From positions 62,001 through 126,000 of the forward strand of contig CALUOK010000001.1 in NCBI GenBank assembly GCA_944322255.1: a DNA stretch of 64,000 nt, written 5' to 3'. This DNA comes from Candidatus Methanomethylophilaceae archaeon (lineage in GTDB: Archaea > Thermoplasmatota > Thermoplasmata > Methanomassiliicoccales > Methanomethylophilaceae). The stretch's first letter is position 1, and each line of letters opens with the position of its first letter. The notes under the pieces were generated by a model. It was not told where the DNA came from. It did no database searches and saw only the letters and a list, made by a program, of their open reading frames with translations. Shown here one piece after another: positions 1-64,000 of the stretch. A program made the position numbers and the translations under genes.

Positions 1-1212
1 CTCGGAGGCCTGCTGCAGGTACTGTCCCAGCTGCTCGGACGCATCCCCTCTGGAGGGCTGCACGTCGTTGTGCCCTCCGTAGGTGGACTCGATGACCAGG
101 GTCTCCAGCCTGGGGAACCTGTTGGTGGCCGGGTTGAACAGCCAGGTCTTCTCGTACTTGGTGTCCCCGGAGAAGGCCACGTTGTGCAGTCCGTCGCCGA
201 TGTGGAAGTGGGCGATGGCGGACCCCAGGATGTGGCCGGCGTTGTGGAACGTGAGCCTGACGTCGGGGGCGATGTCGGTGGTCTCGTTGTACTTCAGGGT
301 GATGGTGTGCAGGATCTCCTGCCTGACGTGCTGCGCCTCGTAGGGGGTCTTCTTGTTCTCCCCGAATCCCAGCTTGATGTTGTCCAGCTGGAGCAGCGCC
401 ATCAGGTCCCTGGTGGGCGGGGTGCAGTAGACCGGCCCCTTGTAGCCGTACTTGAACAGCGCGGGGAGCGTCCCGCAGTGGTCCAGGTGGGCGTGGGTGA
501 TGACGACGGCGTCGATGTCGTCTAGGGGCTGCACCTCCGGGATGCCGAAGTAGGGGGTGTTGTCGGAGCTGGGGTCCAGTCCGCAGTCGATGAGGATCTT
601 GCTCTCCCTGGTGGTGAGCAGGGAGCAGGACCTCCCGACCTGCCTGAAGCCTCCCATGGCGGTGACCCTGACCCACTGCTCTCCGTCGAGCTTGGGCCTG
701 GCCAGCCTCCTGGCCACGCGGGTGAGCATCTCCTGGCGCTCGTCGTGGTTGGCCCTCAGGTACCCCCTGACGTCGGAGACGGTCTTCGAGGGTATCGGCG
801 GGGCGCGGATGACCTTGACGTTCCATCCGCACTGCTTCCTCAGGTCGGCCAGCAGCTGTCCTTCCTTCCCGACGACCTCGTTGGGGTTGACGGCCTCGAT
901 CAGGGCCTCCCCGGTCTCCTCGATGAAGTTGATGTCGAAGATGTTGGCGGACTCCGGGACCATCCTTCTGATCTTCTCCTCCACGGTGGCGGGGTCCTCC
1001 AGGTTGGAGGGGTCGGGACGGATGTCCACCCTGCGGTGGATGGTCTGGGCGAGCGTCCTGGCTACGGAGTCGTTGGCGGATATCTTCTCGTACTCGTCGG
1101 TGTAGACGACTACGAGCGGCCCCTCGAACTTGATCTCCTTGATCTTTATGTCCGGAGGCATGTTCCTCTTCACCTCTTCGGTGAGGGTTTCGAACAGTCT
1201 GTCGACATTCAT
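1..1212 (-). CDS. fttA: Transcription termination factor FttA / beta-CASP ribonuclease aCPSF1 (3' end outside window)
   Basis: Metallo-beta-lactamase/beta-CASP RNase that acts as the archaeal termination factor and mRNA 3'-end processing enzyme. The 404 codons in the window begin MNVDRLFETL. They hold the N-terminal KH-type region (about residues 1-145), then the start of the beta-lactamase fold with the zinc-binding motif HAHLDH at residues 240-245 and the sequence GHILGSA further on. The beta-CASP domain and the end of the gene lie beyond position 1. ATG at 1212 fits the conserved archaeal N-terminus; no longer form is needed. It lies 76 bp downstream of psmB on the same strand, a pairing common in Euryarchaeota, so co-transcription is likely. 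Identity is very secure; only completeness is unknown. Confidence 0.95.
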   Translation of the reverse strand, partial: MNVDRLFETLTEEVKRNMPPDIKIKEIKFEGPLVVVYTDEYEKISANDSVARTLAQTIHRRVDIRPDPSNLEDPATVEEKIRRMVPESANIFDINFIEETGEALIEAVNPNEVVGKEGQLLADLRKQCGWNVKVIRAPPIPSKTVSDVRGYLRANHDERQEMLTRVARRLARPKLDGEQWVRVTAMGGFRQVGRSCSLLTTRESKILIDCGLDPSSDNTPYFGIPEVQPLDDIDAVVITHAHLDHCGTLPALFKYGYKGPVYCTPPTRDLMALLQLDNIKLGFGENKKTPYEAQHVRQEILHTITLKYNETTDIAPDVRLTFHNAGHILGSAIAHFHIGDGLHNVAFSGDTKYEKTWLFNPATNRFPRLETLVIESTYGGHNDVQPSRGDASEQLGQYLQQASE

Positions 1213-1288
1213 GGCAATCCTGCTTCATCAATTGAACGAGAACCGGTTTAGAATGGAAGTGGTTTGAAGGGGTTTGGTGAGTCCGAAC

Positions 1289-1924
1289 TCAGTTCGGGAA
1301 CGCGAAGCCCATGGCCTCGCATCTGGACTTGATCTCTTCTGCGGGGATCTCCTCGTACCCGTCGGGTCCGATGTAGGAGACCAGCATTCCGTCGCCGGTG
1401 CAGTTGTCCCTCCTCCTGGCGGCGTTGAGGGCGGTGATGGCGACGTCGATTCCCTCGTCCTTGGACATCCCCTCCTTGAAGGTTCCCTCCAGGGCTCCGA
1501 GGGCGAAGACGGATCCGGATCCGACGGACATGTAGTTGTCCTCGATGTATCCTCCGGCGCCGTCGATGCTGAACACGTGTCCGCCGGTCCTGTCGTACCC
1601 TCCGACGATGAGTCCGAGGTAGAATCCCTGGCGGATGACGCTGGCCACGAGGGTGGCCGCGGCGGTGACGGACATGGGGGCGCCCTTCTTCATGGAGTAT
1701 ATGGAGATCTCGCTCTGCATGAAGCGCACCATCAGCTGCGCGTCGCCGACCACTCCGGCAATGGTCATGCCGATGTTGTCGGAGAGCTGGTAGACCTTCT
1801 GGACGTGCGAGTGGGCGATGATGTTGCCCATGGTCGCCCTCTGATCGGAGGCGAGTATGACTCCGTCCTTGAGTTTGATTCCGATTGTCGTAGTACCGGT
1901 TTTAAGAGCGTCCTCGGCTGTCAT
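1289..1924 (-). CDS. psmB: Proteasome subunit beta (archaeal 20S)
   Basis: Catalytic N-terminal-threonine protease subunit of the archaeal 20S proteasome, which degrades proteins delivered by PAN or other AAA+ unfoldases in the cytoplasm. The 211-residue protein has a short propeptide (residues 1-10, ending in Gly) followed by TTTIGIKLKDGVILASDQRA. Thr11 should become the active nucleophile after self-cleavage, and the Asp of ASDQRA and the downstream Lys complete the site. Length is normal. Upstream is a clear Shine-Dalgarno (AGGAG) and a TATA box about 70 bp before the start. fttA follows on the same strand. Confidence 0.96.
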   Translation of the reverse strand: MTAEDALKTGTTTIGIKLKDGVILASDQRATMGNIIAHSHVQKVYQLSDNIGMTIAGVVGDAQLMVRFMQSEISIYSMKKGAPMSVTAAATLVASVIRQGFYLGLIVGGYDRTGGHVFSIDGAGGYIEDNYMSVGSGSVFALGALEGTFKEGMSKDEGIDVAITALNAARRRDNCTGDGMLVSYIGPDGYEEIPAEEIKSRCEAMGFAFPN

Positions 1925-1994
1925 TGGTCAATCTCCTAGTTATGGGAAAAAGGCACCGTCCTCGACCGTGCTGGAGACCACATAGACGGCGGTT

Positions 1995-2005
1995 CTATAT
2001 TAACC
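1995..2005 (-). promoter_or_regulatory. psmB TATA box
   Basis: Read on the minus strand, GGTTAATATAG is a good archaeal TATA element about 71 bp before the psmB start, predicting a leader of about 45 nt. The identical 11-mer occurs at 34682-34692 in front of the homocitrate-synthase-like gene. Confidence 0.6.
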
Positions 2006-2143
2006 TGTCCCAAAGACCCACATGAGGCCCACCGGGCACGTGCCAGTGCCGGATGGACGCGGTCAGAGGGACGGGTTCCCGTACGAGGGATGGACAAATG
2101 AGATATCCCCTGTGTGCAGATTCCAGGGGACGAGGTTCACGCG

Positions 2144-2710
2144 ATGTCGCAATCTTCGGGGATATCCTATGCTCTCTACGGGCTCTGGGCGGTCGGGATA
2201 GTACTGACGGCAGCCACCGTCTTCCTGACATGGGTCAGCGTCGACGCGGTCACATCCGTCGGCGGGTCGGCGGCGACGCTGTCGGGGATCGACGTCATGT
2301 CGATGCACGGCGGCGATGCGGTCCCGGGCGGGACGCTGGGGATCGTGCTGGTGCTCTACGCCTTCGTCTCGGCGGTGCTCCTGGTCCTGACCCGTATGTA
2401 CCCCGAGAGGCTCGGCCTTGCCGGGACCCAGCTGCTGTTCGCGGTGATGACCGTCACAGTCCTCCTGTTTCTCTCGGACGCGGGATCGGGTTTCCTCGTC
2501 CAGTCCGACATCCCGGAGGGCGTGGTGTCCGACGGAGCCCTCGTCGACAGCGCCCCGCCATGGGTCGCGGGGCTGTTCGAGGGGGATGTGGTGAGCGCGG
2601 ATATCTCCTACAGCATGTGGAGGTACCTGGGGGCGGTAGGACTGCTCGTGAGCTGGCTCGCATCGTTCCATCTTCTCCGTCAGGGGGATGACGGACAGAG
2701 GTCCGTCTGA
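2144..2710 (+). CDS. Predicted integral membrane protein, unknown function
   Basis: About 188 residues with four likely transmembrane segments: one near the N-terminus (SYALYGLWAVGIVLTAATVF), two in the middle (GTLGIVLVLYAFVSAVLLVL and QLLFAVMTVTVLLFL) and one at the C-terminus (YLGAVGLLVSWLASFHLL). Acidic loops between segments 1-2 and 3-4 probably face outside. I chose ATG at 2144, with a purine-rich GGGGACGAGG upstream; a GTG at 2114 would add ten residues. No family is recognised and neighbours give no functional hint. Confidence 0.6.
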   Translation: MSQSSGISYALYGLWAVGIVLTAATVFLTWVSVDAVTSVGGSAATLSGIDVMSMHGGDAVPGGTLGIVLVLYAFVSAVLLVLTRMYPERLGLAGTQLLFAVMTVTVLLFLSDAGSGFLVQSDIPEGVVSDGALVDSAPPWVAGLFEGDVVSADISYSMWRYLGAVGLLVSWLASFHLLRQGDDGQRSV

Positions 2711-2860
2711 GTCAGTCTCATGCCCATCCGCCTTTGAACGACTGGTTGTGATGATACAGTCTGACATAAGGGACATTTTGCAGACACTGTCTGCTATATC
2801 TCGGAATGGAGAGATGGGGTGCACGCGCACTCAAATATTCGAGACCTGGATTCCCGACCC

Positions 2861-3910
2861 ATGAAGGCAGTCGTCTACGTGGAGAACGGGAGATTCGAGG
2901 TGCAGGACAGGCCCAGGCCGGTCATCAGAGACCCTAGGGACGCGATCGTCCGCGTGACCACCGCATCCATCTGCACCAGCGACCTCCACATCAGGGCGGG
3001 GGCCGTGCCCAGGGCGGTTCCGGGGACAGTGATCGGACACGAGTTCGTCGGCGTCGTCGAGGAGCTGGGCCCCGGCGTCCGGGGGTTCGAGGTGGGCGAC
3101 AGGGTGGCCGTCAACGTGGAGACGTTCTGCGGGCACTGCTTCTTCTGCAGGCGCGGATGGGTCAACAACTGCACCGACCCTGCCGGCGGCTGGGCGATGG
3201 GATGCAGGATATACGGCGCCCAGGCCGAGTACGTCCGCGTCCCATACGCGGACAACGGCATGACCAGGATCCCCGACCATGTGACCGACGAGCAGGCGCT
3301 GTTCACCGGCGACCTTCTGTCCACAGGGTACTGGGCGGCCGACATCGGCGAGGTCTCGGAGGGGGACACCGTCGCCATCATCGGGGCCGGACCCACAGGC
3401 ATCTGCACAGCGATGTGCGTCCGCATGAGGAACCCGGCTAGGATTGTCATGATCGACGTCCAGAGGGAGCGCCTGGACTTCGCTCTGCAGCACGGGTTGG
3501 CGGACGACGTTGTCTGCGTGCCTGAGGAGGACCCGGAGGCCTTCCTGAAATCCGCCACCGACGGGAGGGGTGCCGACGTGGTGATGGAGGTGGCTGGGGG
3601 GAGGGACACATTCCAGACAGCCTGGAGGATAGCCAGGCCCAACGCCGTGGTGGTCGTCGTCGCGATGTACGAGGAGCCGCAGGTGATTCCTCTTCCCGAC
3701 ATGTACGGGAAGAACCTCGTCTTCAAGACCGGCGGCGTGGACGCATCCCATTGTCAGGAGATCATGGACCTGATTGCCGAGGGCCGCATCGACCCGTCCG
3801 TCCTTGTGACGCACAGGTTCGGTTTCGACGACATCATGGAGGCCTACGACCTCTTCGCGAACCACCGCGACGGGGTCATGAAGGTGGCTGTCAGGATATC
3901 GGAACCATGA
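2861..3910 (+). CDS. Zinc-dependent alcohol dehydrogenase (MDR family)
   Basis: Medium-chain dehydrogenase/reductase that should oxidise an alcohol or reduce an aldehyde/ketone with NAD(P). From ATG 2861 the 349-residue protein shows catalytic zinc ligands Cys38 (CTSD) and His60-Glu61 (GHE), structural zinc cysteines 90, 93, 96 and 104, and the Rossmann motif GAGPTG at 175-180. The proton-relay His-Asp region is less canonical, so substrate cannot be assigned; threonine, sorbitol, formaldehyde and isopropanol dehydrogenases share this plan. An AAATATT box about 25 bp upstream of 2861 suggests a leaderless mRNA and argues against the longer in-frame start at 2819. It stands alone. Confidence 0.85.
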   Translation: MKAVVYVENGRFEVQDRPRPVIRDPRDAIVRVTTASICTSDLHIRAGAVPRAVPGTVIGHEFVGVVEELGPGVRGFEVGDRVAVNVETFCGHCFFCRRGWVNNCTDPAGGWAMGCRIYGAQAEYVRVPYADNGMTRIPDHVTDEQALFTGDLLSTGYWAADIGEVSEGDTVAIIGAGPTGICTAMCVRMRNPARIVMIDVQRERLDFALQHGLADDVVCVPEEDPEAFLKSATDGRGADVVMEVAGGRDTFQTAWRIARPNAVVVVVAMYEEPQVIPLPDMYGKNLVFKTGGVDASHCQEIMDLIAEGRIDPSVLVTHRFGFDDIMEAYDLFANHRDGVMKVAVRISEP

Positions 3911-3958
3911 GATGTACTGTTAAATGACGGGTTCCTGTTCTTGTATCGGTCAGAGGTC

Positions 3959-4195
3959 ATGATTGAAGAGGATGTATCAGGATTCGATGTTCTGTTCACC
4001 CAGGATGTCCTTGCCGCTCTTCGCAGACATGCCGAGAGGGAGGGCGTCAGCATATCGGAGTTCATAGCCGATGCTGTTCTGAGGGCTCTCGAGGACGCGG
4101 AGGACTCCGTACGTGCGGATGCGGCCTATCGGGAATATCTGGATGATCCTGTCAGCTATTCTCTCGAAGAGGTGTTCGGCGACAGGCAGAGGTGA
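3959..4195 (+). CDS. Ribbon-helix-helix (CopG/RelB-like) DNA-binding protein, orphan antitoxin-like
   Basis: 78 residues. The N-terminal part (FDVLFTQDVLAALRRHAEREGVSISEFIADAVLRALED, given here only to describe its shape) has the beta-strand, helix, turn, helix pattern of ribbon-helix-helix repressors. The C-terminal tail ends in an acidic YSLEEVFGD stretch typical of RelB-type antitoxins that wrap a toxin. No toxin gene adjoins it: upstream is the dehydrogenase, downstream the trpB promoter. It could be an orphan antitoxin or a small regulator. ATG 3959 lies about 35 bp after a TTAAATGA box; a TTG at 3941 is the alternative start. Confidence 0.6.
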   Translation: MIEEDVSGFDVLFTQDVLAALRRHAEREGVSISEFIADAVLRALEDAEDSVRADAAYREYLDDPVSYSLEEVFGDRQR

Positions 4196-4284
4196 CGGTC
4201 AGCCTGTTTGACCGCTTTCGAACCAACGACCATGTCTGGGCGGTTTTCCTATTAGAACGATCCCTGGGACGTCTTTCATCATCA

Positions 4285-4325
4285 TACAATGTATAAAATT
4301 ATACTTCAATGAACAATATATTGAA
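4285..4325 (+). promoter_or_regulatory. trpBA promoter with candidate trp operator
   Basis: AT-rich island in GC-rich surroundings. It contains TGTATAAAATTATAC (4290-4304), which is near-palindromic and can serve as TATA box, and the perfect palindrome CAATATATTG (4314-4323). The 15-mer matches 13 of 15 positions of TGTATAAAAAAATAC at 10934-10948 upstream of trpE. A shared element in the two trp promoters suggests a common regulator; no regulator gene is in the window. Confidence 0.5.
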
Positions 4326-4357
4326 ATAGTGTCGAGGGATAATCCGATTCGACAGAC

Positions 4358-5540
<1,183 letters not shown>

Positions 5541-5548
<8 letters not shown>

Positions 5549-6326
5549 CCATTCGAAGGACCTGGAGAGGGTTTTCTCCCGCAGGGCGTTCATACCCTTC
5601 GTGACATGCGGCGACCCGGACATCGAGACCACCGAGAGGATGGTCCGCGCCATGGCGGAGGCCGGGGCGGATCTGATCGAGCTGGGGATCCCGTTCTCGG
5701 ACCCAATAGCCGAGGGTCCGGTCATCCAGGGTGCCGACGTGAGGGCGCTGTCATCCGGGGTCACCACCGACGACATCTTCGACATGGCGGAGCGCGTCAG
5801 GGCCGACCTGGATGTGCCGATGCTGGTCATGACGTACATCAATCCGGTGTTCGTCTACGGCTCGGAGAGGTTCATGGACCGCTGTCGCAGGGCCGGCATC
5901 TGCGCCATCATCGTGCCGGACATGCCCTACGAGCAGAAGCAGGACCTGCAGCCGTACTGCACCGAGTACGGGATCAGGCTCATCTCCATGATCGCCCCCA
6001 CGTCCGAGGACAGGATCTCCATGATCGCCTCCGAGGCGGAGGGTTTCCTGTACATCGTGTCGTCCATGGGCGTCACCGGCGTCCGCACGTCCTTCAGCTC
6101 CAACCTTGAGGACATGGTCTCCGCTGTCAGGAGGTCCACGGACATCCCCTGCGCCGTGGGTTTCGGGATATCCACTCCGGAGCAGGCCCGCCACATGACC
6201 GACTTCGCCGACGGAGCCATCGTGGGGTCCGCCATCGTCAGGATCGTCGCGGAGCACGGCAGGGACTCGGTCCCGTACGTGGCCGACTACGTCAGGAGGA
6301 TGAGGGAGGAGCTGGACAGGGAGTGA
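5541..6326 (+). CDS. trpA: Tryptophan synthase alpha chain
   Basis: TIM-barrel lyase that releases indole from indole-3-glycerol phosphate and channels it to TrpB. 261 residues. The catalytic Glu is Glu47 in ELGIPFSDP. The second catalytic residue, Asp60 in enterobacteria (PLADGP), is a glutamate here (Glu58, PIAEGP). The phosphate-binding segment VGFGIS and the glycine-rich GAIVGSAIV are intact. The ATG overlaps the trpB stop region by 8 bp. Asp-to-Glu at this site is, from memory, common in Clostridia-type TrpA, supporting a bacterial source for trpBA rather than loss of function. Confidence 0.96.
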
Positions 6327-6381
6327 TCCCCCGGCTCTTCCGGATGCGAACCAAGGTCGGTGTACGTCGGCCTGCGAAACA

Positions 6382-6420
6382 ATCCGGACCCTCGGCTCGT
6401 GCTTTTGCCGGGGTCCGGAT
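6382..6420. terminator. Bidirectional terminator between trpA and trpF
   Basis: Perfect 10-bp inverted repeat ATCCGGACCC (6382-6391) / GGGTCCGGAT (6411-6420) with an 18-nt loop containing CTTTTG, in the 117-bp gap between the convergent ends of trpBA and trpEGDCF. It is followed by AT-rich sequence on the plus side. Confidence 0.6.
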
Positions 6421-6443
6421 CTATAATTTCTGAGAACAGCAAA

Positions 6444-7043
6444 TCAAAGGGAGCGCACGGACTCGACGAACATCCTCATCTTCTCCGGGTCCTTCCTGCC
6501 GTCGGTCTCCACGCCGGAGCTCACGTCGACGCCCATCGGGCGGAGCCTCTCCAGAGCTTCAGAGACGTTTCCGGGTCCGAGCCCGCCGGACAGGATGTAG
6601 TCGCGCTCCATCCCCTCGAGGAGTGACCAGTCGAACGTCCTCCCGGACCCCTTCCCGGCATCCAGGAGCACCATGTCCGCGTCACTGGCGTTCGCTGCGG
6701 AGATGTCATCCTCCCCATTGACGACGAAGCCCTTGATTATCGGTGCGTCCACCAGTTTCCTGAGGCCGTGGATGTAGGCCGCGTCCTCGAACCCGTGCAG
6801 CTGCACCGTGTCGACGATCCCGGAGCCGACCAGGTCGGCGATGACCAGCGGGTCCTCGTCGACGAAAACCCCGACCCTCCTTATCGAAGGATCCAGGGAG
6901 GATGCGAGGCCCTCCGCGGCCTCACGGGTGAGGCATCTGCGGCTGGGGCCGTAGAACACGAAGCCGACCATGTCCGGTCCGAGGGAGTTTGCCGCCTCCG
7001 CGTCCTCCGGGCGGGTCAGCCCGCAGATCTTGATCAGAGTCAA
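6444..7043 (-). CDS. trpF: Phosphoribosylanthranilate isomerase
   Basis: Isomerises N-(5-phosphoribosyl)anthranilate to the CdRP intermediate in tryptophan synthesis. 199 residues of TIM-barrel starting (M)TLIKICGLTRPEDAEAA, with the catalytic Cys in KICGL and the catalytic Asp in LLDAGKGSGRTFDW; the phosphate-binding ILSGGLGPGNV is near the end. The start is a TTG overlapping the trpC stop (TTGA), preceded by GGAGG about 8 nt upstream; no ATG fits. Last gene of the trpEGDCF unit, ending at the bidirectional terminator. Confidence 0.93.
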   Translation of the reverse strand: MTLIKICGLTRPEDAEAANSLGPDMVGFVFYGPSRRCLTREAAEGLASSLDPSIRRVGVFVDEDPLVIADLVGSGIVDTVQLHGFEDAAYIHGLRKLVDAPIIKGFVVNGEDDISAANASDADMVLLDAGKGSGRTFDWSLLEGMERDYILSGGLGPGNVSEALERLRPMGVDVSSGVETDGRKDPEKMRMFVESVRSL

Positions 7044-7819
7044 CCCCTCATCGCCTCCATCATCCCCCTCCTGTCGGGGCTGCGCATGAACGCCTCCCCC
7101 ACCAGGACGGCGTCGAACCCTGCCTCGGACAGGACGTGGATGTCCTCTGCAGTCGATATTCCGCTTTCTGAGACGCATGTCATGCCGTCGGGGATCAGCT
7201 CCCTGAGGCGAAGGCTGTTGCCTATGTCTACCCTGAACGTCCCCAGGTCGCGGTTGTTGATCCCCACGACCGAGGCTCCCGATGAGACCGCCCGCTCCAC
7301 CTCGTCGGCGGTGTGGGCCTCCACCAGTGCGGACATGCCAAGTGACTCAGCCAGTTCGCGGTAGTCGCCCAGCTGCCTGTCGCTCAGGACCGAGGCTATG
7401 AGCAGGACGGCGGACGCCCCGATCTCCCTGGCCCTGTGGATCTGGTACTCGTCTATGATGAAGTCCTTCCTCAGCACCGGGACGTCCACGGTGTCCGCGA
7501 TCTCCTCCAGGAACCTGTCCTTGCCGCGGAAGTGCTTCGGCTCCGTCAGCACGGATATCGCAGAGGCTCCTATGGACTCGTACTCCCTGGCTATGTCCAG
7601 GTAGGGGAAGTCCGGGCTTATCAGGCCCTTGGACGGGGACGCCCTCTTCACCTCGCAGATGAAGGACATGCCCTCGGCCTGCAGGCTCCTCTCGAACGGG
7701 AACCCAGTGCGCCTGGGGCGGACCCTGGCGCCCTCGATGACCTCGTCGATGGGCCTGACGGTGCGCTCGAAGTTCACGCGCAGACGGGTGTCAGCCACTA
7801 TGTCGTCGAGTATGGTCAT
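7040..7819 (-). CDS. trpC: Indole-3-glycerol-phosphate synthase
   Basis: Closes the indole ring from CdRP with loss of CO2 and water. 259 residues with the family signature ICEVKRASPSKG (catalytic Glu and Lys), VLRKDFIIDEYQI, LVEAHT and the C-terminal SESGIST phosphate site. The start overlaps the trpD stop by one base (TGATG) and the stop overlaps the trpF start, so translation is coupled along the unit. Length and motifs are normal; TrpC and TrpF are separate polypeptides here. Confidence 0.96.
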   Translation of the reverse strand: MTILDDIVADTRLRVNFERTVRPIDEVIEGARVRPRRTGFPFERSLQAEGMSFICEVKRASPSKGLISPDFPYLDIAREYESIGASAISVLTEPKHFRGKDRFLEEIADTVDVPVLRKDFIIDEYQIHRAREIGASAVLLIASVLSDRQLGDYRELAESLGMSALVEAHTADEVERAVSSGASVVGINNRDLGTFRVDIGNSLRLRELIPDGMTCVSESGISTAEDIHVLSEAGFDAVLVGEAFMRSPDRRGMMEAMRG

Positions 7820-8838
7820 CAGGAGGCCCCCGTGAGCGAGACGTACCTGTCCAGCGTCCTGATGGCGTCCCTGGAGTCGATGGCCTGGGCGGCCATCTCG
7901 ATCCCGTCGTCGATGGACTTCGCCTTCCCTGCCGTGAAAAGGCCGGCCCCGGCGTTCAGCAGGACGGCGTCCCTCTTGGCCCCCTTCTGTCCCGAGAGGA
8001 CCGCGCGGGTGATGGCGGCGTTCTCCACCGGCCCTCCGCCGAGGAGCTCGTCATGGGGGCTGCGCTTTATCCCGAAGTCCTCCGGCGATATCACGTAGTC
8101 CCTGAGCTTCCCGTTCCTGACCTCGGTGCACAGGGTGATGTCCGAGACAGAGATCTCGTCCAGCCCGTCCACACCGTAGACGACCAGCGCGTTCCTCACG
8201 CCCATCCTGGCCAGGACCTTCGCCATGGGGCCTATCATCGATCTTGAGTAGACCCCCGACAGCTGGCTTCCGGCCGCGGCGGGGTTGGTCAGGGGGCCTA
8301 GGATGTTGAACATGGTCCTGAAGCCCAGCTCCTTCCTAACCGGGGCGACGTACCTCATGGAGCTGTGGTACCTCTGGGCGAACATGAACCCGAAGTTGCA
8401 CTCCTCCAGGATCTCCTGGGTCCTCTCCGGGGGCAGGTCTATGACCGCGCCCAGGGCCTCCAGCACGTCGGCGGCTCCGCATCTGCTGCTGGCCGCCCTG
8501 TTGCCGTGCTTGGCCACCGGGACCCCGCATGAGGCCACGACGAAGGCGGACGTCGTGGATATGTTGAACGAGCCGGACCTGTCCCCTCCGGTGCCCACGA
8601 TCTCCAGGGCGTCCGAGTGGTCGCCCGGGAGCTTCAGTCCGTGGGACCTCATCTCCGTGGCCGATCCGGCGATCTCCTCCACCGTCTCGCCCTTGACTGT
8701 CAGCGCTGTGAGGTAGGAGGCCATCAGGGTGGGCGGGCAGTCCCCGCTCATGATGCAGTCCATCACGTCCCTGGCCTCGTCGAAGGTCAGGTCCTCCCTG
8801 CGGGAGAGCTTCAGCAGCGCGTCGGACACGCAGCTCAC
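7819..8838 (-). CDS. trpD: Anthranilate phosphoribosyltransferase
   Basis: Transfers phosphoribosyl from PRPP to anthranilate. 339 residues with the PRPP-binding VGTGGDRSGSFNIST and the KHGNRAASSRCGAADVLEALG segment typical of the family. Start is GTG 8838, overlapping the trpG stop (GTGA) with GGGGTGAGGAT upstream; a much longer in-frame reading exists only because the frame stays open under trpG. TrpG and TrpD are separate proteins, not the TrpGD fusion seen in some bacteria. Confidence 0.96.
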   Translation of the reverse strand: MSCVSDALLKLSRREDLTFDEARDVMDCIMSGDCPPTLMASYLTALTVKGETVEEIAGSATEMRSHGLKLPGDHSDALEIVGTGGDRSGSFNISTTSAFVVASCGVPVAKHGNRAASSRCGAADVLEALGAVIDLPPERTQEILEECNFGFMFAQRYHSSMRYVAPVRKELGFRTMFNILGPLTNPAAAGSQLSGVYSRSMIGPMAKVLARMGVRNALVVYGVDGLDEISVSDITLCTEVRNGKLRDYVISPEDFGIKRSPHDELLGGGPVENAAITRAVLSGQKGAKRDAVLLNAGAGLFTAGKAKSIDDGIEMAAQAIDSRDAIRTLDRYVSLTGAS

Positions 8839-9410
8839 ATCCTCACCCCCATGAAGTTGGCGATCATCCTCTGCCCCTCGGGCGTGAGTATGGACTCCGG
8901 GTGGAACTGCAACCCGAATACTTTCCTGCGGCGGTCCTCCACCGCCATGACGTCCCCCTCTTCGGTTACAGACGTGACGGCCAGGTCGCCGGGCAGGGTG
9001 TCCGGGTCCACGGCCAGGGAGTGGTACCTGCCCACTGTGGTCCTCTCGGGGATTCCCTTGAAGATCTCCGAGCCGGTGTCCAGGGAAACCGCGGAGGACT
9101 TCCCGTGCATCAGCCTCGGCGCGTAGGTGACGACGGCGCCGTAGGCAACGCAGATCGCCTGGTGCCCCAGGCACACGCCCATGATGGGGACCTCTCCCCC
9201 CAGCTCCCTGACGACATCGACGCAGATCCCGGCGTCCTCCGGCCTGCCGGGGCCCGGGGACAGGACGATCCTGTCCGGGTGCATCGACCTCAGGTCATCC
9301 ACGGTGACAGCGTCGTTCCTGACCACGGTCACATCCAGGTCCACCGACCCCACGGCCTGGTAGAGGTTGTAGGAGAAGCTGTCGTAGTTGTCCACTATGA
9401 CGGTGGTCAC
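8835..9410 (-). CDS. trpG: Anthranilate synthase glutamine amidotransferase subunit
   Basis: Class I glutamine amidotransferase supplying ammonia to TrpE. 191 residues with the triad Cys80 (GVCLGHQ), His170 and Glu172 (FHPES), and the SPGPGRPEDAG oxyanion region. GTG 9410 overlaps the trpE stop (GTGA), the expected coupling for two subunits of one complex. A longer in-frame reading back into trpE is an open-frame artefact. Confidence 0.95.
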   Translation of the reverse strand: MTTVIVDNYDSFSYNLYQAVGSVDLDVTVVRNDAVTVDDLRSMHPDRIVLSPGPGRPEDAGICVDVVRELGGEVPIMGVCLGHQAICVAYGAVVTYAPRLMHGKSSAVSLDTGSEIFKGIPERTTVGRYHSLAVDPDTLPGDLAVTSVTEEGDVMAVEDRRRKVFGLQFHPESILTPEGQRMIANFMGVRM

Positions 9411-10879
9411 TCCAATCCCCCCGCGGCGGTGCGGACAGCTTCGACCACAGCCCTGGCCTTGTTGATACATTCCCTGTACTCGTTCTCCGGGACGCTGTCG
9501 GCCACTATGCCGGCTCCGGATCTGACGAACACCTTGTCGTCCTTCCTGTACGCGATCCTGATGCCGATGCAGACGTCCATGTTCCCGGTGAGGTCGATGT
9601 ATCCGATCGCCCCTCCGTAGATGCCGCGCCTGCATCCCTCCAGCTCGTCGATGATCCTGCATGCCATCAGCTTCGGTGCCCCGGACAGGGTGCCCGCGGG
9701 CAGGACTGCCTCTATGGCGTCGAGGGCGTCCATGTCGTCGCGGATCTCCCCTCTGACGGTGGACCCGATGTGCATCACATGGGAGAACCTCTCGATCCCC
9801 AGGTACCTCTCCACCTCGACCGTCCCGAACTTCGACACCTTCCCGATGTCGTTGCGGCCCAGGTCCACCAGCATGTTGTGCTCCGCCAGCTCCTTCTCGT
9901 CGGACAGCAGCTCCCTCTCGAGCCTCATGTCCTCCTCGTCGTCCGCTCCGCGGGGCCTGGTGCCCGCCAGCGGGAACGTGTGGAGAACGCCGTCCCTCAG
10001 CTTGACCAGGGTCTCGGGGGACGCTCCGGCGACCTCGATGTCGCTTCCGGAGAAGTAGAACATGTACGGGGAGGGGTTGGTGGTCCTCAGCACCCTGTAC
10101 ACGTCCAGGAGGCTGCCGTCCACCCCCGCCTCGAGGCGGTTGGAGAGGACCACCTGGAAGATGTCCCCCTCGCGGATGCGCCCCTTGGCGGTCTCCACCA
10201 TCTCGCAGTACCTCTCCTCGCTGTGCATGGAGGCGAAGTCCGAACGCAGCGTCACCGGGATGTGCTCCCTGGGCTCCCCGTTCCTTATGGTGTTTATTAT
10301 GGAATCCACGATCCCGCAGGCCTCCTCGTAGTCCCTCCTGCCGGGGATCGCGTTGACGATGACCGTGATGGTCTGCCTGAGGTTGTCGAAGGCGATGACC
10401 TTGTCGAAGAGCATGAGGTCGGCGTCGTTGAAGCCCTCGTCGTCGTCCGCACCGATCCTAAGGGTCGGCTCGGCGTACTTGATGTAATCGTACGAGAAGT
10501 ACCCGACGAGCCCTCCGGTGAACGGCGGCATTCCGTCCAGCCTGGGGCTCCTGAACCTCTCCAGGACCCCCCGGATGACGTCGGACGGTCTGTCGGTCTC
10601 CATGGTTCTGCTCTCGCCCTCCTCCGTGACGGTTACCCTGCCGTCCGAGCAGACTATGCTCAGGATCGGGTCGAACCCGAGGAAGGTGTACCTGCCCCAG
10701 CGCTGCCTGTCCTCCACGCTCTCCAGGATGTAGCAGTGGCTGTCGATCCTCAGAAGGGCGTTGAGCACCTCTATGGGGGTGCGGACATCGGCAAGTATCG
10801 AGCGTGACACGGGTATCGCACCGTATCCTTCGGCGGAGAGCCTCTCCACCTCGTCTTTTGTGGGGCTGTACATCTTCAT
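9407..10879 (-). CDS. trpE: Anthranilate synthase component I
   Basis: Chorismate-using enzyme that makes anthranilate with TrpG, the committed step of tryptophan synthesis. 490 residues. The chorismate-binding half carries FPLAGTRPRG, ELAEHNMLVDLGRNDIG, HVMHIGSTV and LPAGTLSGAPK; the N-terminal half holds the region around residues 35-45 that binds feedback tryptophan in homologues. It leads a five-gene coupled unit, trpE-G-D-C-F. ATG 10879 lies about 30 bp downstream of a TATA box (10905-10914). Confidence 0.96.
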   Translation of the reverse strand: MKMYSPTKDEVERLSAEGYGAIPVSRSILADVRTPIEVLNALLRIDSHCYILESVEDRQRWGRYTFLGFDPILSIVCSDGRVTVTEEGESRTMETDRPSDVIRGVLERFRSPRLDGMPPFTGGLVGYFSYDYIKYAEPTLRIGADDDEGFNDADLMLFDKVIAFDNLRQTITVIVNAIPGRRDYEEACGIVDSIINTIRNGEPREHIPVTLRSDFASMHSEERYCEMVETAKGRIREGDIFQVVLSNRLEAGVDGSLLDVYRVLRTTNPSPYMFYFSGSDIEVAGASPETLVKLRDGVLHTFPLAGTRPRGADDEEDMRLERELLSDEKELAEHNMLVDLGRNDIGKVSKFGTVEVERYLGIERFSHVMHIGSTVRGEIRDDMDALDAIEAVLPAGTLSGAPKLMACRIIDELEGCRRGIYGGAIGYIDLTGNMDVCIGIRIAYRKDDKVFVRSGAGIVADSVPENEYRECINKARAVVEAVRTAAGGLE

Positions 10880-10904
10880 GCCTCTGCAACTGCATCATCA
10901 AAAT

Positions 10905-10948
10905 GGTATATAATGTCTATTATAGTTTATCAGTGTATAAAAAAATAC
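10905..10948 (-). promoter_or_regulatory. trpE promoter with candidate trp operator
   Basis: Minus-strand TATA box ATTATATACC (10905-10914) about 30 bp before trpE, implying a very short leader. 20 bp further upstream is TGTATAAAAAAATAC (10934-10948, plus-strand reading), the counterpart of the element in the trpB promoter. Position just upstream of the TATA box could suit an activator or a repressor. Confidence 0.5.
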
Positions 10949-11264
10949 AATGTACGTAGAGACAGGGCGCGACGGGACCGTGCTGGACGCACACTGGCAT
11001 CCCGGTCAGTCAGAACTTACGACTTGTCGCTCTCCGGCGATCCCGGGGAGACCGTGAAGGCATGCGCATCAGAGGTTTCCTTACGCCGACGCGAAAACCC
11101 AGAAAAAGCCATACAATCGATTGGGTAGGTCGGGGAAACACGGATTTCCGGACAGGATGCGGAGGTTCCTGCGGTATCACCGATGGTATTCCAGAACAAT
11201 TTTAGACCCTACCTTAAATTTTAAGCGCGCTCAAATTTCTGTGAGAATCGAAGTGATAATGTAG
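10949..11264. other. Intergenic region between trpE and nrdJ
   Basis: About 315 bp without a convincing gene. The only clear element is the near-palindromic CTTAAATTTTAAG at 11213-11225, a plausible TATA box for nrdJ with a predicted leader of about 20 nt. No cobalamin riboswitch-like core is recognisable, although the downstream enzyme uses adenosylcobalamin. Confidence 0.5.
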
Positions 11265-13619
11265 TTGGATGTATATTCCAATTTCAACCCTTTTTCTGGT
11301 ACGGAATCAGTCAAATATGGCTACCCGTTACCCGACTCGTTAGGAAAAACCAACTGGGGGAGATGCAAGTTGCAGATTGAGGAATGGCTAGGCGCTGACA
11401 ATCAGCTGGGAATCGACATCTGGACCAAGAAGTACTGCCACGAGGGCGAGACATTCGACCAGTGGCTGGACCGCGTGAGCAACGGCAACAAGGACATCAG
11501 GAGGATGATCGCCGAGAAGAAGTTCCTTTTCGGCGGCAGGATCCTGGCCAACAGGGGCCTCCAGCACAGCGGCCTCAAGGTCACGTTCTCCAACTGCTAC
11601 GTTCTCACACCCCCCGAGGACTCCATCGAGTCCATCTTCGAGACCGCCGGGAAGCTGGCCCGCACGTTCAGCTACGGCGGAGGGGCCGGGATCGACATCT
11701 CCAAGCTCGCCCCCAGGGGAGCGAGGATCAACAACACAGCCTCCGAGACATCCGGCGCCGTCTCCTTCACCGACCTCTTCTCCATGGTCACCGGCCTCAT
11801 CGGCCAGCACGGACGCCGCGGAGCCCTCATGCTCACCATCTCCTGCGAGCACCCCGACCTGGAGGAGTTCATGGCCGTCAAGACCGACCTGGAGAGGGTC
11901 ACCAAGGCCAACATGTCCATCCGCGTCTCCGACGAGTTCATGAACTGCGTCAGGGACAGGAGGTTCTTCACCCAGAAGTTCGACCGCCCCGAGAGCAACC
12001 AGAAGATCAGGAAGGACCTGAACGCCGCCGAGTTCTTCGAGAAGATGTGCCACGCCAACTGGGACTACGGCGAGCCCGGGTGCCTCTACTGGGACAGGAT
12101 CTCCAGCTGGAACCTGCTGAGCGAGTTCCCCGACTACTCCTACGCCGGGACCAACCCCTGCGCCGAGGAGCCCCTCCCCGCCGGAGGGAGCTGCCTGCTG
12201 GGCAGCCTGAACCTGGCCGCCTTCGTGAAAGACGGCAAGTTCATGGTGGACGAGTTCACCGAGGCCGTGAGGATCTGCGTCCGCGGACTGAACGATGTCC
12301 TGGACGAGGGACTCCCCCTGCACCCCCTGGACGAGCAGAAGGTCTCCGTCAAGGACTGGAGGCAGATCGGGCTGGGCATCATGGGACTGGCCGATATGCT
12401 GATCATGCTGGGATTCAAGTACGGCACCTCCGAGTCCGTCGACTTCTGCGACAAGCTGGGCAGGCTGATGATGGACACCGCCCTCAACGAGTCCGCTGTC
12501 ATGGCGAAGGAGGAGGGCATGTTCCCCAAGTGCGTGCCCCAGCAGATCGTGGACTCCCCGTTCTTCAAGGAGAACGCCTCCGAGGCCACCAGGGAGCTCG
12601 TGCTCCAGTACGGCCTCAGGAACTCCCAGCTGCTCACCATCGCCCCCACCGGCACCCTGTCCACCATGATCGGGATCTCCGGCGGCATCGAGCCCATATT
12701 CGCCATCTCGTACGAGAGGAGGACCACCTCCCTCTCCGACCATGACGACTTCTACAAGGTCTACACTCCCATCGTCCAGTCCTACATGGACGACCACCCC
12801 GACGTGAAGGACGAGAGCGACCTGCCGGACTTCTTCGTCACCGCCCAGAACCTGGACTACAGGCAGAGGATCGACATGCAGACCACCTGGCAGAGGCACA
12901 TCGACGCCTCCATCAGCTCCACCGTCAACCTGCCCGAGGACTTCCCCGAGCCCGACGTGTACAACATCTACATGTACGCCTGGGAGTCCGGATGCAAGGG
13001 GGTCACCGTCTTCCGCGACGGCTGCAAGCGCCTCGGCATCCTGTCCACCAAGGAGATGGAGAAGCCCAAGGCCGAGCCCGCCCCCGCACCCAAGGAGGAG
13101 GAGAAGCCCGACAAGAGGGGAATCGTCGAGAAGGTCGGCGACAACGTCGTGGGCAAGAAGAGGAAGCTGATGACCGGATGCGGAAGCCTGCACTGCACGG
13201 CGTTCTTCGACCCGGAGACCGGCGAGCTCATGGAGGCCTACCTCAACAAGGGATCCACCGGCGGATGCAACAACTTCATGGTCGGACTGTCCAGGATGAT
13301 CTCCCTCGCAGCCAGGTCCGGATGCGGCATCGACGCCATCGTGGACCAGCTCAAGTCCTGCGGATCCTGTCCGTCCTACGTGGTCAGGACCCACACCAAG
13401 AGGGACACCAGCCTCGGCTCCTGCTGCCCCATGGCCGTCGGCTGGGCGCTGACCGACATGTACAAGGAGATGCAGGCCCAGATCCACGGGATCCCCGAGG
13501 AGGGCCCCGAGGAGAAGCCCAGGGAGATCAAGAACCCCTGCCCCAAGTGCGGAGCGGAGCTCGAGTTCCAGGGCGGATGCAACATCTGCAAGTCCTGCGG
13601 ATGGACCAAGTGCGACTGA
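11265..13619 (+). CDS. nrdJ: Adenosylcobalamin-dependent ribonucleoside-diphosphate reductase (class II)
   Basis: Makes deoxyribonucleotides with a B12-generated thiyl radical, independent of oxygen. 784 residues. Visible are the first redox Cys in FSNCYVL, the active-site block NPCAEEPLP (radical Cys and Glu), the phosphate-binding APTGTLSTMIGISGG and the ESGCKGVTVFRDG block. A charged Pro/Lys/Glu linker (about residues 602-622) leads to a C-terminal Cys-rich tail ending CPKCGAEL...CKSCGWTKC, a zinc-ribbon that probably re-reduces the active site. No N-terminal ATP cone is apparent. The reading frame starts at a TTG; the N-terminus is the least certain part. Confidence 0.93.
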   Translation: MDVYSNFNPFSGTESVKYGYPLPDSLGKTNWGRCKLQIEEWLGADNQLGIDIWTKKYCHEGETFDQWLDRVSNGNKDIRRMIAEKKFLFGGRILANRGLQHSGLKVTFSNCYVLTPPEDSIESIFETAGKLARTFSYGGGAGIDISKLAPRGARINNTASETSGAVSFTDLFSMVTGLIGQHGRRGALMLTISCEHPDLEEFMAVKTDLERVTKANMSIRVSDEFMNCVRDRRFFTQKFDRPESNQKIRKDLNAAEFFEKMCHANWDYGEPGCLYWDRISSWNLLSEFPDYSYAGTNPCAEEPLPAGGSCLLGSLNLAAFVKDGKFMVDEFTEAVRICVRGLNDVLDEGLPLHPLDEQKVSVKDWRQIGLGIMGLADMLIMLGFKYGTSESVDFCDKLGRLMMDTALNESAVMAKEEGMFPKCVPQQIVDSPFFKENASEATRELVLQYGLRNSQLLTIAPTGTLSTMIGISGGIEPIFAISYERRTTSLSDHDDFYKVYTPIVQSYMDDHPDVKDESDLPDFFVTAQNLDYRQRIDMQTTWQRHIDASISSTVNLPEDFPEPDVYNIYMYAWESGCKGVTVFRDGCKRLGILSTKEMEKPKAEPAPAPKEEEKPDKRGIVEKVGDNVVGKKRKLMTGCGSLHCTAFFDPETGELMEAYLNKGSTGGCNNFMVGLSRMISLAARSGCGIDAIVDQLKSCGSCPSYVVRTHTKRDTSLGSCCPMAVGWALTDMYKEMQAQIHGIPEEGPEEKPREIKNPCPKCGAELEFQGGCNICKSCGWTKCD

Positions 13620-13786
13620 TCGCACGGTAACCCTAAAAAACCCCTTACCCTTCCCTCGTTCCGAGGCGGGTAGCCAGTAAGTCCAGTTCTATGTATGCAC
13701 AATCTACGAAGAGCCGTGCACCTCAAATATAAAATCCAGACTGGCCGGCGTCAGGAATCAATTGCCTGCTCGCCTCACCCCTCTTC

Positions 13787-14533
13787 TCAGCAGAGCCAGC
13801 GCACCATCCTCAGGACGTTCTCCACGTCCATCCTCACGGTGCCGTCCTCGACGTACGGGTCCAGGGCCCTCCTGACGGCCTCCTCCACCCCGTCCGTGAT
13901 CCCGAACGCGCGGAACTTGGCCACCTCCGAATTCACGGCGGATTCCAGCGGCATGGTCCTGAGCAGGGTGATGGGGAAGCGCTCCAGCGAGAAGTCCCTG
14001 CGGTTGTCCGCCAGCCACTCCTCGAAGAACTCTGTGCCGCGTCTCGGCCCGGGCCTGTCGATCCCCAGGTTCCTGGACACGGCGGCGGTGATGTCGTCCC
14101 AATGCAGCCTCTCCCACGCCAGCACGGCGCACCCCCTGCGGGCGGTGGCCTCCATCCTCCTCATGGACTCGTCCGTGGACGATCCGGGCAGCAGCGAGGC
14201 GAAGCAGAAGTCGTACCCCTTGCGCGGGGTGTAGTCGGACCAGTTCTTGTGGAAGCGCTCCATGTTGGCTATCCCCAACTCATCGGCGGAGGCGAACAGC
14301 CTGTCCAGCATGCCGGCGGAGCTGTCCATGCACACCAGGATCCTCACCCTGGGCGCCAGCAGAAGCGAGTACGTGCCGGGGCCGGAGCCCACCTCCATGA
14401 CGCAGTCGTCGGGACGGACGGCACCCGACTCCATCAGGCTGTCGACTATCCTCTGTGGGGCGTCCCCCTGGTCGTCCGAGTTGTATGTGTCGGAGAAACC
14501 GTCCCAGAACTCCGCGTCGCGCTCGCTTCTCAT
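13787..14533 (-). CDS. SAM-dependent methyltransferase (class I), substrate unknown
   Basis: 248 residues. Motif I is VMEVGSGPGTYSL at about residues 45-57, followed by an acidic strand end (LVCMDSS) that binds the SAM ribose, so a Rossmann-type methyltransferase is clear. The C-terminal 100 residues (EFFEEWLADNRRDF onward) match no family I know and probably select the substrate. It is the last gene of the pilus-like operon, 15 bp after the DUF2085 gene, so it might modify a component of that machinery, but this is only contextual. Confidence 0.75.
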   Translation of the reverse strand: MRSERDAEFWDGFSDTYNSDDQGDAPQRIVDSLMESGAVRPDDCVMEVGSGPGTYSLLLAPRVRILVCMDSSAGMLDRLFASADELGIANMERFHKNWSDYTPRKGYDFCFASLLPGSSTDESMRRMEATARRGCAVLAWERLHWDDITAAVSRNLGIDRPGPRRGTEFFEEWLADNRRDFSLERFPITLLRTMPLESAVNSEVAKFRAFGITDGVEEAVRRALDPYVEDGTVRMDVENVLRMVRWLC

Positions 14534-14548
14534 GGTTCGGGGAAAGGG

Positions 14549-15055
14549 TCACTCCGGTACATCGTTTTTGTTGTCCCAGTACAGGAGCCACGAGAGGAAC
14601 AGGGAGGCCCCCACGCCGCAACTCACCCCGGACAGGAGGCGCGGGACAGGCATGTCGCCGACGATCCCCTCCATTGTCCATTCGGCGACCATCACAGCAA
14701 CCAGGCACACCCCGACGACCGCGTACCTGCGGTCGGAGAGCCTGCGGTCCAGGAGCAGGCAGGCGGCGAACCCGACGGCGAGGCCGACCAGTATCCCCAC
14801 GTCCCTGATGCAGACCGGCATCTGCGACCCGTTCAGAACGTAGCTCCTGTCCCACTCCTGGTGGCAGAACACGTCCCCCAGGAGGTACAGCAGCCCGGCG
14901 GGCCCGTGACCGGGCCACCCGTTGTCCACGTACCCGGCGCTGCCGTCCAGGTGGGCGAACGACCCGTAGGGGGCCATGTACGGTGCCAGGACGACGAGGA
15001 CCGTGAGGATGCAGAATACTGCGGATGCGGCGGCTAGCCAGCTGCGGCGGAGCAT
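14549..15055 (-). CDS. DUF2085 family membrane protein
   Basis: 168 residues with four predicted membrane segments. The loop after the first has FCHQEWDRSY, then NGSQMPVCIRDVGILVG, matching the DUF2085 pattern (CHQ, RS, PVC). The conserved Cys and His suggest metal or cofactor binding at the membrane surface, but no function is established. It lies 31 bp downstream of the TadC-like gene and upstream of the methyltransferase, on the same strand, which puts it in the pilus-like operon. Confidence 0.75.
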   Translation of the reverse strand: MLRRSWLAAASAVFCILTVLVVLAPYMAPYGSFAHLDGSAGYVDNGWPGHGPAGLLYLLGDVFCHQEWDRSYVLNGSQMPVCIRDVGILVGLAVGFAACLLLDRRLSDRRYAVVGVCLVAVMVAEWTMEGIVGDMPVPRLLSGVSCGVGASLFLSWLLYWDNKNDVPE

Positions 15056-15085
15056 GGGGTACGCATGGCCGTCATAGTAGATGAC

Positions 15086-16477
15086 TCATAGGGAGATCCC
15101 GCAGCAGATCCTGAACACCACCAGCGCCACAGGCACAGTGCAGCAGAACCTCCACACCACCGAGCGCACCCCGTCACCCGAGCCCAGGTTGGAGGTGAGC
15201 AGTGCTATCAGCAGGCAGAGCTCCACAAGGTACAGCGACAGTACGGCGCCCACGTCCCCGTCCTGGCTGTACCCGGAGATCTCAGACAGGGGCTCCAGCA
15301 TGGACACGCTCATCCCCAGCACCAGCGGGGCGAAGAGCACCGCCGTTCCGGACATCATGTCCTTCATGCTCTTCAGCCTGGCCTCCAGCTCCCTGCGGAC
15401 GTTGTCGCTGTTGTGGAACTGCCTCCCCAGAGCCATGGCCAGTCTTCCCGCGTCCCCGGAGTCCCTCTCGGAGCACCTCAGGATGTCGCGGTAGGCCCTG
15501 GCCATCCCGCGGGATACCGGTCCGATGGCGTTGTCCACGGCTGTTGTCAGATCTCCCCTGCACACGGCGATCTCCCTCTCCAGCCTGACTCCCACGTCAG
15601 AGCACTCCCTCCTTCCCCTGAGGGCGGAGACCGCGGCGGACTCGAATCCCTCTCCGGCGAGGAGACCGTTTCCCATCTCGAACACCGAGTCCCTCATGCC
15701 CTTCTCGCACTCCATCCTCCTCATCTCCGAGCGGTGGTCGGACACCATCAGGACCAGGGTGACGACGGCGGCGGGGGCCACCGATAGCAGCACCACCTGC
15801 TCGGGGGTCCCGCCCAGGTGGATCTGCAGTAGGGCCAGGGGGATCGACAGCAGGAGCGGGAGGCCGGTCCGGAACCCTTCTGCGGGGACGTCCTCCGACA
15901 GGAAAGGGTTTCCGCGGCGCATCCACAGCGACACGCACAGTATCACCGCGGGCACGGCCACAAGGGTGACCGTCATGACCACCGAGCCGTCGATCCCGGA
16001 TGTCCCGAATATGCCGCCCATCCCCAGCATCGGGACTATGGACATGAGGATCATCGGAACCATGATGCCCAGCCCGAACACCGTCATGCACGGCACGGTG
16101 AGGGACGAGCTGTACCTCTCCCCCATGGCCCTGACGGAGTCCAGCGCCACGTCCGAGGCCTCCCCCAGGAGCCTGGCCCTCTCCGCCGGGTCGCCGGAGT
16201 CGGAGGCGGCTATGCAGAGCAGCACCGCGTTCCTGTATCCGGATGCGGATCTGGGCAGACCGGAGACCTCGTCGGCCAGCGCCTGCCTCACGCCCTCGGC
16301 GCCCTTGGTGTCGGCCAGCCTGACGGCCCTGCCGAAGACCCTGGCGGACCTGGGAGGCCCGTCCTCCGCTACCGAACGGATGGCGATGTCCAGGGATCCA
16401 CCGGACTCCACCACGGTGGTCATCATCCCCACCACGGTGGGGCACTCGTCGATCAGGCGGAGGGTGTCAGTCGCCAT
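15086..16477 (-). CDS. Type II/IV secretion (TadC/FlaJ-like) membrane platform protein
   Basis: 463-residue inner-membrane platform protein for a type IV pilus-like or archaellum-like machine. Two cytoplasmic helical domains (about residues 1-115 and 235-370) alternate with pairs of membrane segments (about 125-200 and 200-235, then 375-460), the layout of archaeal TadC-like proteins. It follows the motor ATPase gene with an 11-bp overlap, the standard motor/platform pairing. Prepilin-like genes lie 5 kb away at 21.2-22.1 kb. No sensory or chemotaxis genes are nearby, so a pilus rather than an archaellum is more likely. Confidence 0.8.
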   Translation of the reverse strand: MATDTLRLIDECPTVVGMMTTVVESGGSLDIAIRSVAEDGPPRSARVFGRAVRLADTKGAEGVRQALADEVSGLPRSASGYRNAVLLCIAASDSGDPAERARLLGEASDVALDSVRAMGERYSSSLTVPCMTVFGLGIMVPMILMSIVPMLGMGGIFGTSGIDGSVVMTVTLVAVPAVILCVSLWMRRGNPFLSEDVPAEGFRTGLPLLLSIPLALLQIHLGGTPEQVVLLSVAPAAVVTLVLMVSDHRSEMRRMECEKGMRDSVFEMGNGLLAGEGFESAAVSALRGRRECSDVGVRLEREIAVCRGDLTTAVDNAIGPVSRGMARAYRDILRCSERDSGDAGRLAMALGRQFHNSDNVRRELEARLKSMKDMMSGTAVLFAPLVLGMSVSMLEPLSEISGYSQDGDVGAVLSLYLVELCLLIALLTSNLGSGDGVRSVVWRFCCTVPVALVVFRICCGISL

Positions 16478-18281
16478 GGTATGCCTCCGCGGTCCTCCTC
16501 TTGAAGTCCTCCAGGACGGACTCGGCGGTCGAGTCGCGGCCCATCGCGGACACGGCGTCGTTGGCGGCCAGGATCCACTCCGGCCCCAGGAACCTCTCGT
16601 CCGAGGCCCCGAGCTCCGCCAGGTGCGCCCTGAGCATGGACCTGGCGCGGATGTCCTTGGCTGCCTCTCTTCTCGTCATCTGGGAAGATTGCAGCGCCCT
16701 GCGCATCACCGGTGACGAGAACAGGCGGTCGCCGTCCGAGGCGTCCGTGAACTCCCCGGGGGTCTCGGCCGTGGTGACCAGCTCGTTCACCCTCCTGATC
16801 AGGTGTCCGGTGCGCCTGTCCCTGACCGTCCCCAGCGTGACCAGGACGTCGGTGGCGGTGAACGCCTCCGGGGGTATCCCGATGTCGTAGACCACCCTCT
16901 TGTACACAGACTCGGCGGAGTCGCCGTGTATCGTCCCCATGATGGCGCTCCCGGCCCTTCCGGCGCGCATGCTCTGGTAGAGGGTCCTGGCCTCCTCGCC
17001 CCTGACCTCCCCCAGGACTATGGCCGACTCCCCCATCCTCAGGGAGACCCTCAGGGCCTCGTCGGAGCGCGACAGCTGGTCCCCGCCCATCCTCTCGTCC
17101 ACCAGGATGGACTGCACCTTGTACCCAAGGCGCCTCATGGACGCGCCTGGCAGCTCCATGGTGTCCTCTATGGTGAGTATCCTCTGGCTGACGGGGAACT
17201 CGAACATCAGGGCGGACAGCAGGGAGCTCTTCCCGGAGCCCCTGGCCCCGCAGATCAGGATGGTTGCGCGGCTGTTGACCAGGAACGACAGCACACCAGC
17301 GGTCCTGGGGTCCACGGTGCCGTTGGCCACCAGCCTGCTCAGTGTCCACGGCCTCTGGGAGCGCTTCCTTATGGCAACGGCGTTGCCGTTGGGGCTCAGC
17401 GGATACCCCACCACGGTCACCCTCGCGTCGTGCACGCCGAAGTCGGTCTCCAGCACGGGGTTGGAGTGGCTGAACCTCAGCCCGCTCTCCCTCTTCAGGA
17501 TGTTCACCAGGTTCCAGACCTCCCGGTCCTCCGCCATCAGGTTGGTCCTGCAGCGCATGTGGGAGTTCAGGCCGCTGATGCCGTTCATGGTGACGTGTAT
17601 CCTGTTGCGGTCGCAGGGCGCGTCGATGTATACGTCCTCGATGTGCGGATCCGACAGCAGCACGTCGAAGATCCCCGCCCCGACGGAGTGCCTGTAGGCT
17701 ATGGAGCAGATGTCGGAGATGACCTCGTCCACCCCGGCGGAGCCGCAGACGTTCTCCACCTCCGCGGACCTGTCCTCCAGCAGTGACCTGGCGATGGCGG
17801 TGACGCTGTCCTCGTCGAGAGGGCCTCCGTCCTCCCTGTAGGCGTCGCGGATGCCCTCGATTACGTCCATGACCACGGCGTTGAGCCCGTCCGGGTAGGC
17901 GTACTCCCTGGGCGTGAGGTTGTACTCCACCTCGCCGTCGTCGGACATCCCAACAAGGACGCTACCGTGCCCGGTCATGTAGGATGCCAGCGGCCTCAGC
18001 CCGTCCGGGGCGTTGGTGATCCAACAGTCGGTGTAGGACGGCTTGGTGCGCACGTCCCCCGCGGCCAGGGCGGCGAACATCCCGGCGAAGTCGGAGGGCG
18101 GAGCATGGGGCCTCCTCTGGGGAGGCGAGTTGGCGTCGATTGACACGGACGTGGGACGGCGGCTGGGCATGGGCGGGCCGGAGTCGCAGAAGTCCTCCTC
18201 CGAGGATTCGGTGTCATCCCACCGGTCGTCGGTCTCCGGGACCGGTCTGAATATTTCCCCGAAGGAGGGCAGCCTGAGCAT
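16467..18281 (-). CDS. Type II/IV secretion system ATPase (TadA/FlaI-like)
   Basis: 604-residue hexameric motor ATPase that should power assembly of a pilus-like filament. An acidic, proline-rich N-terminal 70 residues is poorly conserved. Then comes the N-terminal domain (DVLLSDPHIEDVYIDAP, a typical TadA-family block), Walker A GARGSGKSS at about residues 344-352, the Asp box ILTIEDTMELPG, the Walker B region IVLGEVRGEEARTLYQSMRAG near 420 and the His box GTIHGDS. ATG 18281 overlaps the stop of the Cys-rich gene (TGATG). All catalytic boxes are intact. Confidence 0.9.
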   Translation of the reverse strand: MLRLPSFGEIFRPVPETDDRWDDTESSEEDFCDSGPPMPSRRPTSVSIDANSPPQRRPHAPPSDFAGMFAALAAGDVRTKPSYTDCWITNAPDGLRPLASYMTGHGSVLVGMSDDGEVEYNLTPREYAYPDGLNAVVMDVIEGIRDAYREDGGPLDEDSVTAIARSLLEDRSAEVENVCGSAGVDEVISDICSIAYRHSVGAGIFDVLLSDPHIEDVYIDAPCDRNRIHVTMNGISGLNSHMRCRTNLMAEDREVWNLVNILKRESGLRFSHSNPVLETDFGVHDARVTVVGYPLSPNGNAVAIRKRSQRPWTLSRLVANGTVDPRTAGVLSFLVNSRATILICGARGSGKSSLLSALMFEFPVSQRILTIEDTMELPGASMRRLGYKVQSILVDERMGGDQLSRSDEALRVSLRMGESAIVLGEVRGEEARTLYQSMRAGRAGSAIMGTIHGDSAESVYKRVVYDIGIPPEAFTATDVLVTLGTVRDRRTGHLIRRVNELVTTAETPGEFTDASDGDRLFSSPVMRRALQSSQMTRREAAKDIRARSMLRAHLAELGASDERFLGPEWILAANDAVSAMGRDSTAESVLEDFKRRTAEAYHGD

Positions 18282-18793
18282 CACGAGGGAACCCTCCCGC
18301 GCGTGTCCATGTCGGCGACCACCCTCTTGAGCTCGGATTCGATCCTGTCGAGGCTCCTGGACGTGCGCATCACGCATGCGCGGCACTCGTCCCTTTCCGG
18401 TTGCCCGTCCTTCAGGACCTTCCTGCCCTCGAAGACGGCCGAGCGCGGGAACGCGCCCCACACGGCAGCCATCACGGAGGGTGCCGACACGGGGCAGGTG
18501 CGGCACCTGGCGCCTCCCGACGATCCGGAGGTGGACCACCTCCTGATGGACGCGACCTCCCTGACGGCCCTGCAGGCGGCTCCGGACACCTCGATGTCCC
18601 TTCCGGTGCGGAGGACGATCCTCTCCGCCCCTCCCGCAGAGCTCATGGCCTCCACCATGCACCTTATGCACTCGTCCGATCCCGGGACCGGCGCCAGCCT
18701 GCAGCTCCTGCAGTCGATAACCAGGGCGTCCCCCTGACGGACTGCAGGGTGCTGGTGCTCACCATCCCTTCTGATAAGCGATTCCAGGTTCAT
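18281..18793 (-). CDS. Cysteine-rich protein leading the pilus-like operon, unknown function
   Basis: 170 residues, rich in Cys pairs: CRSC (about 29-32), CIRC (42-45), CRTC (about 98-101) and CRAC (about 139-142), enough for two zinc or Fe-S sites. There is no signal peptide or membrane segment. It overlaps the secretion ATPase start by one base, so it is tied to that operon, and its promoter contains the 45-bp repeat element. I do not recognise the family. A cytoplasmic redox or metal-dependent regulator of pilus assembly is one guess. Confidence 0.65.
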   Translation of the reverse strand: MNLESLIRRDGEHQHPAVRQGDALVIDCRSCRLAPVPGSDECIRCMVEAMSSAGGAERIVLRTGRDIEVSGAACRAVREVASIRRWSTSGSSGGARCRTCPVSAPSVMAAVWGAFPRSAVFEGRKVLKDGQPERDECRACVMRTSRSLDRIESELKRVVADMDTRGRVPS

Positions 18794-18818
18794 GGGGCGT
18801 GTTTGGATTGATGACTTG

Positions 18819-18863
18819 ATAAAGCGGACACCGTGCAGTCACACAGCAGGGCGTGACGCACGT
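18819..18863. promoter_or_regulatory. Duplicated promoter element, copy 1 (pilus operon)
   Basis: 45-bp element about 82 per cent identical to 19209-19253. On the minus strand it ends in GCTTTAT, a TATA box about 26 bp before the ATG at 18793, predicting a leaderless transcript of the pilus-like operon. Upstream of the TATA box lies an inverted repeat (GTGAC/GTCAC and CGTGC/GCACG arms). The arms differ between copies while pairing is mostly kept. Confidence 0.5.
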
Positions 18864-19115
18864 CACGTTTGGTGGTTATTCAACCATCAAAGACGGAATC
18901 TTTATTTATGTGCCGTACGATAACTCCATCGGCTCAGGTGTGTTTAGCCCCCGGAGGGATGGAACCCTCTCGAGGGCTTGGCATCTCACGATGCCGTTGC
19001 CTCGGATGTTTATGACACATCCAAGACGATGATCGCCTCGTCGGTGACGATGACGATCAACATCCTGTGGGACCCGAGGGTCCGGAGAAAAACAAACATT
19101 TTATCACCTGACCTA
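18864..19115. other. Intergenic region with small hairpins
   Basis: No plausible gene. Short perfect hairpins include GGCATC/GATGCC (18980-18995), GGATGT/ACATCC (about 19004-19022) and GGACCC/GGGTCC (about 19070-19083). A TTTATTTATG box at about 18901 could drive a plus-strand RNA. It has no tRNA, 5S, SRP or RNase P signature that I can find. Confidence 0.35.
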
Positions 19116-19198
19116 CCGAGTAGCCCGCAGGGCTCCGCGATGGGTGAGATCGCGGAGTCCCCCCGCGGCTCACATCCCGGCGGAAAAGGGCTACTCGG
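19116..19198. ncRNA. Candidate structured RNA with 11-bp closing stem
   Basis: CCGAGTAGCCC (19116-19126) pairs perfectly with GGGCTACTCGG (19188-19198). Inside is a 9-bp hairpin CTCCGCGAT/ATCGCGGAG (19133-19157), whose loop GGGTGAG can pair with CTCAC (19169-19173), giving a possible pseudoknot. The strand is uncertain: on plus a weak TATA (ATTTTATC) lies about 15 bp upstream; on minus the second promoter element precedes it and GTTTGTTTTTC follows. It matches no RNA family I know. Confidence 0.45.
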
Positions 19199-19208
19199 AG
19201 TCCATCTC

Positions 19209-19253
19209 ATAAAGCAGGTATCGTGCACGCACGCAGCAGAGCGTGACGCACGT
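19209..19253. promoter_or_regulatory. Duplicated promoter element, copy 2
   Basis: Second copy of the 45-bp element at 18819-18863, in the same orientation. Its minus-strand TATA (GCTTTAT, 19209-19215) would start a transcript near 19186, running through the structured element. On the plus strand it sits just upstream of the TATA box TTATAA (about 19265) of the U32 gene, so it could also control that gene. Confidence 0.45.
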
Positions 19254-19292
19254 TCAACCATACTCTTATAATCCAGACCCCATGGGGATGCC

Positions 19293-21191
19293 GTGGAAAT
19301 ACTGTCGCCTGCAGGGAACCCCGACGGACTCGCGGCCGCCGTCAGAGGGGGATGCGATGCCGTCTATCTCGCCGGCAAGGACTTCGGAGCGAGGGCCTTC
19401 GCCGGGAACTTCACCGACCGTCAGCTGGAGGGCGCCGTCAACTACGCCCACGACCACGGTGTCAAGGTCCACGTCACCGTCAACACGTCCCTGAAGAACC
19501 AGGAGATGTCCGACGCGGTCACCTTCGTCAGGTTCCTGAAGGACATAGGCGCCGACGCGGTGCTGGTGCAGGACCTCGGACTGATGAGGTGCATCCAGGG
19601 CATCGACATACCCAAGCACGCCTCGACCCAGATGGGCATCCACTCCCTCAAGGGACTCGAGTGGTGCGCGGAGAACGGCTTCGACCGCGCCGTGCTGGCA
19701 AGGGAGCTCACCATGGACGAGCTCTCGCAGATCGTCCCGGATTCCCCCATCGAGACCGAGGTGTTCATCCAGGGCGCCCTCTGCTACTGCATGTCCGGAG
19801 GATGCCTCATGTCCAGCTTCATGGGCGGACGCAGCGGGAACCGCGGTTCCTGCGCCCAGCCCTGCAGGAAGCGCTACACCTCCGAGAATGGCTCCGGGTA
19901 CCTCCTCAGCTGCGCCGACATATTCGGCGTGGACCACATCGAGAGGCTCAGGGACCTGGGCGTCACTTCGCTGAAGATCGAGGGCCGCATGAGGTCCCCG
20001 GCGTACGCCTACCTGTCCGCCAAGGTCTACTCCATGGCCGAGGACGGCGACTTCTCCGATGAGTACCACGAGTACCTGAAGCTGCTGAGGACCGTCTTCA
20101 ACCGCGGCACCTGCCCCGGGTACCTGGACGGCGTGATCTCGCCGGTGCAGTCGCTCTACCCGGACAACAGGGGCTTCCATCTGGGTGACGTGAAAATCAG
20201 GGACCGTTCCTTCACCTGGGACGGCGAGGAGCCAATCGGCCTGAAGGACGGCATATCCATCTTCGACGGCGACGAGAAGGTGGGCGGATTCAAGGTCACC
20301 GAGACCGACCCCATCAGGATACCCTTCAAGATCCCCGACGGGAGGTACCAGATCTACCGCACCTACGACCCCCGCATCGACGTCATCAAGAACGAGATCG
20401 GCCCGACCCCCAAGCTGGACGGGAAGACCCCCAGGCACCACCAGGACGTGGTCCCGGAGAAGCTCCCCCACAGGAACGTCAGGCCGGAGTTCTCCGCCTA
20501 CGTGAACACGCTGAAGACACTGGACGCGGTCCTGCCCTATGTCAGGAGGGTGTACTTCGAGCACGGCGAGAAGCTGCAGGAGGCCAGGGAGATGTGCTCC
20601 GCCAGGAACGTGGAGTGCGTGGACCTGCTGCCGAGGTTCGACGCCCTGGACGAGCTGTCCTCGGACGGACCGGTCATGGTCAACGGCCCCGGGCAGTACC
20701 GCCTGTGTCGCAACGCCCCGCGCATCTACGCCAGCAGCGTGTTCAACTGCTACAACTCATGGTTCCCCCTGGATGTCTACCAGACCACGCTCTCCGTGGA
20801 GCTTTCCAGGAACGAGGTCTCCGACCTCATAGCCCACTCGCCGGGGAGGTTCGAGGTCATGGGCTTCGGCAGGACCGAGCTCATGTACACCCGCGACCCC
20901 GGTCTGGAGAGCGGAGCGATCGTGGACGAGAAGGAGGCGTCGTTCCCGGTGTACAGGGACAGGCGCGGCTTCGCCCACATCCTGAACTCCGTGGACCTGT
21001 TCCTCCTGGACAGCGTGGAGGAGCTCGGAAGGTCCGGCGTGCAGTCCATCGGTCTGGACCTGAGGAAGCGCCCTCCGGTGCTGGCGAAGGCCGTCGGGCA
21101 GTACATCAGGCAGCCAGACCCGAAGCTCAGGGCCAAGCTGGAGGAGATGTGCGGCGGGTTCACCTACGGGCTCTACCGCCGCGGTCTGTGA
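19293..21191 (+). CDS. Peptidase U32 family protein
   Basis: 632 residues. The N-terminal TIM-barrel-like half (residues 1-270) begins MEILSPAGNPDGLAAAVRGG and contains the complete U32 signature EVFIQGALCYCMSGGCLMS, then RGSCAQPCRK and the KIEGRMRSP block with Cys residues. The C-terminal half continues as in long U32 proteins. Despite the name, characterised bacterial relatives (RlhA, TrhP, UbiU/V) hydroxylate RNA or ubiquinone precursors and bind Fe-S, so an RNA-modifying role is possible. GTG 19293 lies about 25 bp after a TATA box, suggesting a leaderless mRNA. Confidence 0.88.
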   Translation: MEILSPAGNPDGLAAAVRGGCDAVYLAGKDFGARAFAGNFTDRQLEGAVNYAHDHGVKVHVTVNTSLKNQEMSDAVTFVRFLKDIGADAVLVQDLGLMRCIQGIDIPKHASTQMGIHSLKGLEWCAENGFDRAVLARELTMDELSQIVPDSPIETEVFIQGALCYCMSGGCLMSSFMGGRSGNRGSCAQPCRKRYTSENGSGYLLSCADIFGVDHIERLRDLGVTSLKIEGRMRSPAYAYLSAKVYSMAEDGDFSDEYHEYLKLLRTVFNRGTCPGYLDGVISPVQSLYPDNRGFHLGDVKIRDRSFTWDGEEPIGLKDGISIFDGDEKVGGFKVTETDPIRIPFKIPDGRYQIYRTYDPRIDVIKNEIGPTPKLDGKTPRHHQDVVPEKLPHRNVRPEFSAYVNTLKTLDAVLPYVRRVYFEHGEKLQEAREMCSARNVECVDLLPRFDALDELSSDGPVMVNGPGQYRLCRNAPRIYASSVFNCYNSWFPLDVYQTTLSVELSRNEVSDLIAHSPGRFEVMGFGRTELMYTRDPGLESGAIVDEKEASFPVYRDRRGFAHILNSVDLFLLDSVEELGRSGVQSIGLDLRKRPPVLAKAVGQYIRQPDPKLRAKLEEMCGGFTYGLYRRGL

Positions 21192-21243
21192 ACGTGGCTG
21201 CACGGTCCCATCTTTATATACCCCGGTCGCCGAGACCGCATAC

Positions 21244-21645
21244 ATGAGGTCAGACCGCAGGGGAGACATGGGATTCATGGAGGCCATGGTGGCCTTCATG
21301 GCGGTGACGGTGATGCTCACCGCGTTCATGGGGGTGTTGGCGACCACCACGGTGGTCACGGCGGATCCGACGGAGTCGCTGGACCCGGGGGAGTTCACAG
21401 GGACCATAGAGTCGAACGGGTTCAGGTCCGGGTTCACCGAGTATGTGTCGGTCTTCGTGGACATACACGGGCTCAGGGGAGCCGCAGTGACGGTGACGGT
21501 GCCGGGAGGGTTCTGCCCGGACATAGAGACGTTCACGGTCGGATACATGGACGGGATGCTGTACAGCCGCTCGATCCCGGGACTGGTGACGGACGATTCG
21601 GGCAGGGTGCTGCCGACGGTGTACGAGGTGGTCCTGTGCGCATGA
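21244..21645 (+). CDS. Archaeal prepilin-like protein
   Basis: 133 residues. A basic, short N-terminus ending in Gly (MRSDRRGDMG) is followed by FMEAMVAFMAVTVMLTAFMGVL, the layout of archaeal class III (prepilin) signals with probable cleavage after Gly10. The remainder is beta-rich and acidic, with two Cys. The next gene overlaps its stop (ATGA) and is similar in design, so this is a pair of minor pilins or pseudopilins. They are the likely substrates of the TadA/TadC-like operon at 15-18.8 kb, from which they are separated by the U32 gene. Confidence 0.7.
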   Translation: MRSDRRGDMGFMEAMVAFMAVTVMLTAFMGVLATTTVVTADPTESLDPGEFTGTIESNGFRSGFTEYVSVFVDIHGLRGAAVTVTVPGGFCPDIETFTVGYMDGMLYSRSIPGLVTDDSGRVLPTVYEVVLCA

Positions 21646-22082
21646 ACCGTGGAGGTTTCGTGGCGCTGATGGACGCCGTGATATTCTCGGCGGTGATCCT
21701 GGTCGCCCTGTCTGCGTTGCTGGGCCTGGGCATAACGGCCCAGGACGGCGACGACAGGGACGTGTCGGCGATACTCGGAAGCGTGATGTCGGCGGAGGTC
21801 AGGATGTCCGACCTGGCGGAGGACGGGGACGGCTCCATGGTGAGGGTCTCAGACCTGTGCGCCCTGTGGGTGTCTACCGGCGACGGCGCCGTCGAGGAAT
21901 ACCTCGAGGAGGCCCTCGACGCCCTGTCGGGCGGAAGGGGCTACCGTCTGGACCTGTCGTTCGGAGAATACTCCCGCAGTATCGGGGACGGCGGGGAGAG
22001 GGAGTCAATGGCGGCGTTCGCGGACGTGCCCGTGACCACGGGCGGGACGCTGCAAGCCGAGCTCAGGCTGTACCGCTCATGA
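21642..22082 (+). CDS. Archaeal prepilin-like protein
   Basis: 146 residues from the ATG that overlaps the upstream stop (ATGA); a GTG two codons earlier is possible. Class III signal: MNRGG, then FVALMDAVIFSAVILVALSALLGLG. The mature part is acidic with no Cys pair pattern beyond a single Cys (SDLCALW). It is translationally coupled to the preceding prepilin-like gene. Its 3' end overlaps the convergent phosphoglycerate mutase gene by 6 bp. Confidence 0.7.
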   Translation: MNRGGFVALMDAVIFSAVILVALSALLGLGITAQDGDDRDVSAILGSVMSAEVRMSDLAEDGDGSMVRVSDLCALWVSTGDGAVEEYLEEALDALSGGRGYRLDLSFGEYSRSIGDGGERESMAAFADVPVTTGGTLQAELRLYRS

Positions 22083-23315
22083 GCCGTACTTCTCGGTGCG
22101 GTTGGCCAGGTCCATGCATATCGGGACAATGTCCCTGCCCCTGATCCTGCCGAGGTTCCCCTTGGCGCATCCGGTCTCGCTGAACTCCTCGGCCTCGTCC
22201 CTGACCATGTCGCGGGTGTAGATCGCTATCGGCACGGGGTCGCCGCTGTGGTCCTCCAGGATGCAAGGGGTGCAGTGGTCGCAGGTGAACGCCACCACCA
22301 GGTCCTCGGGCATGTTGTCCTTGATGTACCCTGCCATGGCGTCCAGGCGCTTGATGACCTCGCACTTGGCCCTGGCGTCCCCGTCGTGGCCGGCGATGTC
22401 CGGGGCCTTGCAGTTCATGAGCACGAAGTCGTACTCGCCCAGGGCCTCCATGGCGCACTGGGCCTTGATGATGAAGTCGGAGTCCATGGTGCCGTCGCAG
22501 TTGTCCGGCAGGGGGTACACATCCAGGCCGCAGGCCTTGCAGATCCCCTTGATCATCCCCACTCCGGCGACGCATGTGGCGCTGATGTCGTTCCTCTCGG
22601 GGAAGGGCTCGATGTACGGGAAGCTCCCGGCCCCCCTGGGAACCAGGATGTTGGCGGGAGGGAGCCCGGCGGCCACCCTCTTCCTGTTGGTGGGGTGGTT
22701 CTTCAGGCGCTCGTAGCATTCCTCCATGAAGCTGTTGACCACGGACGCGGTGAACTCAGCCTCCTCGGTCTTCGCCTCCACCATGAGCAGGTGGGTGTCC
22801 CCTCCGGGGTCGGCGTCGGTAATCTCCGGGCTGAGGTCGTCTCCTCTGAGGAGGAGGACCGCCCTGTGCTCGGTGCTCTCCTTGACCAGGCACTCGACGC
22901 CGTCGATCTCGATCCCGTCCAGCGACTCGACCAGCTCCGTGGTCTCCGGCTCCCTGATCCTGCCGGCCCTGCGGTCAAGGATCTCCAGCTCGTCGTCCAC
23001 CGTGGCGAAGTTGCATCTCAGGGCGACGTCGCCGGGCTGGATGTCCATGCCTATGCCGATGGCCTCGAACGGACCCCTGCCGGTGTACACGCTGGGCACG
23101 TCGTAGCCGAGGATGGCCAGGTGCGCGGTGTCGCTCCCGGGCCTAACACCCGGGGCGATCGGATAGCACAGGCCGCCCTGGCCGTGGCTGATGAACCAGT
23201 CCAGGTTGGGGTGCCTGATGTATTGGAGGGGCGTCAGTCCCCTGAGGTCGCGGCAGGCCCTGTCTCCGAGCCCGTCCATGATGACGATCAGGATCTTCTT
23301 CTCGGCCGCAGTCAT
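22077..23315 (-). CDS. apgM: 2,3-bisphosphoglycerate-independent phosphoglycerate mutase (archaeal type)
   Basis: Interconverts 3- and 2-phosphoglycerate in glycolysis/gluconeogenesis. 412 residues, alkaline-phosphatase superfamily. The N-terminal metal Asp14 is in VIMDGLGDR, the phosphorylated Ser61 in RPGSDTAHLAILGYD, and late metal ligands are in KAPDIAGHDGD and FTCDHCTP. All expected metal-binding blocks are present and the length is normal for ApgM. ATG 23315 gives the standard N-terminus. Confidence 0.95.
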   Translation of the reverse strand: MTAAEKKILIVIMDGLGDRACRDLRGLTPLQYIRHPNLDWFISHGQGGLCYPIAPGVRPGSDTAHLAILGYDVPSVYTGRGPFEAIGIGMDIQPGDVALRCNFATVDDELEILDRRAGRIREPETTELVESLDGIEIDGVECLVKESTEHRAVLLLRGDDLSPEITDADPGGDTHLLMVEAKTEEAEFTASVVNSFMEECYERLKNHPTNRKRVAAGLPPANILVPRGAGSFPYIEPFPERNDISATCVAGVGMIKGICKACGLDVYPLPDNCDGTMDSDFIIKAQCAMEALGEYDFVLMNCKAPDIAGHDGDARAKCEVIKRLDAMAGYIKDNMPEDLVVAFTCDHCTPCILEDHSGDPVPIAIYTRDMVRDEAEEFSETGCAKGNLGRIRGRDIVPICMDLANRTEKYGS

Positions 23316-23387
23316 TGGGATCGGACCTGGATGCGTCTGCGCCGATATAACGAAGTCGTTTTCTCAGAGGTCGTCGTTCATGACAGC

Positions 23388-24164
23388 ATGTTCGCCGAAG
23401 TGAACGGCATAAGGATGAGCTACCAGGACCGCGGGGAGGGGGAGCCCGTGGTGATCATAGGTGGTTTCGGAACAAACGGGGCGTTCTGGGACCCCGTCGT
23501 GGGGATGCTGGACGGATACCGTGCGGTGACGTACGACAACCGCGGGGTCGGGGACACCGAGTGCGGGGGTCCGTTCACTGTGGAGGACCTGGCCGAGGAT
23601 GCTGTGGCTCTGATGGATCATCTCGGGATCCCCAAGGCGCACGTGGTCGGATGGTCCATGGGCTCGCAGGTGGCGCAGATCCTCGCCTCCAGGCACTGTG
23701 ACAGGGTGAAGTCGCTGACGCTGATCTCCACGTACAGGACGCTGCCATGCAGGTCCGACTACATCCTCACGGAGATGAACGACCTGGTTCTGAGAGGGGA
23801 AGCCCCCATGGATGTCCTCGCGATAGCGGTGAACGCCTTCTGCTTCCCGGAGGGCCTGTTCAGGAGTCTCCGCGACAGCGGCCGCAGGATGGAGGTGCCG
23901 GAGAAGATGGAGGCCGCGGAGGGCCTGGCGGACCAGCTGGACGCCATGCGCGTGTGCGACACCACCGATCTGCTCTCAGAAATCGACGTCCCGACGCTTG
24001 TGATCCACGGCGGGAGGGACATAATGGTGGAGCCGTCCGAGGGCGCCGCCGTGGCAGGGGCGGTCCCCGGGAGCAGGCTCCTGATCCTGGAGTCTGCGGG
24101 GCACAGCATCCCTCCGGAGCTGTACCTCGGGGAGCTCAGGTCCTTTATGGATTCGAACGTCTGA
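23388..24164 (+). CDS. Alpha/beta-fold hydrolase
   Basis: 258 residues with the catalytic triad Ser90 (GWSMGS), Asp211 (HGGRD) and His239 (SAGHSIP), and the oxyanion-hole region IGGFGTNG near residues 24-31. This is a soluble esterase/lactonase-like hydrolase; the substrate cannot be told from sequence. ATG 23388 gives the usual short strand (MFAEVNGIRMSYQDRGEG) before the fold; the much longer open frame upstream is antisense to apgM and not used. Nothing nearby points to a pathway. Confidence 0.85.
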   Translation: MFAEVNGIRMSYQDRGEGEPVVIIGGFGTNGAFWDPVVGMLDGYRAVTYDNRGVGDTECGGPFTVEDLAEDAVALMDHLGIPKAHVVGWSMGSQVAQILASRHCDRVKSLTLISTYRTLPCRSDYILTEMNDLVLRGEAPMDVLAIAVNAFCFPEGLFRSLRDSGRRMEVPEKMEAAEGLADQLDAMRVCDTTDLLSEIDVPTLVIHGGRDIMVEPSEGAAVAGAVPGSRLLILESAGHSIPPELYLGELRSFMDSNV

Positions 24165-24166
24165 GC

Positions 24167-24688
24167 TCACATCGGGACGACCCTGTCGCGGGCGGCCTCG
24201 ATCCTCTGGGCGATGTCGCCCTTGATGACCCTGGTGCAGGGCCAGTCGTCGTCCATGTAGGCGATGAGCTCGCCTATGTCGGCGTCCGGGTTGGTCAGTG
24301 CCAGGTAGACCCTGGACATGAACATGGACACCGCGTAGGGGAAGTCGTCGCAGATCTGCGGACGGTCCTTCCAGATCCTACACCTGTTGTCAGGTCCCAG
24401 GAAGGCGCAGGGGTTGGTCTTCTTGAAAAGGAACCTGCCGTCGCCGGTCTGGACCAGGTAGTTCCTCATGAAGTCGTAAAGCGGGATGCCCGCGGCTGAG
24501 GAGATCCTGTCGATCTCCTCGGGACGGACGACGATGTGGGGCTGGTGGCAGCACTTCCCGCACATCTCGCAGGGGAAGCCGTCCTTGTAGGACATGCAGA
24601 TCTCGTATGCCAGGTCCAGGTTGTGCTCCATCTCTGGGGAGATGGTGCCAAGACCCTCCAGGACGTACTTCCCGCGGTATACGGCCAT
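24167..24688 (-). CDS. YkgJ family cysteine cluster protein
   Basis: 173 residues with the two conserved clusters of the family: CEMCGKCCHQPHIVV (about 41-55) and CAFLGPDNRCRIWKDRPQICDDFP (the description spans about 94-117). These eight cysteines probably bind zinc or an iron-sulfur cluster; the function is unproven. It overlaps the upstream zinc-ribbon membrane protein gene by one base (TGATG), so both are co-translated. Confidence 0.82.
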   Translation of the reverse strand: MAVYRGKYVLEGLGTISPEMEHNLDLAYEICMSYKDGFPCEMCGKCCHQPHIVVRPEEIDRISSAAGIPLYDFMRNYLVQTGDGRFLFKKTNPCAFLGPDNRCRIWKDRPQICDDFPYAVSMFMSRVYLALTNPDADIGELIAYMDDDWPCTRVIKGDIAQRIEAARDRVVPM

Positions 24689-25044
24689 CAGAAGACCCCG
24701 GCGTAGACCATGAGTCCGAGGATGAACCCGAACACGCTGAGGATCATCCCGACACCGGCGAGGCCCATGCAGACACCCTTGTTGGAGTCCTGCAGGTACC
24801 TGGGGAGGTTGACGGAGTAGCTTCCGAGCACCAGTCCCAGGGCTCCGACAACGACGCCGCCGATGGCGGCCCCGTCGACGAATCCGAGTGCAACCGATAC
24901 GACACCCACGACGAGCGCTATGACGGCGAACGCCATCGGGTTCCTCTTCTTGGGGGCTCTGTAGCCCACATCCAGCCTCCAGTCGCACTCCTCGCAGAAG
25001 AGGGTGTCCGGAGGGTTATCGTGACCGCATTTGGGGCAACGCAT
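24688..25044 (-). CDS. Zinc-ribbon membrane protein
   Basis: 118 residues. An N-terminal zinc ribbon (MRCPKCGHDNPPDTLFCEEC) is followed by a basic linker and three hydrophobic segments (about 37-55, 60-75 and 93-116). Such proteins are common in archaea and have no fixed function. It is translationally coupled to the YkgJ-type gene downstream. Confidence 0.7.
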   Translation of the reverse strand: MRCPKCGHDNPPDTLFCEECDWRLDVGYRAPKKRNPMAFAVIALVVGVVSVALGFVDGAAIGGVVVGALGLVLGSYSVNLPRYLQDSNKGVCMGLAGVGMILSVFGFILGLMVYAGVF

Positions 25045-25116
25045 GGGTGTCCCAGAGGGTCGGAGCGTAGTTAACGTTTGTGCCGGCTTCGGAGACCTCT
25101 GTCGGATGTGCCAGAC

Positions 25117-25701
25117 TCACTCGGACGGTTTCCTGAACAGGCACTCCGCCCTGGACCTTATGGTGCCGAAGCGGGTGGGCTCGTCCACCCTCCTGGCATA
25201 CTCCGTGGAGAATCCTGTGAAGAACCTGACTATGCCGTCGGGGTTCCTGTGGACGTAGCGGATGCCCTCTCCAGACCTGGTGCCGGACCTCATGTCCGAC
25301 GGGGTGAAGGAGCGCACGAACGCGTACCCGCCGGGACGCAGCACGCGGAGTATCTCGGAGGCGGCACGGCCCATGTCGGGGTCGCCGATGTGCTCCAGCA
25401 CGTGCACCGCGGTGACGTAGTCGAAGGAGCCGTCCGGGAACGGGAGGTCCAGGATGTCGCAGGCCACGAATGCTGCGCTGTCTCCGAAGTTCTCCCTGCA
25501 CATGTCCACGGCGGTCTCCGAGAAGTCCACACCGGTGACGCTGTAACCCAGGTCGAGCAGCGTGGACACGGTCTTGCCGTTCCCGCAACCAAGGTCCAGG
25601 GCGTCGCCCCTGCCCTCCAGCGGGTCGGGTATCCTGGAGTTGCCCCTCCAGGCCCTGCCGTTCGCCCTGTAGAATCCGTCCCAGAGGTCCCTCTGCTCCA
25701 T
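25117..25701 (-). CDS. SAM-dependent methyltransferase (class I)
   Basis: 194 residues. Motif I LDLGCGNGKTVSTLL, acidic loop VTGVDFS, motif DILDLPFPDGSFDYV and HVLEHIGD are those of a UbiE/Methyltransf_11-type fold. It stands alone, 72 bp upstream of the zinc-ribbon gene start on the same strand. The small size without an added domain suggests a small-molecule substrate, but none can be named. Confidence 0.82.
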   Translation of the reverse strand: MEQRDLWDGFYRANGRAWRGNSRIPDPLEGRGDALDLGCGNGKTVSTLLDLGYSVTGVDFSETAVDMCRENFGDSAAFVACDILDLPFPDGSFDYVTAVHVLEHIGDPDMGRAASEILRVLRPGGYAFVRSFTPSDMRSGTRSGEGIRYVHRNPDGIVRFFTGFSTEYARRVDEPTRFGTIRSRAECLFRKPSE

Positions 25702-25791
25702 GGTGGGAAATGTGCGCCCGCGCTTAGAAGATTGCGCCCGCGCGGTCCTTTCAATTACTTATAGGTGAACCTCATAGGCCGCGGCATAGCA

Positions 25792-27099
25792 ATGGGGATG
25801 ACCATGTACTGGAACCCGAAGATCGAATGCATGCCCAAGGAGGAGCTCAAAGCCCTCCAGTACCGTGAGCTCAAGCAGCTCGTCAACAACCTCTACTCCT
25901 TCAACAAGTTCTACCACGACAGGATGGTCGAGCACAAGGTCCATCCCGACGACATCACCTGCCTGAAGGACATCGCCAAGCTCCCGTTCATGTACAAGCA
26001 GGACCTGCGCGACAACTACCCGACGAAGATGTTCACCGTCCCGAACAACGAGATCGTCAGGTACCACGTGTCCTCCGGTACCACTGGGAAGCCCACCCTT
26101 GTGGGATACACCCAGAACGACCTGGACTACTGGACCGAGGCCCTGGCCAGGTCCTTCACCTCCATCGGCATCGGGCCCGACGACACCATGCAGGTCTCCT
26201 ACGGATACGGCCTGTTCACCGGCGGACTCGGGGCCCACTACGGGGCCGAGAAGGTCGGAGCCACCGTCCTCCCCGCCAGCACCGGGAACACCGAGAGGCA
26301 GGTGGAGCTGATCCAGGACCTGGGCGTCACCGCCATCGCCTGCACCCCGTCCTACATGATCCACCTCCTGGACACCGCCAAGAAGATGGGCGTCGACATC
26401 CAGAGGGACACCAAGCTGAGGAAGGCCGTCCTCGGAGCCGAGCCCTGGTCCGAGAGCATGAGGGAGCACATCGAGAGCTACGGCGTCAGGGCCTACGACA
26501 TCTACGGGACCTCCGAGCAGGCCGGACCCATGTTCACCGAGTGCGAGGAGCGCAACGGTATCCACATCTGCGGCGACATCATGTACGTCGAGATCATCGA
26601 CCCCGAGTCCGGCGAACCGCTGGAGGAGGGCGAGAAGGGAGAGATGGTCGTCACCATGCTGAAGAAGGAGGCCATGCCCATGATCAGGTACAGGATCAAG
26701 GACATCACCATGCTGATGGAGGGCGAGTGCGCCTGCGGAAGGACCTCCCCCAGGATCGCCAGGATCTCCGGAAGGACCGACGACATGCTCATCGTCCGCG
26801 GAATCAACGTGTTCCCCTCGCAGATTGAGTACACCCTGCTCCAGATCCCCGAGGTCGGGGACCAGTACATGATCTACGTCTCCAGGGAGGGAGCCCTGGA
26901 CGAGATGACGATCCAGGTCGAGCTCAGGCCCGAGGCCTTCACCGACAAGCTGGAGGACATGCTGGCCCTCCGCGGACGCATCGAGGCCGCTCTTAAGAAA
27001 TATCTCAACATCTATGTCAAGGTGGAACTCAAGGCCCCCGGGGAGCTCCCCAGGTTCACTGGGAAGGCCAAGAGGGTCGTCGACACGAGGGTGATCTGA
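25792..27099 (+). CDS. paaK: Phenylacetate-CoA ligase family enzyme (copy 1)
   Basis: Adenylate-forming ligase that activates phenylacetate or a related aryl acid (for example indoleacetate) to its CoA thioester. 435 residues from ATG 25792. The AMP-binding loop SSGTTGKPTLVGYT, then YGTSEQAG, and the C-terminal RTDDMLIVRGINVFPSQIE and KAKRVVDTR are in place. In methanogens such enzymes usually work with indolepyruvate ferredoxin oxidoreductase to take up aryl acids for aromatic amino acids. The coupled ACT-domain gene supports that. ACTTATAGG 30 bp upstream suggests a leaderless mRNA. No iorAB genes are in the window. Confidence 0.88.
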   Translation: MGMTMYWNPKIECMPKEELKALQYRELKQLVNNLYSFNKFYHDRMVEHKVHPDDITCLKDIAKLPFMYKQDLRDNYPTKMFTVPNNEIVRYHVSSGTTGKPTLVGYTQNDLDYWTEALARSFTSIGIGPDDTMQVSYGYGLFTGGLGAHYGAEKVGATVLPASTGNTERQVELIQDLGVTAIACTPSYMIHLLDTAKKMGVDIQRDTKLRKAVLGAEPWSESMREHIESYGVRAYDIYGTSEQAGPMFTECEERNGIHICGDIMYVEIIDPESGEPLEEGEKGEMVVTMLKKEAMPMIRYRIKDITMLMEGECACGRTSPRIARISGRTDDMLIVRGINVFPSQIEYTLLQIPEVGDQYMIYVSREGALDEMTIQVELRPEAFTDKLEDMLALRGRIEAALKKYLNIYVKVELKAPGELPRFTGKAKRVVDTRVI

Positions 27100-27524
27100 T
27101 GGATGACAACATAATCACGCAGCTTTCCATATTTGTGAACAACGAGCCCGGACGCCTCGCTCACATCGCATCGGTCCTCAGGGAGTGCGGCATCAACATG
27201 AGGGCCTTCAACCTTGCCGAGTCCACCGAGTTCGGCATCCTGAGGGCCATCGTCGACAGGCCCGACGAGGCCTTCGAGAAGCTCAAGTCCACCGGCATCA
27301 TCGTCAAGAAGACCGATGTCATCGGGATCGTCATCCAGGACACGCCCGGATCCCTGTTCCAGGCCGCCGACATCATGGGCAAGGCCGGCATCAACATCGA
27401 GTACGGCTACGCCTACACCGGAAGGACCACCGCCGCGTTCTTCATCAGGGTCGACGACCCCGAGAAGGCCGTCAAGGTCCTGAAGGACGCCGGAATCAGG
27501 CTCATCCTCGACTCGGAGATCTGA
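27099..27524 (+). CDS. ACT domain protein (tandem), probable aromatic amino acid sensor
   Basis: 141 residues made of two ACT domains (about 5-70 and 73-140), e.g. LSIFVNNEPGRLAHIASVLRE and GIVIQDTPGSLFQAADIM, each with the ligand-site glycine. The ATG overlaps the stop of the phenylacetate-CoA ligase gene by one base, a widely conserved pair. It most likely senses an aromatic amino acid and regulates the ligase, but the ligand is inferred. Confidence 0.85.
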   Translation: MDDNIITQLSIFVNNEPGRLAHIASVLRECGINMRAFNLAESTEFGILRAIVDRPDEAFEKLKSTGIIVKKTDVIGIVIQDTPGSLFQAADIMGKAGINIEYGYAYTGRTTAAFFIRVDDPEKAVKVLKDAGIRLILDSEI

Positions 27525-27529
27525 GCGAC

Positions 27530-28492
27530 ATGGGAAACCTGAACATCGCCGTGCTCGGCGCGAAGGACTACGCGTCCAAGATCGGAAAGAAGGGAACGGT
27601 CACAGACATGACCTTCTACGACCACAAGTCAGGCACCGATTCCTTCACGCTCATCGAGCCCTCGAAGTACCCCGAGAAGCTCTCGTCCCTGTTCTACTCC
27701 GTGGCCATGTCCGAGTTCGCCATCCTGGTGGTGGACAAGATCGACTCGTTCCTGGGGGAGACCATCGTCATGACCGACGCCCTCGGCATCGACAGGGGAT
27801 GGATCATCCTGCAGAACTACATCCAGCCGGAGCAGTTGAAGCCCCTGCTGGCGGGAACCTCCCTGGAGGGTTACGAGTACAAGGAGGACGACCCCATCAA
27901 GCTGAGGGAGGAGCTCATCGCCATGGCCAAGGCCGAGGCGAAGGCCCCCGGGGAGGGGACCTGCGGGTCCTGTCCTGTGGACAGCCACTTCAACGTCAAG
28001 GGTGTGGGGACTGTCATCCTGGGATCCGTCATCGACGGGTACTTCAGGAAGCACGATAAGATGACCGTGTTCCCCATCAAGAGGGAGGTCATCCTCAAGT
28101 CCATCCAGAAGCACGACCTGGACGCAGACGACGGCGTCAAGGGAGACCACGTGGGCCTCGCTCTGCGCGGCATCGAGTCCGACGAGCTGGACAGGGGTTA
28201 CGTTGTGACCACGGATCCATCCGTCAAGATGTCCAGGAAGGTCGAGGGGAAGGTGTCCCTCGTCAAGTACTGGCCGTCCCCCCTGAAGGAGGGCATGGTG
28301 CTCCACATCGGCCACTGGATGCAGATGGTCCCCTGCAGGGTCACCGCCGTCGACGACGGGGACGACTTCAGGTCGGCCACAGTCACCTTCGACCTTGAGT
28401 CCGACATGATCCACAAGCCCGGAGACAGGGCCATAATCATGTACCTCGAGGGCGGCAAGCTCAGGGTCGCCGGATCGGTCGTCCTGAACTGA
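27530..28492 (+). CDS. EF-Tu/SelB-like protein with degenerate GTPase domain
   Basis: 320 residues. The C-terminal part resembles EF-Tu domain II/III (VKGVGTVILGSVIDGYFRKHDKM, then GDHVGLALRGIESDELDRGYVV). The N-terminal region occupies the place of the G domain but lacks a P-loop: the start is MGNLNIAVLGAKDYASKIG with no GKS/GKT, and no NKxD motif is seen. This matches the EF-Tu-like paralogues of unknown role found in methanogens. It lies 5 bp after the ACT gene, so it is probably in the paaK operon and ends at the terminator at 28503. Confidence 0.75.
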   Translation: MGNLNIAVLGAKDYASKIGKKGTVTDMTFYDHKSGTDSFTLIEPSKYPEKLSSLFYSVAMSEFAILVVDKIDSFLGETIVMTDALGIDRGWIILQNYIQPEQLKPLLAGTSLEGYEYKEDDPIKLREELIAMAKAEAKAPGEGTCGSCPVDSHFNVKGVGTVILGSVIDGYFRKHDKMTVFPIKREVILKSIQKHDLDADDGVKGDHVGLALRGIESDELDRGYVVTTDPSVKMSRKVEGKVSLVKYWPSPLKEGMVLHIGHWMQMVPCRVTAVDDGDDFRSATVTFDLESDMIHKPGDRAIIMYLEGGKLRVAGSVVLN

Positions 28493-28502
28493 ATCTGAAA
28501 CC

Positions 28503-28516
28503 GGGGCTCCGGCCCC
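28503..28516. terminator. Terminator between convergent genes
   Basis: GGGGC/GCCCC stem with loop TCCG, followed on plus by CCTTTCC, in the 41-bp gap between the EF-Tu-like gene and the convergent DUF3795 gene. Confidence 0.45.
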
Positions 28517-28533
28517 CTTTCCAATTCTAATCT

Positions 28534-28932
28534 TCACTTCTCGCAGACGTGTTCGACCACGTTGAACCACTTGCGCAGCTCCCCGCACTTCGGACATCTG
28601 TACCTCTCTATCTGCTCCGATATCCAGGCGTCCACGCCGATTTCGGCCATCCTCCTGTTGTTGGGGATCCCGTCGGCGTGGTGGCATCCACCGTTGATGA
28701 TCGGCTCGGAGCTGAACCTCTCCAGCGTGGCGCAGGGGAACTCCGGGCACTCGAAGCACCTGGTCGCCCCGTGCCTCTCTGCGCACTGGGGTATCCCGTA
28801 CCAGGGGCAGCCGTCGCACTCCTCCTTGACCAGGTCCGACAGGCAACCGTGGCATTCTTCCGGAAACGCGGGGCAGGCGCCGCAGAACAGCCCGCAGGGG
28901 GCGGCGCACCTCTCATCAGGCATCCTCTCCAT
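28534..28932 (-). CDS. DUF3795 family cysteine-rich protein
   Basis: 132 residues with the DUF3795 pattern: CGLFCGACPAFPEECHGC, then CDGCPWYGIPQCAERHGATRC (described, not a single site), CFECPEFPC and a trailing CPKCGEL. Many cysteines suggest metal binding. The family is widespread in anaerobes and uncharacterised. No partner gene is evident; it is downstream of the AAA ATPase gene start region on the same strand. Confidence 0.8.
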   Translation of the reverse strand: MERMPDERCAAPCGLFCGACPAFPEECHGCLSDLVKEECDGCPWYGIPQCAERHGATRCFECPEFPCATLERFSSEPIINGGCHHADGIPNNRRMAEIGVDAWISEQIERYRCPKCGELRKWFNVVEHVCEK

Positions 28933-28971
28933 GTTCCATCCTCCTTGGCGATGACCGTGAATCCACTTTCG

Positions 28972-30810
28972 TCAGTATCTGACCATCGTCTTCACGGGTA
29001 GCGACCTCAGATAGTCCTCGACGTTGAGATACTTCACTTCCCCGCAGTCGTACTCCTCTCCGCGGTACAGGACGAAGCGCCCGGCTATCCTGCCGAACCT
29101 CCTCTCCATCGCCTCGCACTTCTCGGGGTCAACCAGATGCCTGTACTGCTGTGGGGAGCGGACCTTGTTGTGCTTGATCTCGTAGATCTCGCAGGTGTCC
29201 GACTCCCTGTCGTAGACGGCCATGTTGAACTCTCCGGACCGGAACTGCATGCGGAACGCCCTCTTGCTGTCAGGGAGGGAGCGGATGGTGTCGAGCAGTA
29301 CGATGTCCTCCAGCATCCTTCCGCGGACCTGGTCCAGGATGCGTACGGTGACGATGTCCTTCTCCCTCTCGGATAGTGACGATATCTCCGGGCCGGACAT
29401 GAGCGAGTGGACCAGCGCCCTGGCCTGGCAGTACCTCATCCCCGGCTGGGTGAACAGGATGTACGGCTCGAGGGGCTCGGGTTCGACGGTCTCTATCGGG
29501 CACTCCTCGATCAGGTCCAGGTCGGACAGGTATTCTTTGATCTCCTCTACGTGGGCACGCGTCACGCTGACCTTCAGATCGGAGGGATTTCTTATGTCTA
29601 GCAGCTCCATCAGCTTCCCGGTGACGGCCCGCACATCCACTCTGTCCAGAACATCTGTTCTCAGTTCAGGGTTGCGGTCGGCTCTGAGGGACTGTGCCGC
29701 AGAGCCCAGGTCCTGGGATGTGAAGTAGCCCGTGATGACGGAGGCCAGGAACCTGTGGTTCATGTCCTGGATGATGCGGTTGATGGCGTTGGTCAGCTCG
29801 TCGTTCTCGTAGAGGTCGAGGAGATGGCGGAAATGTCCGCCGCCATTGTAGTTGCGCAGGGAGTTCTGGATGTTCCTGCTGATGGATGTGTCGATGTACC
29901 TGCGTGTGGATTCGTCGTCACGGAAGGATGCGTCCACCACTCTGAGCTCCGGATCCTCGAAGTTCAGCTCCCCCGCCCGCAGGGTGCCTCCGAACTCGAT
30001 GTAGTCGTCCACACCCCTGATGTCGAGCAGGCGGCTGTGCTCGCTGAACGGTATGTATGTGGTGGGGATGGCGATCGCCCGGTCGTACAGCTCCTGGTCC
30101 ATGGCCAGGCGGAAGCCCAGGGAGTCCGTTCCGGACATGACTATCTTCATGCCCATGGCCGCGTACACGTCGGAGAGCAGGGCAGCAGAATCGATGAAGT
30201 CCCGCATGAGGGTCGCCTCGTCTACCAGGACTGTCCTGATCCCGAGGCCGTGGAGCCTCTTCATGTCGCGGTTCACGGACGCCATGGTGTCGGAGACGCG
30301 GATCTTCATGTACGCCGTCTTCGAGAGCTCTTCGTCGGGCATCTCCAGCATCAGCTGGCAGAGCATGGTGGTCTTCCCGGTCCTGCGCAGTCCGTACAGG
30401 ATGCAGACGCGGCCGTCCGGCTTCCCGAACACGTATCTCCTCAGCTGATGGTAGCAGTCGCGGTGCCTGTACCCCTCGGCCCGGTGGGACATGTCGTCCA
30501 GGCTGCCGCCGAGGATGATGTTGGTGTCGAACTCCGGGAATCCGACGCTCTTGTTCTTACCTTTGATCTCTGAAAGCTTGGCCTCGAACCTGCGGCGCTG
30601 CTCGATGGCCTCCACGGTCCTGTCCAGGTCCGCATCGCGGATGTACTTGCTCTTGACCTTGGGTCCCTCCCTCCACTGGAGGTAGTGCCGCTGCTTCCCG
30701 TTGATGTTCTTCACGGAGATGTATCCGCGAGGGAGCTCCGATATCGCCCTCTCAAGTTCGCGTATGCGTTCCTCTTCGCCGGTCACAATCTCGTATATCC
30801 TATAACCCAC
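28972..30810 (-). CDS. AAA ATPase with C-terminal nuclease-like domain
   Basis: 612 residues. An N-terminal charged helical region (1-110) precedes the ATPase core: Walker A GLRRTGKTTM near residue 145, Walker B TVLVDEATL near 195 and the sensor strand KIVMSGTDS. The C-terminal domain ends with a VYDRESDTCEIYEIKHNK stretch, which looks like the E-x-K part of a PD-(D/E)XK fold. This is the archaeal ATPase/DUF4143-like plan, common, mobile and of unknown role. It is divergent from the zinc-ribbon gene at 30898. Confidence 0.75.
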   Translation of the reverse strand: MGYRIYEIVTGEEERIRELERAISELPRGYISVKNINGKQRHYLQWREGPKVKSKYIRDADLDRTVEAIEQRRRFEAKLSEIKGKNKSVGFPEFDTNIILGGSLDDMSHRAEGYRHRDCYHQLRRYVFGKPDGRVCILYGLRRTGKTTMLCQLMLEMPDEELSKTAYMKIRVSDTMASVNRDMKRLHGLGIRTVLVDEATLMRDFIDSAALLSDVYAAMGMKIVMSGTDSLGFRLAMDQELYDRAIAIPTTYIPFSEHSRLLDIRGVDDYIEFGGTLRAGELNFEDPELRVVDASFRDDESTRRYIDTSISRNIQNSLRNYNGGGHFRHLLDLYENDELTNAINRIIQDMNHRFLASVITGYFTSQDLGSAAQSLRADRNPELRTDVLDRVDVRAVTGKLMELLDIRNPSDLKVSVTRAHVEEIKEYLSDLDLIEECPIETVEPEPLEPYILFTQPGMRYCQARALVHSLMSGPEISSLSEREKDIVTVRILDQVRGRMLEDIVLLDTIRSLPDSKRAFRMQFRSGEFNMAVYDRESDTCEIYEIKHNKVRSPQQYRHLVDPEKCEAMERRFGRIAGRFVLYRGEEYDCGEVKYLNVEDYLRSLPVKTMVRY

Positions 30811-30897
30811 TTAAACCTATCAGCGTGGAAAATTGTAGGTTACAACACGATCGGTCCGCCCGTTCCTCTTTAAAGCTGAGAATCCGATTCGGACACC

Positions 30898-31581
30898 ATG
30901 AGATGCCCCTCCTGCGGAACCGAATACCCCGACGACGCCGACAGGTGCCCGGAATGCGGTGCCGTGACGGATATCCCAGCATCCGACCGCGAGGAGGCGA
31001 CCGGCGGTGATGTCGAAGCGAAGGTCTGGACGTACCACGGTAAGAGCATGGTCGAGCTCGCCATGACCCCTGAGAGGGTCGGGAGGCGCCGCATCGCCGT
31101 CTTTTCCTCGGTGGCGTCGTCCCTGCTGGTGCTCTTCGTCCTGTTCCTTCTGAGGCTGGACTACTCGGTGTCGCTGATGGATGTATTCCCCCTCGACGGG
31201 ACGTCCATGTCGTTCCTCGACGCCACGTCGATGTTCTCCGACAACCTGGTCCCGATTCTAGCCCTCGTCCTGGCCGTCCTCGGGCTCTTCTCACCGATCT
31301 TCGCCTGCTTCTCCAACATGGCGATGTTCGTCTCCGCCCTGACGGTCCTCTTCTTCAACGTGGAATCCGGAGTGGGCTACATCCACTACGCCCTGGAGTC
31401 GGGCTCGACGGCCGTCCTGCTGGTCACCGTCACCGTGTCCCTGGTCCTGTCGCTGGTGGGGATCCGCTCCATGGTGCGTACGCTCACGGGAGGCATCAGG
31501 GACAGGAGGTCCGGGATACCTTACCTGGGCCTGAACTTCAACGTCGGATGGAAGTGGAACAGGGTGCTCAGGAAGGACTGA
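30898..31581 (+). CDS. Zinc-ribbon membrane protein
   Basis: 227 residues. N-terminal zinc ribbon MRCPSCGTEYPDDADRCPEC, an acidic linker, then about four hydrophobic segments (roughly 65-85, 112-132, 135-155 and 165-190) and a basic C-terminus. A CTTTAAAGC box about 27 bp upstream of ATG 30898 suggests a leaderless mRNA. No function is known. Confidence 0.68.
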   Translation: MRCPSCGTEYPDDADRCPECGAVTDIPASDREEATGGDVEAKVWTYHGKSMVELAMTPERVGRRRIAVFSSVASSLLVLFVLFLLRLDYSVSLMDVFPLDGTSMSFLDATSMFSDNLVPILALVLAVLGLFSPIFACFSNMAMFVSALTVLFFNVESGVGYIHYALESGSTAVLLVTVTVSLVLSLVGIRSMVRTLTGGIRDRRSGIPYLGLNFNVGWKWNRVLRKD

Positions 31582-31638
31582 ACTGGGTTTGGTTCCTCAC
31601 AGGTTTTAAATACGATTCCGTCTAAACCGATTCCATAC

Positions 31639-31657
31639 CGTGCTACTTGATAGCACG
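31639..31657 (+). promoter_or_regulatory. Inverted repeat in the leader of paaK copy 2
   Basis: Perfect 7-bp inverted repeat CGTGCTA/TAGCACG with a 5-nt spacer, about 25 bp downstream of the TATA-like TTTTAAATA and 20 bp before the start. It lies at the predicted transcription start, so it could be a repressor operator or a leader hairpin. Confidence 0.4.
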
Positions 31658-31676
31658 AATCAATGTGGTGTTCAAG

Positions 31677-32978
31677 ATGGCGTTCTGGAACAAAGAGATC
31701 GAGACGATGCCCCGCGAGGAACTGGAGAAGATGCAGCTCAGCCTGCTCAAGGCCAAGGTGCGCGAGATGTACGACGCGTCCCCGTTCTTCCACGAGAGGA
31801 TGAGGTCAGTGAACCTCCTCCCCGAGGACATCGACAGCTTCGAGAAGTTCCGCCAGGTGCCCTTCATGAGGAAGTCCGACCTCAGGGACAACTACCCCGA
31901 CGGCCTCTTCGTCAGGCCCTACGACGACATCGTCCGCGTGCACGTGTCCTCCGGAACCACCGGAAGGCCCACCGTCGTCGGGTACACCCAGAAGGACATC
32001 GACAACTGGACCGAGTCCCTGGCCCGCGGGATGACCTCCTTCGGCATGACCAGGAAGGACATGCTCCAGAACTTCCACGGCTACGGCCTCTTCACCGGGG
32101 GCCTCGGCGTTCACTACGGTGCGGAGAGGATCGGCGCCACGGTCCTCCCCATCGGGACCGGGAACACCTCCAGGCAGATCCAGCTCATGCAGGACCTGCC
32201 GGTCACCGCCTGGGCCGGGACGCCCTCCTACATGTTCCACATCGCCGACGTCTGCGACCAGATGGGCATCGACATCAGGAACGACACCAAGGTCAGGCTG
32301 GCCATCGCCGGCGGAGAGCCCTGGTCGGAGAGCATGAGGCAGAAGCTCCAGGAGAGGACCGGGGTCCGCGTGCACAACTGCTACGGGGCCAGTGAGTTCT
32401 ACGGCCCCATGTTCCTGGAGTGCGAGAAGCAGTGCGGCCTGCACATCTGGGCCGACCTCTGCTACATGGAGATCCTGGACAAGGACGGCGAGCCCTGCGC
32501 CGAGGGCGAGAGGGGGGAGATCGTCGTGACCATGCTCCAGAAGGAGGCGTTCCCCCTGATCAGGTACAAGATCGGCGACGTCTCCGCGCTCACATGGGAG
32601 AAGTGCGAGTGCGGCAGGACCCACCCCAGGCTCATGAGGATCTCCGGAAGGACCGACGACATGCTCGTGGTCAGGGGGGTCAACGTGTTCCCGTCCCAGA
32701 TCGAGAGCGTCATCGGCGAGATGCCGTTCCTGTCCCCGTTCTACCACATCACCCTGACCAACGAGAACTACATGGACAGGATGGTCGTGGAGGTGGAGCT
32801 CAACGAGGCCAGCCTCACCGAGGACATGGTGGAGCTCAACAGGATGACCCAGATGCTCAGCTCCAGGATGAAGGAGATCCTGAACATCAAGTCCGACGTC
32901 AGGCTGGTGCTCCCCGGCACCCTCCAGAGGTTCGAGGGCAAGGCCAACCACGTCACCGACAACAGGAACTACGACTGA
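31677..32978 (+). CDS. paaK: Phenylacetate-CoA ligase family enzyme (copy 2)
   Basis: 433 residues, a close paralogue of the enzyme at 25792-27099 with the same AMP-binding loop (SSGTTGRPTVVGYT), the GASEFYG substrate-side motif in place of GTSEQAG, and the C-terminal RTDDMLVVRGVNVFPSQIE. The difference around the acyl-binding site suggests another aryl acid. ATG 31677 (MAFWNKEIETMP) aligns with copy 1; an upstream in-frame start at 31647 is less likely. There is no ACT gene next to it. Instead a winged-helix gene overlaps its 3' end by 10 bp on the opposite strand. Confidence 0.87.
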   Translation: MAFWNKEIETMPREELEKMQLSLLKAKVREMYDASPFFHERMRSVNLLPEDIDSFEKFRQVPFMRKSDLRDNYPDGLFVRPYDDIVRVHVSSGTTGRPTVVGYTQKDIDNWTESLARGMTSFGMTRKDMLQNFHGYGLFTGGLGVHYGAERIGATVLPIGTGNTSRQIQLMQDLPVTAWAGTPSYMFHIADVCDQMGIDIRNDTKVRLAIAGGEPWSESMRQKLQERTGVRVHNCYGASEFYGPMFLECEKQCGLHIWADLCYMEILDKDGEPCAEGERGEIVVTMLQKEAFPLIRYKIGDVSALTWEKCECGRTHPRLMRISGRTDDMLVVRGVNVFPSQIESVIGEMPFLSPFYHITLTNENYMDRMVVEVELNEASLTEDMVELNRMTQMLSSRMKEILNIKSDVRLVLPGTLQRFEGKANHVTDNRNYD

Positions 32979-33322
32979 CGTTCCTCGAAGCCGAGCTCGT
33001 CGGTGCAGCGGCCGGCCACGCATCCGCGTCTCAGCGCCTCGACGTCGCCGCCGATGCTGGCCTCCAGGCTGCAGAGCCCCTCGGCGTACTTAACCCCCAG
33101 CGGGGTGAGGTCCACCATGGACCTCTCCCTGTGGGACTTCTCCTTTGTGACCGTGATTATCCCCTCGTCCTCGAGGAGCTGCAGCTTGTAGGGCATGCGG
33201 GGGTTGGACGACACGGAGTCGTAGATCTCGGTCTTGGACTTCCTTCCGCAGAGGTACAGTAGCATTATGATCGAGTTGTTGTGCTTGTCCTCTATGATGG
33301 AGCTCATCTTTGGCTTCTGCAT
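32969..33322 (-). CDS. Winged-helix transcriptional regulator (paralogue of the surface-locus regulators)
   Basis: 117 residues with the wHTH core IIMLLYLCGRKSKTEIYDSV...MPYKLQLLEDEGIITV followed by a wing (SHRERSMVDLTPLG). The core aligns well with the two small regulators at 54103-54375 and 56921-57214 (MLLFL, KTEVY, NMPAKI, EAGLVTV). A minus-strand TATA (GCTTTTATAC) 25 bp upstream predicts a leaderless mRNA from ATG 33322. The 3' end overlaps the convergent paaK copy 2 by 10 bp, so it may regulate that gene by protein or antisense means. Confidence 0.75.
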   Translation of the reverse strand: MQKPKMSSIIEDKHNNSIIMLLYLCGRKSKTEIYDSVSSNPRMPYKLQLLEDEGIITVTKEKSHRERSMVDLTPLGVKYAEGLCSLEASIGGDVEALRRGCVAGRCTDELGFEERQS

Positions 33323-33395
33323 GATTGTCCGACGGGTCCTGTATAAAAGCCATCGGCGTATTTGATAAAGCTGGATAATCCTAGGAGTTTAGATT

Positions 33396-33417
33396 CTCCC
33401 GCCCCGGAGGGCGGGAG
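33396..33417 (-). terminator. Terminator of the homocitrate-synthase-like gene
   Basis: Perfect 9-bp stem CTCCCGCCC/GGGCGGGAG with a 4-nt loop, 8 bp past the stop of the minus-strand gene. Minus-strand sequence after the hairpin is AATCTAAACTCC. Confidence 0.55.
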
Positions 33418-33424
33418 GGCGGCA

Positions 33425-34609
33425 TCACTGCGCCGGCTGCTGGGCGGGGATGTCGTCGTCGAAGGTGTTGTTGCCGGACATCATGTCCTCGTAGAGCAGG
33501 AAGAGCTCCCTCTGGCTGAGGCTGCGGTGCATCATCATGGACGCCCTCCTGACCATGCCCAGGAGCTGCTCCGCCTCGTCCCTGCTGAGCTCGATGCCCA
33601 TCTCGGACATGGCGGCCACGATGGTGTTCCTGACGGAGTGCTTTCCGATGACCAGGCTCCTCTCCATGCCGACCTCGGCGGGGTCGTAGGGCTCGGTGCA
33701 CTCGGGGTTGTTGAGGATTCCGGCCTCCTGTGCGAAGCACTTGGTGCCTATGACGGGCTTGGTGGGCCAGATCTGGAACCCGGAGGCGGCGGAGACGGAC
33801 TCGGCCACCGCGCGGAGCTTGGTGGTGTCGATGCCGGTGTCCATGCCCAGCATGTGCTTGGCGGTCATGGCGGTCTCCTCCAGGGGCGCGCATCCGGCCC
33901 TGGGGCCCAGTCCCATTGTGGTGGTCCTGGCGAACCTGGCGCCGGCCTTGGCGGCGGACAGGGTGTTGGCTGTGGCCATGCCGAAGTCGTTGTGGGCGAT
34001 GATCTCGATGTCGAGGCCGGAGATCTGCTTGATCATCCTGATCCTCTCGTTGCATGTGAATGGGTCGTCGACTCCCAGGGAGTCCTCGTACCCGAAGCGG
34101 TTGGCGCCGGCCTCCCTGGCGACCTTGGCGAAGTCGATCAGGAACCCGAGGTCGGCGCGGGAGGCGTCCTCGGCCACCACGGAGATGTACATCCCGTGCT
34201 GGGCGGCGTAGTCGGTGGCCTCGTAGACCTTGTCCAGGACCCACTCGTGGTCCTTCTTGAGGACGTTCTCGATCTGGATGTTGGACGCCTGCAGGGCGAT
34301 GGTGACCGAGTCGACCTCGCACTCGATGCTGGCGTTCACGTCCTCGATGTCGGCCCTGTTCCAGGCCATGATGGACGCGTCCAGCCCCATGTGGGCGATG
34401 TGTCTGACGGCCTTCTTCTCCTCGGTCCCGAGGGCCGGGTTGCCGGCCTCGATCTGGGGGACCCCGGCGTCGTCCAGGAGCTGGGCGATCCTGTACTTTT
34501 CGATGTTAGAGAAAACAGCCCCCGCGGCCTGCTCCCCGAACCCGAGGGTGGAGTCGCAGATGCAGAGGGGCGCGCTGAGACAGCTGATGACCTCGTTCTT
34601 GCTCTTCAT
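33425..34609 (-). CDS. Homocitrate synthase/NifV-like protein lacking catalytic residues
   Basis: 394 residues of the DRE-TIM metallolyase family (NifV, AksA, isopropylmalate synthase). The fold-level landmarks align well: AGVPQIEAGNPALG, EDASRAD, EDSLGV and HNDFGMATANTLSAAKAGA. However the signature LRDGEQ, which gives the catalytic Arg and a metal-ligand Asp, reads LGFGEQ here (Gly23, Phe24). The metal HxH is I-A-H (Ile204, His206), and the NGLGERAG loop is MGLGPRAG. The enzyme therefore seems unable to bind its metal or catalyse the normal condensation. A full, undisturbed frame with an AAGGGATG ribosome site argues for selection on another role. Confidence 0.8.
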   Translation of the reverse strand: MKSKNEVISCLSAPLCICDSTLGFGEQAAGAVFSNIEKYRIAQLLDDAGVPQIEAGNPALGTEEKKAVRHIAHMGLDASIMAWNRADIEDVNASIECEVDSVTIALQASNIQIENVLKKDHEWVLDKVYEATDYAAQHGMYISVVAEDASRADLGFLIDFAKVAREAGANRFGYEDSLGVDDPFTCNERIRMIKQISGLDIEIIAHNDFGMATANTLSAAKAGARFARTTTMGLGPRAGCAPLEETAMTAKHMLGMDTGIDTTKLRAVAESVSAASGFQIWPTKPVIGTKCFAQEAGILNNPECTEPYDPAEVGMERSLVIGKHSVRNTIVAAMSEMGIELSRDEAEQLLGMVRRASMMMHRSLSQRELFLLYEDMMSGNNTFDDDIPAQQPAQ

Positions 34610-34681
34610 GTTACATCCCTTACCGCCCCGCCGGACGGTGACCGAACGGAGCCGCTGTGCAGGGCCCCCTATGTAACGCGC

Positions 34682-34692
34682 CTATATTAACC
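34682..34692 (-). promoter_or_regulatory. TATA box of the homocitrate-synthase-like gene
   Basis: Minus-strand GGTTAATATAG about 75 bp before ATG 34609, identical to the psmB TATA box at 1995-2005. It indicates independent transcription from the upstream pelA gene. Confidence 0.5.
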
Positions 34693-34719
34693 TTATAAAA
34701 GAGGGGGCCTCGGGCGGGG

Positions 34720-35760
34720 TCACTCCATCCTGTATCTGAGGATGGCGCCCATGCCGCCCAGGGCGGCCAGCTCCTTGCCGCCGTCGTGCTGGCCGGAGAC
34801 CACGATGACGGTGCCCTTCTGGGACTCCACCGCGCGGACCACGTCGTCCAGGTCCTGCTCCCTGATCTTGGAGTCCAGCACCAGCAGCTTCTCCACGGCG
34901 CCGGCCATGGCGGCGTCCCTGACCTGCTGGGTCCCGTAGGTTCCGAGGCCGTTCCTGGCTATCTCGGTCATGAGCTGCTCCACGGCCTCCATCTCGGCGC
35001 CGACGGAGGACTCCCTGAGCACCTCTGCGCCCATGCCGGTCTTGATGAGCTCGTTGATGCCCACCATCCCGCACTGCCCGGTGTGGTAGACGTGGATCTT
35101 CTTGAACAGCTCCGGGTCGGCCTTCTTCATGTCGTCGGCGAGGGATTCCTTCTCGAACCCGGGACCCAGGAGGACCAGGGGCATGTTGGGCTCCATCAGC
35201 GGCACCACCTTGGAGATGACCTCGGCGTGGTACCCGTCAGCCTGGGGCTTCTCGGCGTACTGTTTCCCGGACCTGCCGGACCTGACGGTGGTGACCTCCT
35301 TCAGCCCGAACTGCCTGAGCACGGCCACGGTGGCGTCGTCCTGGTCCAGGGATACGAAGACTATGCGGGGCTTCTTGGAGTCGGCGACCGCCCTCTTCAG
35401 CCTCTCCAGCTGGGTCTCCCTCCAGTGCCTCTTGGAGATGAGCAGGCTGTCGCCGGTCTCAAGGATGAGGGTGTGGTGCTGGCCGATGTCCTGGGGCCCG
35501 GTCTCGATGGTGCCCAGGAGCTTCAGCCTGAGGTCGTCCTCGGAGAACTCGATCTTCTCTATGCGCACTCCAAGGGTCATCCTCTTCTTCTCGGCCCTCT
35601 CAGCCCTCAGCTTGTCAGCCGCCTTCTCCTCGCGGCGGGTGGTGGAGGCGGTGACCAGGTCGCCTACCTCTATGACGTTGTAGAGGTGCCAGATGTCCTC
35701 GTCGGTCTCGATCTGGACCCTGATCCCCTCCCCGGAGGGGTCCTGCCCTATTATGCGCAT
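34720..35760 (-). CDS. pelA: Protein Pelota homologue
   Basis: Ribosome rescue factor that, with aEF1A/ABCE1, splits stalled ribosomes. 346 residues with the Sm-like N-terminal domain (1-130, EDIWHLYNVIEVGDLVTASTTRR), the central eRF1-like domain (GPGFEKESL) and the C-terminal domain (AVEKLLVLDSKI). No GGQ is expected or found in the central domain. Length is normal. ATG 35760 gives MRIIGQDPSGEGIRVQIE. Confidence 0.95.
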   Translation of the reverse strand: MRIIGQDPSGEGIRVQIETDEDIWHLYNVIEVGDLVTASTTRREEKAADKLRAERAEKKRMTLGVRIEKIEFSEDDLRLKLLGTIETGPQDIGQHHTLILETGDSLLISKRHWRETQLERLKRAVADSKKPRIVFVSLDQDDATVAVLRQFGLKEVTTVRSGRSGKQYAEKPQADGYHAEVISKVVPLMEPNMPLVLLGPGFEKESLADDMKKADPELFKKIHVYHTGQCGMVGINELIKTGMGAEVLRESSVGAEMEAVEQLMTEIARNGLGTYGTQQVRDAAMAGAVEKLLVLDSKIREQDLDDVVRAVESQKGTVIVVSGQHDGGKELAALGGMGAILRYRME

Positions 35761-35893
35761 GACCGAGGGATACCGTGGCTGTGTATAGAACGGTTGTCCT
35801 AGACATCAACAATCCGAACGCTTGAAAACGGCGATGGATTGAACTTAACACAATCCGAAAACACTTATCAATCTTGCAACCGATTGACTGTCC

Positions 35894-37552
35894 ATGGCGC
35901 CGAGGAAGCAGATTGACACAGGGGGTCTCCCTTTCAACGAGATTCGTAGAAGGGACAAGTACTATGTCGACAAGACGCTGTTGATCAAGGACATCCTCGG
36001 AACCAACGACAGTGGCATATACCTTTACACTAGGCCGCGTAGGTTCGGCAAGAGCACGAATATAACGATGCTGGATGCCTTCTTCAACCTGCAGTACAAG
36101 GGCAACGATTGGTTCGACGGCCTCTCCATATCGGAATTCACCGAATACGAACGCTACAAGAACAGCTTCCCTGTGATCCTCCTCAACCTCAAGGACACGG
36201 TCCCGAACGAACCTGTCGACACCTTCGAGGATTTCGTGGAGAGAATGGGCAAGGTGCTCAGCGACCTGTTCATGAGGTTCGACTACCTGCTGGACTCGGA
36301 CCGTGTGAATCCCAGGGACAAGGCGGTCTTCGACACGGTACTTTACATGAAAGCAGGGAAGGCCATGCTGGTTGACGCGATCAGGGACCTGACGAGGATG
36401 CTGAGGGACCATCACGGGGTTGGCGTCGTCCTGCTCATCGATGAGTACGACCGTGCGGTCACCGACACATACGATTCAGAGTTGAGGGACCCGATACTGG
36501 GTTTCCTCAGCCTCATGCTCACCGGGGCCCTGAAGGACAATCCATGCCTCCAGATGGCGTACATCACTGGTATCACCCAGGTGGCGAAGGCGGGGATGTT
36601 CTCGGGTCTGAACAACCTCACGGTGAACAATGTCTTCTCTCGCATGTCCGACGAGAGGTTCGGGTTCACCGAAGCGGAGGTAAGGGAAATCCTCGAGTAC
36701 TACGGTCGCCCCGACAGGCTCGACGAGGTCAGGTCATGGTACGACGGCTACCGTTTCGGCGATGTGGAGGTGTACAACCCGTTCAGCGTGATGAGCTACG
36801 TGTCCAACGACTTCACGCCTGAGCCGTACTGGGTCAAGACAAGCAAGCTTGCTCCGATCAAGAGGATGCTCCAGAGGGTCGGCCTCGACAGCATCGGCGA
36901 GATCGCCAACCTTGTGAACGGGAACGTGTCGGAGTGCAGTCTGCATGCAACTATGACGTTCGATGAGCTGTCGCTCTCGGTGAAGGAGGACCTCTACTCC
37001 CTCATGGTCATGACGGGTTACATCAACGCGGTCCCGAAGGGAGACGGGGTCTACGAGCTGTCCATCCCGAACAGAGAGGTGCTGTCCGAGACCAACAGGC
37101 TGCTGGAGGGCAACGTGCGCATCAGCGGGGACCTCTTATCCAGGTTCAACACCGCACTGGCGGAAGGTGACGCGGAGACCATGGCCTCGGTCCTGCAGGA
37201 GGTCCTCTGCGACGCCAGCTACTTCGATCTGAGAGACGAGACGTCCTACGAGCTCATCATCCTCACGATGATGCACGACATGCTGGGAGGCTACGACGTC
37301 AGGGCACAGCCGGAATCCGGGAACGGGAGGGCGGACCTGGTCATGACGGGGAAGACGTCCGGGTCCCCGACGATCATAATGGAGCTGAAGGTCTCCGACG
37401 ACGAGGGTTCCCTGGACAGGGATGCGGGAGATGCCATCGCCCAGATCCACGAGAGGAAGTACTACCTCGGCATGAAGGGGAAGGTCATACTGATCGGACT
37501 GGCGTTCTGGGGCAAGGTCCCGAAAGCCAGAACAGAGGTCCTGAGCCTGTGA
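35894..37552 (+). CDS. AAA-ATPase-like / PD-(D/E)XK protein (DUF1703 family)
   Basis: 552 residues. N-terminal AAA-ATPase-like domain: GLPFNEIRRRDKYYVDKT (about 10-27), P-loop-like RPRRFGKST (about 49-57) and LLIDEYDRAV (Walker B). The C-terminal domain has GRADLVMTGKTSGSPTIIMELK, a PD-(D/E)XK core with D and E-x-K. Such genes are abundant and mobile in gut bacteria and methanogens; their role (defence or genome maintenance) is unknown. It is slightly more AT-rich than the flanking pelA and carA and stands alone. Confidence 0.82.
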   Translation: MAPRKQIDTGGLPFNEIRRRDKYYVDKTLLIKDILGTNDSGIYLYTRPRRFGKSTNITMLDAFFNLQYKGNDWFDGLSISEFTEYERYKNSFPVILLNLKDTVPNEPVDTFEDFVERMGKVLSDLFMRFDYLLDSDRVNPRDKAVFDTVLYMKAGKAMLVDAIRDLTRMLRDHHGVGVVLLIDEYDRAVTDTYDSELRDPILGFLSLMLTGALKDNPCLQMAYITGITQVAKAGMFSGLNNLTVNNVFSRMSDERFGFTEAEVREILEYYGRPDRLDEVRSWYDGYRFGDVEVYNPFSVMSYVSNDFTPEPYWVKTSKLAPIKRMLQRVGLDSIGEIANLVNGNVSECSLHATMTFDELSLSVKEDLYSLMVMTGYINAVPKGDGVYELSIPNREVLSETNRLLEGNVRISGDLLSRFNTALAEGDAETMASVLQEVLCDASYFDLRDETSYELIILTMMHDMLGGYDVRAQPESGNGRADLVMTGKTSGSPTIIMELKVSDDEGSLDRDAGDAIAQIHERKYYLGMKGKVILIGLAFWGKVPKARTEVLSL

Positions 37553-37694
37553 TAACGCCTTGATCCTGCAGCGACACGGACCGTTTCCTGGTTGGTTGCG
37601 CGATGATTTGTCCATTATCCGACAACCTCCAATCGGGGCTGTCCGACGGCATCCGCAGTCATTATATACGGTACGGAAATGTGATAAATCTCCG

Positions 37695-38776
37695 ATGGCA
37701 AAAGGATACTTGGTCCTGGAGGACGGGACCGTTTTCGTAGGGGAGCTGTTCGGCGCCGAGTGCGAGACGAACGGAGAAGTTGTTTTCACCACCGGAATGT
37801 GCGGATACCAGGAGAGCCTGACCGATCCGTCGTTCAAGGGACAGATCCTGGTCATGACCTACCCGCTCATCGGGAACTACGGCGTGACCGAGGAATACTA
37901 CCAGTCGAGGTCCATCCACGTGAGGGGACTCGTCGTGAGGGAGTACTGCAGGGAGCCCTCGCCGATGTACGGCGGCAGGACGATCGATGACTTCCTGAAG
38001 ACGTTCGGCATCCCCGGGATCTCCGGAATCGACACCCGCGACCTCGTGATCAAGATACGCACCGGCGGAACCGTCAAGGGGGCCATCACCTCTGACGCCG
38101 AGGGCATCGAGGACCTGGTGAAGAAGCTGAGGGACATGCCCGCGCCCTCCGAGAGCAACCTGGTGGGCGAGGTCTCGTGCAAGGAGATCTCCAGCAGGGA
38201 CAACGGCAAGGAGCTCACCGTCGGACTCATCGACTGCGGAACCAAGTCAGGTATCCAGAGGGACCTGAACGCCAGGTTCAACGTCATAACCTTCCCGTAC
38301 GACACGCCCGCCGACGTCATCGTGGAGTCGGGCGTGAAGGGAGTCCTCATCTCCAACGGACCGGGTGACCCGGCCCATCCAGCCATCGCCAAGACGACGG
38401 TCAGGACGGTCTCCGACCTGGCCACGCAGCTCCCCATGTTCGGGATCTGCTTCGGAAGCCAGCTCATCGGAATCGCCATGGGCGGCTCCACATACAAGCT
38501 CAAGTTCGGCCACAGGGGATGCAACCAGCCCGTCAAGAACGGGAACCGCGTGTACATCACATCCCAGAACCACGGGTTCGCCGTGGACGAGCACAGCCTG
38601 GACGGAACCGGGCTGGAGGTCAACCAGGTCAACGTCAACGACGGCTCCGTGGAGGGCGTCGTGCACAGGGACCTGCCCATATTCACATCGCAGTACCACC
38701 CCGAGGCCTCGCCCGGGCCCTGCGACACATCCTATCTCTTCGATTGGTTCGGCAAGATGATCAGGGAGGGGAGACT

Positions 38777-38780
<4 letters not shown>
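37695..38780 (+). CDS. carA: Carbamoyl-phosphate synthase small (glutaminase) subunit
   Basis: Hydrolyses glutamine and passes ammonia to CarB for carbamoyl phosphate, used in pyrimidine and arginine synthesis. 361 residues with the N-terminal CarA domain (MAKGYLVLEDGTVFVGE) and the amidotransferase triad Cys252 (GICFGSQ), His335 and Glu337 (YHPEASPGP). The usual GHQ after the nucleophile is GSQ here, a mild variation. A TATA box (ATTATATACGG) lies about 30 bp upstream of ATG 37695. carB starts inside its stop region. Confidence 0.95.
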
Positions 38781-41983
<3,203 letters not shown>

Positions 41984-42008
41984 GCGAAACCCTAACCAAA
42001 CATTAACC

Positions 42009-42032
42009 GCAGGCGGGTCTTTCCCCGCCTGC
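42009..42032 (+). terminator. carB terminator
   Basis: Perfect stem GCAGGCGGG/CCCGCCTGC with loop TCTTTC, 25 bp after the carB stop and before the convergent DUF3791-like gene. Confidence 0.55.
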
Positions 42033-42075
42033 ATCCATTCACTAATTCTACGGGAACTGCGGTCCCTTCCAGTCC

Positions 42076-42285
42076 TCAGGACCTGACGGCTATGAACTCG
42101 TCGATGTCGTCGATGATGCAATCCATGCTCAGCTGATGGAGGGCTTCGTAGTGCCTCTCCAGGAATCCGATGACACCGTATTTTTTGAAGATGGACATGG
42201 CTTCGCGTCCAGTAATCTCATGCCTACGTCTGAAGTATTCGATGCAGTAAGCCTTGAATGCTAACACGCTGCCATCCATTGTCAC
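42076..42285 (-). CDS. DUF3791-like small protein, third gene of toxin-antitoxin-like cassette
   Basis: 69 residues. The pattern CIEYFRRRHEITGREAMSIFKKYGVIGFLERHYEALHQLSMDCIIDDIDEFI (described; key elements are GREA, FKKYGV, YEALH and DDIDEF) fits DUF3791, a small helical family usually found beside DUF3990 genes in gut bacteria. Its start overlaps the preceding stop by 4 bp. In such cassettes the small partner is thought to be an antitoxin, though I know of no experiment on this exact pair. AT-richer than neighbours. Confidence 0.7.
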   Translation of the reverse strand: MTMDGSVLAFKAYCIEYFRRRHEITGREAMSIFKKYGVIGFLERHYEALHQLSMDCIIDDIDEFIAVRS

Positions 42286-42515
42286 ACCTCCGGAAACTCC
42301 AGTCTGCCCTCTGCTTCCGTGTCGAACATCATTGCTAGCATGAGCGGACTGTAGTGCCAGATTTCGGTATCAGGGTTCTCAAGGAGTGCGTATAGATCTG
42401 ATTCCACGAACCTCTCGAATGCCGTCTCCTCATCCCATCCATGTCTCTCGGCGATTATCCTGGTGACGTGGGCGGTCAGAAGCGGAAGAAAGAATGAGAA
42501 CTGCGATGAGTTCAC
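42282..42515 (-). CDS. Small helical protein, middle gene of toxin-antitoxin-like cassette
   Basis: 77 residues, predicted all-helical and acidic, with HVTRIIAERHGWDEETAFERF and TEIWHYSPLMLAMMFDTE. The pattern, a region near Ser-Asp-x-Tyr then an E-x-WHYSP motif and a closing E-x-G, recurs in small proteins beside DUF3990 genes as far as I remember. It overlaps both neighbours by 4 bp, so all three are made together. Its role (antitoxin, adaptor) is unknown. Confidence 0.6.
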   Translation of the reverse strand: MNSSQFSFFLPLLTAHVTRIIAERHGWDEETAFERFVESDLYALLENPDTEIWHYSPLMLAMMFDTEAEGRLEFPEV

Positions 42516-42997
42516 GAGAGCACCTCCTCGCTTTCGATGAATCTAAGGTAACTTAGAGACTTCGGTGTGTGGAAGAGGACTTGGTCGGCTAGCTTTTCAG
42601 GTTTGAGACGCGCAATTGCTTCTGTCATTGTGAAAACACCGTTTTCAAAACCGATCAGTACTGAGTAGACCGTGTCGTTAGCAACCGGTCCTTCGACGAT
42701 GTCGAAGTCATGATAGGACTCCATCATTCTGTTAGACACAATGAAACTCAGCCATTCCTCATCTGGTTCGTCAAACACTTTGATTTGGAGTTCTTCGAAG
42801 GCCTTATCCCTGTCGTATTCATACATATTTAGGATGGGAGCACCAAATTCCCTCCTCTCAAACACTCTGGAGGACCATATGCAGGCCTGATCTTTGGAGA
42901 ATGTGGTATAGAATCCTTCTCCGAAATCTAAAGGACGTGAGGGTTTACGTATCTCTGGTCTATTGACAACCATGTTGCTTCCATGATACAGAATCAT
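42512..42997 (-). CDS. DUF3990 family protein, putative ADP-ribosyltransferase-like toxin
   Basis: 161 residues. Opens MILYHGSNMVV, then RPLDFGEGFYTTFSKDQACIW and the downstream VYDRDK-like strand, the DUF3990 arrangement that resembles ADP-ribosyltransferase-fold toxins (H-G-S near the start, G-x-G-F-Y-T-T). ATG 42997 has GGAGGA 8 nt upstream; a GTG at 43012 is possible. A minus-strand TATA (TTGTATAATATGG) lies about 50 bp upstream. First gene of a three-gene overlapping cassette. Base composition is lower in GC than the chromosome around it, consistent with transfer. Confidence 0.72.
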   Translation of the reverse strand: MILYHGSNMVVNRPEIRKPSRPLDFGEGFYTTFSKDQACIWSSRVFERREFGAPILNMYEYDRDKAFEELQIKVFDEPDEEWLSFIVSNRMMESYHDFDIVEGPVANDTVYSVLIGFENGVFTMTEAIARLKPEKLADQVLFHTPKSLSYLRFIESEEVLS

Positions 42998-43273
42998 CCA
43001 GACATCCTCCACGTGTTCAATTCATGGATGGCATTCCACCATATTATACAATTCACATCTGTTTCTTCAGACGAAAAGGTATGGTTCAAAGACATCATCC
43101 ACTCAAATTGATGAGTCTGAACCTTCGACATGATTCACTTCCACTTGCTGAGAGTTCAGGACATGAAAGTGGGGTGATTGATCTCCATCATACTCATTTT
43201 GTTCATTGGAGCCTGTAGCGATCTGTCCAGCTATACGCTCATACTTATTAACATCGATGTCGATTACGCATCC
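42998..43273. other. Divergent promoter region of DUF3990 cassette and KptA-like gene
   Basis: 276 bp, AT-rich. It holds a minus-strand TATA at about 43040-43050 for the cassette and a plus-strand ACTTATTAAC at about 43243 that would give a leaderless mRNA for the gene starting at 43274. A 64-codon open frame (43024-43218) has no ribosome site or recognisable sequence and I do not call it. Confidence 0.5.
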
Positions 43274-44128
43274 ATGAGTTCCGGCAGGGATGCGAGACCG
43301 AGCATACGCACGAAGGTGGATTTCGTCACCAAGGCCGGTGAGCGTGTGGTATCCATGCCCAGGTGCACGGCCATAGTCACACCCACCCCGAAGAACGTCC
43401 GCATGCAGTTCGACGGCATCACTGTGAAGGACCGCGTGTTCACGGCCTACCTGACCCCGGCGGAGGCCAGGCGCATAGCGGCGCAGTTGATCGAGTGCGC
43501 GGACGAGCTCACGCCGGAGAAGGCCGTGTCCGAACCGCTTCCCAGGGAGGTCAGGGACCGCATCAGGCTCGTGGACATCATGGAGTGGCGTGACGACATA
43601 CGCCGGGACAGGAACGGGTGGTTCAAGCTGGACCACATAGAGTACCACGGTTGCCTTCCCAAAGAACGCCTGATGGCCGCGATCGAAGGGGACGATCGGT
43701 TCGAGCTAAGCAGGGACGGGTCGATGATCCGCCTGAAGTCGGACGTGCCGCCTCTCGACCCGGGTCCGGCGATCGATCCCCCGGCGCATCTGTACCTAGG
43801 GCTTTCGACCGAAGGGTACCTGGACATCGTCAGGAAGGGAATCATAGACCCGGACTGCACGGGCATGGTGGCTCTCCGTAGGAGGATGTCGGTCGCGGCC
43901 AAGGACGCGCCCGCAGGTGCGAGGGGAGTCGTGCTGGAGATCGATGCCCGTGCGATGCACGACGACGGGTACGAGGTGCACCGCGACGGCAGCGGGGTGT
44001 TCCGTGTGGAATCCGTCCCGATGGGATACGTCAGGCGCGTGGGGAAGGAGGAGCTGAAGGCTCCGGAGGACGAGCCATCGGAGTCTGAAAATGCAGTCGG
44101 TCCGGACTCTTCTGTATCCGAAGAATGA
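43274..44128 (+). CDS. KptA/Tpt1-like protein with extra N-terminal domain and altered active site
   Basis: 284 residues. The C-terminal two thirds (about 95-260) follow RNA 2'-phosphotransferase KptA/Tpt1: NGWFKLDHI, RFELSRDGSMIRLK, PPAHLYLGLSTEGYLDIVRKGI, RGVVLEIDARAMHDDGYEVHRDGSGVFRVESVPMGYV. KptA removes a 2'-phosphate from RNA using NAD+. The family LRH of the catalytic tetrad is missing (EWR there) and the LYHGT motif reads LYLGL. The N-terminal 95 residues are unfamiliar. It is probably either inactive or a repurposed ADP-ribosyltransferase-like enzyme, next to a putative ADP-ribosylating toxin. Confidence 0.65.
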   Translation: MSSGRDARPSIRTKVDFVTKAGERVVSMPRCTAIVTPTPKNVRMQFDGITVKDRVFTAYLTPAEARRIAAQLIECADELTPEKAVSEPLPREVRDRIRLVDIMEWRDDIRRDRNGWFKLDHIEYHGCLPKERLMAAIEGDDRFELSRDGSMIRLKSDVPPLDPGPAIDPPAHLYLGLSTEGYLDIVRKGIIDPDCTGMVALRRRMSVAAKDAPAGARGVVLEIDARAMHDDGYEVHRDGSGVFRVESVPMGYVRRVGKEELKAPEDEPSESENAVGPDSSVSEE

Positions 44129-45782
<1,654 letters not shown>

Positions 45783-45852
45783 TCCCCGTGACGGGTCCCG
45801 CCCGTCGCATTTCAACCTTCTTACCGGGGGCACGTCCCCCGGGACCCCTTGT

Positions 45853-46755
45853 TCAGTTCTGTGCTGCCGGGGAGCGGTTGCTCCCCGACGGCATGCACAT
45901 GACGGCCATCGACCCGATGGCTATGACCATTCCGACAAGCATCAGCGGTGTTGGGATCTCCGTGAAGAACAGCAGTCCGAACACGGCGGCGGCTGTCGGT
46001 TCGCCTGCTGCTGCGAGGATGGATGCGGTGCCGCCCTCCATGCGTGACATGGCCGTGGTGTACAGTATGTACGGAAGGAATGACGCCACGGCGGCGTGGA
46101 GGATGAGATATCCAAGATCGGCGAGCCCTCCGGAGGCGTAGTCGACCATCATCCCCAGGTCGGAGAACGGTATCAGGACGACTGTGGAGATGAGAAGGCA
46201 GTAGAACAGTATGGTGTAGGTGGTGTACCCGCGGGATGCGGCCCTCTTGGAGATTATCCCGTACAGGGCGTAGAAGAAGGCCGCCGCGAGACCGGCTGTG
46301 ACGCCGGAGACGGAGAGTCCGTGGTCGCCCTCGAGGAAACCGCTGACCAGGACGCATCCGAAGATGGAGGCGACCATGCAGACCACCTTGCGGGCGGTCA
46401 CGCGCTCACGGAAGATCACAGCGGCCATGACCAGCATGAACACCGGCGAGAGACTCAGGAGGACGGCCGCGAGGGAAAGGGACAGGACGTCCACGGACAC
46501 GGTGTAGAAGGCGTTCAGGCCGAGCATGGCCAGGGCGCAGGCCACGAACATCCACAGGTCGTGGGGGTCGAACCTGAGCCATCTCCTGTCGGAGACTAGG
46601 ATGACAGCCAACATCATGATTGCCGCGAGTGACACGCGGGAGAACACGATGGTGGGGCCGTCCATGCCGAAGTCCGATAGTGTGCGGACGAAGACGCCGG
46701 CGGCTCCCCACATCACGCCTGACAGTATCGGGAGAAGGAGAAGCACCGACCTCAT
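45853..46755 (-). CDS. EamA/DMT family transporter
   Basis: 300 residues with ten predicted membrane helices in two EamA repeats (about 5-140 and 150-290). It starts MRSVLLLLPILSGVMWGAAGVFVRTLSDFGMDGP, and the second repeat begins GVTAGLAAAFFYALYGIISKRAASRGYTT. Both are characteristic of drug/metabolite exporters. Substrate unknown. It is convergent with gdhA (70-bp gap) and stands alone. Confidence 0.87.
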   Translation of the reverse strand: MRSVLLLLPILSGVMWGAAGVFVRTLSDFGMDGPTIVFSRVSLAAIMMLAVILVSDRRWLRFDPHDLWMFVACALAMLGLNAFYTVSVDVLSLSLAAVLLSLSPVFMLVMAAVIFRERVTARKVVCMVASIFGCVLVSGFLEGDHGLSVSGVTAGLAAAFFYALYGIISKRAASRGYTTYTILFYCLLISTVVLIPFSDLGMMVDYASGGLADLGYLILHAAVASFLPYILYTTAMSRMEGGTASILAAAGEPTAAAVFGLLFFTEIPTPLMLVGMVIAIGSMAVMCMPSGSNRSPAAQN

Positions 46756-46877
46756 GGATGGTCGATGGGTCAGGGGCTATTTCATGGTTGAGAATCGAGA
46801 TAGGTTACTGGGCGAAAGAGGTGCGATCTGGCCTTCTTACCAGGATGTGATGTCAGTGCGCAAGAATGCTGGCATCA

Positions 46878-48041
46878 TCATTCGGTATCGTTGACGATCT
46901 TCTTCAGATTGTCCTCAAGACGAGACTCGTATTCACCGATGCTGCGCTCGAAGATGTGCCTTTTCAGAATCCCCAGTTCCAGATTGTCCGACTGATGGTC
47001 GTGGAGACGGGCGAAATACCTCATCCCCGACTGGTCCAGTTCTCCATTGTCCTTGTATGCGAAACGGTCTATCAGTTCGGATCTGGAATTGCCCCTGCAA
47101 ACAGGGCAACTGCAGTGCGGAGCGTGTTCCATGTGTCTCCAAACATCGCCTTTGATAGCCACAGACGCCTGATGGGTGGCGACTTTGAACTTGTCTATCT
47201 TATCGAGAGATGTGGGCGGGTCGCTGAAATTGCGACTTGCCATGAATTTCCGGTTAACCTTCCTCTTCTTACGGGTAATGGAGTCGAAGCCATGGCTGAG
47301 CAGCTCATATTCGACATCCCTCTCGACACCGTTGACGACCATCCGATTGGTCGTGCTAGGGACCTCAGAGCAGTTGATCAAAGCGTCGATCTCGCCCTTC
47401 ATATTCCACAATTCGGAGAGCTGGATGGTGCTTCTGGGGGAGTATCTGATGTTGATCATCGGTACCTGTCCTGTCTTGGAAAGGTCGCACAACGTCCTGA
47501 GCCTTCTGGCGAAGACGCTCGGCTCATCGGACAGGGATAATTGCGGCACACCGATCCTGCCGAACTCCTCGCAGCTGGAGCACCAGTCTTCGACCGCTTC
47601 CCCGTAATCTGAGAACTGTTGGTCGATCTCGGGCATGCACATCATCGACAGCCCGTCCACGTCCTTCTGCATCTCGAAGGCTATCTTGAACGGGACTCTG
47701 TTGCTGTAGTCCAGCGACGGCAGTTGCAATATCGGGAAACAGGGTTTACCGTGGTTACGGTCCACGAACGACTGAAGCGTCAACTGGTTCTCATGTATGA
47801 ATCCGTTCTGAGCAAGGAATCTCTCGAAGCCGTTGTTCGACTGCAGATCTATGGGCATGGCGGCGATCTGCGATTCTATCACGCCCCGGTATCCGAGATA
47901 GTCCTTGGCCGTGGTCTCCGATACCGAAATCGGTCTGACTGGGGTATCAAAGGAGACGGAGCTGCTGATGCGGACTCTGACGACGCGGCATCCTTTGCCG
48001 GCCACCCTCATGTCCCCCGGATCGACGTCGATTATCTCCAT
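46878..48041 (-). CDS. tRNA-guanine transglycosylase-like protein, third gene of a novel coupled operon
   Basis: 387 residues. The C-terminal third has CSCPVCRG (about 314-321) and, after about 30 residues, LHDHQSDNLELGILKRHIFERSIGEYE, which resembles the zinc site and tail of archaeal TGT (CPCPVC, HN, GxLWEY). The middle (IGVPQLSLSDEPSVFARRL, PMINIRYSPRS) could be a diverged TIM barrel. The N-terminal 50 residues (VRISSSVSFDTPVRPISVSE) are unfamiliar. A paralogue of base-exchange enzymes acting on DNA or RNA, as DpdA does, is the best guess. It starts immediately after the preceding stop. AT-richer than its surroundings. Confidence 0.55.
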   Translation of the reverse strand: MEIIDVDPGDMRVAGKGCRVVRVRISSSVSFDTPVRPISVSETTAKDYLGYRGVIESQIAAMPIDLQSNNGFERFLAQNGFIHENQLTLQSFVDRNHGKPCFPILQLPSLDYSNRVPFKIAFEMQKDVDGLSMMCMPEIDQQFSDYGEAVEDWCSSCEEFGRIGVPQLSLSDEPSVFARRLRTLCDLSKTGQVPMINIRYSPRSTIQLSELWNMKGEIDALINCSEVPSTTNRMVVNGVERDVEYELLSHGFDSITRKKRKVNRKFMASRNFSDPPTSLDKIDKFKVATHQASVAIKGDVWRHMEHAPHCSCPVCRGNSRSELIDRFAYKDNGELDQSGMRYFARLHDHQSDNLELGILKRHIFERSIGEYESRLEDNLKKIVNDTE

Positions 48042-48674
48042 TCAGCTCCTCCTGCGGTGAAGCGTGCGTTCGAATACCACCGAGTTGTCCGTGTATTCCG
48101 GGTAATGCGAATACACGTAAGTCATCTCCCCCTGGACACTGAACTGCTGGAGGTCCCTTCTGAGGTTCCTCAACGATTCCAACTGATCCTCCGTGAGCTT
48201 ATGAGATATCGCGGATGCCGCTTCCGTCCCAGATTCGGTGAGGAAGAACCTTTCGGACTCCGTATTGATGCGACCGTAGCTGGTGACGAACCCCATCTTG
48301 GTCAGCGTATCTATGCAACGGTCTATCCTTCCCGCATACGGTCCGAACTTGTATGCCTTGAATCCGGGGTTCTCGGAGGGGATGTCGTTCTGCTGGGCGA
48401 ATTCCATCAGCACTATGAATATGTCCTTCTGGAGTTTTGTTATTCCGCGTACCGGGGCTCCATCTCCCACGTACAGCCACAGGAGGATCCAATCGTCGAC
48501 ATACATGAACAGGTGTTCCTTCGAATACTCCAGGAGTTTCTGTGCTTCGCAGGGAGGGTATTCGACACGATAGCATGTCGGGCACTGATAGTAATAGTAG
48601 CTTAAACCGTCATCGAGCGTCCTGTCCACACGCTCCATGTGCTCGCATCTGCATTCGTCCTTCCTGCTCATCAT
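48042..48674 (-). CDS. Zn-finger and winged-helix (YwgA/SocA-like) protein, second gene of the operon
   Basis: 210 residues. Cysteines at the N-terminus (CRCEH, then CPTCYRVEYPPC) form a probable zinc finger. Next is a winged-helix-like region: ITKLQKDIFIVLMEFAQQN, FKAYKFGPYAGRIDRCIDTL, FFLTESGTEAA, and a closing YVYSHYPEYTDNSVV. This pattern (GPY, LT..G, VY..YPE.T..S) occurs in YwgA-like phage- and defence-associated proteins, related in outline to SocA/Panacea antitoxins. It overlaps the first gene by 4 bp and abuts the TGT-like gene. Confidence 0.6.
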   Translation of the reverse strand: MMSRKDECRCEHMERVDRTLDDGLSYYYYQCPTCYRVEYPPCEAQKLLEYSKEHLFMYVDDWILLWLYVGDGAPVRGITKLQKDIFIVLMEFAQQNDIPSENPGFKAYKFGPYAGRIDRCIDTLTKMGFVTSYGRINTESERFFLTESGTEAASAISHKLTEDQLESLRNLRRDLQQFSVQGEMTYVYSHYPEYTDNSVVFERTLHRRRS

Positions 48675-48961
48675 ATCGGCTCCAAGTGGGAAACGCTCCA
48701 GTACTCCACGCCGTCAGAGGTGTATGGGTCCAGGATTATGTTGTATGTGCGTTTGTTTCTACGGGAGCATATCCTCCGTGACGTCTTTCTGAATGGTTTA
48801 CCAGTACCTTTCCGTTTCGGACAATCCACAGGGGTTGCCAGCATATCGCAGAGTGTGTAGATGTCAAACCCTTCGTATCTCAGATGTATCATCGCGGAAT
48901 CGGATATCCTGACGGGTCTTCCTTCGAAAGAACAGTCCTCCGCATTCATCAGGGTCGCCAT
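48671..48961 (-). CDS. Small protein leading the operon, DUF4258-like (possible toxin or RNase fold)
   Basis: 96 residues. VRISDSAMIHLRYEGFDIYTLCDML, a basic Cys-containing middle (CPKRKGTGKPFRK) and the closing strand YWSVSHLEPI follow the DUF4258/BrnT-like layout (i-T-x-H-A-x-x-R-L...). It contains several Arg/Lys/Cys likely to bind nucleic acid or zinc. ATG 48961 is about 30 bp from a TATA (AATATAAATATG), so the mRNA is probably leaderless. The gene overlaps the next by 4 bp. The assignment is from pattern only. Confidence 0.5.
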   Translation of the reverse strand: MATLMNAEDCSFEGRPVRISDSAMIHLRYEGFDIYTLCDMLATPVDCPKRKGTGKPFRKTSRRICSRRNKRTYNIILDPYTSDGVEYWSVSHLEPI

Positions 48962-48977
48962 GCTATCACGATGGTTG

Positions 48978-48993
48978 ATATGCTATGGCATAT
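48978..48993. promoter_or_regulatory. Palindromic operator in the promoter of the three-gene operon
   Basis: Perfect inverted repeat ATATGC-N4-GCATAT, placed between the TATA box (about 48990-49000, partly overlapped) and the start codon at 48961. This is a classic repressor site; the wHTH protein of the operon is the natural candidate. Confidence 0.55.
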
Positions 48994-49116
48994 TTATATT
49001 GCTATCTTGTGAGTGCTAACTGATGTTAAAATGTTAGTTCAAAATATGCTGGATTGTAACTGTACATGACCTTGGGTTACGATGACCAGCTTTCGGATCC
49101 GCACATCCTGGACGAA

Positions 49117-49153
49117 GTCGGAAAGAAGGGGAAAGGTGGGGTCCGAGGACCCC
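49117..49153 (-). terminator. Terminator of surface protein gene A
   Basis: Minus-strand 7-bp hairpin GGGGTCC/GGACCCC (49138-49153) followed by the pyrimidine-rich ACCTTTCCCCTTCTTTCC. The rest of the 219-bp gap to 48961 holds only the promoter of the three-gene operon. Confidence 0.6.
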
Positions 49154-49180
49154 GTTTCATAGGTTTCCGTGTTTGTCGAC

Positions 49181-52100
49181 TCAGTCCTTCCTGTAGAGTA
49201 CGATCAGGAACACCGCCATGAGTGCGGCCACGACGGCTGCAGCGGCGCAGGCAACGATGGTCACGGTGTCGTCTCCGGAGGAGGACGATCCTGATCCTCC
49301 GGGCCCGATTATCGGGGGCAGAGGGCTGTCATCATCATCGTCTACGAACGGGTCGTCGGATCCCCCTCCCTGCGACGGGATAGTTCCAAGCACCCAGTCC
49401 ACGTAGAACGGGGTGTTGTGATCCGTGGTGATGATGATGCTGCTACCGGACACCGTAGCGTTCTCCTCCTGCTCTTCATTGTTCACGACGGAGTACACGG
49501 TGACGGACTCGATCCTCTGGTCGGCGTCCAGGTCCACAGGTATGGTGATGGTCACGGAGCCGGCTCTATCAGAGGCGATTCCGGTCAGGATGAGGTTGAA
49601 CGCGAAGTCGTTGCCCTTGAGGTCCGCGAGCTCCATGAACGCAACGGTCACATCTCTGGTCACATCACCAGTGACGGTCACCTCTCCTTTGGGGAATCCT
49701 ACGGTGACGGTAACGTCGCTGTATGTTGGCCCGGGAGAGGCGGGGATGGTAACGGAAACTCCGTCCGTCTTGACGTTGACGGAATCCCCGTCGGAATCGA
49801 TGATGATGCCGGTCGGGGTATCGGATTCGATCGCCCCATAGGTGCCGTCCCCGTTGGGGACGACGGCGAAACCCTTGGCTGCGAACTCGGACACGTTGGT
49901 GTTGAAACTTCCTCCGCTGATGACGTCCTTATCGGTTGCTTCGGTGATCTTGACGGCATCCTTCTGTTCGGTCCCATCGGTACCGCCAGTGAAGATTCCG
50001 TTGTTGACGGATATTGTGGCTGCACTCTTTTCGGCCGCTGGCGCACCGTCCTTCATGGATATACCCTCGTACAGGGCGTATCCATTGTCGCTGATGAACG
50101 TTCCTCCTTTGATCGTCACGGATGTCTTCTGGGGGTAGGCATCGTTTGTGGTGATGCTGACGGCGGCCCCGGTGTCCTCGGAACCGTTGTTGTTGGCAAC
50201 AGGCGGATCGGCGAACTCGCCGGTGGCGTGGAACGTTCCTCCGTTGATCACGAAGGTACCGCTCTTGATGCTGAGCATCTCGGTGTAGGTGAAGTTCCCG
50301 CCGTCGATGGTCCATTCGCCGTATCCAGCCGCGTAGAACATTCCGTTCACCGGCTTGGAATCGTCCATGTCTATGTGAATCTCGGGCACGTTGCCGGTTG
50401 TCGGGGTGACGTTGCCGTTGATGTAGAACAATGATCCGAAGTCTCCTGTGAACGTTCCGTAGAAGTCCACTTCGACGCCGTAGGCGACGTACTTGTCCAG
50501 GTTGTTGTCCTTATAGTCCACATGGCCTATGCAGACCCCGTAGGCCACCACGGTCTGCGTTCCCTGATACAGGAACGTGACGTCGCTGCTCACCTCGAGG
50601 GTGGAGTATCCGGCGACATCGGTCTCGCTTCCGCGGATCCAGATGTAGGCGGGGATGGCTGAGAACTCCGTCGATTTGTCGTTGGCGATGGTGCAGTTCT
50701 CCAGAGAGAGGGAGCCGCCTTCGATCAGGATGGGGCGTATCCCCTTGAAGGACACCGTTCCGCCGCCGTTGATGTTCAGGTCGCCGCTCACTGCGAACTG
50801 TACCTCGTCTCCGAGGGCGAGGATCTTCCCGTTCAGGTTGAGGGTGGCTCTGCCGTGGAAGGTGTAGCCCTCGTCGATGGAGGCATTATCTGCGACAAGG
50901 GTCACGGTTTCGCCGTTGGCGTTGTCCAGGGCCGCTTCAATAGTGGGATAGTTGATGTCGTTGACGGTGGCCTCGTATGTCTGGCCGCTGTAGCTGGGCG
51001 TCCAGGACTCTCCTACATGGGCCATGGTGTAGTCGGCGGCGAGATATCCGGAGTTGATTTTTTTGCTGAACGTTCCTCCAGAGACCTTGATTCCGGAAAT
51101 GGCAGGAGCTACGTCCCCAAACTGATCGGATCCAGGACCGGATACAGACTGAATCTCCGCATCGATGTTCCCGCCTGTGATGTTAACTTTGATGGTCTTA
51201 TCGGTGGTCGCAGTACCATCTGCGTCGTGGTATATCCATGAGCGTATCTGTCCCTTGATGGTACCGCCGGAAATGGTCGTAACAGGATTGTATTCTTCCG
51301 TATCTCCGACCTCTACTATCGTAGTCAGGTTTCCCGAGATGGTGCCCCCGGTGATCGAGACGTTCCCGTAGTTCTGAATCGACTGGTTTCCGCTGGATAT
51401 GGTTCCGCCGGAGATGTTGGCGGTGGCTCCGATGTGCACCCTGACGGCGATGAAGCCTTTCTGGCTCAGCTCCCCTCCCGTCATGTTCATGACAGGCTCG
51501 GAGTTGTTCACGGACTGGTTGATCACCAGGGAGGACAGGTTACCGTTCTGTGTGACGACACCTCCCCTGATGTTGAGAGTGCCGCAGTTATAGACGACAT
51601 ACCATGAGTTACCGCCATTGTTGCTGGGCGAGATGCTGGCCTCGGCGGAGCGTGTAAGCTTACCGGAGAGCAGGGTGAAGTTGCCGGTGTTGTAGATTGC
51701 GGCCTTTCCGTGGGATTTGTTGTCAACCACTCCGGTTCCGACGGAGTCCTGGATGGTCAGGACGCCGTTGTTGGTGATGGTGTGGTTCCTCAGGGAGGTA
51801 TCGACCTTGTCGTTCTGTGCAACTGCGGAGTTCTGGATTGTGTGTCCGTTCAGCTCGATTGTGATGACCTTTCCAGAGGGGACCGTGACCGCTTCAGTCA
51901 CATCATCGAGCAGAGTGATTGTGGACTTGTTTTCAGCAGCGTCTATTGCAGCCTGGAGCGTGGTGTATGATATGGTCGTGCCGTCAGCCGTAGTCAAGGT
52001 TGCAACAGCGGAGACCCATTGTGATTTTTCAGAATCCCACTGGTAGGTTCCTGCCTTGAGATAGTCGTTTCCGATTGTTATACGGATTGACGAGGTGGCG

Positions 52101-53908
52101 TCGGTTCCCTTTATTTCGCCATTGTATTCACGATAGTGTCCATCCTTGTCTATACGGTAATCAGCAATGACGGCATAGTCCATAACCACTGTCTGGTTTC
52201 CACCGATTACTACCTCTCCAGTGACAATGTTGTCTCCGCTATTCTCGTACACCATGCTGTCTATGGTCTCATAACCGTTGTATGCTCCAGCGTATAGGGT
52301 TCCGATTGAGGACTCGGAGTCCGCGTTAAGTGTGATGGCATCTATGACGCTCTGGATGCCGGCAAGATGTGTGCTCTTCAGAGTGATGATCGGATTGCTG
52401 TTATCTCCGTTGCCGTCCACGACCATCCAGTCCAGGATGTTGTCTGCGTGACAGCCGATGAGAGTGATCGATTCGCCGATCCTGCATTCGGCGATCATCT
52501 CATAGGAACCGAAGTCTCCCATGTTGGATATGGTCAGATTGATCGAAGCCTCGATGAGTCCGATCACAGCTCCGCTGAGGTTACCTGCATAGGTGTTGTC
52601 GTTGATGACCACATCCTCGTTTCCCACAGTCATGCCGATGGTGTCGTCTGTAGAGACTCCATTGATGGTCACCGTAGGTTTCTCGCCGATGCTGGCGACG
52701 ATTCCTCCAGCGACCGGCTTGACGGTGGATGTCGCGTTCAGAGATGTCTTCCCTATGGTGCCTCCCTCGACATCAAGGGCGGCTCCGAGGAACGAACCGA
52801 TGAATCCTCCTGCACAGTTGATGCCGGTGATGGTTGAGTCATGGACATCACAGTCTGAGATGTCGATATCACCTCCGGTGGACTGGCTTCCGCCAAGGAT
52901 TCCTCCGGAGCTGTTGGCTCCTGAGATGGTACCTGAGTACTCGCAACCAGTGAATTCTATAGATGATCCCACACCTGCTATTCCTCCGGCATATGTGGTT
53001 CCAGTGATCTGTCCTGTGGATGTGCAGTTCTCGATGACCTTGGAACCATCGCCGGAGTATCCGAGGATTCCTCCTGCAAATTCTGCGGAAACAGTACCGC
53101 TGCTGGTGCAGTTCGTCAGTGTCGATGCGCTGGTGTTCAACGAGACGATCCCGATGATGCCTCCAGCCTTTCCACCATTCTCCAATGTGGCTGTCACAGG
53201 GACATTGCTGATGCATTTCTGTATTGTGATCGATGCACCGTAGGAGCGTGCCACGATTCCTCCGACTGCATCGTATCCTTTGACATTCCCGGATTCAATG
53301 GTTATGTCAGAGACCTTGGAGTCTCCCTGGGAGTATGCGACGGCGACACCGACCGAATCCGCGACGTACTTGTAGCCGTCTTTCTCAGAAACTTCGAAGA
53401 CCAGTTCTGCGTTGGTGAACTTCAGGCCGGAGATCTCTGCGTTATAGATGTATCCGAAGAATCCGAATAAGTACTCCATCAGTTTCTCTGTCGAATTATC
53501 CTCCAGTGAATCATCAGAGGGTGTGTATCTTTCGGATGAGAGTCCGTTGATCGTGTGACCGTTTCCGATGAACTTGCCGGCGAATGCCGCAATCTCAGTC
53601 GAATAGTCGACTCTGGGGGCATCCCCGATGGGTGTCCATGCACGGCCAGAGAGGTCGATGTCGGAGTCGAGGATTATCGTCTTTCCGGAGAGCTGGTTCC
53701 CCTCGTTGACGATATTGGCTAGACCGGCCAGTTCCTCGGCGGTTTTCAATGTGAATTCTGTACTGGTGTCATTATACCAGCTTGTGTCGGCCGTTCCGTC
53801 CCAGGTGTCCGTAGCTGCGTCAGCGTCGCCGGACATCATCGGTACGGCGAAGACCGCCACCATTATGGCGACCGCTGCGATGACGGTCGCTTTGCTGATG
53901 TTGTTCAT
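49181..53908 (-). CDS. Surface protein A: secreted, anchored beta-helix/adhesin-like protein
   Basis: 1575 residues from the ATG at 53908, which has GGAGGAATC directly upstream. Signal peptide about 1-31 (MNNISKATVIAAVAIMVAVF, cleavage near ADA). About residues 180-440 contain GLUG-type repeats (AGGILGYSGDGSKVIENCTSTG, AGGIAGVGSSIEFTGCEYSGT, described), then several parallel beta-helix blocks of the type ISGGTIS/ITGGTISG. The C-terminal end has an acidic Gly/Ser linker and the membrane segment VTIVACAAAAVVAALMAVFLIVLYRKD. Probably a cell-surface adhesin. An in-frame reading extends upstream through the poly-G tract but is unlikely to be used. It follows wHTH gene B. Confidence 0.85.
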   Translation of the reverse strand: MNNISKATVIAAVAIMVAVFAVPMMSGDADAATDTWDGTADTSWYNDTSTEFTLKTAEELAGLANIVNEGNQLSGKTIILDSDIDLSGRAWTPIGDAPRVDYSTEIAAFAGKFIGNGHTINGLSSERYTPSDDSLEDNSTEKLMEYLFGFFGYIYNAEISGLKFTNAELVFEVSEKDGYKYVADSVGVAVAYSQGDSKVSDITIESGNVKGYDAVGGIVARSYGASITIQKCISNVPVTATLENGGKAGGIIGIVSLNTSASTLTNCTSSGTVSAEFAGGILGYSGDGSKVIENCTSTGQITGTTYAGGIAGVGSSIEFTGCEYSGTISGANSSGGILGGSQSTGGDIDISDCDVHDSTITGINCAGGFIGSFLGAALDVEGGTIGKTSLNATSTVKPVAGGIVASIGEKPTVTINGVSTDDTIGMTVGNEDVVINDNTYAGNLSGAVIGLIEASINLTISNMGDFGSYEMIAECRIGESITLIGCHADNILDWMVVDGNGDNSNPIITLKSTHLAGIQSVIDAITLNADSESSIGTLYAGAYNGYETIDSMVYENSGDNIVTGEVVIGGNQTVVMDYAVIADYRIDKDGHYREYNGEIKGTDATSSIRITIGNDYLKAGTYQWDSEKSQWVSAVATLTTADGTTISYTTLQAAIDAAENKSTITLLDDVTEAVTVPSGKVITIELNGHTIQNSAVAQNDKVDTSLRNHTITNNGVLTIQDSVGTGVVDNKSHGKAAIYNTGNFTLLSGKLTRSAEASISPSNNGGNSWYVVYNCGTLNIRGGVVTQNGNLSSLVINQSVNNSEPVMNMTGGELSQKGFIAVRVHIGATANISGGTISSGNQSIQNYGNVSITGGTISGNLTTIVEVGDTEEYNPVTTISGGTIKGQIRSWIYHDADGTATTDKTIKVNITGGNIDAEIQSVSGPGSDQFGDVAPAISGIKVSGGTFSKKINSGYLAADYTMAHVGESWTPSYSGQTYEATVNDINYPTIEAALDNANGETVTLVADNASIDEGYTFHGRATLNLNGKILALGDEVQFAVSGDLNINGGGTVSFKGIRPILIEGGSLSLENCTIANDKSTEFSAIPAYIWIRGSETDVAGYSTLEVSSDVTFLYQGTQTVVAYGVCIGHVDYKDNNLDKYVAYGVEVDFYGTFTGDFGSLFYINGNVTPTTGNVPEIHIDMDDSKPVNGMFYAAGYGEWTIDGGNFTYTEMLSIKSGTFVINGGTFHATGEFADPPVANNNGSEDTGAAVSITTNDAYPQKTSVTIKGGTFISDNGYALYEGISMKDGAPAAEKSAATISVNNGIFTGGTDGTEQKDAVKITEATDKDVISGGSFNTNVSEFAAKGFAVVPNGDGTYGAIESDTPTGIIIDSDGDSVNVKTDGVSVTIPASPGPTYSDVTVTVGFPKGEVTVTGDVTRDVTVAFMELADLKGNDFAFNLILTGIASDRAGSVTITIPVDLDADQRIESVTVYSVVNNEEQEENATVSGSSIIITTDHNTPFYVDWVLGTIPSQGGGSDDPFVDDDDDSPLPPIIGPGGSGSSSSGDDTVTIVACAAAAVVAALMAVFLIVLYRKD

Positions 53909-54008
53909 GATTCCTCCGAACGGAGGGCAGAGAGAGAAGCAGAATGTTTCGCCCCCCCCCCGCAGCATTTCGCTAGAAGATGAATGGACTGCGCAGCTTA
54001 TAATAAGA
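53909..54008 (-). promoter_or_regulatory. Promoter and poly-G leader of surface gene A
   Basis: Minus-strand TATA CTTATTATAAG (53996-54008) predicts a start near 53976. A run of ten G (53952-53961) begins about 15 nt later, in the context AGCGAAATGCTGC-G10-CGAAAC. Just before the gene, CCTCC/GGAGG (53913-53926, loop GTTC) forms a hairpin that contains the ribosome-binding GGAGG. Leader length is about 68 nt. Confidence 0.7.
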
Positions 54009-54042
54009 ACCCATGGCTGTTGGGCATGGACAGAACCGACGA

Positions 54043-54094
54043 CCATCCTAAAGGATGGAGGATGTAACTGGTTTGTGCCGCCCTTGCGGGCGGC
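54043..54094 (-). terminator. Hairpins between wHTH gene B and the gene A promoter
   Basis: GCCGCCC/GGGCGGC (54077-54094, GCAA loop on minus) is a probable terminator after wHTH B, though the T tract is weak. CCATCC/GGATGG (54043-54058) lies 35 bp upstream of the gene A TATA and could be an operator. Confidence 0.45.
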
Positions 54095-54102
54095 GTTTGG
54101 GG

Positions 54103-54375
54103 TCACTGTGATGACATCAGGGCGTCGACATCGGCGAGAATCCCCGCGATGCGGCCTCCGACATCGGTAAGACCGACGATCTCGGAGAACCCGACCACCT
54201 CGACGGTGACGAGTCCTGCCTCTCTGAGGCGGTCGATCTTCGCCGGCATGTTGGCGCTCCTGCCGACTGCCTTGTAGACCTCGGTCTTGGCGGACGGGCC
54301 GTTCCCGTAGAGGAACAGCAGCATCGGGATGATGTGCGTGTCCGCCAGCATCTGGATCGGGTGCTCTGTCGTCAT
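54103..54375 (-). CDS. Winged-helix regulator B, coupled to surface gene B
   Basis: 90 residues: IIPMLLFLYGNGPSAKTEVYKAVGRSANMPAKIDRLREAGLVTV (described) gives helix, recognition helix and wing start, then GLTDVGGRIAGIL. The ATG overlaps the surface gene B stop by 4 bp (ATGA), so both come from one transcript. It is about 70 per cent identical by eye to regulator C (56921-57214). It may bind the promoters of this locus. The sequence reads like a MarR/DUF-type wHTH without an effector domain. Confidence 0.8.
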   Translation of the reverse strand: MTTEHPIQMLADTHIIPMLLFLYGNGPSAKTEVYKAVGRSANMPAKIDRLREAGLVTVEVVGFSEIVGLTDVGGRIAGILADVDALMSSQ

Positions 54376-56618
54376 CTCTTGCGGTCGATTATCAGGAACA
54401 CGGCCATGATCGCTGCCACGGCGGCGGCCGCTGCGCAGGCGACGATGGTGACGGTGTCGTCACCGGAATCCTGGGGAGGGATGAACGGCGGGAGCTCCTC
54501 GTCGTCCCACGAGGTCGGTGGGCGTGATTCGGTGATGACCATGTTTCCTTCGGAATCATATGTGAAGTCCACTCCGTCGGCAAGCCATTCGCTCTCGATC
54601 GGTGTGTTGAACTTCCCTCCGCTTATCTCGACCTCGGGGGTCTCTTTCGGAGGTATCGGGTCTTTGACGTTAGCATCGGACAGTGTCACCGCGTAGACGT
54701 TTCCGCCGAGGATGTTGATGCTCACCCTCCCGGTGACCTTTCCGTTCTCGTCATCTGAACCTCCGCCTGCGAAGACGCCGCGGTCTTTGTCGCCGGTCTG
54801 TCCTATGTTGCCACCGTAGACGTTGATGACGGCATCGCCCACGGAGCTCAGTCCTTTGTTTTCTGGATTACTGCTGTTATCGTCACGCCCTCCGGCGAGC
54901 ACACCTCTGCCGATGTCGCCTCCGAGGATGTCAATGACGACGTCGTCTGTGCTGCTGTAGTGGCCCCCTCCGTAGACGCTGTGAGCCACGCTGACGCCCT
55001 CCTCCACCACGATGTGGGTGCTGGTAACCGGTGCGCCGTATCCTCCGCCGAAGATGTGGTTCTGGACCGTGCTGCCGGACTTGTAGATGGTCTCGGTGGT
55101 CCCCGTGGTTGAGTAATAACCTCCGCCATAGGACTGGCGGACGTAGCTATTGTCGACAACGATCCTAGCACTTCCAGTCTTCCCTCCCGGGAACTCCGTG
55201 TTACCTAGAGATCCGCCATATATGCTGTGAATCCAGGGAACATCTTTCACTGTGATCTCCACGGAACTGACTTCTCCGTTGTAGCAGGAGCCGCCGTAGA
55301 TCACAGAATCGGTGTCGAATGTTACATACCCAATAACCGAGATAATCACATCCTCGCTTCCGGAGCGGCACCCGCCTCCATACACGTTGCCGCTGATGCT
55401 GCCTCCGGTAACCATTATCGAAACATTTCTAGTGGAATCTTCTGTACTGCCTGTTCCGCGGTAGTTTCCACCGTAGATGCTATTGATGCTCCCGCCACTG
55501 ATGGTCATGGCAGTGTCCCCAACGATTCCGGAGGTCCTGCTGCCACCGTATACGTCTCTGGCATTTCCCGAGATGAAGGTAACATTCGTTGTTTCGGCAC
55601 CAGACCGGAGGCCCCCTCCGTACACATTCTCTGTGACGGTCGCACCCTGAACGAGGACATTCGTGTTGCCGGAACTCACGTCCAGGTATCCACCACCATA
55701 GACATTCTTGACGGTAACATTCGGTCCGACTGTGACGTTGGTCTCTCTGCAGATTGAATCCTTTGGTACTTTGTTCTCCCAGCCATCAGAATAAAGTCCT
55801 TGGAAGCTTCCGCCATAGATCGCAAGGTAGCTTCCGCCATTAACGACAACGTTGGTCTCGTCCACGCTTCCGCAGGAATCCCTCGTCTGGAACGTATTGT
55901 GGCATCCTCCGAACACGGAGACGTTGATTCCATCTGAAACCGTGAGGGATTCGATGTTGAGGTTCGTCACACCGACGTCGGAGAATCTGCTCCCGGCGAC
56001 TATGTATGTGTTCTTGTCATCGTTCTGAGTGAAGTCTGTTGCAGACAGACTCCTGATGAAAAGATTGGTGGATGAAAGTTTGACATCATCGTTTGCGATG
56101 CTGCCCCCATAGAGCATGACTATGTCAGTGATCTCGATTCCATCAATGGTGGTGGATACACCGTTGAAACCTATGTAGCGCTGGCAGATATTGCCGGGAG
56201 CCTGAGGTGCGGCATCGAGATTTCCCTCTCCGGAAATGGTTATGCTGTTCAAAGAGTCGTTGAAGTTGACACCGTAATGGTCCTGTTTGGTAACGTTGAT
56301 CAGATACAATGTTGTACTGGACGGGATTGTTATTTTCAGATCCTTACCATTATAATCGGATCTGGTTAGAATCTTGTAGTTGGTGAATGTGTCTTTGTCA
56401 TCATCTGTCGCGTATTTCGAGAAGTTATCTCCCGATCCTGTAGATACGTCGATCAGGTAATACTCATTATTGCTGCCTGTTGATTTGACCTCAAGATTCT
56501 CATTTCCGATGGTCACGGTCGGGGCCGAATCTCCATCGGCTCCATCAGAAGATGTTGCCATGATCAGAGGCACTGCGACCAGCAACAATGCGGTCAGAAG
56601 CACGATCTCTTTCTTCAT
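54372..56618 (-). CDS. Surface protein B: secreted, anchored repeat protein
   Basis: 748 residues. Signal peptide about 1-27 (MKKEIVLLTALLLVAVPLIM, cleavage near DGA). The body is a chain of roughly 20-35-residue repeats with Y-G-G-x or V-Y-G-G-G in each (SVFGGCH, AIYGGSF, NVYGGGY, SIYGGNY, SVYGGGHY), a beta-helix-like fold. The C-terminus has ELPPFIPP, then DDTVTIVACAAAAAVAAIMAVFLII, the same membrane anchor as A and C. ATG 56618 has GAGGGAG 6 nt upstream. It overlaps regulator B. Confidence 0.85.
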   Translation of the reverse strand: MKKEIVLLTALLLVAVPLIMATSSDGADGDSAPTVTIGNENLEVKSTGSNNEYYLIDVSTGSGDNFSKYATDDDKDTFTNYKILTRSDYNGKDLKITIPSSTTLYLINVTKQDHYGVNFNDSLNSITISGEGNLDAAPQAPGNICQRYIGFNGVSTTIDGIEITDIVMLYGGSIANDDVKLSSTNLFIRSLSATDFTQNDDKNTYIVAGSRFSDVGVTNLNIESLTVSDGINVSVFGGCHNTFQTRDSCGSVDETNVVVNGGSYLAIYGGSFQGLYSDGWENKVPKDSICRETNVTVGPNVTVKNVYGGGYLDVSSGNTNVLVQGATVTENVYGGGLRSGAETTNVTFISGNARDVYGGSRTSGIVGDTAMTISGGSINSIYGGNYRGTGSTEDSTRNVSIMVTGGSISGNVYGGGCRSGSEDVIISVIGYVTFDTDSVIYGGSCYNGEVSSVEITVKDVPWIHSIYGGSLGNTEFPGGKTGSARIVVDNSYVRQSYGGGYYSTTGTTETIYKSGSTVQNHIFGGGYGAPVTSTHIVVEEGVSVAHSVYGGGHYSSTDDVVIDILGGDIGRGVLAGGRDDNSSNPENKGLSSVGDAVINVYGGNIGQTGDKDRGVFAGGGSDDENGKVTGRVSINILGGNVYAVTLSDANVKDPIPPKETPEVEISGGKFNTPIESEWLADGVDFTYDSEGNMVITESRPPTSWDDEELPPFIPPQDSGDDTVTIVACAAAAAVAAIMAVFLIIDRKR

Positions 56619-56690
56619 TTCTCCCTCGCTAGAAGGGGGGGGGGGGGACGAAACTCAGAATCCCCTCCCCCACTCATCAGATTTAAGTTC
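56619..56690 (-). promoter_or_regulatory. Promoter and poly-C leader of surface gene B
   Basis: Minus-strand TATA GAACTTAAATC (about 56680-56690) predicts a start near 56659. A run of 13 C on the minus strand (56635-56647) begins about 12 nt later, then TTCTAGCGAGGGAG and the ATG at 56618. The tract has the opposite base sense to those of A and C but the same position. The remaining 302-bp gap to 56920 holds only the terminator of regulator C. Confidence 0.65.
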
Positions 56691-56870
56691 GTTGTATATG
56701 TATTAGTAACAGGGGTTATGAATATTGTGCCGATTAGTAGTAGGGACTTCGACGAACTATGTATAAACGTAAACTTCAGGGGTTATTTTGGTTCTAAGAA
56801 ATGTGTTGATTGGAAGCACCCTAGAATCGATGAAGTCCAGATTCGGGGGATGTCCTATCAGGATATCTTG

Positions 56871-56905
56871 AAAAATATGATTTGAGCACGGTTTCTCCCC
56901 CGTGC
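56871..56905 (-). terminator. Terminator of surface C - regulator C unit
   Basis: Minus-strand hairpin GCACGG/CCGTGC (56886-56905, 8-nt loop) followed by TCAAATCATATTTTT. It lies 15 bp after the regulator C stop. Confidence 0.65.
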
Positions 56906-56920
56906 CATGGGTGAACAGTT

Positions 56921-57214
56921 TCATTCCGGTGTCCGTGACGCCATCATCGAGTCGATCCCGGCGAGCAGGTCCGTTACGGACCTCCCCAGGTCGGTGAGAC
57001 CGACCACCTCGGAGATCCCGACCTCGTCCACGGTGACGAGTCCGGCCTCCCTCATGCGGTCGATCTTCGACGGCATGTTGGCGCTCCTGCCGACAGCCGA
57101 GTAGATGACGGTCTTGGTGCTGGGTCCGTTCTGTCCGAGGAACATCAGCATGGGGATGACGTGCGGGTCGCACAGCACCTGTATGGGATGTTCCGTTCCG
57201 TCCATGGCCATCAT
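56921..57214 (-). CDS. Winged-helix regulator C, coupled to surface gene C
   Basis: 97 residues, paralogue of regulator B: HPIQVLCDPHVIPMLMFLGQ, KTVIYSAVGRSANMPSKIDR, EAGLVTVDEVGISEVVGLTD (each described separately). The ATG overlaps the surface gene C stop by 4 bp. An internal ATG at the fourth codon is an alternative start. The conservation of gene order (surface gene, then regulator) in two modules suggests each regulator acts on its own or a sister surface gene. Confidence 0.8.
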   Translation of the reverse strand: MMAMDGTEHPIQVLCDPHVIPMLMFLGQNGPSTKTVIYSAVGRSANMPSKIDRMREAGLVTVDEVGISEVVGLTDLGRSVTDLLAGIDSMMASRTPE

Positions 57215-58347
57215 TCCTTCTTGTAGGAGACGATCAGGAACACGGCCATGAGGGCTGCGACCACGGCGGCCGCGGCGCAGGCCACGATGGTCACGGAGTC
57301 ATCTTCGGAGGACGATGCACCTGGCCTGATCATCGGCGGGAGCTCCTCGTCGTCATCGCTCCATCCGGGCGTTCCGGAATCGTCCGGGTTCTGGTCGGTG
57401 TCATCGACGCTGACTGAGCCGGCAACGAACAGGTCGCCGACGAACGAATTGCTGTTCTTGATGGTCGCCGGGTCCAGTATTTCGGGAGTGATCGTAGGGT
57501 TGAGCTGGCGAATGATGGGTGTGTCGCCAGAGTACTTGTTATCCTCGATGACTATGTCGGAGTTGGTGTAGTTCCCTGCGGCTGAGAACTGGATCAGGCC
57601 GCGCGTGTTCTCCTTTCCAGCTTCGGCGTAGGAGTCCATGTTCGTGAACGTGTTGTTCTGGATCGTTATGTCTCCCTTCTCGTTGTTTCCCTCAAAGTAT
57701 ATCCCTCCGGAGCATTTATCGAAGGAGCATCCTGTGATGCTGGCATTGGGAGAGTATATGTCCTTGAGTGCGTAGGCGTCGTACACGTTGCTGAACTTGC
57801 AGTTGGTGATTGTTGTGGTGTCGGTGCTCCCGTAGGTGCTGACTATGACCTGGTCGAAGGTGCAGTTTACGAATGTGACACTGCCAGTGGTGTTGAACTG
57901 GAGTTCGGCGTTCACAACATTGTTGCCCTTGAACTCTCCTTTCCAGTCACTGTTTATGCACAGCTTGAAATCGCCAGGAACATACACAAAGTTGACGTTG
58001 CTAATAACGACATCGACGCTAGAATTATTGAACAGATGGTACTGGGCGTTGTGTGACTGGCCTCTGTTGGGGGTGTTTCCAGCTCCAGTGGGTTTTGTAT
58101 TCTCCTCATCGAAAAGACAACCTCCTTTGTCCGTTCCATCGCATTTGGATGTGGGAGACCAAGAGACGGTAACTCCGTTTCCATCGTAAGTGTAGTTGTT
58201 TGCTTTCACCGCATCGAAAAACTCTCCGATGTTATCGAAGCCTGTGGTTGTCTCGTCGGCCGCTTCCGCGTAGGGCACGGCCGAGAGCACCAGGACGGCC
58301 GTCAGGATGACGGCGGCCGCTACTGTGATCTTGTGTCCGATCTGCAT
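57211..58347 (-). CDS. Surface protein C: secreted, anchored beta-helix-like protein
   Basis: 378 residues from the ATG at 58347, which has AGGAGGATATC upstream. Signal peptide about 1-34 (MQIGHKITVAAAVILTAVLV, cleavage near AEA). The middle has right-handed beta-helix turns with buried Asn/Thr and Phe ladders (NNSSVDVVISNVNFVYV, GSVTFVNCTFDQVIV, TTITNCKFSNVY, NASITGCSFDKC, DITIQNNTFTN). The C-terminus has ELPPMIRPG and DDSVTIVACAAAAVVAALMAVFLIV, the same anchor as A and B. It overlaps regulator C by 4 bp. Smallest of the set. Confidence 0.83.
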   Translation of the reverse strand: MQIGHKITVAAAVILTAVLVLSAVPYAEAADETTTGFDNIGEFFDAVKANNYTYDGNGVTVSWSPTSKCDGTDKGGCLFDEENTKPTGAGNTPNRGQSHNAQYHLFNNSSVDVVISNVNFVYVPGDFKLCINSDWKGEFKGNNVVNAELQFNTTGSVTFVNCTFDQVIVSTYGSTDTTTITNCKFSNVYDAYALKDIYSPNASITGCSFDKCSGGIYFEGNNEKGDITIQNNTFTNMDSYAEAGKENTRGLIQFSAAGNYTNSDIVIEDNKYSGDTPIIRQLNPTITPEILDPATIKNSNSFVGDLFVAGSVSVDDTDQNPDDSGTPGWSDDDEELPPMIRPGASSSEDDSVTIVACAAAAVVAALMAVFLIVSYKKE

Positions 58348-58460
58348 GATATCCTCCTGTTCCGGAGGGCAGGAGGAGAAACAGAAGAGTCGCCCCCCCC
58401 CCCGCAGCTTTTCGCTACATTGTGATTGAAGTATGAACATTATAATATGAACCTAGGTTG
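58348..58460 (-). promoter_or_regulatory. Promoter and poly-G leader of surface gene C
   Basis: Minus-strand TATA TATTATAA (about 58439-58447) predicts a start near 58417. Eleven G (58393-58403) begin about 14 nt later, in the context TAGCGAAAAGCTGC-G11-CGA. CCTCC/GGAGG (58353-58368, 6-nt loop) encloses the ribosome-binding site. The perfect palindrome AACCTAGGTT (58450-58459) is immediately upstream of the TATA box. The rest of the gap to 58552 shows nothing else. Confidence 0.7.
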
Positions 58461-58552
58461 GATGAATAACGGATGTTGATTACAACCTCCTCAGGACGAT
58501 AATGGGTCCAATGAAGGTCGGTGCTGGATTGGTGTGAAGAAGGGGGAAGGTG

Positions 58553-58578
58553 GTTCCCGGCCCCTTAATTCCGGGAAC
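58553..58578 (-). terminator. Terminator of surface protein gene D
   Basis: Perfect 8-bp stem GTTCCCGG/CCGGGAAC with a 10-nt loop, followed on the minus strand by CACCTTCCCCCTTCTTCAC, nearly the same pyrimidine tail as after gene A. It lies about 115 bp past the stop. Confidence 0.6.
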
Positions 58579-58694
58579 ACGTTTGCTGTTCAGGTTTCCG
58601 TGAGTTGCGCTCTCTCAACGCGGGAGCAGATGTCACTCGTTTGTCGCGTTCCGTATGCGTCCAACCCTTTCGTTCGGTTCTATGTTCCGGACCT

Positions 58695-61600
58695 TCAGCT
58701 CCTCATCAGCCTGAGGGCGACCATGATGGCCATGACGACGATCAGGATCACGAGGATGACAAGGAGGATCTCGGTGAGGCCCATTCCGCTGTCGCCGCCG
58801 GAGGTGGATCCGGTGTCGACGGAGATGTCTCCCAGAGCGGAGAGGACGGCTCCCTCGGAGTCCACGGTGATCTCGATGCTTCCGCCGGTGACTGTCTGTC
58901 CGTTGAAGGAGATGGTCACCTCTCCGGCGTAGCCGGGGTTGACGGTGGCGGAGACGGTGTGGGTTCCGATGGTCAGGTCGTAGGTCTCGCTGACGATCTT
59001 GACGTTGTCGACGTACAGCGAGATTCCGGTTCCGACGGAGATCTTGATCTTGATCTGGTCGAGCGGGGCCTTGGCGTAGACGGCACCAGAGGTTCCGATC
59101 ATGAACGCATCGATGTCTGCGATGTCGTTGCCCTCGGCGTCTGTCCAGGTGATGGTCTTGTCCTTGTCCTTGTCGATTCCGGGGATGTTCCTGACCTCAT
59201 CATCACCGATGACATCATTGACGGTGCTGGTTGCAGCGTAGACTGTGGCGTACAGTGCGTCGTTGACGTAGAACGCGGTGGTCTCGAACTCGTTGTTGTC
59301 GGCGCGGGTGGCTCCGGACATGTCGGTTCCGGCGTAGGCGATGATGTGGTCGCCCTTGCCGAAGCTGATGGCTCCGACGATGGATCCGGTGGATCCCATG
59401 GCCTGCTTGACGTCTCCGACGGCGACTCCGGCTCCCTCGACGGTGAAGGTTCCCTCGGAGGTCTCGTCGGCGATGATGTTGACGGTTCCGTTGATCACCA
59501 GAGCGGTGGCGTTGACGTTGGCGCCGTCGTCGATGTTCATGGTTCCGTTGATGACGGGGGCCACTCCGGCGAGGTTGGTGTCGGCCTTCGCGGCATTGAG
59601 GGCTCCGAACTCGACGGTTCCGTTGTCAGTGACGTTCAGGGTTCCGTCCACGACGAAGTCCAGGTTGGTGGTTCCGTTGACGTTCAGGGTTCCGGTGACG
59701 ACCAGGGTGGCTCCGGAGGCGACGGTCAGCTTGGCGTTGGCGTCGGCCGCGGAGGTCACGGCGGGTGTTCCGGTGATCGCGACGGTTCCGGACTGGACGG
59801 TCATGGTTCCGCTGATGGCGTTGATGGCGTAGGTGTAGGTGGTGACACCTGCTGCGCTGGTGACGTTGCTGGAGGCCAGGGCGGCTCCGGAAGCGGACAG
59901 GGTGACGGTTCCGTTGGCGGCAGCGTCTCCCTCGCCGTTCATGGCAGTGACGTTGGCTGTCAGCTTGGCACCGGTGGCGGTGACGGTAGCGTCGTTCAGG
60001 GTGATGTCCCCGAGGACGACCTCGGCGGTGGCGTCGATGACGAGGTTGACTCCGTCGAGGGTGAGGGCTCCGGACTCGGAGACCTTTCCCTTGACGTTGA
60101 CCGCGTCGCCGTCGTTCTCGGTGACGTAGGCGACGGCCTTGGCGACGGTGGTGACGACGGTGTTGCCGTCGGCGTCGAGGTAGTAGGCACCGTTGAAGTT
60201 GGTGGGGGCGACCGCGAAGATGGCGGATCCGGTGGATGTGACGGTGGCGTTGTCAGAGACGTTCAGGGATCCCTCGGACAGGTCCAGGGTTCCGTTGACG
60301 GTGACCCTGCTGTACCTGGTGTCAGACGGGTCGATGACGACGATCTCTCCGCCGGTGAGGGTGGATCCCTCGGCGACGGTCAGGTTGCCGGTGATGGTCA
60401 GGGTCTCGATGACGTTGACGGTGACACCGTTGGGGACGGTCAGTGTGGCGGGGCTGTCGGAGTCTCCGATGGTTCCCTTGGAGACGGTGATGACGTCTCC
60501 GGGCTGGGCCTCGGCGATGGCGACGGCGAATCCGGCGTAGGTGACGGTCAGGTCCTCGGAAGTGGACATGACGTCGTAGTCGGAGGGTGCGGCGCAGGAG
60601 GCTCCGTCCTCGACGACGAGCTTTCCGTCGACCTTTCCGATTCCCATTCCGGTGACGGCTCCCTCGGCCTCGACGGTGACGACGGCGTCGGCGGCGATTC
60701 CAGGGGCCTCGGCGGACACGATGTCCAGGGTCTGGTCGGCGGCGACGGTGACGTTGATGTCGATGGTCGCGACGTTGACGTAGACGGTGTTCTCGTAGGC
60801 GGATCCGATGGCCTCCATGGCGGCGGCCAGGGTGGTGTAGTATCCGGTGTAGGTCTCGGTGTTGTTCTCGCCGGTGACGACGGTCTCGTAGGCGGCGCCT
60901 GTGTAGACGATGGCCTCTGCGGGCGTGGATTCGCCCTGGGCAGCATCGCGGAGTCCGTCCTCTGTGACGATGGTTCCCTGTACGACGACGTTGTCCATGT
61001 TGACGAAGACGTCCTCGGTGATGGTCAGGGTCTCGCCGGAGGCGATGTACACCTCACCCTCGGTCTTGAAGATGCAGTTTGTTCCAGCCTGAACAGGTGC
61101 GACGTCGGTGTTGAGTGTCGCGGTTCCGTTGACGTAGGCCCTGAGGAAGTACTCGGTGTCCTCACTGTCGGCGACAGTGACCCTCTTGGTGTAGATGGTG
61201 ACGCCCTTGATGTTGGAAATGGTGAATGTGGGAGAATCCTCGCTGGGGCTGAACGCACCGTTCCTGCCGTCGTAGGTTCCGGTGAGAGCAGTGACGGTGA
61301 CGGTGTCGATGGCTCCGTTGGATGTGAAGGTGGAACCCTCGTTGAGAACGAAGCTGGTTCCCTTCATTGTTCCGTTGATCGTGACGGTGGCGTTCTTGAC
61401 TGTATCGGTGCTGGTACCGACGTCGAGGGTGACGTTTCTTCCGATGACGAGCTCGCTGCCGATTCCGGCTCCACTTAGCGTGATGGTGCTGGCGGCGGGT
61501 CCGGAGACGGCCCTGACATCACCGCTGATGACGAGGACCTGCTCATCATCGAAGGTGGCGTATCCGAAGCTAACTCCGGAGACTCCGACGATCTCTACTT

Positions 61601-62999
61601 CCTGGTCGGCACCGTTGGAGACAGTCACGGGCATCTTGGCTCCGATGGATCCGTTGTTGGTGATGGTTCCCTTCTCTCCGAGGACGATGGACTCTCCGTC
61701 GACTCCAGTTCCGTAGATTGTGGCTCTGTTGTCGACGACGAGGGTTCCTTCGACGTTGATGGAGTGTCCGTTCAGTCCGAGGTTGCCGGTGACAGTGAAT
61801 GTAGTTCCGGCGGGGATGGTGAGTTCGGAGGACAGGATGGCATCGCCAACAGAGGGGCTGGACGGGATACCGTTGATGTAGTAGTCCTGTCCGGATGTGA
61901 CGTTGGTGTTGGAAACACCCTCCCCACCGACGGTCGTAGCCGCATCAGAAGGAATGGTAACATTCTTGACGTATGCATTGGGTCCCAGAACAAGGGTTGT
62001 GGGGGCAATGGCAGTGGTGTCGGTACCGTTCAGGGTTCCGAACACCTTGAATGCAATGGTGTTGGCTGCGGAAACAGCATTGAGGGTGGTGTTCTCGGAG
62101 ATGACAACAGTTCCTGTTCCAGTGAGAGCAAGACCTGCTGTGGTGGTTCCGACGGTTCCTCTGACAGTGACGGTTCCAGATACTACTGTGTAGTCAGCAG
62201 AGATGGTGTTGGTCCAGACGTTCTCTGCGTTCTTTGCTCCGTTGATTGTTCCTCCGGACAGGGAGGTGTCGGTAGCGAAGGTTCCGCTGTTGAATGTAAT
62301 CGTTCCAGCAGTGGCGGTTCCTCCGATGGTGGGCCTCTCAGCGGCCCCGGTAATTTCGATACCATCAGTAGAAGTAATCTCGCTGAGCTGGACGGTGTTT
62401 GTGGTGGTTCCAACCCTCTGGGTGACGGAGATGGATCCGTTAGTGACGGTGACAGTCTCATCAGCGTTGATTGTGATGCTGCGGACCTCGGCTCCGGCCC
62501 CATAGAATGTGGTGTTATGGGCAGTCTCGATGACGATTCCGCCTTTAGAGGTTGCGCCGGGTTCGCCACCGGAGGCCACGAGTGCTCCGCCGTTGTTCTC
62601 GATTGTCATCTCGGCTGCGGCCACGATGGAGAGGCCTGCAACGCGGTCTGTGGGTGCGTTGCTGGCGGATCCGTTGGTGGCTGCGTAAACGGTGACTGTG
62701 GTGTTAGTTAAGGATTCTGGGAAAGTAACGCTAGCGCCGTTCAGCACATAGATGTTGACCTCTCCAGAATCAACAATGCTGCTGATTGTGATATCTGCAG
62801 CAGCGTAGTATGAACCCACACTGGCAATAGATTCCCCGATGGGGTTCACAGTCGTTCCCTGGCCGATGGACTCAGAGGATGTCGCTGCGTTAACGCTCTC
62901 CTCGGAGAACACAACCGCGGCTCCAGCGATGACCATGGCCATCACGAGAACGGCTGCCAGGAGTTTCCCTGTGTTCGTTTTGCTTACGTTCGCATTCAT
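58695..62999 (-). CDS. Surface protein D: large secreted Thr/Ala/Val-rich repeat protein
   Basis: 1434 residues. Signal peptide about 1-38 (KLLAAVLVMAMVIAGAAVVF, cleavage near VNA). The body is almost entirely short beta repeats with phrases such as VTVNGTL, LTVASGATLVV and NGTVEFG, likely a long beta-helix or S-layer-like stalk. The C-terminus has MGLTEILLVILVILIVVMAIMVALRLMRS, a membrane anchor unlike that of A-C. The start is ATG 62999; a longer open frame upstream is non-coding. There is no homopolymer tract and no coupled regulator. Strong codon preference hints at high expression. Confidence 0.83.
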   Translation of the reverse strand: MNANVSKTNTGKLLAAVLVMAMVIAGAAVVFSEESVNAATSSESIGQGTTVNPIGESIASVGSYYAAADITISSIVDSGEVNIYVLNGASVTFPESLTNTTVTVYAATNGSASNAPTDRVAGLSIVAAAEMTIENNGGALVASGGEPGATSKGGIVIETAHNTTFYGAGAEVRSITINADETVTVTNGSISVTQRVGTTTNTVQLSEITSTDGIEITGAAERPTIGGTATAGTITFNSGTFATDTSLSGGTINGAKNAENVWTNTISADYTVVSGTVTVRGTVGTTTAGLALTGTGTVVISENTTLNAVSAANTIAFKVFGTLNGTDTTAIAPTTLVLGPNAYVKNVTIPSDAATTVGGEGVSNTNVTSGQDYYINGIPSSPSVGDAILSSELTIPAGTTFTVTGNLGLNGHSINVEGTLVVDNRATIYGTGVDGESIVLGEKGTITNNGSIGAKMPVTVSNGADQEVEIVGVSGVSFGYATFDDEQVLVISGDVRAVSGPAASTITLSGAGIGSELVIGRNVTLDVGTSTDTVKNATVTINGTMKGTSFVLNEGSTFTSNGAIDTVTVTALTGTYDGRNGAFSPSEDSPTFTISNIKGVTIYTKRVTVADSEDTEYFLRAYVNGTATLNTDVAPVQAGTNCIFKTEGEVYIASGETLTITEDVFVNMDNVVVQGTIVTEDGLRDAAQGESTPAEAIVYTGAAYETVVTGENNTETYTGYYTTLAAAMEAIGSAYENTVYVNVATIDINVTVAADQTLDIVSAEAPGIAADAVVTVEAEGAVTGMGIGKVDGKLVVEDGASCAAPSDYDVMSTSEDLTVTYAGFAVAIAEAQPGDVITVSKGTIGDSDSPATLTVPNGVTVNVIETLTITGNLTVAEGSTLTGGEIVVIDPSDTRYSRVTVNGTLDLSEGSLNVSDNATVTSTGSAIFAVAPTNFNGAYYLDADGNTVVTTVAKAVAYVTENDGDAVNVKGKVSESGALTLDGVNLVIDATAEVVLGDITLNDATVTATGAKLTANVTAMNGEGDAAANGTVTLSASGAALASSNVTSAAGVTTYTYAINAISGTMTVQSGTVAITGTPAVTSAADANAKLTVASGATLVVTGTLNVNGTTNLDFVVDGTLNVTDNGTVEFGALNAAKADTNLAGVAPVINGTMNIDDGANVNATALVINGTVNIIADETSEGTFTVEGAGVAVGDVKQAMGSTGSIVGAISFGKGDHIIAYAGTDMSGATRADNNEFETTAFYVNDALYATVYAATSTVNDVIGDDEVRNIPGIDKDKDKTITWTDAEGNDIADIDAFMIGTSGAVYAKAPLDQIKIKISVGTGISLYVDNVKIVSETYDLTIGTHTVSATVNPGYAGEVTISFNGQTVTGGSIEITVDSEGAVLSALGDISVDTGSTSGGDSGMGLTEILLVILVILIVVMAIMVALRLMRS

Positions 63000-63106
63000 A
63001 GGTGCAATTGATTTTTTGGGAGCCGCGGTTGCGCTCAATGATGTGATTTCATAGGAACATCTGCTCGGCGGTCTTTCTTCCGCGGCCCCGCACACCCCGG
63101 ACGGCG

Positions 63107-64000
63107 ATGGAAACGAGCGACGAACCATGTCTCTACGGCATCCGCAGGAGCAACATCCGACCATCCAAGCAGTTGGCGAGGGAGATGTTCCCCACCACGT
63201 TCTCCGTCGCGCTTATGAACTACATGGGCGACAGGGGCCTTCCGCTGAACTACATTCGCATCGATCCCGTGTGCCGCACCGAGGTCTCCGAGATCCCGTT
63301 GGAGGACGTCTACGGGTGCCCCACAGGGGATATTCCCGACACGGAGTTCTGTTTCCGGTCCGTCTACGACCCCTTCGAGGAGATGGCGATCCATGTTCCC
63401 GAGTCCGACCTGGTCCTCAGGGACGCCCGCGGCGTCCCCTGCGGCAGGCTGGACGTCCGCATGTCGGTGGTCCCGGATGCCTACACGCGCGACCTTCCGC
63501 CCGATCAGATGGCCCCGGAGGTCAACCTGACCACCCGTCATCTGATCCTGTGCGCCCTCTCCATGGCCGAATCCCTCCAGTCCGTGTCGGAGGAGGCCCT
63601 CTCCATCCTGAGAGAGGGCATCCCCGAGGGCCTGGAATGGTCCGACTGGTTCGAGGTCGGCAGGTTCGTGGAGAGGATGCTGGACAACCTGGACCGTCTG
63701 GAGTCCGCCTTCCACGGGCTCCAGCGCCCCATCGAGGCCCAGGCCATCTGGAGGGCCGACGGGGACAGCCCCAGGATGGCTGAGGACGCCATGGACGCCT
63801 TCGTGTGGTCGGACATGGCCCTGTCCAGACTGTTCCTGGACAGCGGCACCAGACCGAAGGACGGGTCCTGCACCCGCCCGCTGAGGGCGTCGGTAAGGCT
63901 GTACCTCATACTGGAAACGGTGCTCGAAGGTTCCTACCCCGACCTGGACTCGATAATAGGCATGACCAGGTACGGTCTCCTGGAGGGCCGGGAGTGCATC
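63107..64000 (+). CDS. HindVP-like restriction endonuclease (3' end outside window)
   Basis: 298 codons without a stop from ATG 63107. The N-terminus LYGIRRSNIRPSKQLAREMFPTTFSVALMNYMG (described; key LYGIR-SN, F-x-x-A-L-x-x-YM) resembles the HindVP restriction endonuclease family. A later segment, CGRLDVRMSVVPDAYT, occupies the place of the family's LEIKLTALPD catalytic strand, with Asp and Arg where Glu and Lys are usual. Then comes EVNLTTRHLILCALSMAES. A type II enzyme recognising a GRCGYC-like site is the family norm; activity here is doubtful because of the altered strand. A methyltransferase gene would be expected just outside the window. Confidence 0.6.
   Translation, partial: METSDEPCLYGIRRSNIRPSKQLAREMFPTTFSVALMNYMGDRGLPLNYIRIDPVCRTEVSEIPLEDVYGCPTGDIPDTEFCFRSVYDPFEEMAIHVPESDLVLRDARGVPCGRLDVRMSVVPDAYTRDLPPDQMAPEVNLTTRHLILCALSMAESLQSVSEEALSILREGIPEGLEWSDWFEVGRFVERMLDNLDRLESAFHGLQRPIEAQAIWRADGDSPRMAEDAMDAFVWSDMALSRLFLDSGTRPKDGSCTRPLRASVRLYLILETVLEGSYPDLDSIIGMTRYGLLEGRECI

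What the first reader, a model, noticed from the sequence alone, without database searches (positions are those of the whole stretch)
53909..53976. Ribosome-binding site held in a conserved leader hairpin that a poly-G run could open
In gene A CCTCC pairs with the GGAGG ribosome site (53913-53926); gene C has the same arrangement (58353-58368) with a different loop. Upstream in both, a pyrimidine-rich stretch (CTTCTCTCTCTGCC or TTCTCCTCCTGCC) precedes the anti-SD CCTCC. A G10-G11 run could pair with this stretch or the anti-SD, freeing the ribosome site. Longer or shorter runs would shift the balance. The switch is inference; the complementarities are seen.
Basis: partly seen in the sequence, partly recalled or inferred. 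Interest (0 to 1): 0.7.

Follow-up and report, generated by a model that had tools for sequence, protein, structure and literature searches.

The report
Archaeal poly-G ribosome-site switch
In a group of uncultured methane-making archaea, many cell-surface protein genes begin with the same RNA leader, in which the ribosome-binding site is folded shut and a mutable run of Gs appears, by computed folding, to open it once the run is about two bases longer, so random slippage could switch surface proteins on and off.

Summary
Genes A and C both have a G tract, a pyrimidine stretch, an anti-SD (CCTCC), a loop and an SD (GGAGG) before ATG. Whole-genome searches found this leader at 8 genes in the window's genome (a Methanomethylophilaceae archaeon). 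Four more species of the genus and one species of another genus bring the total to 24 leaders, 23 with the anti-SD. Almost all precede large proteins with signal-like N-termini.

Folding gives a sharp length switch. The SD is shut at 11 G or fewer and 30-90% open at 13-14 G or more in most leaders. Mean change from G11 to G14 is 0.52, against 0.07 for shuffled and 0.08 for random spacers. A, C or U tracts do nothing.

At native length (mostly G10-G12) the tract pairs with the pyrimidine stretch and the SD stays shut. That stretch is a buffer; only extra Gs invade the anti-SD.

Nothing is shown in vivo, and strain variation could not be tested. A G-quadruplex energy model predicts no opening. 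M. tuberculosis espR and H. pylori tlpB are single-gene experimental precedents. I call this a new variant of a known kind: a multi-gene archaeal repertoire with a built-in length threshold.

The parts
53998..54003 (-). TATA-like box of gene A, 36 nt upstream of the tract; start site inferred about 12-14 nt upstream of the tract
53962..53963 (-). anchor dinucleotide GC just 5' of the G tract (pairs with GC at 53927-53928 in the shut state)
53952..53961 (-). G10 tract in the leader of gene A
53929..53939 (-). pyrimidine buffer CTTCTCTCTCT of gene A, pairs with the G tract in the shut state
53927..53928 (-). GC between buffer and anti-SD (register stop, pairs with the anchor)
53922..53926 (-). 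anti-SD CCTCC of gene A
53913..53917 (-). Shine-Dalgarno GGAGG of gene A
49181..53908 (-). gene A, 1575 aa surface protein: signal-like N-terminus, C-terminal hydrophobic segment, no Pfam match
58440..58445 (-). TATA-like box of gene C, 36 nt upstream of the tract
58404..58405 (-). anchor GC of gene C
58393..58403 (-). G11 tract in the leader of gene C
58371..58381 (-). pyrimidine buffer TTTCTCCTCCT of gene C
58364..58368 (-). anti-SD CCTCC of gene C
58353..58357 (-). Shine-Dalgarno GGAGG of gene C
57211..58347 (-). gene C, 378 aa surface protein with signal-like N-terminus and C-terminal hydrophobic segment

Best explanation
These leaders are cis-acting RNA switches for phase variation of surface proteins. 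Shown in sequence: a G9-G14 tract in the inferred 5' UTR, a pyrimidine stretch of usually 8-12 nt, one or two register bases, an anti-SD, a loop, and the SD. Computed: at G11 or fewer the tract is absorbed by the pyrimidine stretch, closed by an anchor pair, and the anti-SD-SD hairpin stays shut. At about G12-G13 the extra Gs overflow past the register base into the anti-SD and release the SD. Inferred: replication slippage changes the tract by 1-3 Gs, so each gene flips heritably between low and high translation. Most natural tracts sit just below the threshold.
For: Same layout at 8 genes of this genome and 24 leaders in 6 species and 2 genera. SD open probability near 0 at G11 or fewer and 0.3-0.9 at G13-14 or more in most leaders. 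Swing G11 to G14 averages 0.52 against 0.07 (shuffled spacers) and 0.08 (random spacers) over 22 leaders. Only G tracts do this; A, C and U tracts of the same length do not. Holds for 5' context 8-24 nt and 3' context 12-30 nt, in 13-19 of 23 leaders. Anchor bases pair with the register bases in 42 of 46 cells, against 10-25 when shifted. Positions -8 to -4 before the anti-SD are 95-100% pyrimidine. The anti-SD varies only as CCTCC/CTTCC, so it can always pair with the SD, while loops vary freely. TATA-like signal peaks 35-44 nt upstream of the tract. Two neighbouring genes of one relative share an identical spacer but have G11 and G12, predicted shut (0.007) and half open (0.51). The genome also has G tracts inside three DNA methyltransferase genes and two surface genes, four of the five out of frame.
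Against: No transcript, protein or population data. A G-quadruplex-permitting energy model keeps the SD paired at every length tested in four leaders. With 40 nt of extra upstream sequence the swing shrinks or vanishes in several leaders. Three leaders (L091:9090, L099:527, L104:764) and the other-genus one (L136) do not switch cleanly or need more Gs. Anchor covariation is weak by permutation (p = 0.07). Most leaders are related, so they are not independent tests.
Confidence: 0.58

Rival explanations
1. The tract is phase variable but acts on transcription or mRNA stability (initially transcribed region, polymerase slippage, RNase access); the SD hairpin is a separate, constant brake.
For: Tract lies only about 12-22 nt after the inferred start site. 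Poly-G tracts near promoters control transcription in several bacteria (own knowledge).
Against: Does not explain why a pyrimidine stretch sits directly before the anti-SD, nor the composition-controlled switch.
Confidence: 0.15
2. The G tract folds as a G-quadruplex (11 Gs is the minimum for two tetrads) that blocks or tunes initiation or decay; the SD is not switched.
For: ViennaRNA with G-quadruplexes allowed puts one in the best fold from G11-G12 on, with the SD still paired. Native lengths peak at 11.
Against: Does not need the conserved pyrimidine stretch, which would compete with it. Several native tracts are only 9-10 G. Two-tetrad RNA quadruplexes are marginal (own knowledge).
Confidence: 0.12
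3. A static translational brake: the hairpin lowers translation of surface proteins and the G tract is a by-product of leader duplication without function.
For: The hairpin is shut at native length in most leaders.
Against: 9-14 G tracts persist in 24 leaders of 6 species and the tract-pyrimidine pairing is kept across diverged spacers.
Confidence: 0.09
4. A trans-acting small RNA with a C/U-rich loop binds the tract, as RepG does on H. pylori tlpB.
For: Close mechanistic precedent with a length threshold (PMC8295292).
Against: A cis pyrimidine stretch already occupies the tract; no such sRNA was sought or found.
Confidence: 0.05
5. Frameshift phase variation: translation starts upstream of the tract and the tract is coding.
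For: In gene A an upstream ATG is in frame with the gene at G10.
Against: That ATG is absent in most other leaders, and the inferred start sites leave no room for an upstream SD.
Confidence: 0.01

Closest known systems
Mycobacterium tuberculosis espR 5' UTR poly-G phase variant (PMC11898584)
   Same: One extra G in a 5' UTR homopolymer lengthens a G/C hairpin, lowers predicted pairing of the ribosome site and raises translation without changing mRNA (reporter shown in the paper).
   Different: One bacterial regulator gene; no repeated anti-SD hairpin plus pyrimidine buffer is described. Here an archaeon and many surface genes.
Helicobacter pylori tlpB-hp0102 leader G-repeat with sRNA RepG (PMC8295292)
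   Same: Variable G-repeat in the 5' UTR binds a C/U-rich partner; outcome changes with length (7-12 G repression, 14 or more activation).
   Different: Partner is a trans sRNA and the repeat is far from the SD. Here the C/U-rich partner and the anti-SD are in cis.
Bacterial contingency loci with homopolymer frameshifts (e.g. phase-variable methyltransferases and adhesins)
   Same: Slippage-prone tracts on surface and methyltransferase genes; this genome has such coding tracts too.
   Different: In these leaders the tract is not coding; it would act on ribosome-site access.
SD-sequestering riboswitches and RNA thermometers
   Same: Anti-SD-SD hairpin opened by a competing pairing.
   Different: The input is inherited tract length, not ligand or temperature; no Rfam family matches.

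Membership tests
Homopolymer phase-variable (contingency) locus | Long single-base tract at a defined place in a gene or its control region | tested here: met
   G9-G14 tracts 35-52 nt before the start codon in 24 leaders
Homopolymer phase-variable (contingency) locus | Tract length varies between strains or within a clone | tested here: inconclusive
   Only one genome per species is held. Two paralogues with identical spacers differ G11/G12; leaders differ 9-14
Homopolymer phase-variable (contingency) locus | Expression changes with tract length | not testable with these tools
   Only predicted from folding
cis-acting SD-sequestration switch | Anti-SD paired to SD in the shut state | tested here: met
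   In silico: anti-SD in 23 of 24 leaders; SD open probability below 0.1 at native length in 20 of 23 folded
cis-acting SD-sequestration switch | Mutually exclusive alternative pairing that frees the SD | tested here: inconclusive
   Met in silico with standard parameters: tract-anti-SD pairing at G13 or more, against shuffled controls. Not met if stable G-quadruplexes are allowed
Known Rfam leader or riboswitch | Match to a covariance model at gathering score | tested here: not met
RepG-type trans sRNA control | Trans sRNA with a C/U-rich loop against the G-repeat | not tested
   no sRNA search made

The most novel reading that the evidence does not exclude
Gut-type methanogenic archaea run a repertoire of contingency loci on a length-counting RNA switch. 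A pyrimidine buffer absorbs a fixed number of Gs, and each additional G pays into opening the ribosome site, so slippage sets which surface proteins are made. The same genome also carries G-tract-controlled DNA methyltransferases.
Probability: 0.5. Interest if true: 0.85.

Novelty: new variant of a known kind. Interest (0 to 1): 0.72.

Why it matters
Phase variation is described mainly for bacteria; a 2025 review names archaea only as a direction for future surveys (PMC11868660), and the literature searches made here found no archaeal example of this kind. If right, these archaea reshuffle their surface by mutation-driven translational switches, which bears on host, phage and neighbour recognition by gut methanogens. 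The design is compact, and a reporter series can test it directly. It also warns that assembled tract lengths in such genomes may be functional states, not noise.

Tried and rejected
Upstream in-frame start with a coding tract: the ATG seen in gene A is not conserved.

Gene B (C13 in mRNA sense, 56635-56647) as a mirror-image switch: folding shows little dependence on C length around its native length, and a genus-wide search gave no consistent class.

Wider distribution: a named scan of 85,000 species and a scan of viral contigs gave only Methanomethylophilaceae hits plus what look like chance matches in GC-rich DNA.

Known RNA families: none.

Hits in G055, G057, G035, G037, G044 and G056 were dropped because they lack a long downstream reading frame or the layout.

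Full report
Observation. On the minus strand, gene A (49181-53908) and gene C (57211-58347) each start with a leader made of a G10/G11 tract, about 12 nt of spacer, an 11-nt pyrimidine run, GC, CCTCC, a loop and GGAGG, then ATG. The whole genome (1.88 Mb, 31 contigs) holds 18 G/C tracts of 9 or more. Eight lie 43-47 nt before the ATG of a protein with a signal-like N-terminus, all in this layout. Signal-like N-termini were judged by eye, not with a predictor.

Spread. A search blind to the anti-SD (G tract, then GGAGG, then ATG) in 31 genomes of the genus returned 8 sites in the window's genome, 4 in G053, 4 in G075, 5 in G076 and 2 in G051, plus two without long reading frames. All but one of these 23 carry CCTCC or CTTCC 3-9 nt before the SD. 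One genome of another genus (G093, L136) has the same leader on an 1131-aa protein. The genome-wide background for CYTCC before GGAGG-ATG is about 4% (57 of roughly 1335). Named hits are Methanomethylophilaceae MAGs. Most other species of the genus lack the leader, so it is patchy.

Folding. With 14 nt of 5' context, the SD is shut (open probability 0.00-0.07) at G11 in nearly all leaders and opens at G12-G14. The shut fold has the tract paired to the pyrimidine run, next to the anti-SD-SD hairpin. In the open fold, Gs cross the single register purine as a mismatch and pair with the anti-SD. Shuffling or randomising the spacer removes the swing (0.52 down to 0.07-0.08). With random spacers the SD is already partly open at G11 (means 0.15-0.63). 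The pyrimidine run therefore acts as a buffer that sets the threshold. Tracts of A, C or U have no effect. The result holds over several 5' and 3' contexts, but weakens when much upstream DNA is included. A TATA-like signal peaking 35-44 nt upstream of the tract argues for starts about 12-22 nt upstream, so the short contexts are the realistic ones. This is inference from archaeal promoter geometry.

Comparative support for the shut fold. The two bases before the tract and the two bases after the pyrimidine run pair in 42 of 46 cells, as GC/GC, GC/GU, AC/GU, AU/AU and similar. Shifting the register gives 10-25. A permutation test gives p = 0.07 because variation is limited. Positions just before the anti-SD are almost purely pyrimidine.

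Natural states. Of 23 folded leaders, 20 are shut at native length (below 0.1), many of them 1-3 Gs from opening, and three are predicted open. Two neighbouring genes in G076 have identical spacers but G11 and G12, predicted shut and half open. This fits a repertoire in which most members are off and a few on. It does not show switching.

Genome context. The same genome carries G tracts inside coding regions of a ParB-like/N6_N4 methyltransferase (G12, out of frame), a second N6_N4 methyltransferase (G10, out of frame), a C5 methyltransferase (G11, in frame), and two surface genes (G11, G9, out of frame). G-tract slippage is thus plausibly used in this organism.

Caveats. G-quadruplex parameters predict a quadruplex from G11-G12 on and no SD opening. 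Leaders are related. Several genomes are MAGs, so tract lengths are consensus calls. No strain variation could be examined.

Comparison. Single-gene precedents exist in bacteria: espR of M. tuberculosis, tested with reporters, and tlpB of H. pylori with the sRNA RepG. The literature searches made here returned no archaeal case. The working principle is known. The multi-gene archaeal module with a pyrimidine buffer, register bases and an anti-SD was not found in that library.

Noticed in passing
L038:4009-4020, L040:4003-4013, L040:6993-7002 (window's genome, contigs C1 and C2): Three DNA methyltransferase genes have G10-G12 tracts inside the coding region, two out of frame and one in frame: possible archaeal phase-variable methylation.
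   Followed up: partly
L043:6524-6534 and L043:8806-8814: Two further surface-protein genes have G11 and G9 tracts in or next to the signal-peptide coding region and are out of frame at present.
   Followed up: partly
window 56635-56647: Gene B has a C13 run (mRNA sense) 16 nt before its ATG, with a G-rich stretch upstream; flanking bits (TTCTAGCGA, CGAAAC) resemble parts of the gene A leader in another order.
   Followed up: partly
L096:540 and L096:3385 (G076): Neighbouring surface genes with identical 27-nt spacers but G11 and G12 tracts.
   Followed up: yes
L095 around 4488-4750 (G075): Two G-tract leaders back to back on divergent genes; the minus-strand gene reads only 94 aa before a stop.
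   Followed up: no
L166 (viral contig IMGVR_UViG_3300006139_000036): A phage-like gene has G11, a pyrimidine-rich stretch, CCCTCC and GAGGAGG before ATG: chance or a similar layout.
   Followed up: no
window 60082-60187: Sub-threshold matches to plant-type microRNA models in the repetitive gene D, most likely chance from repeats.
   Followed up: no
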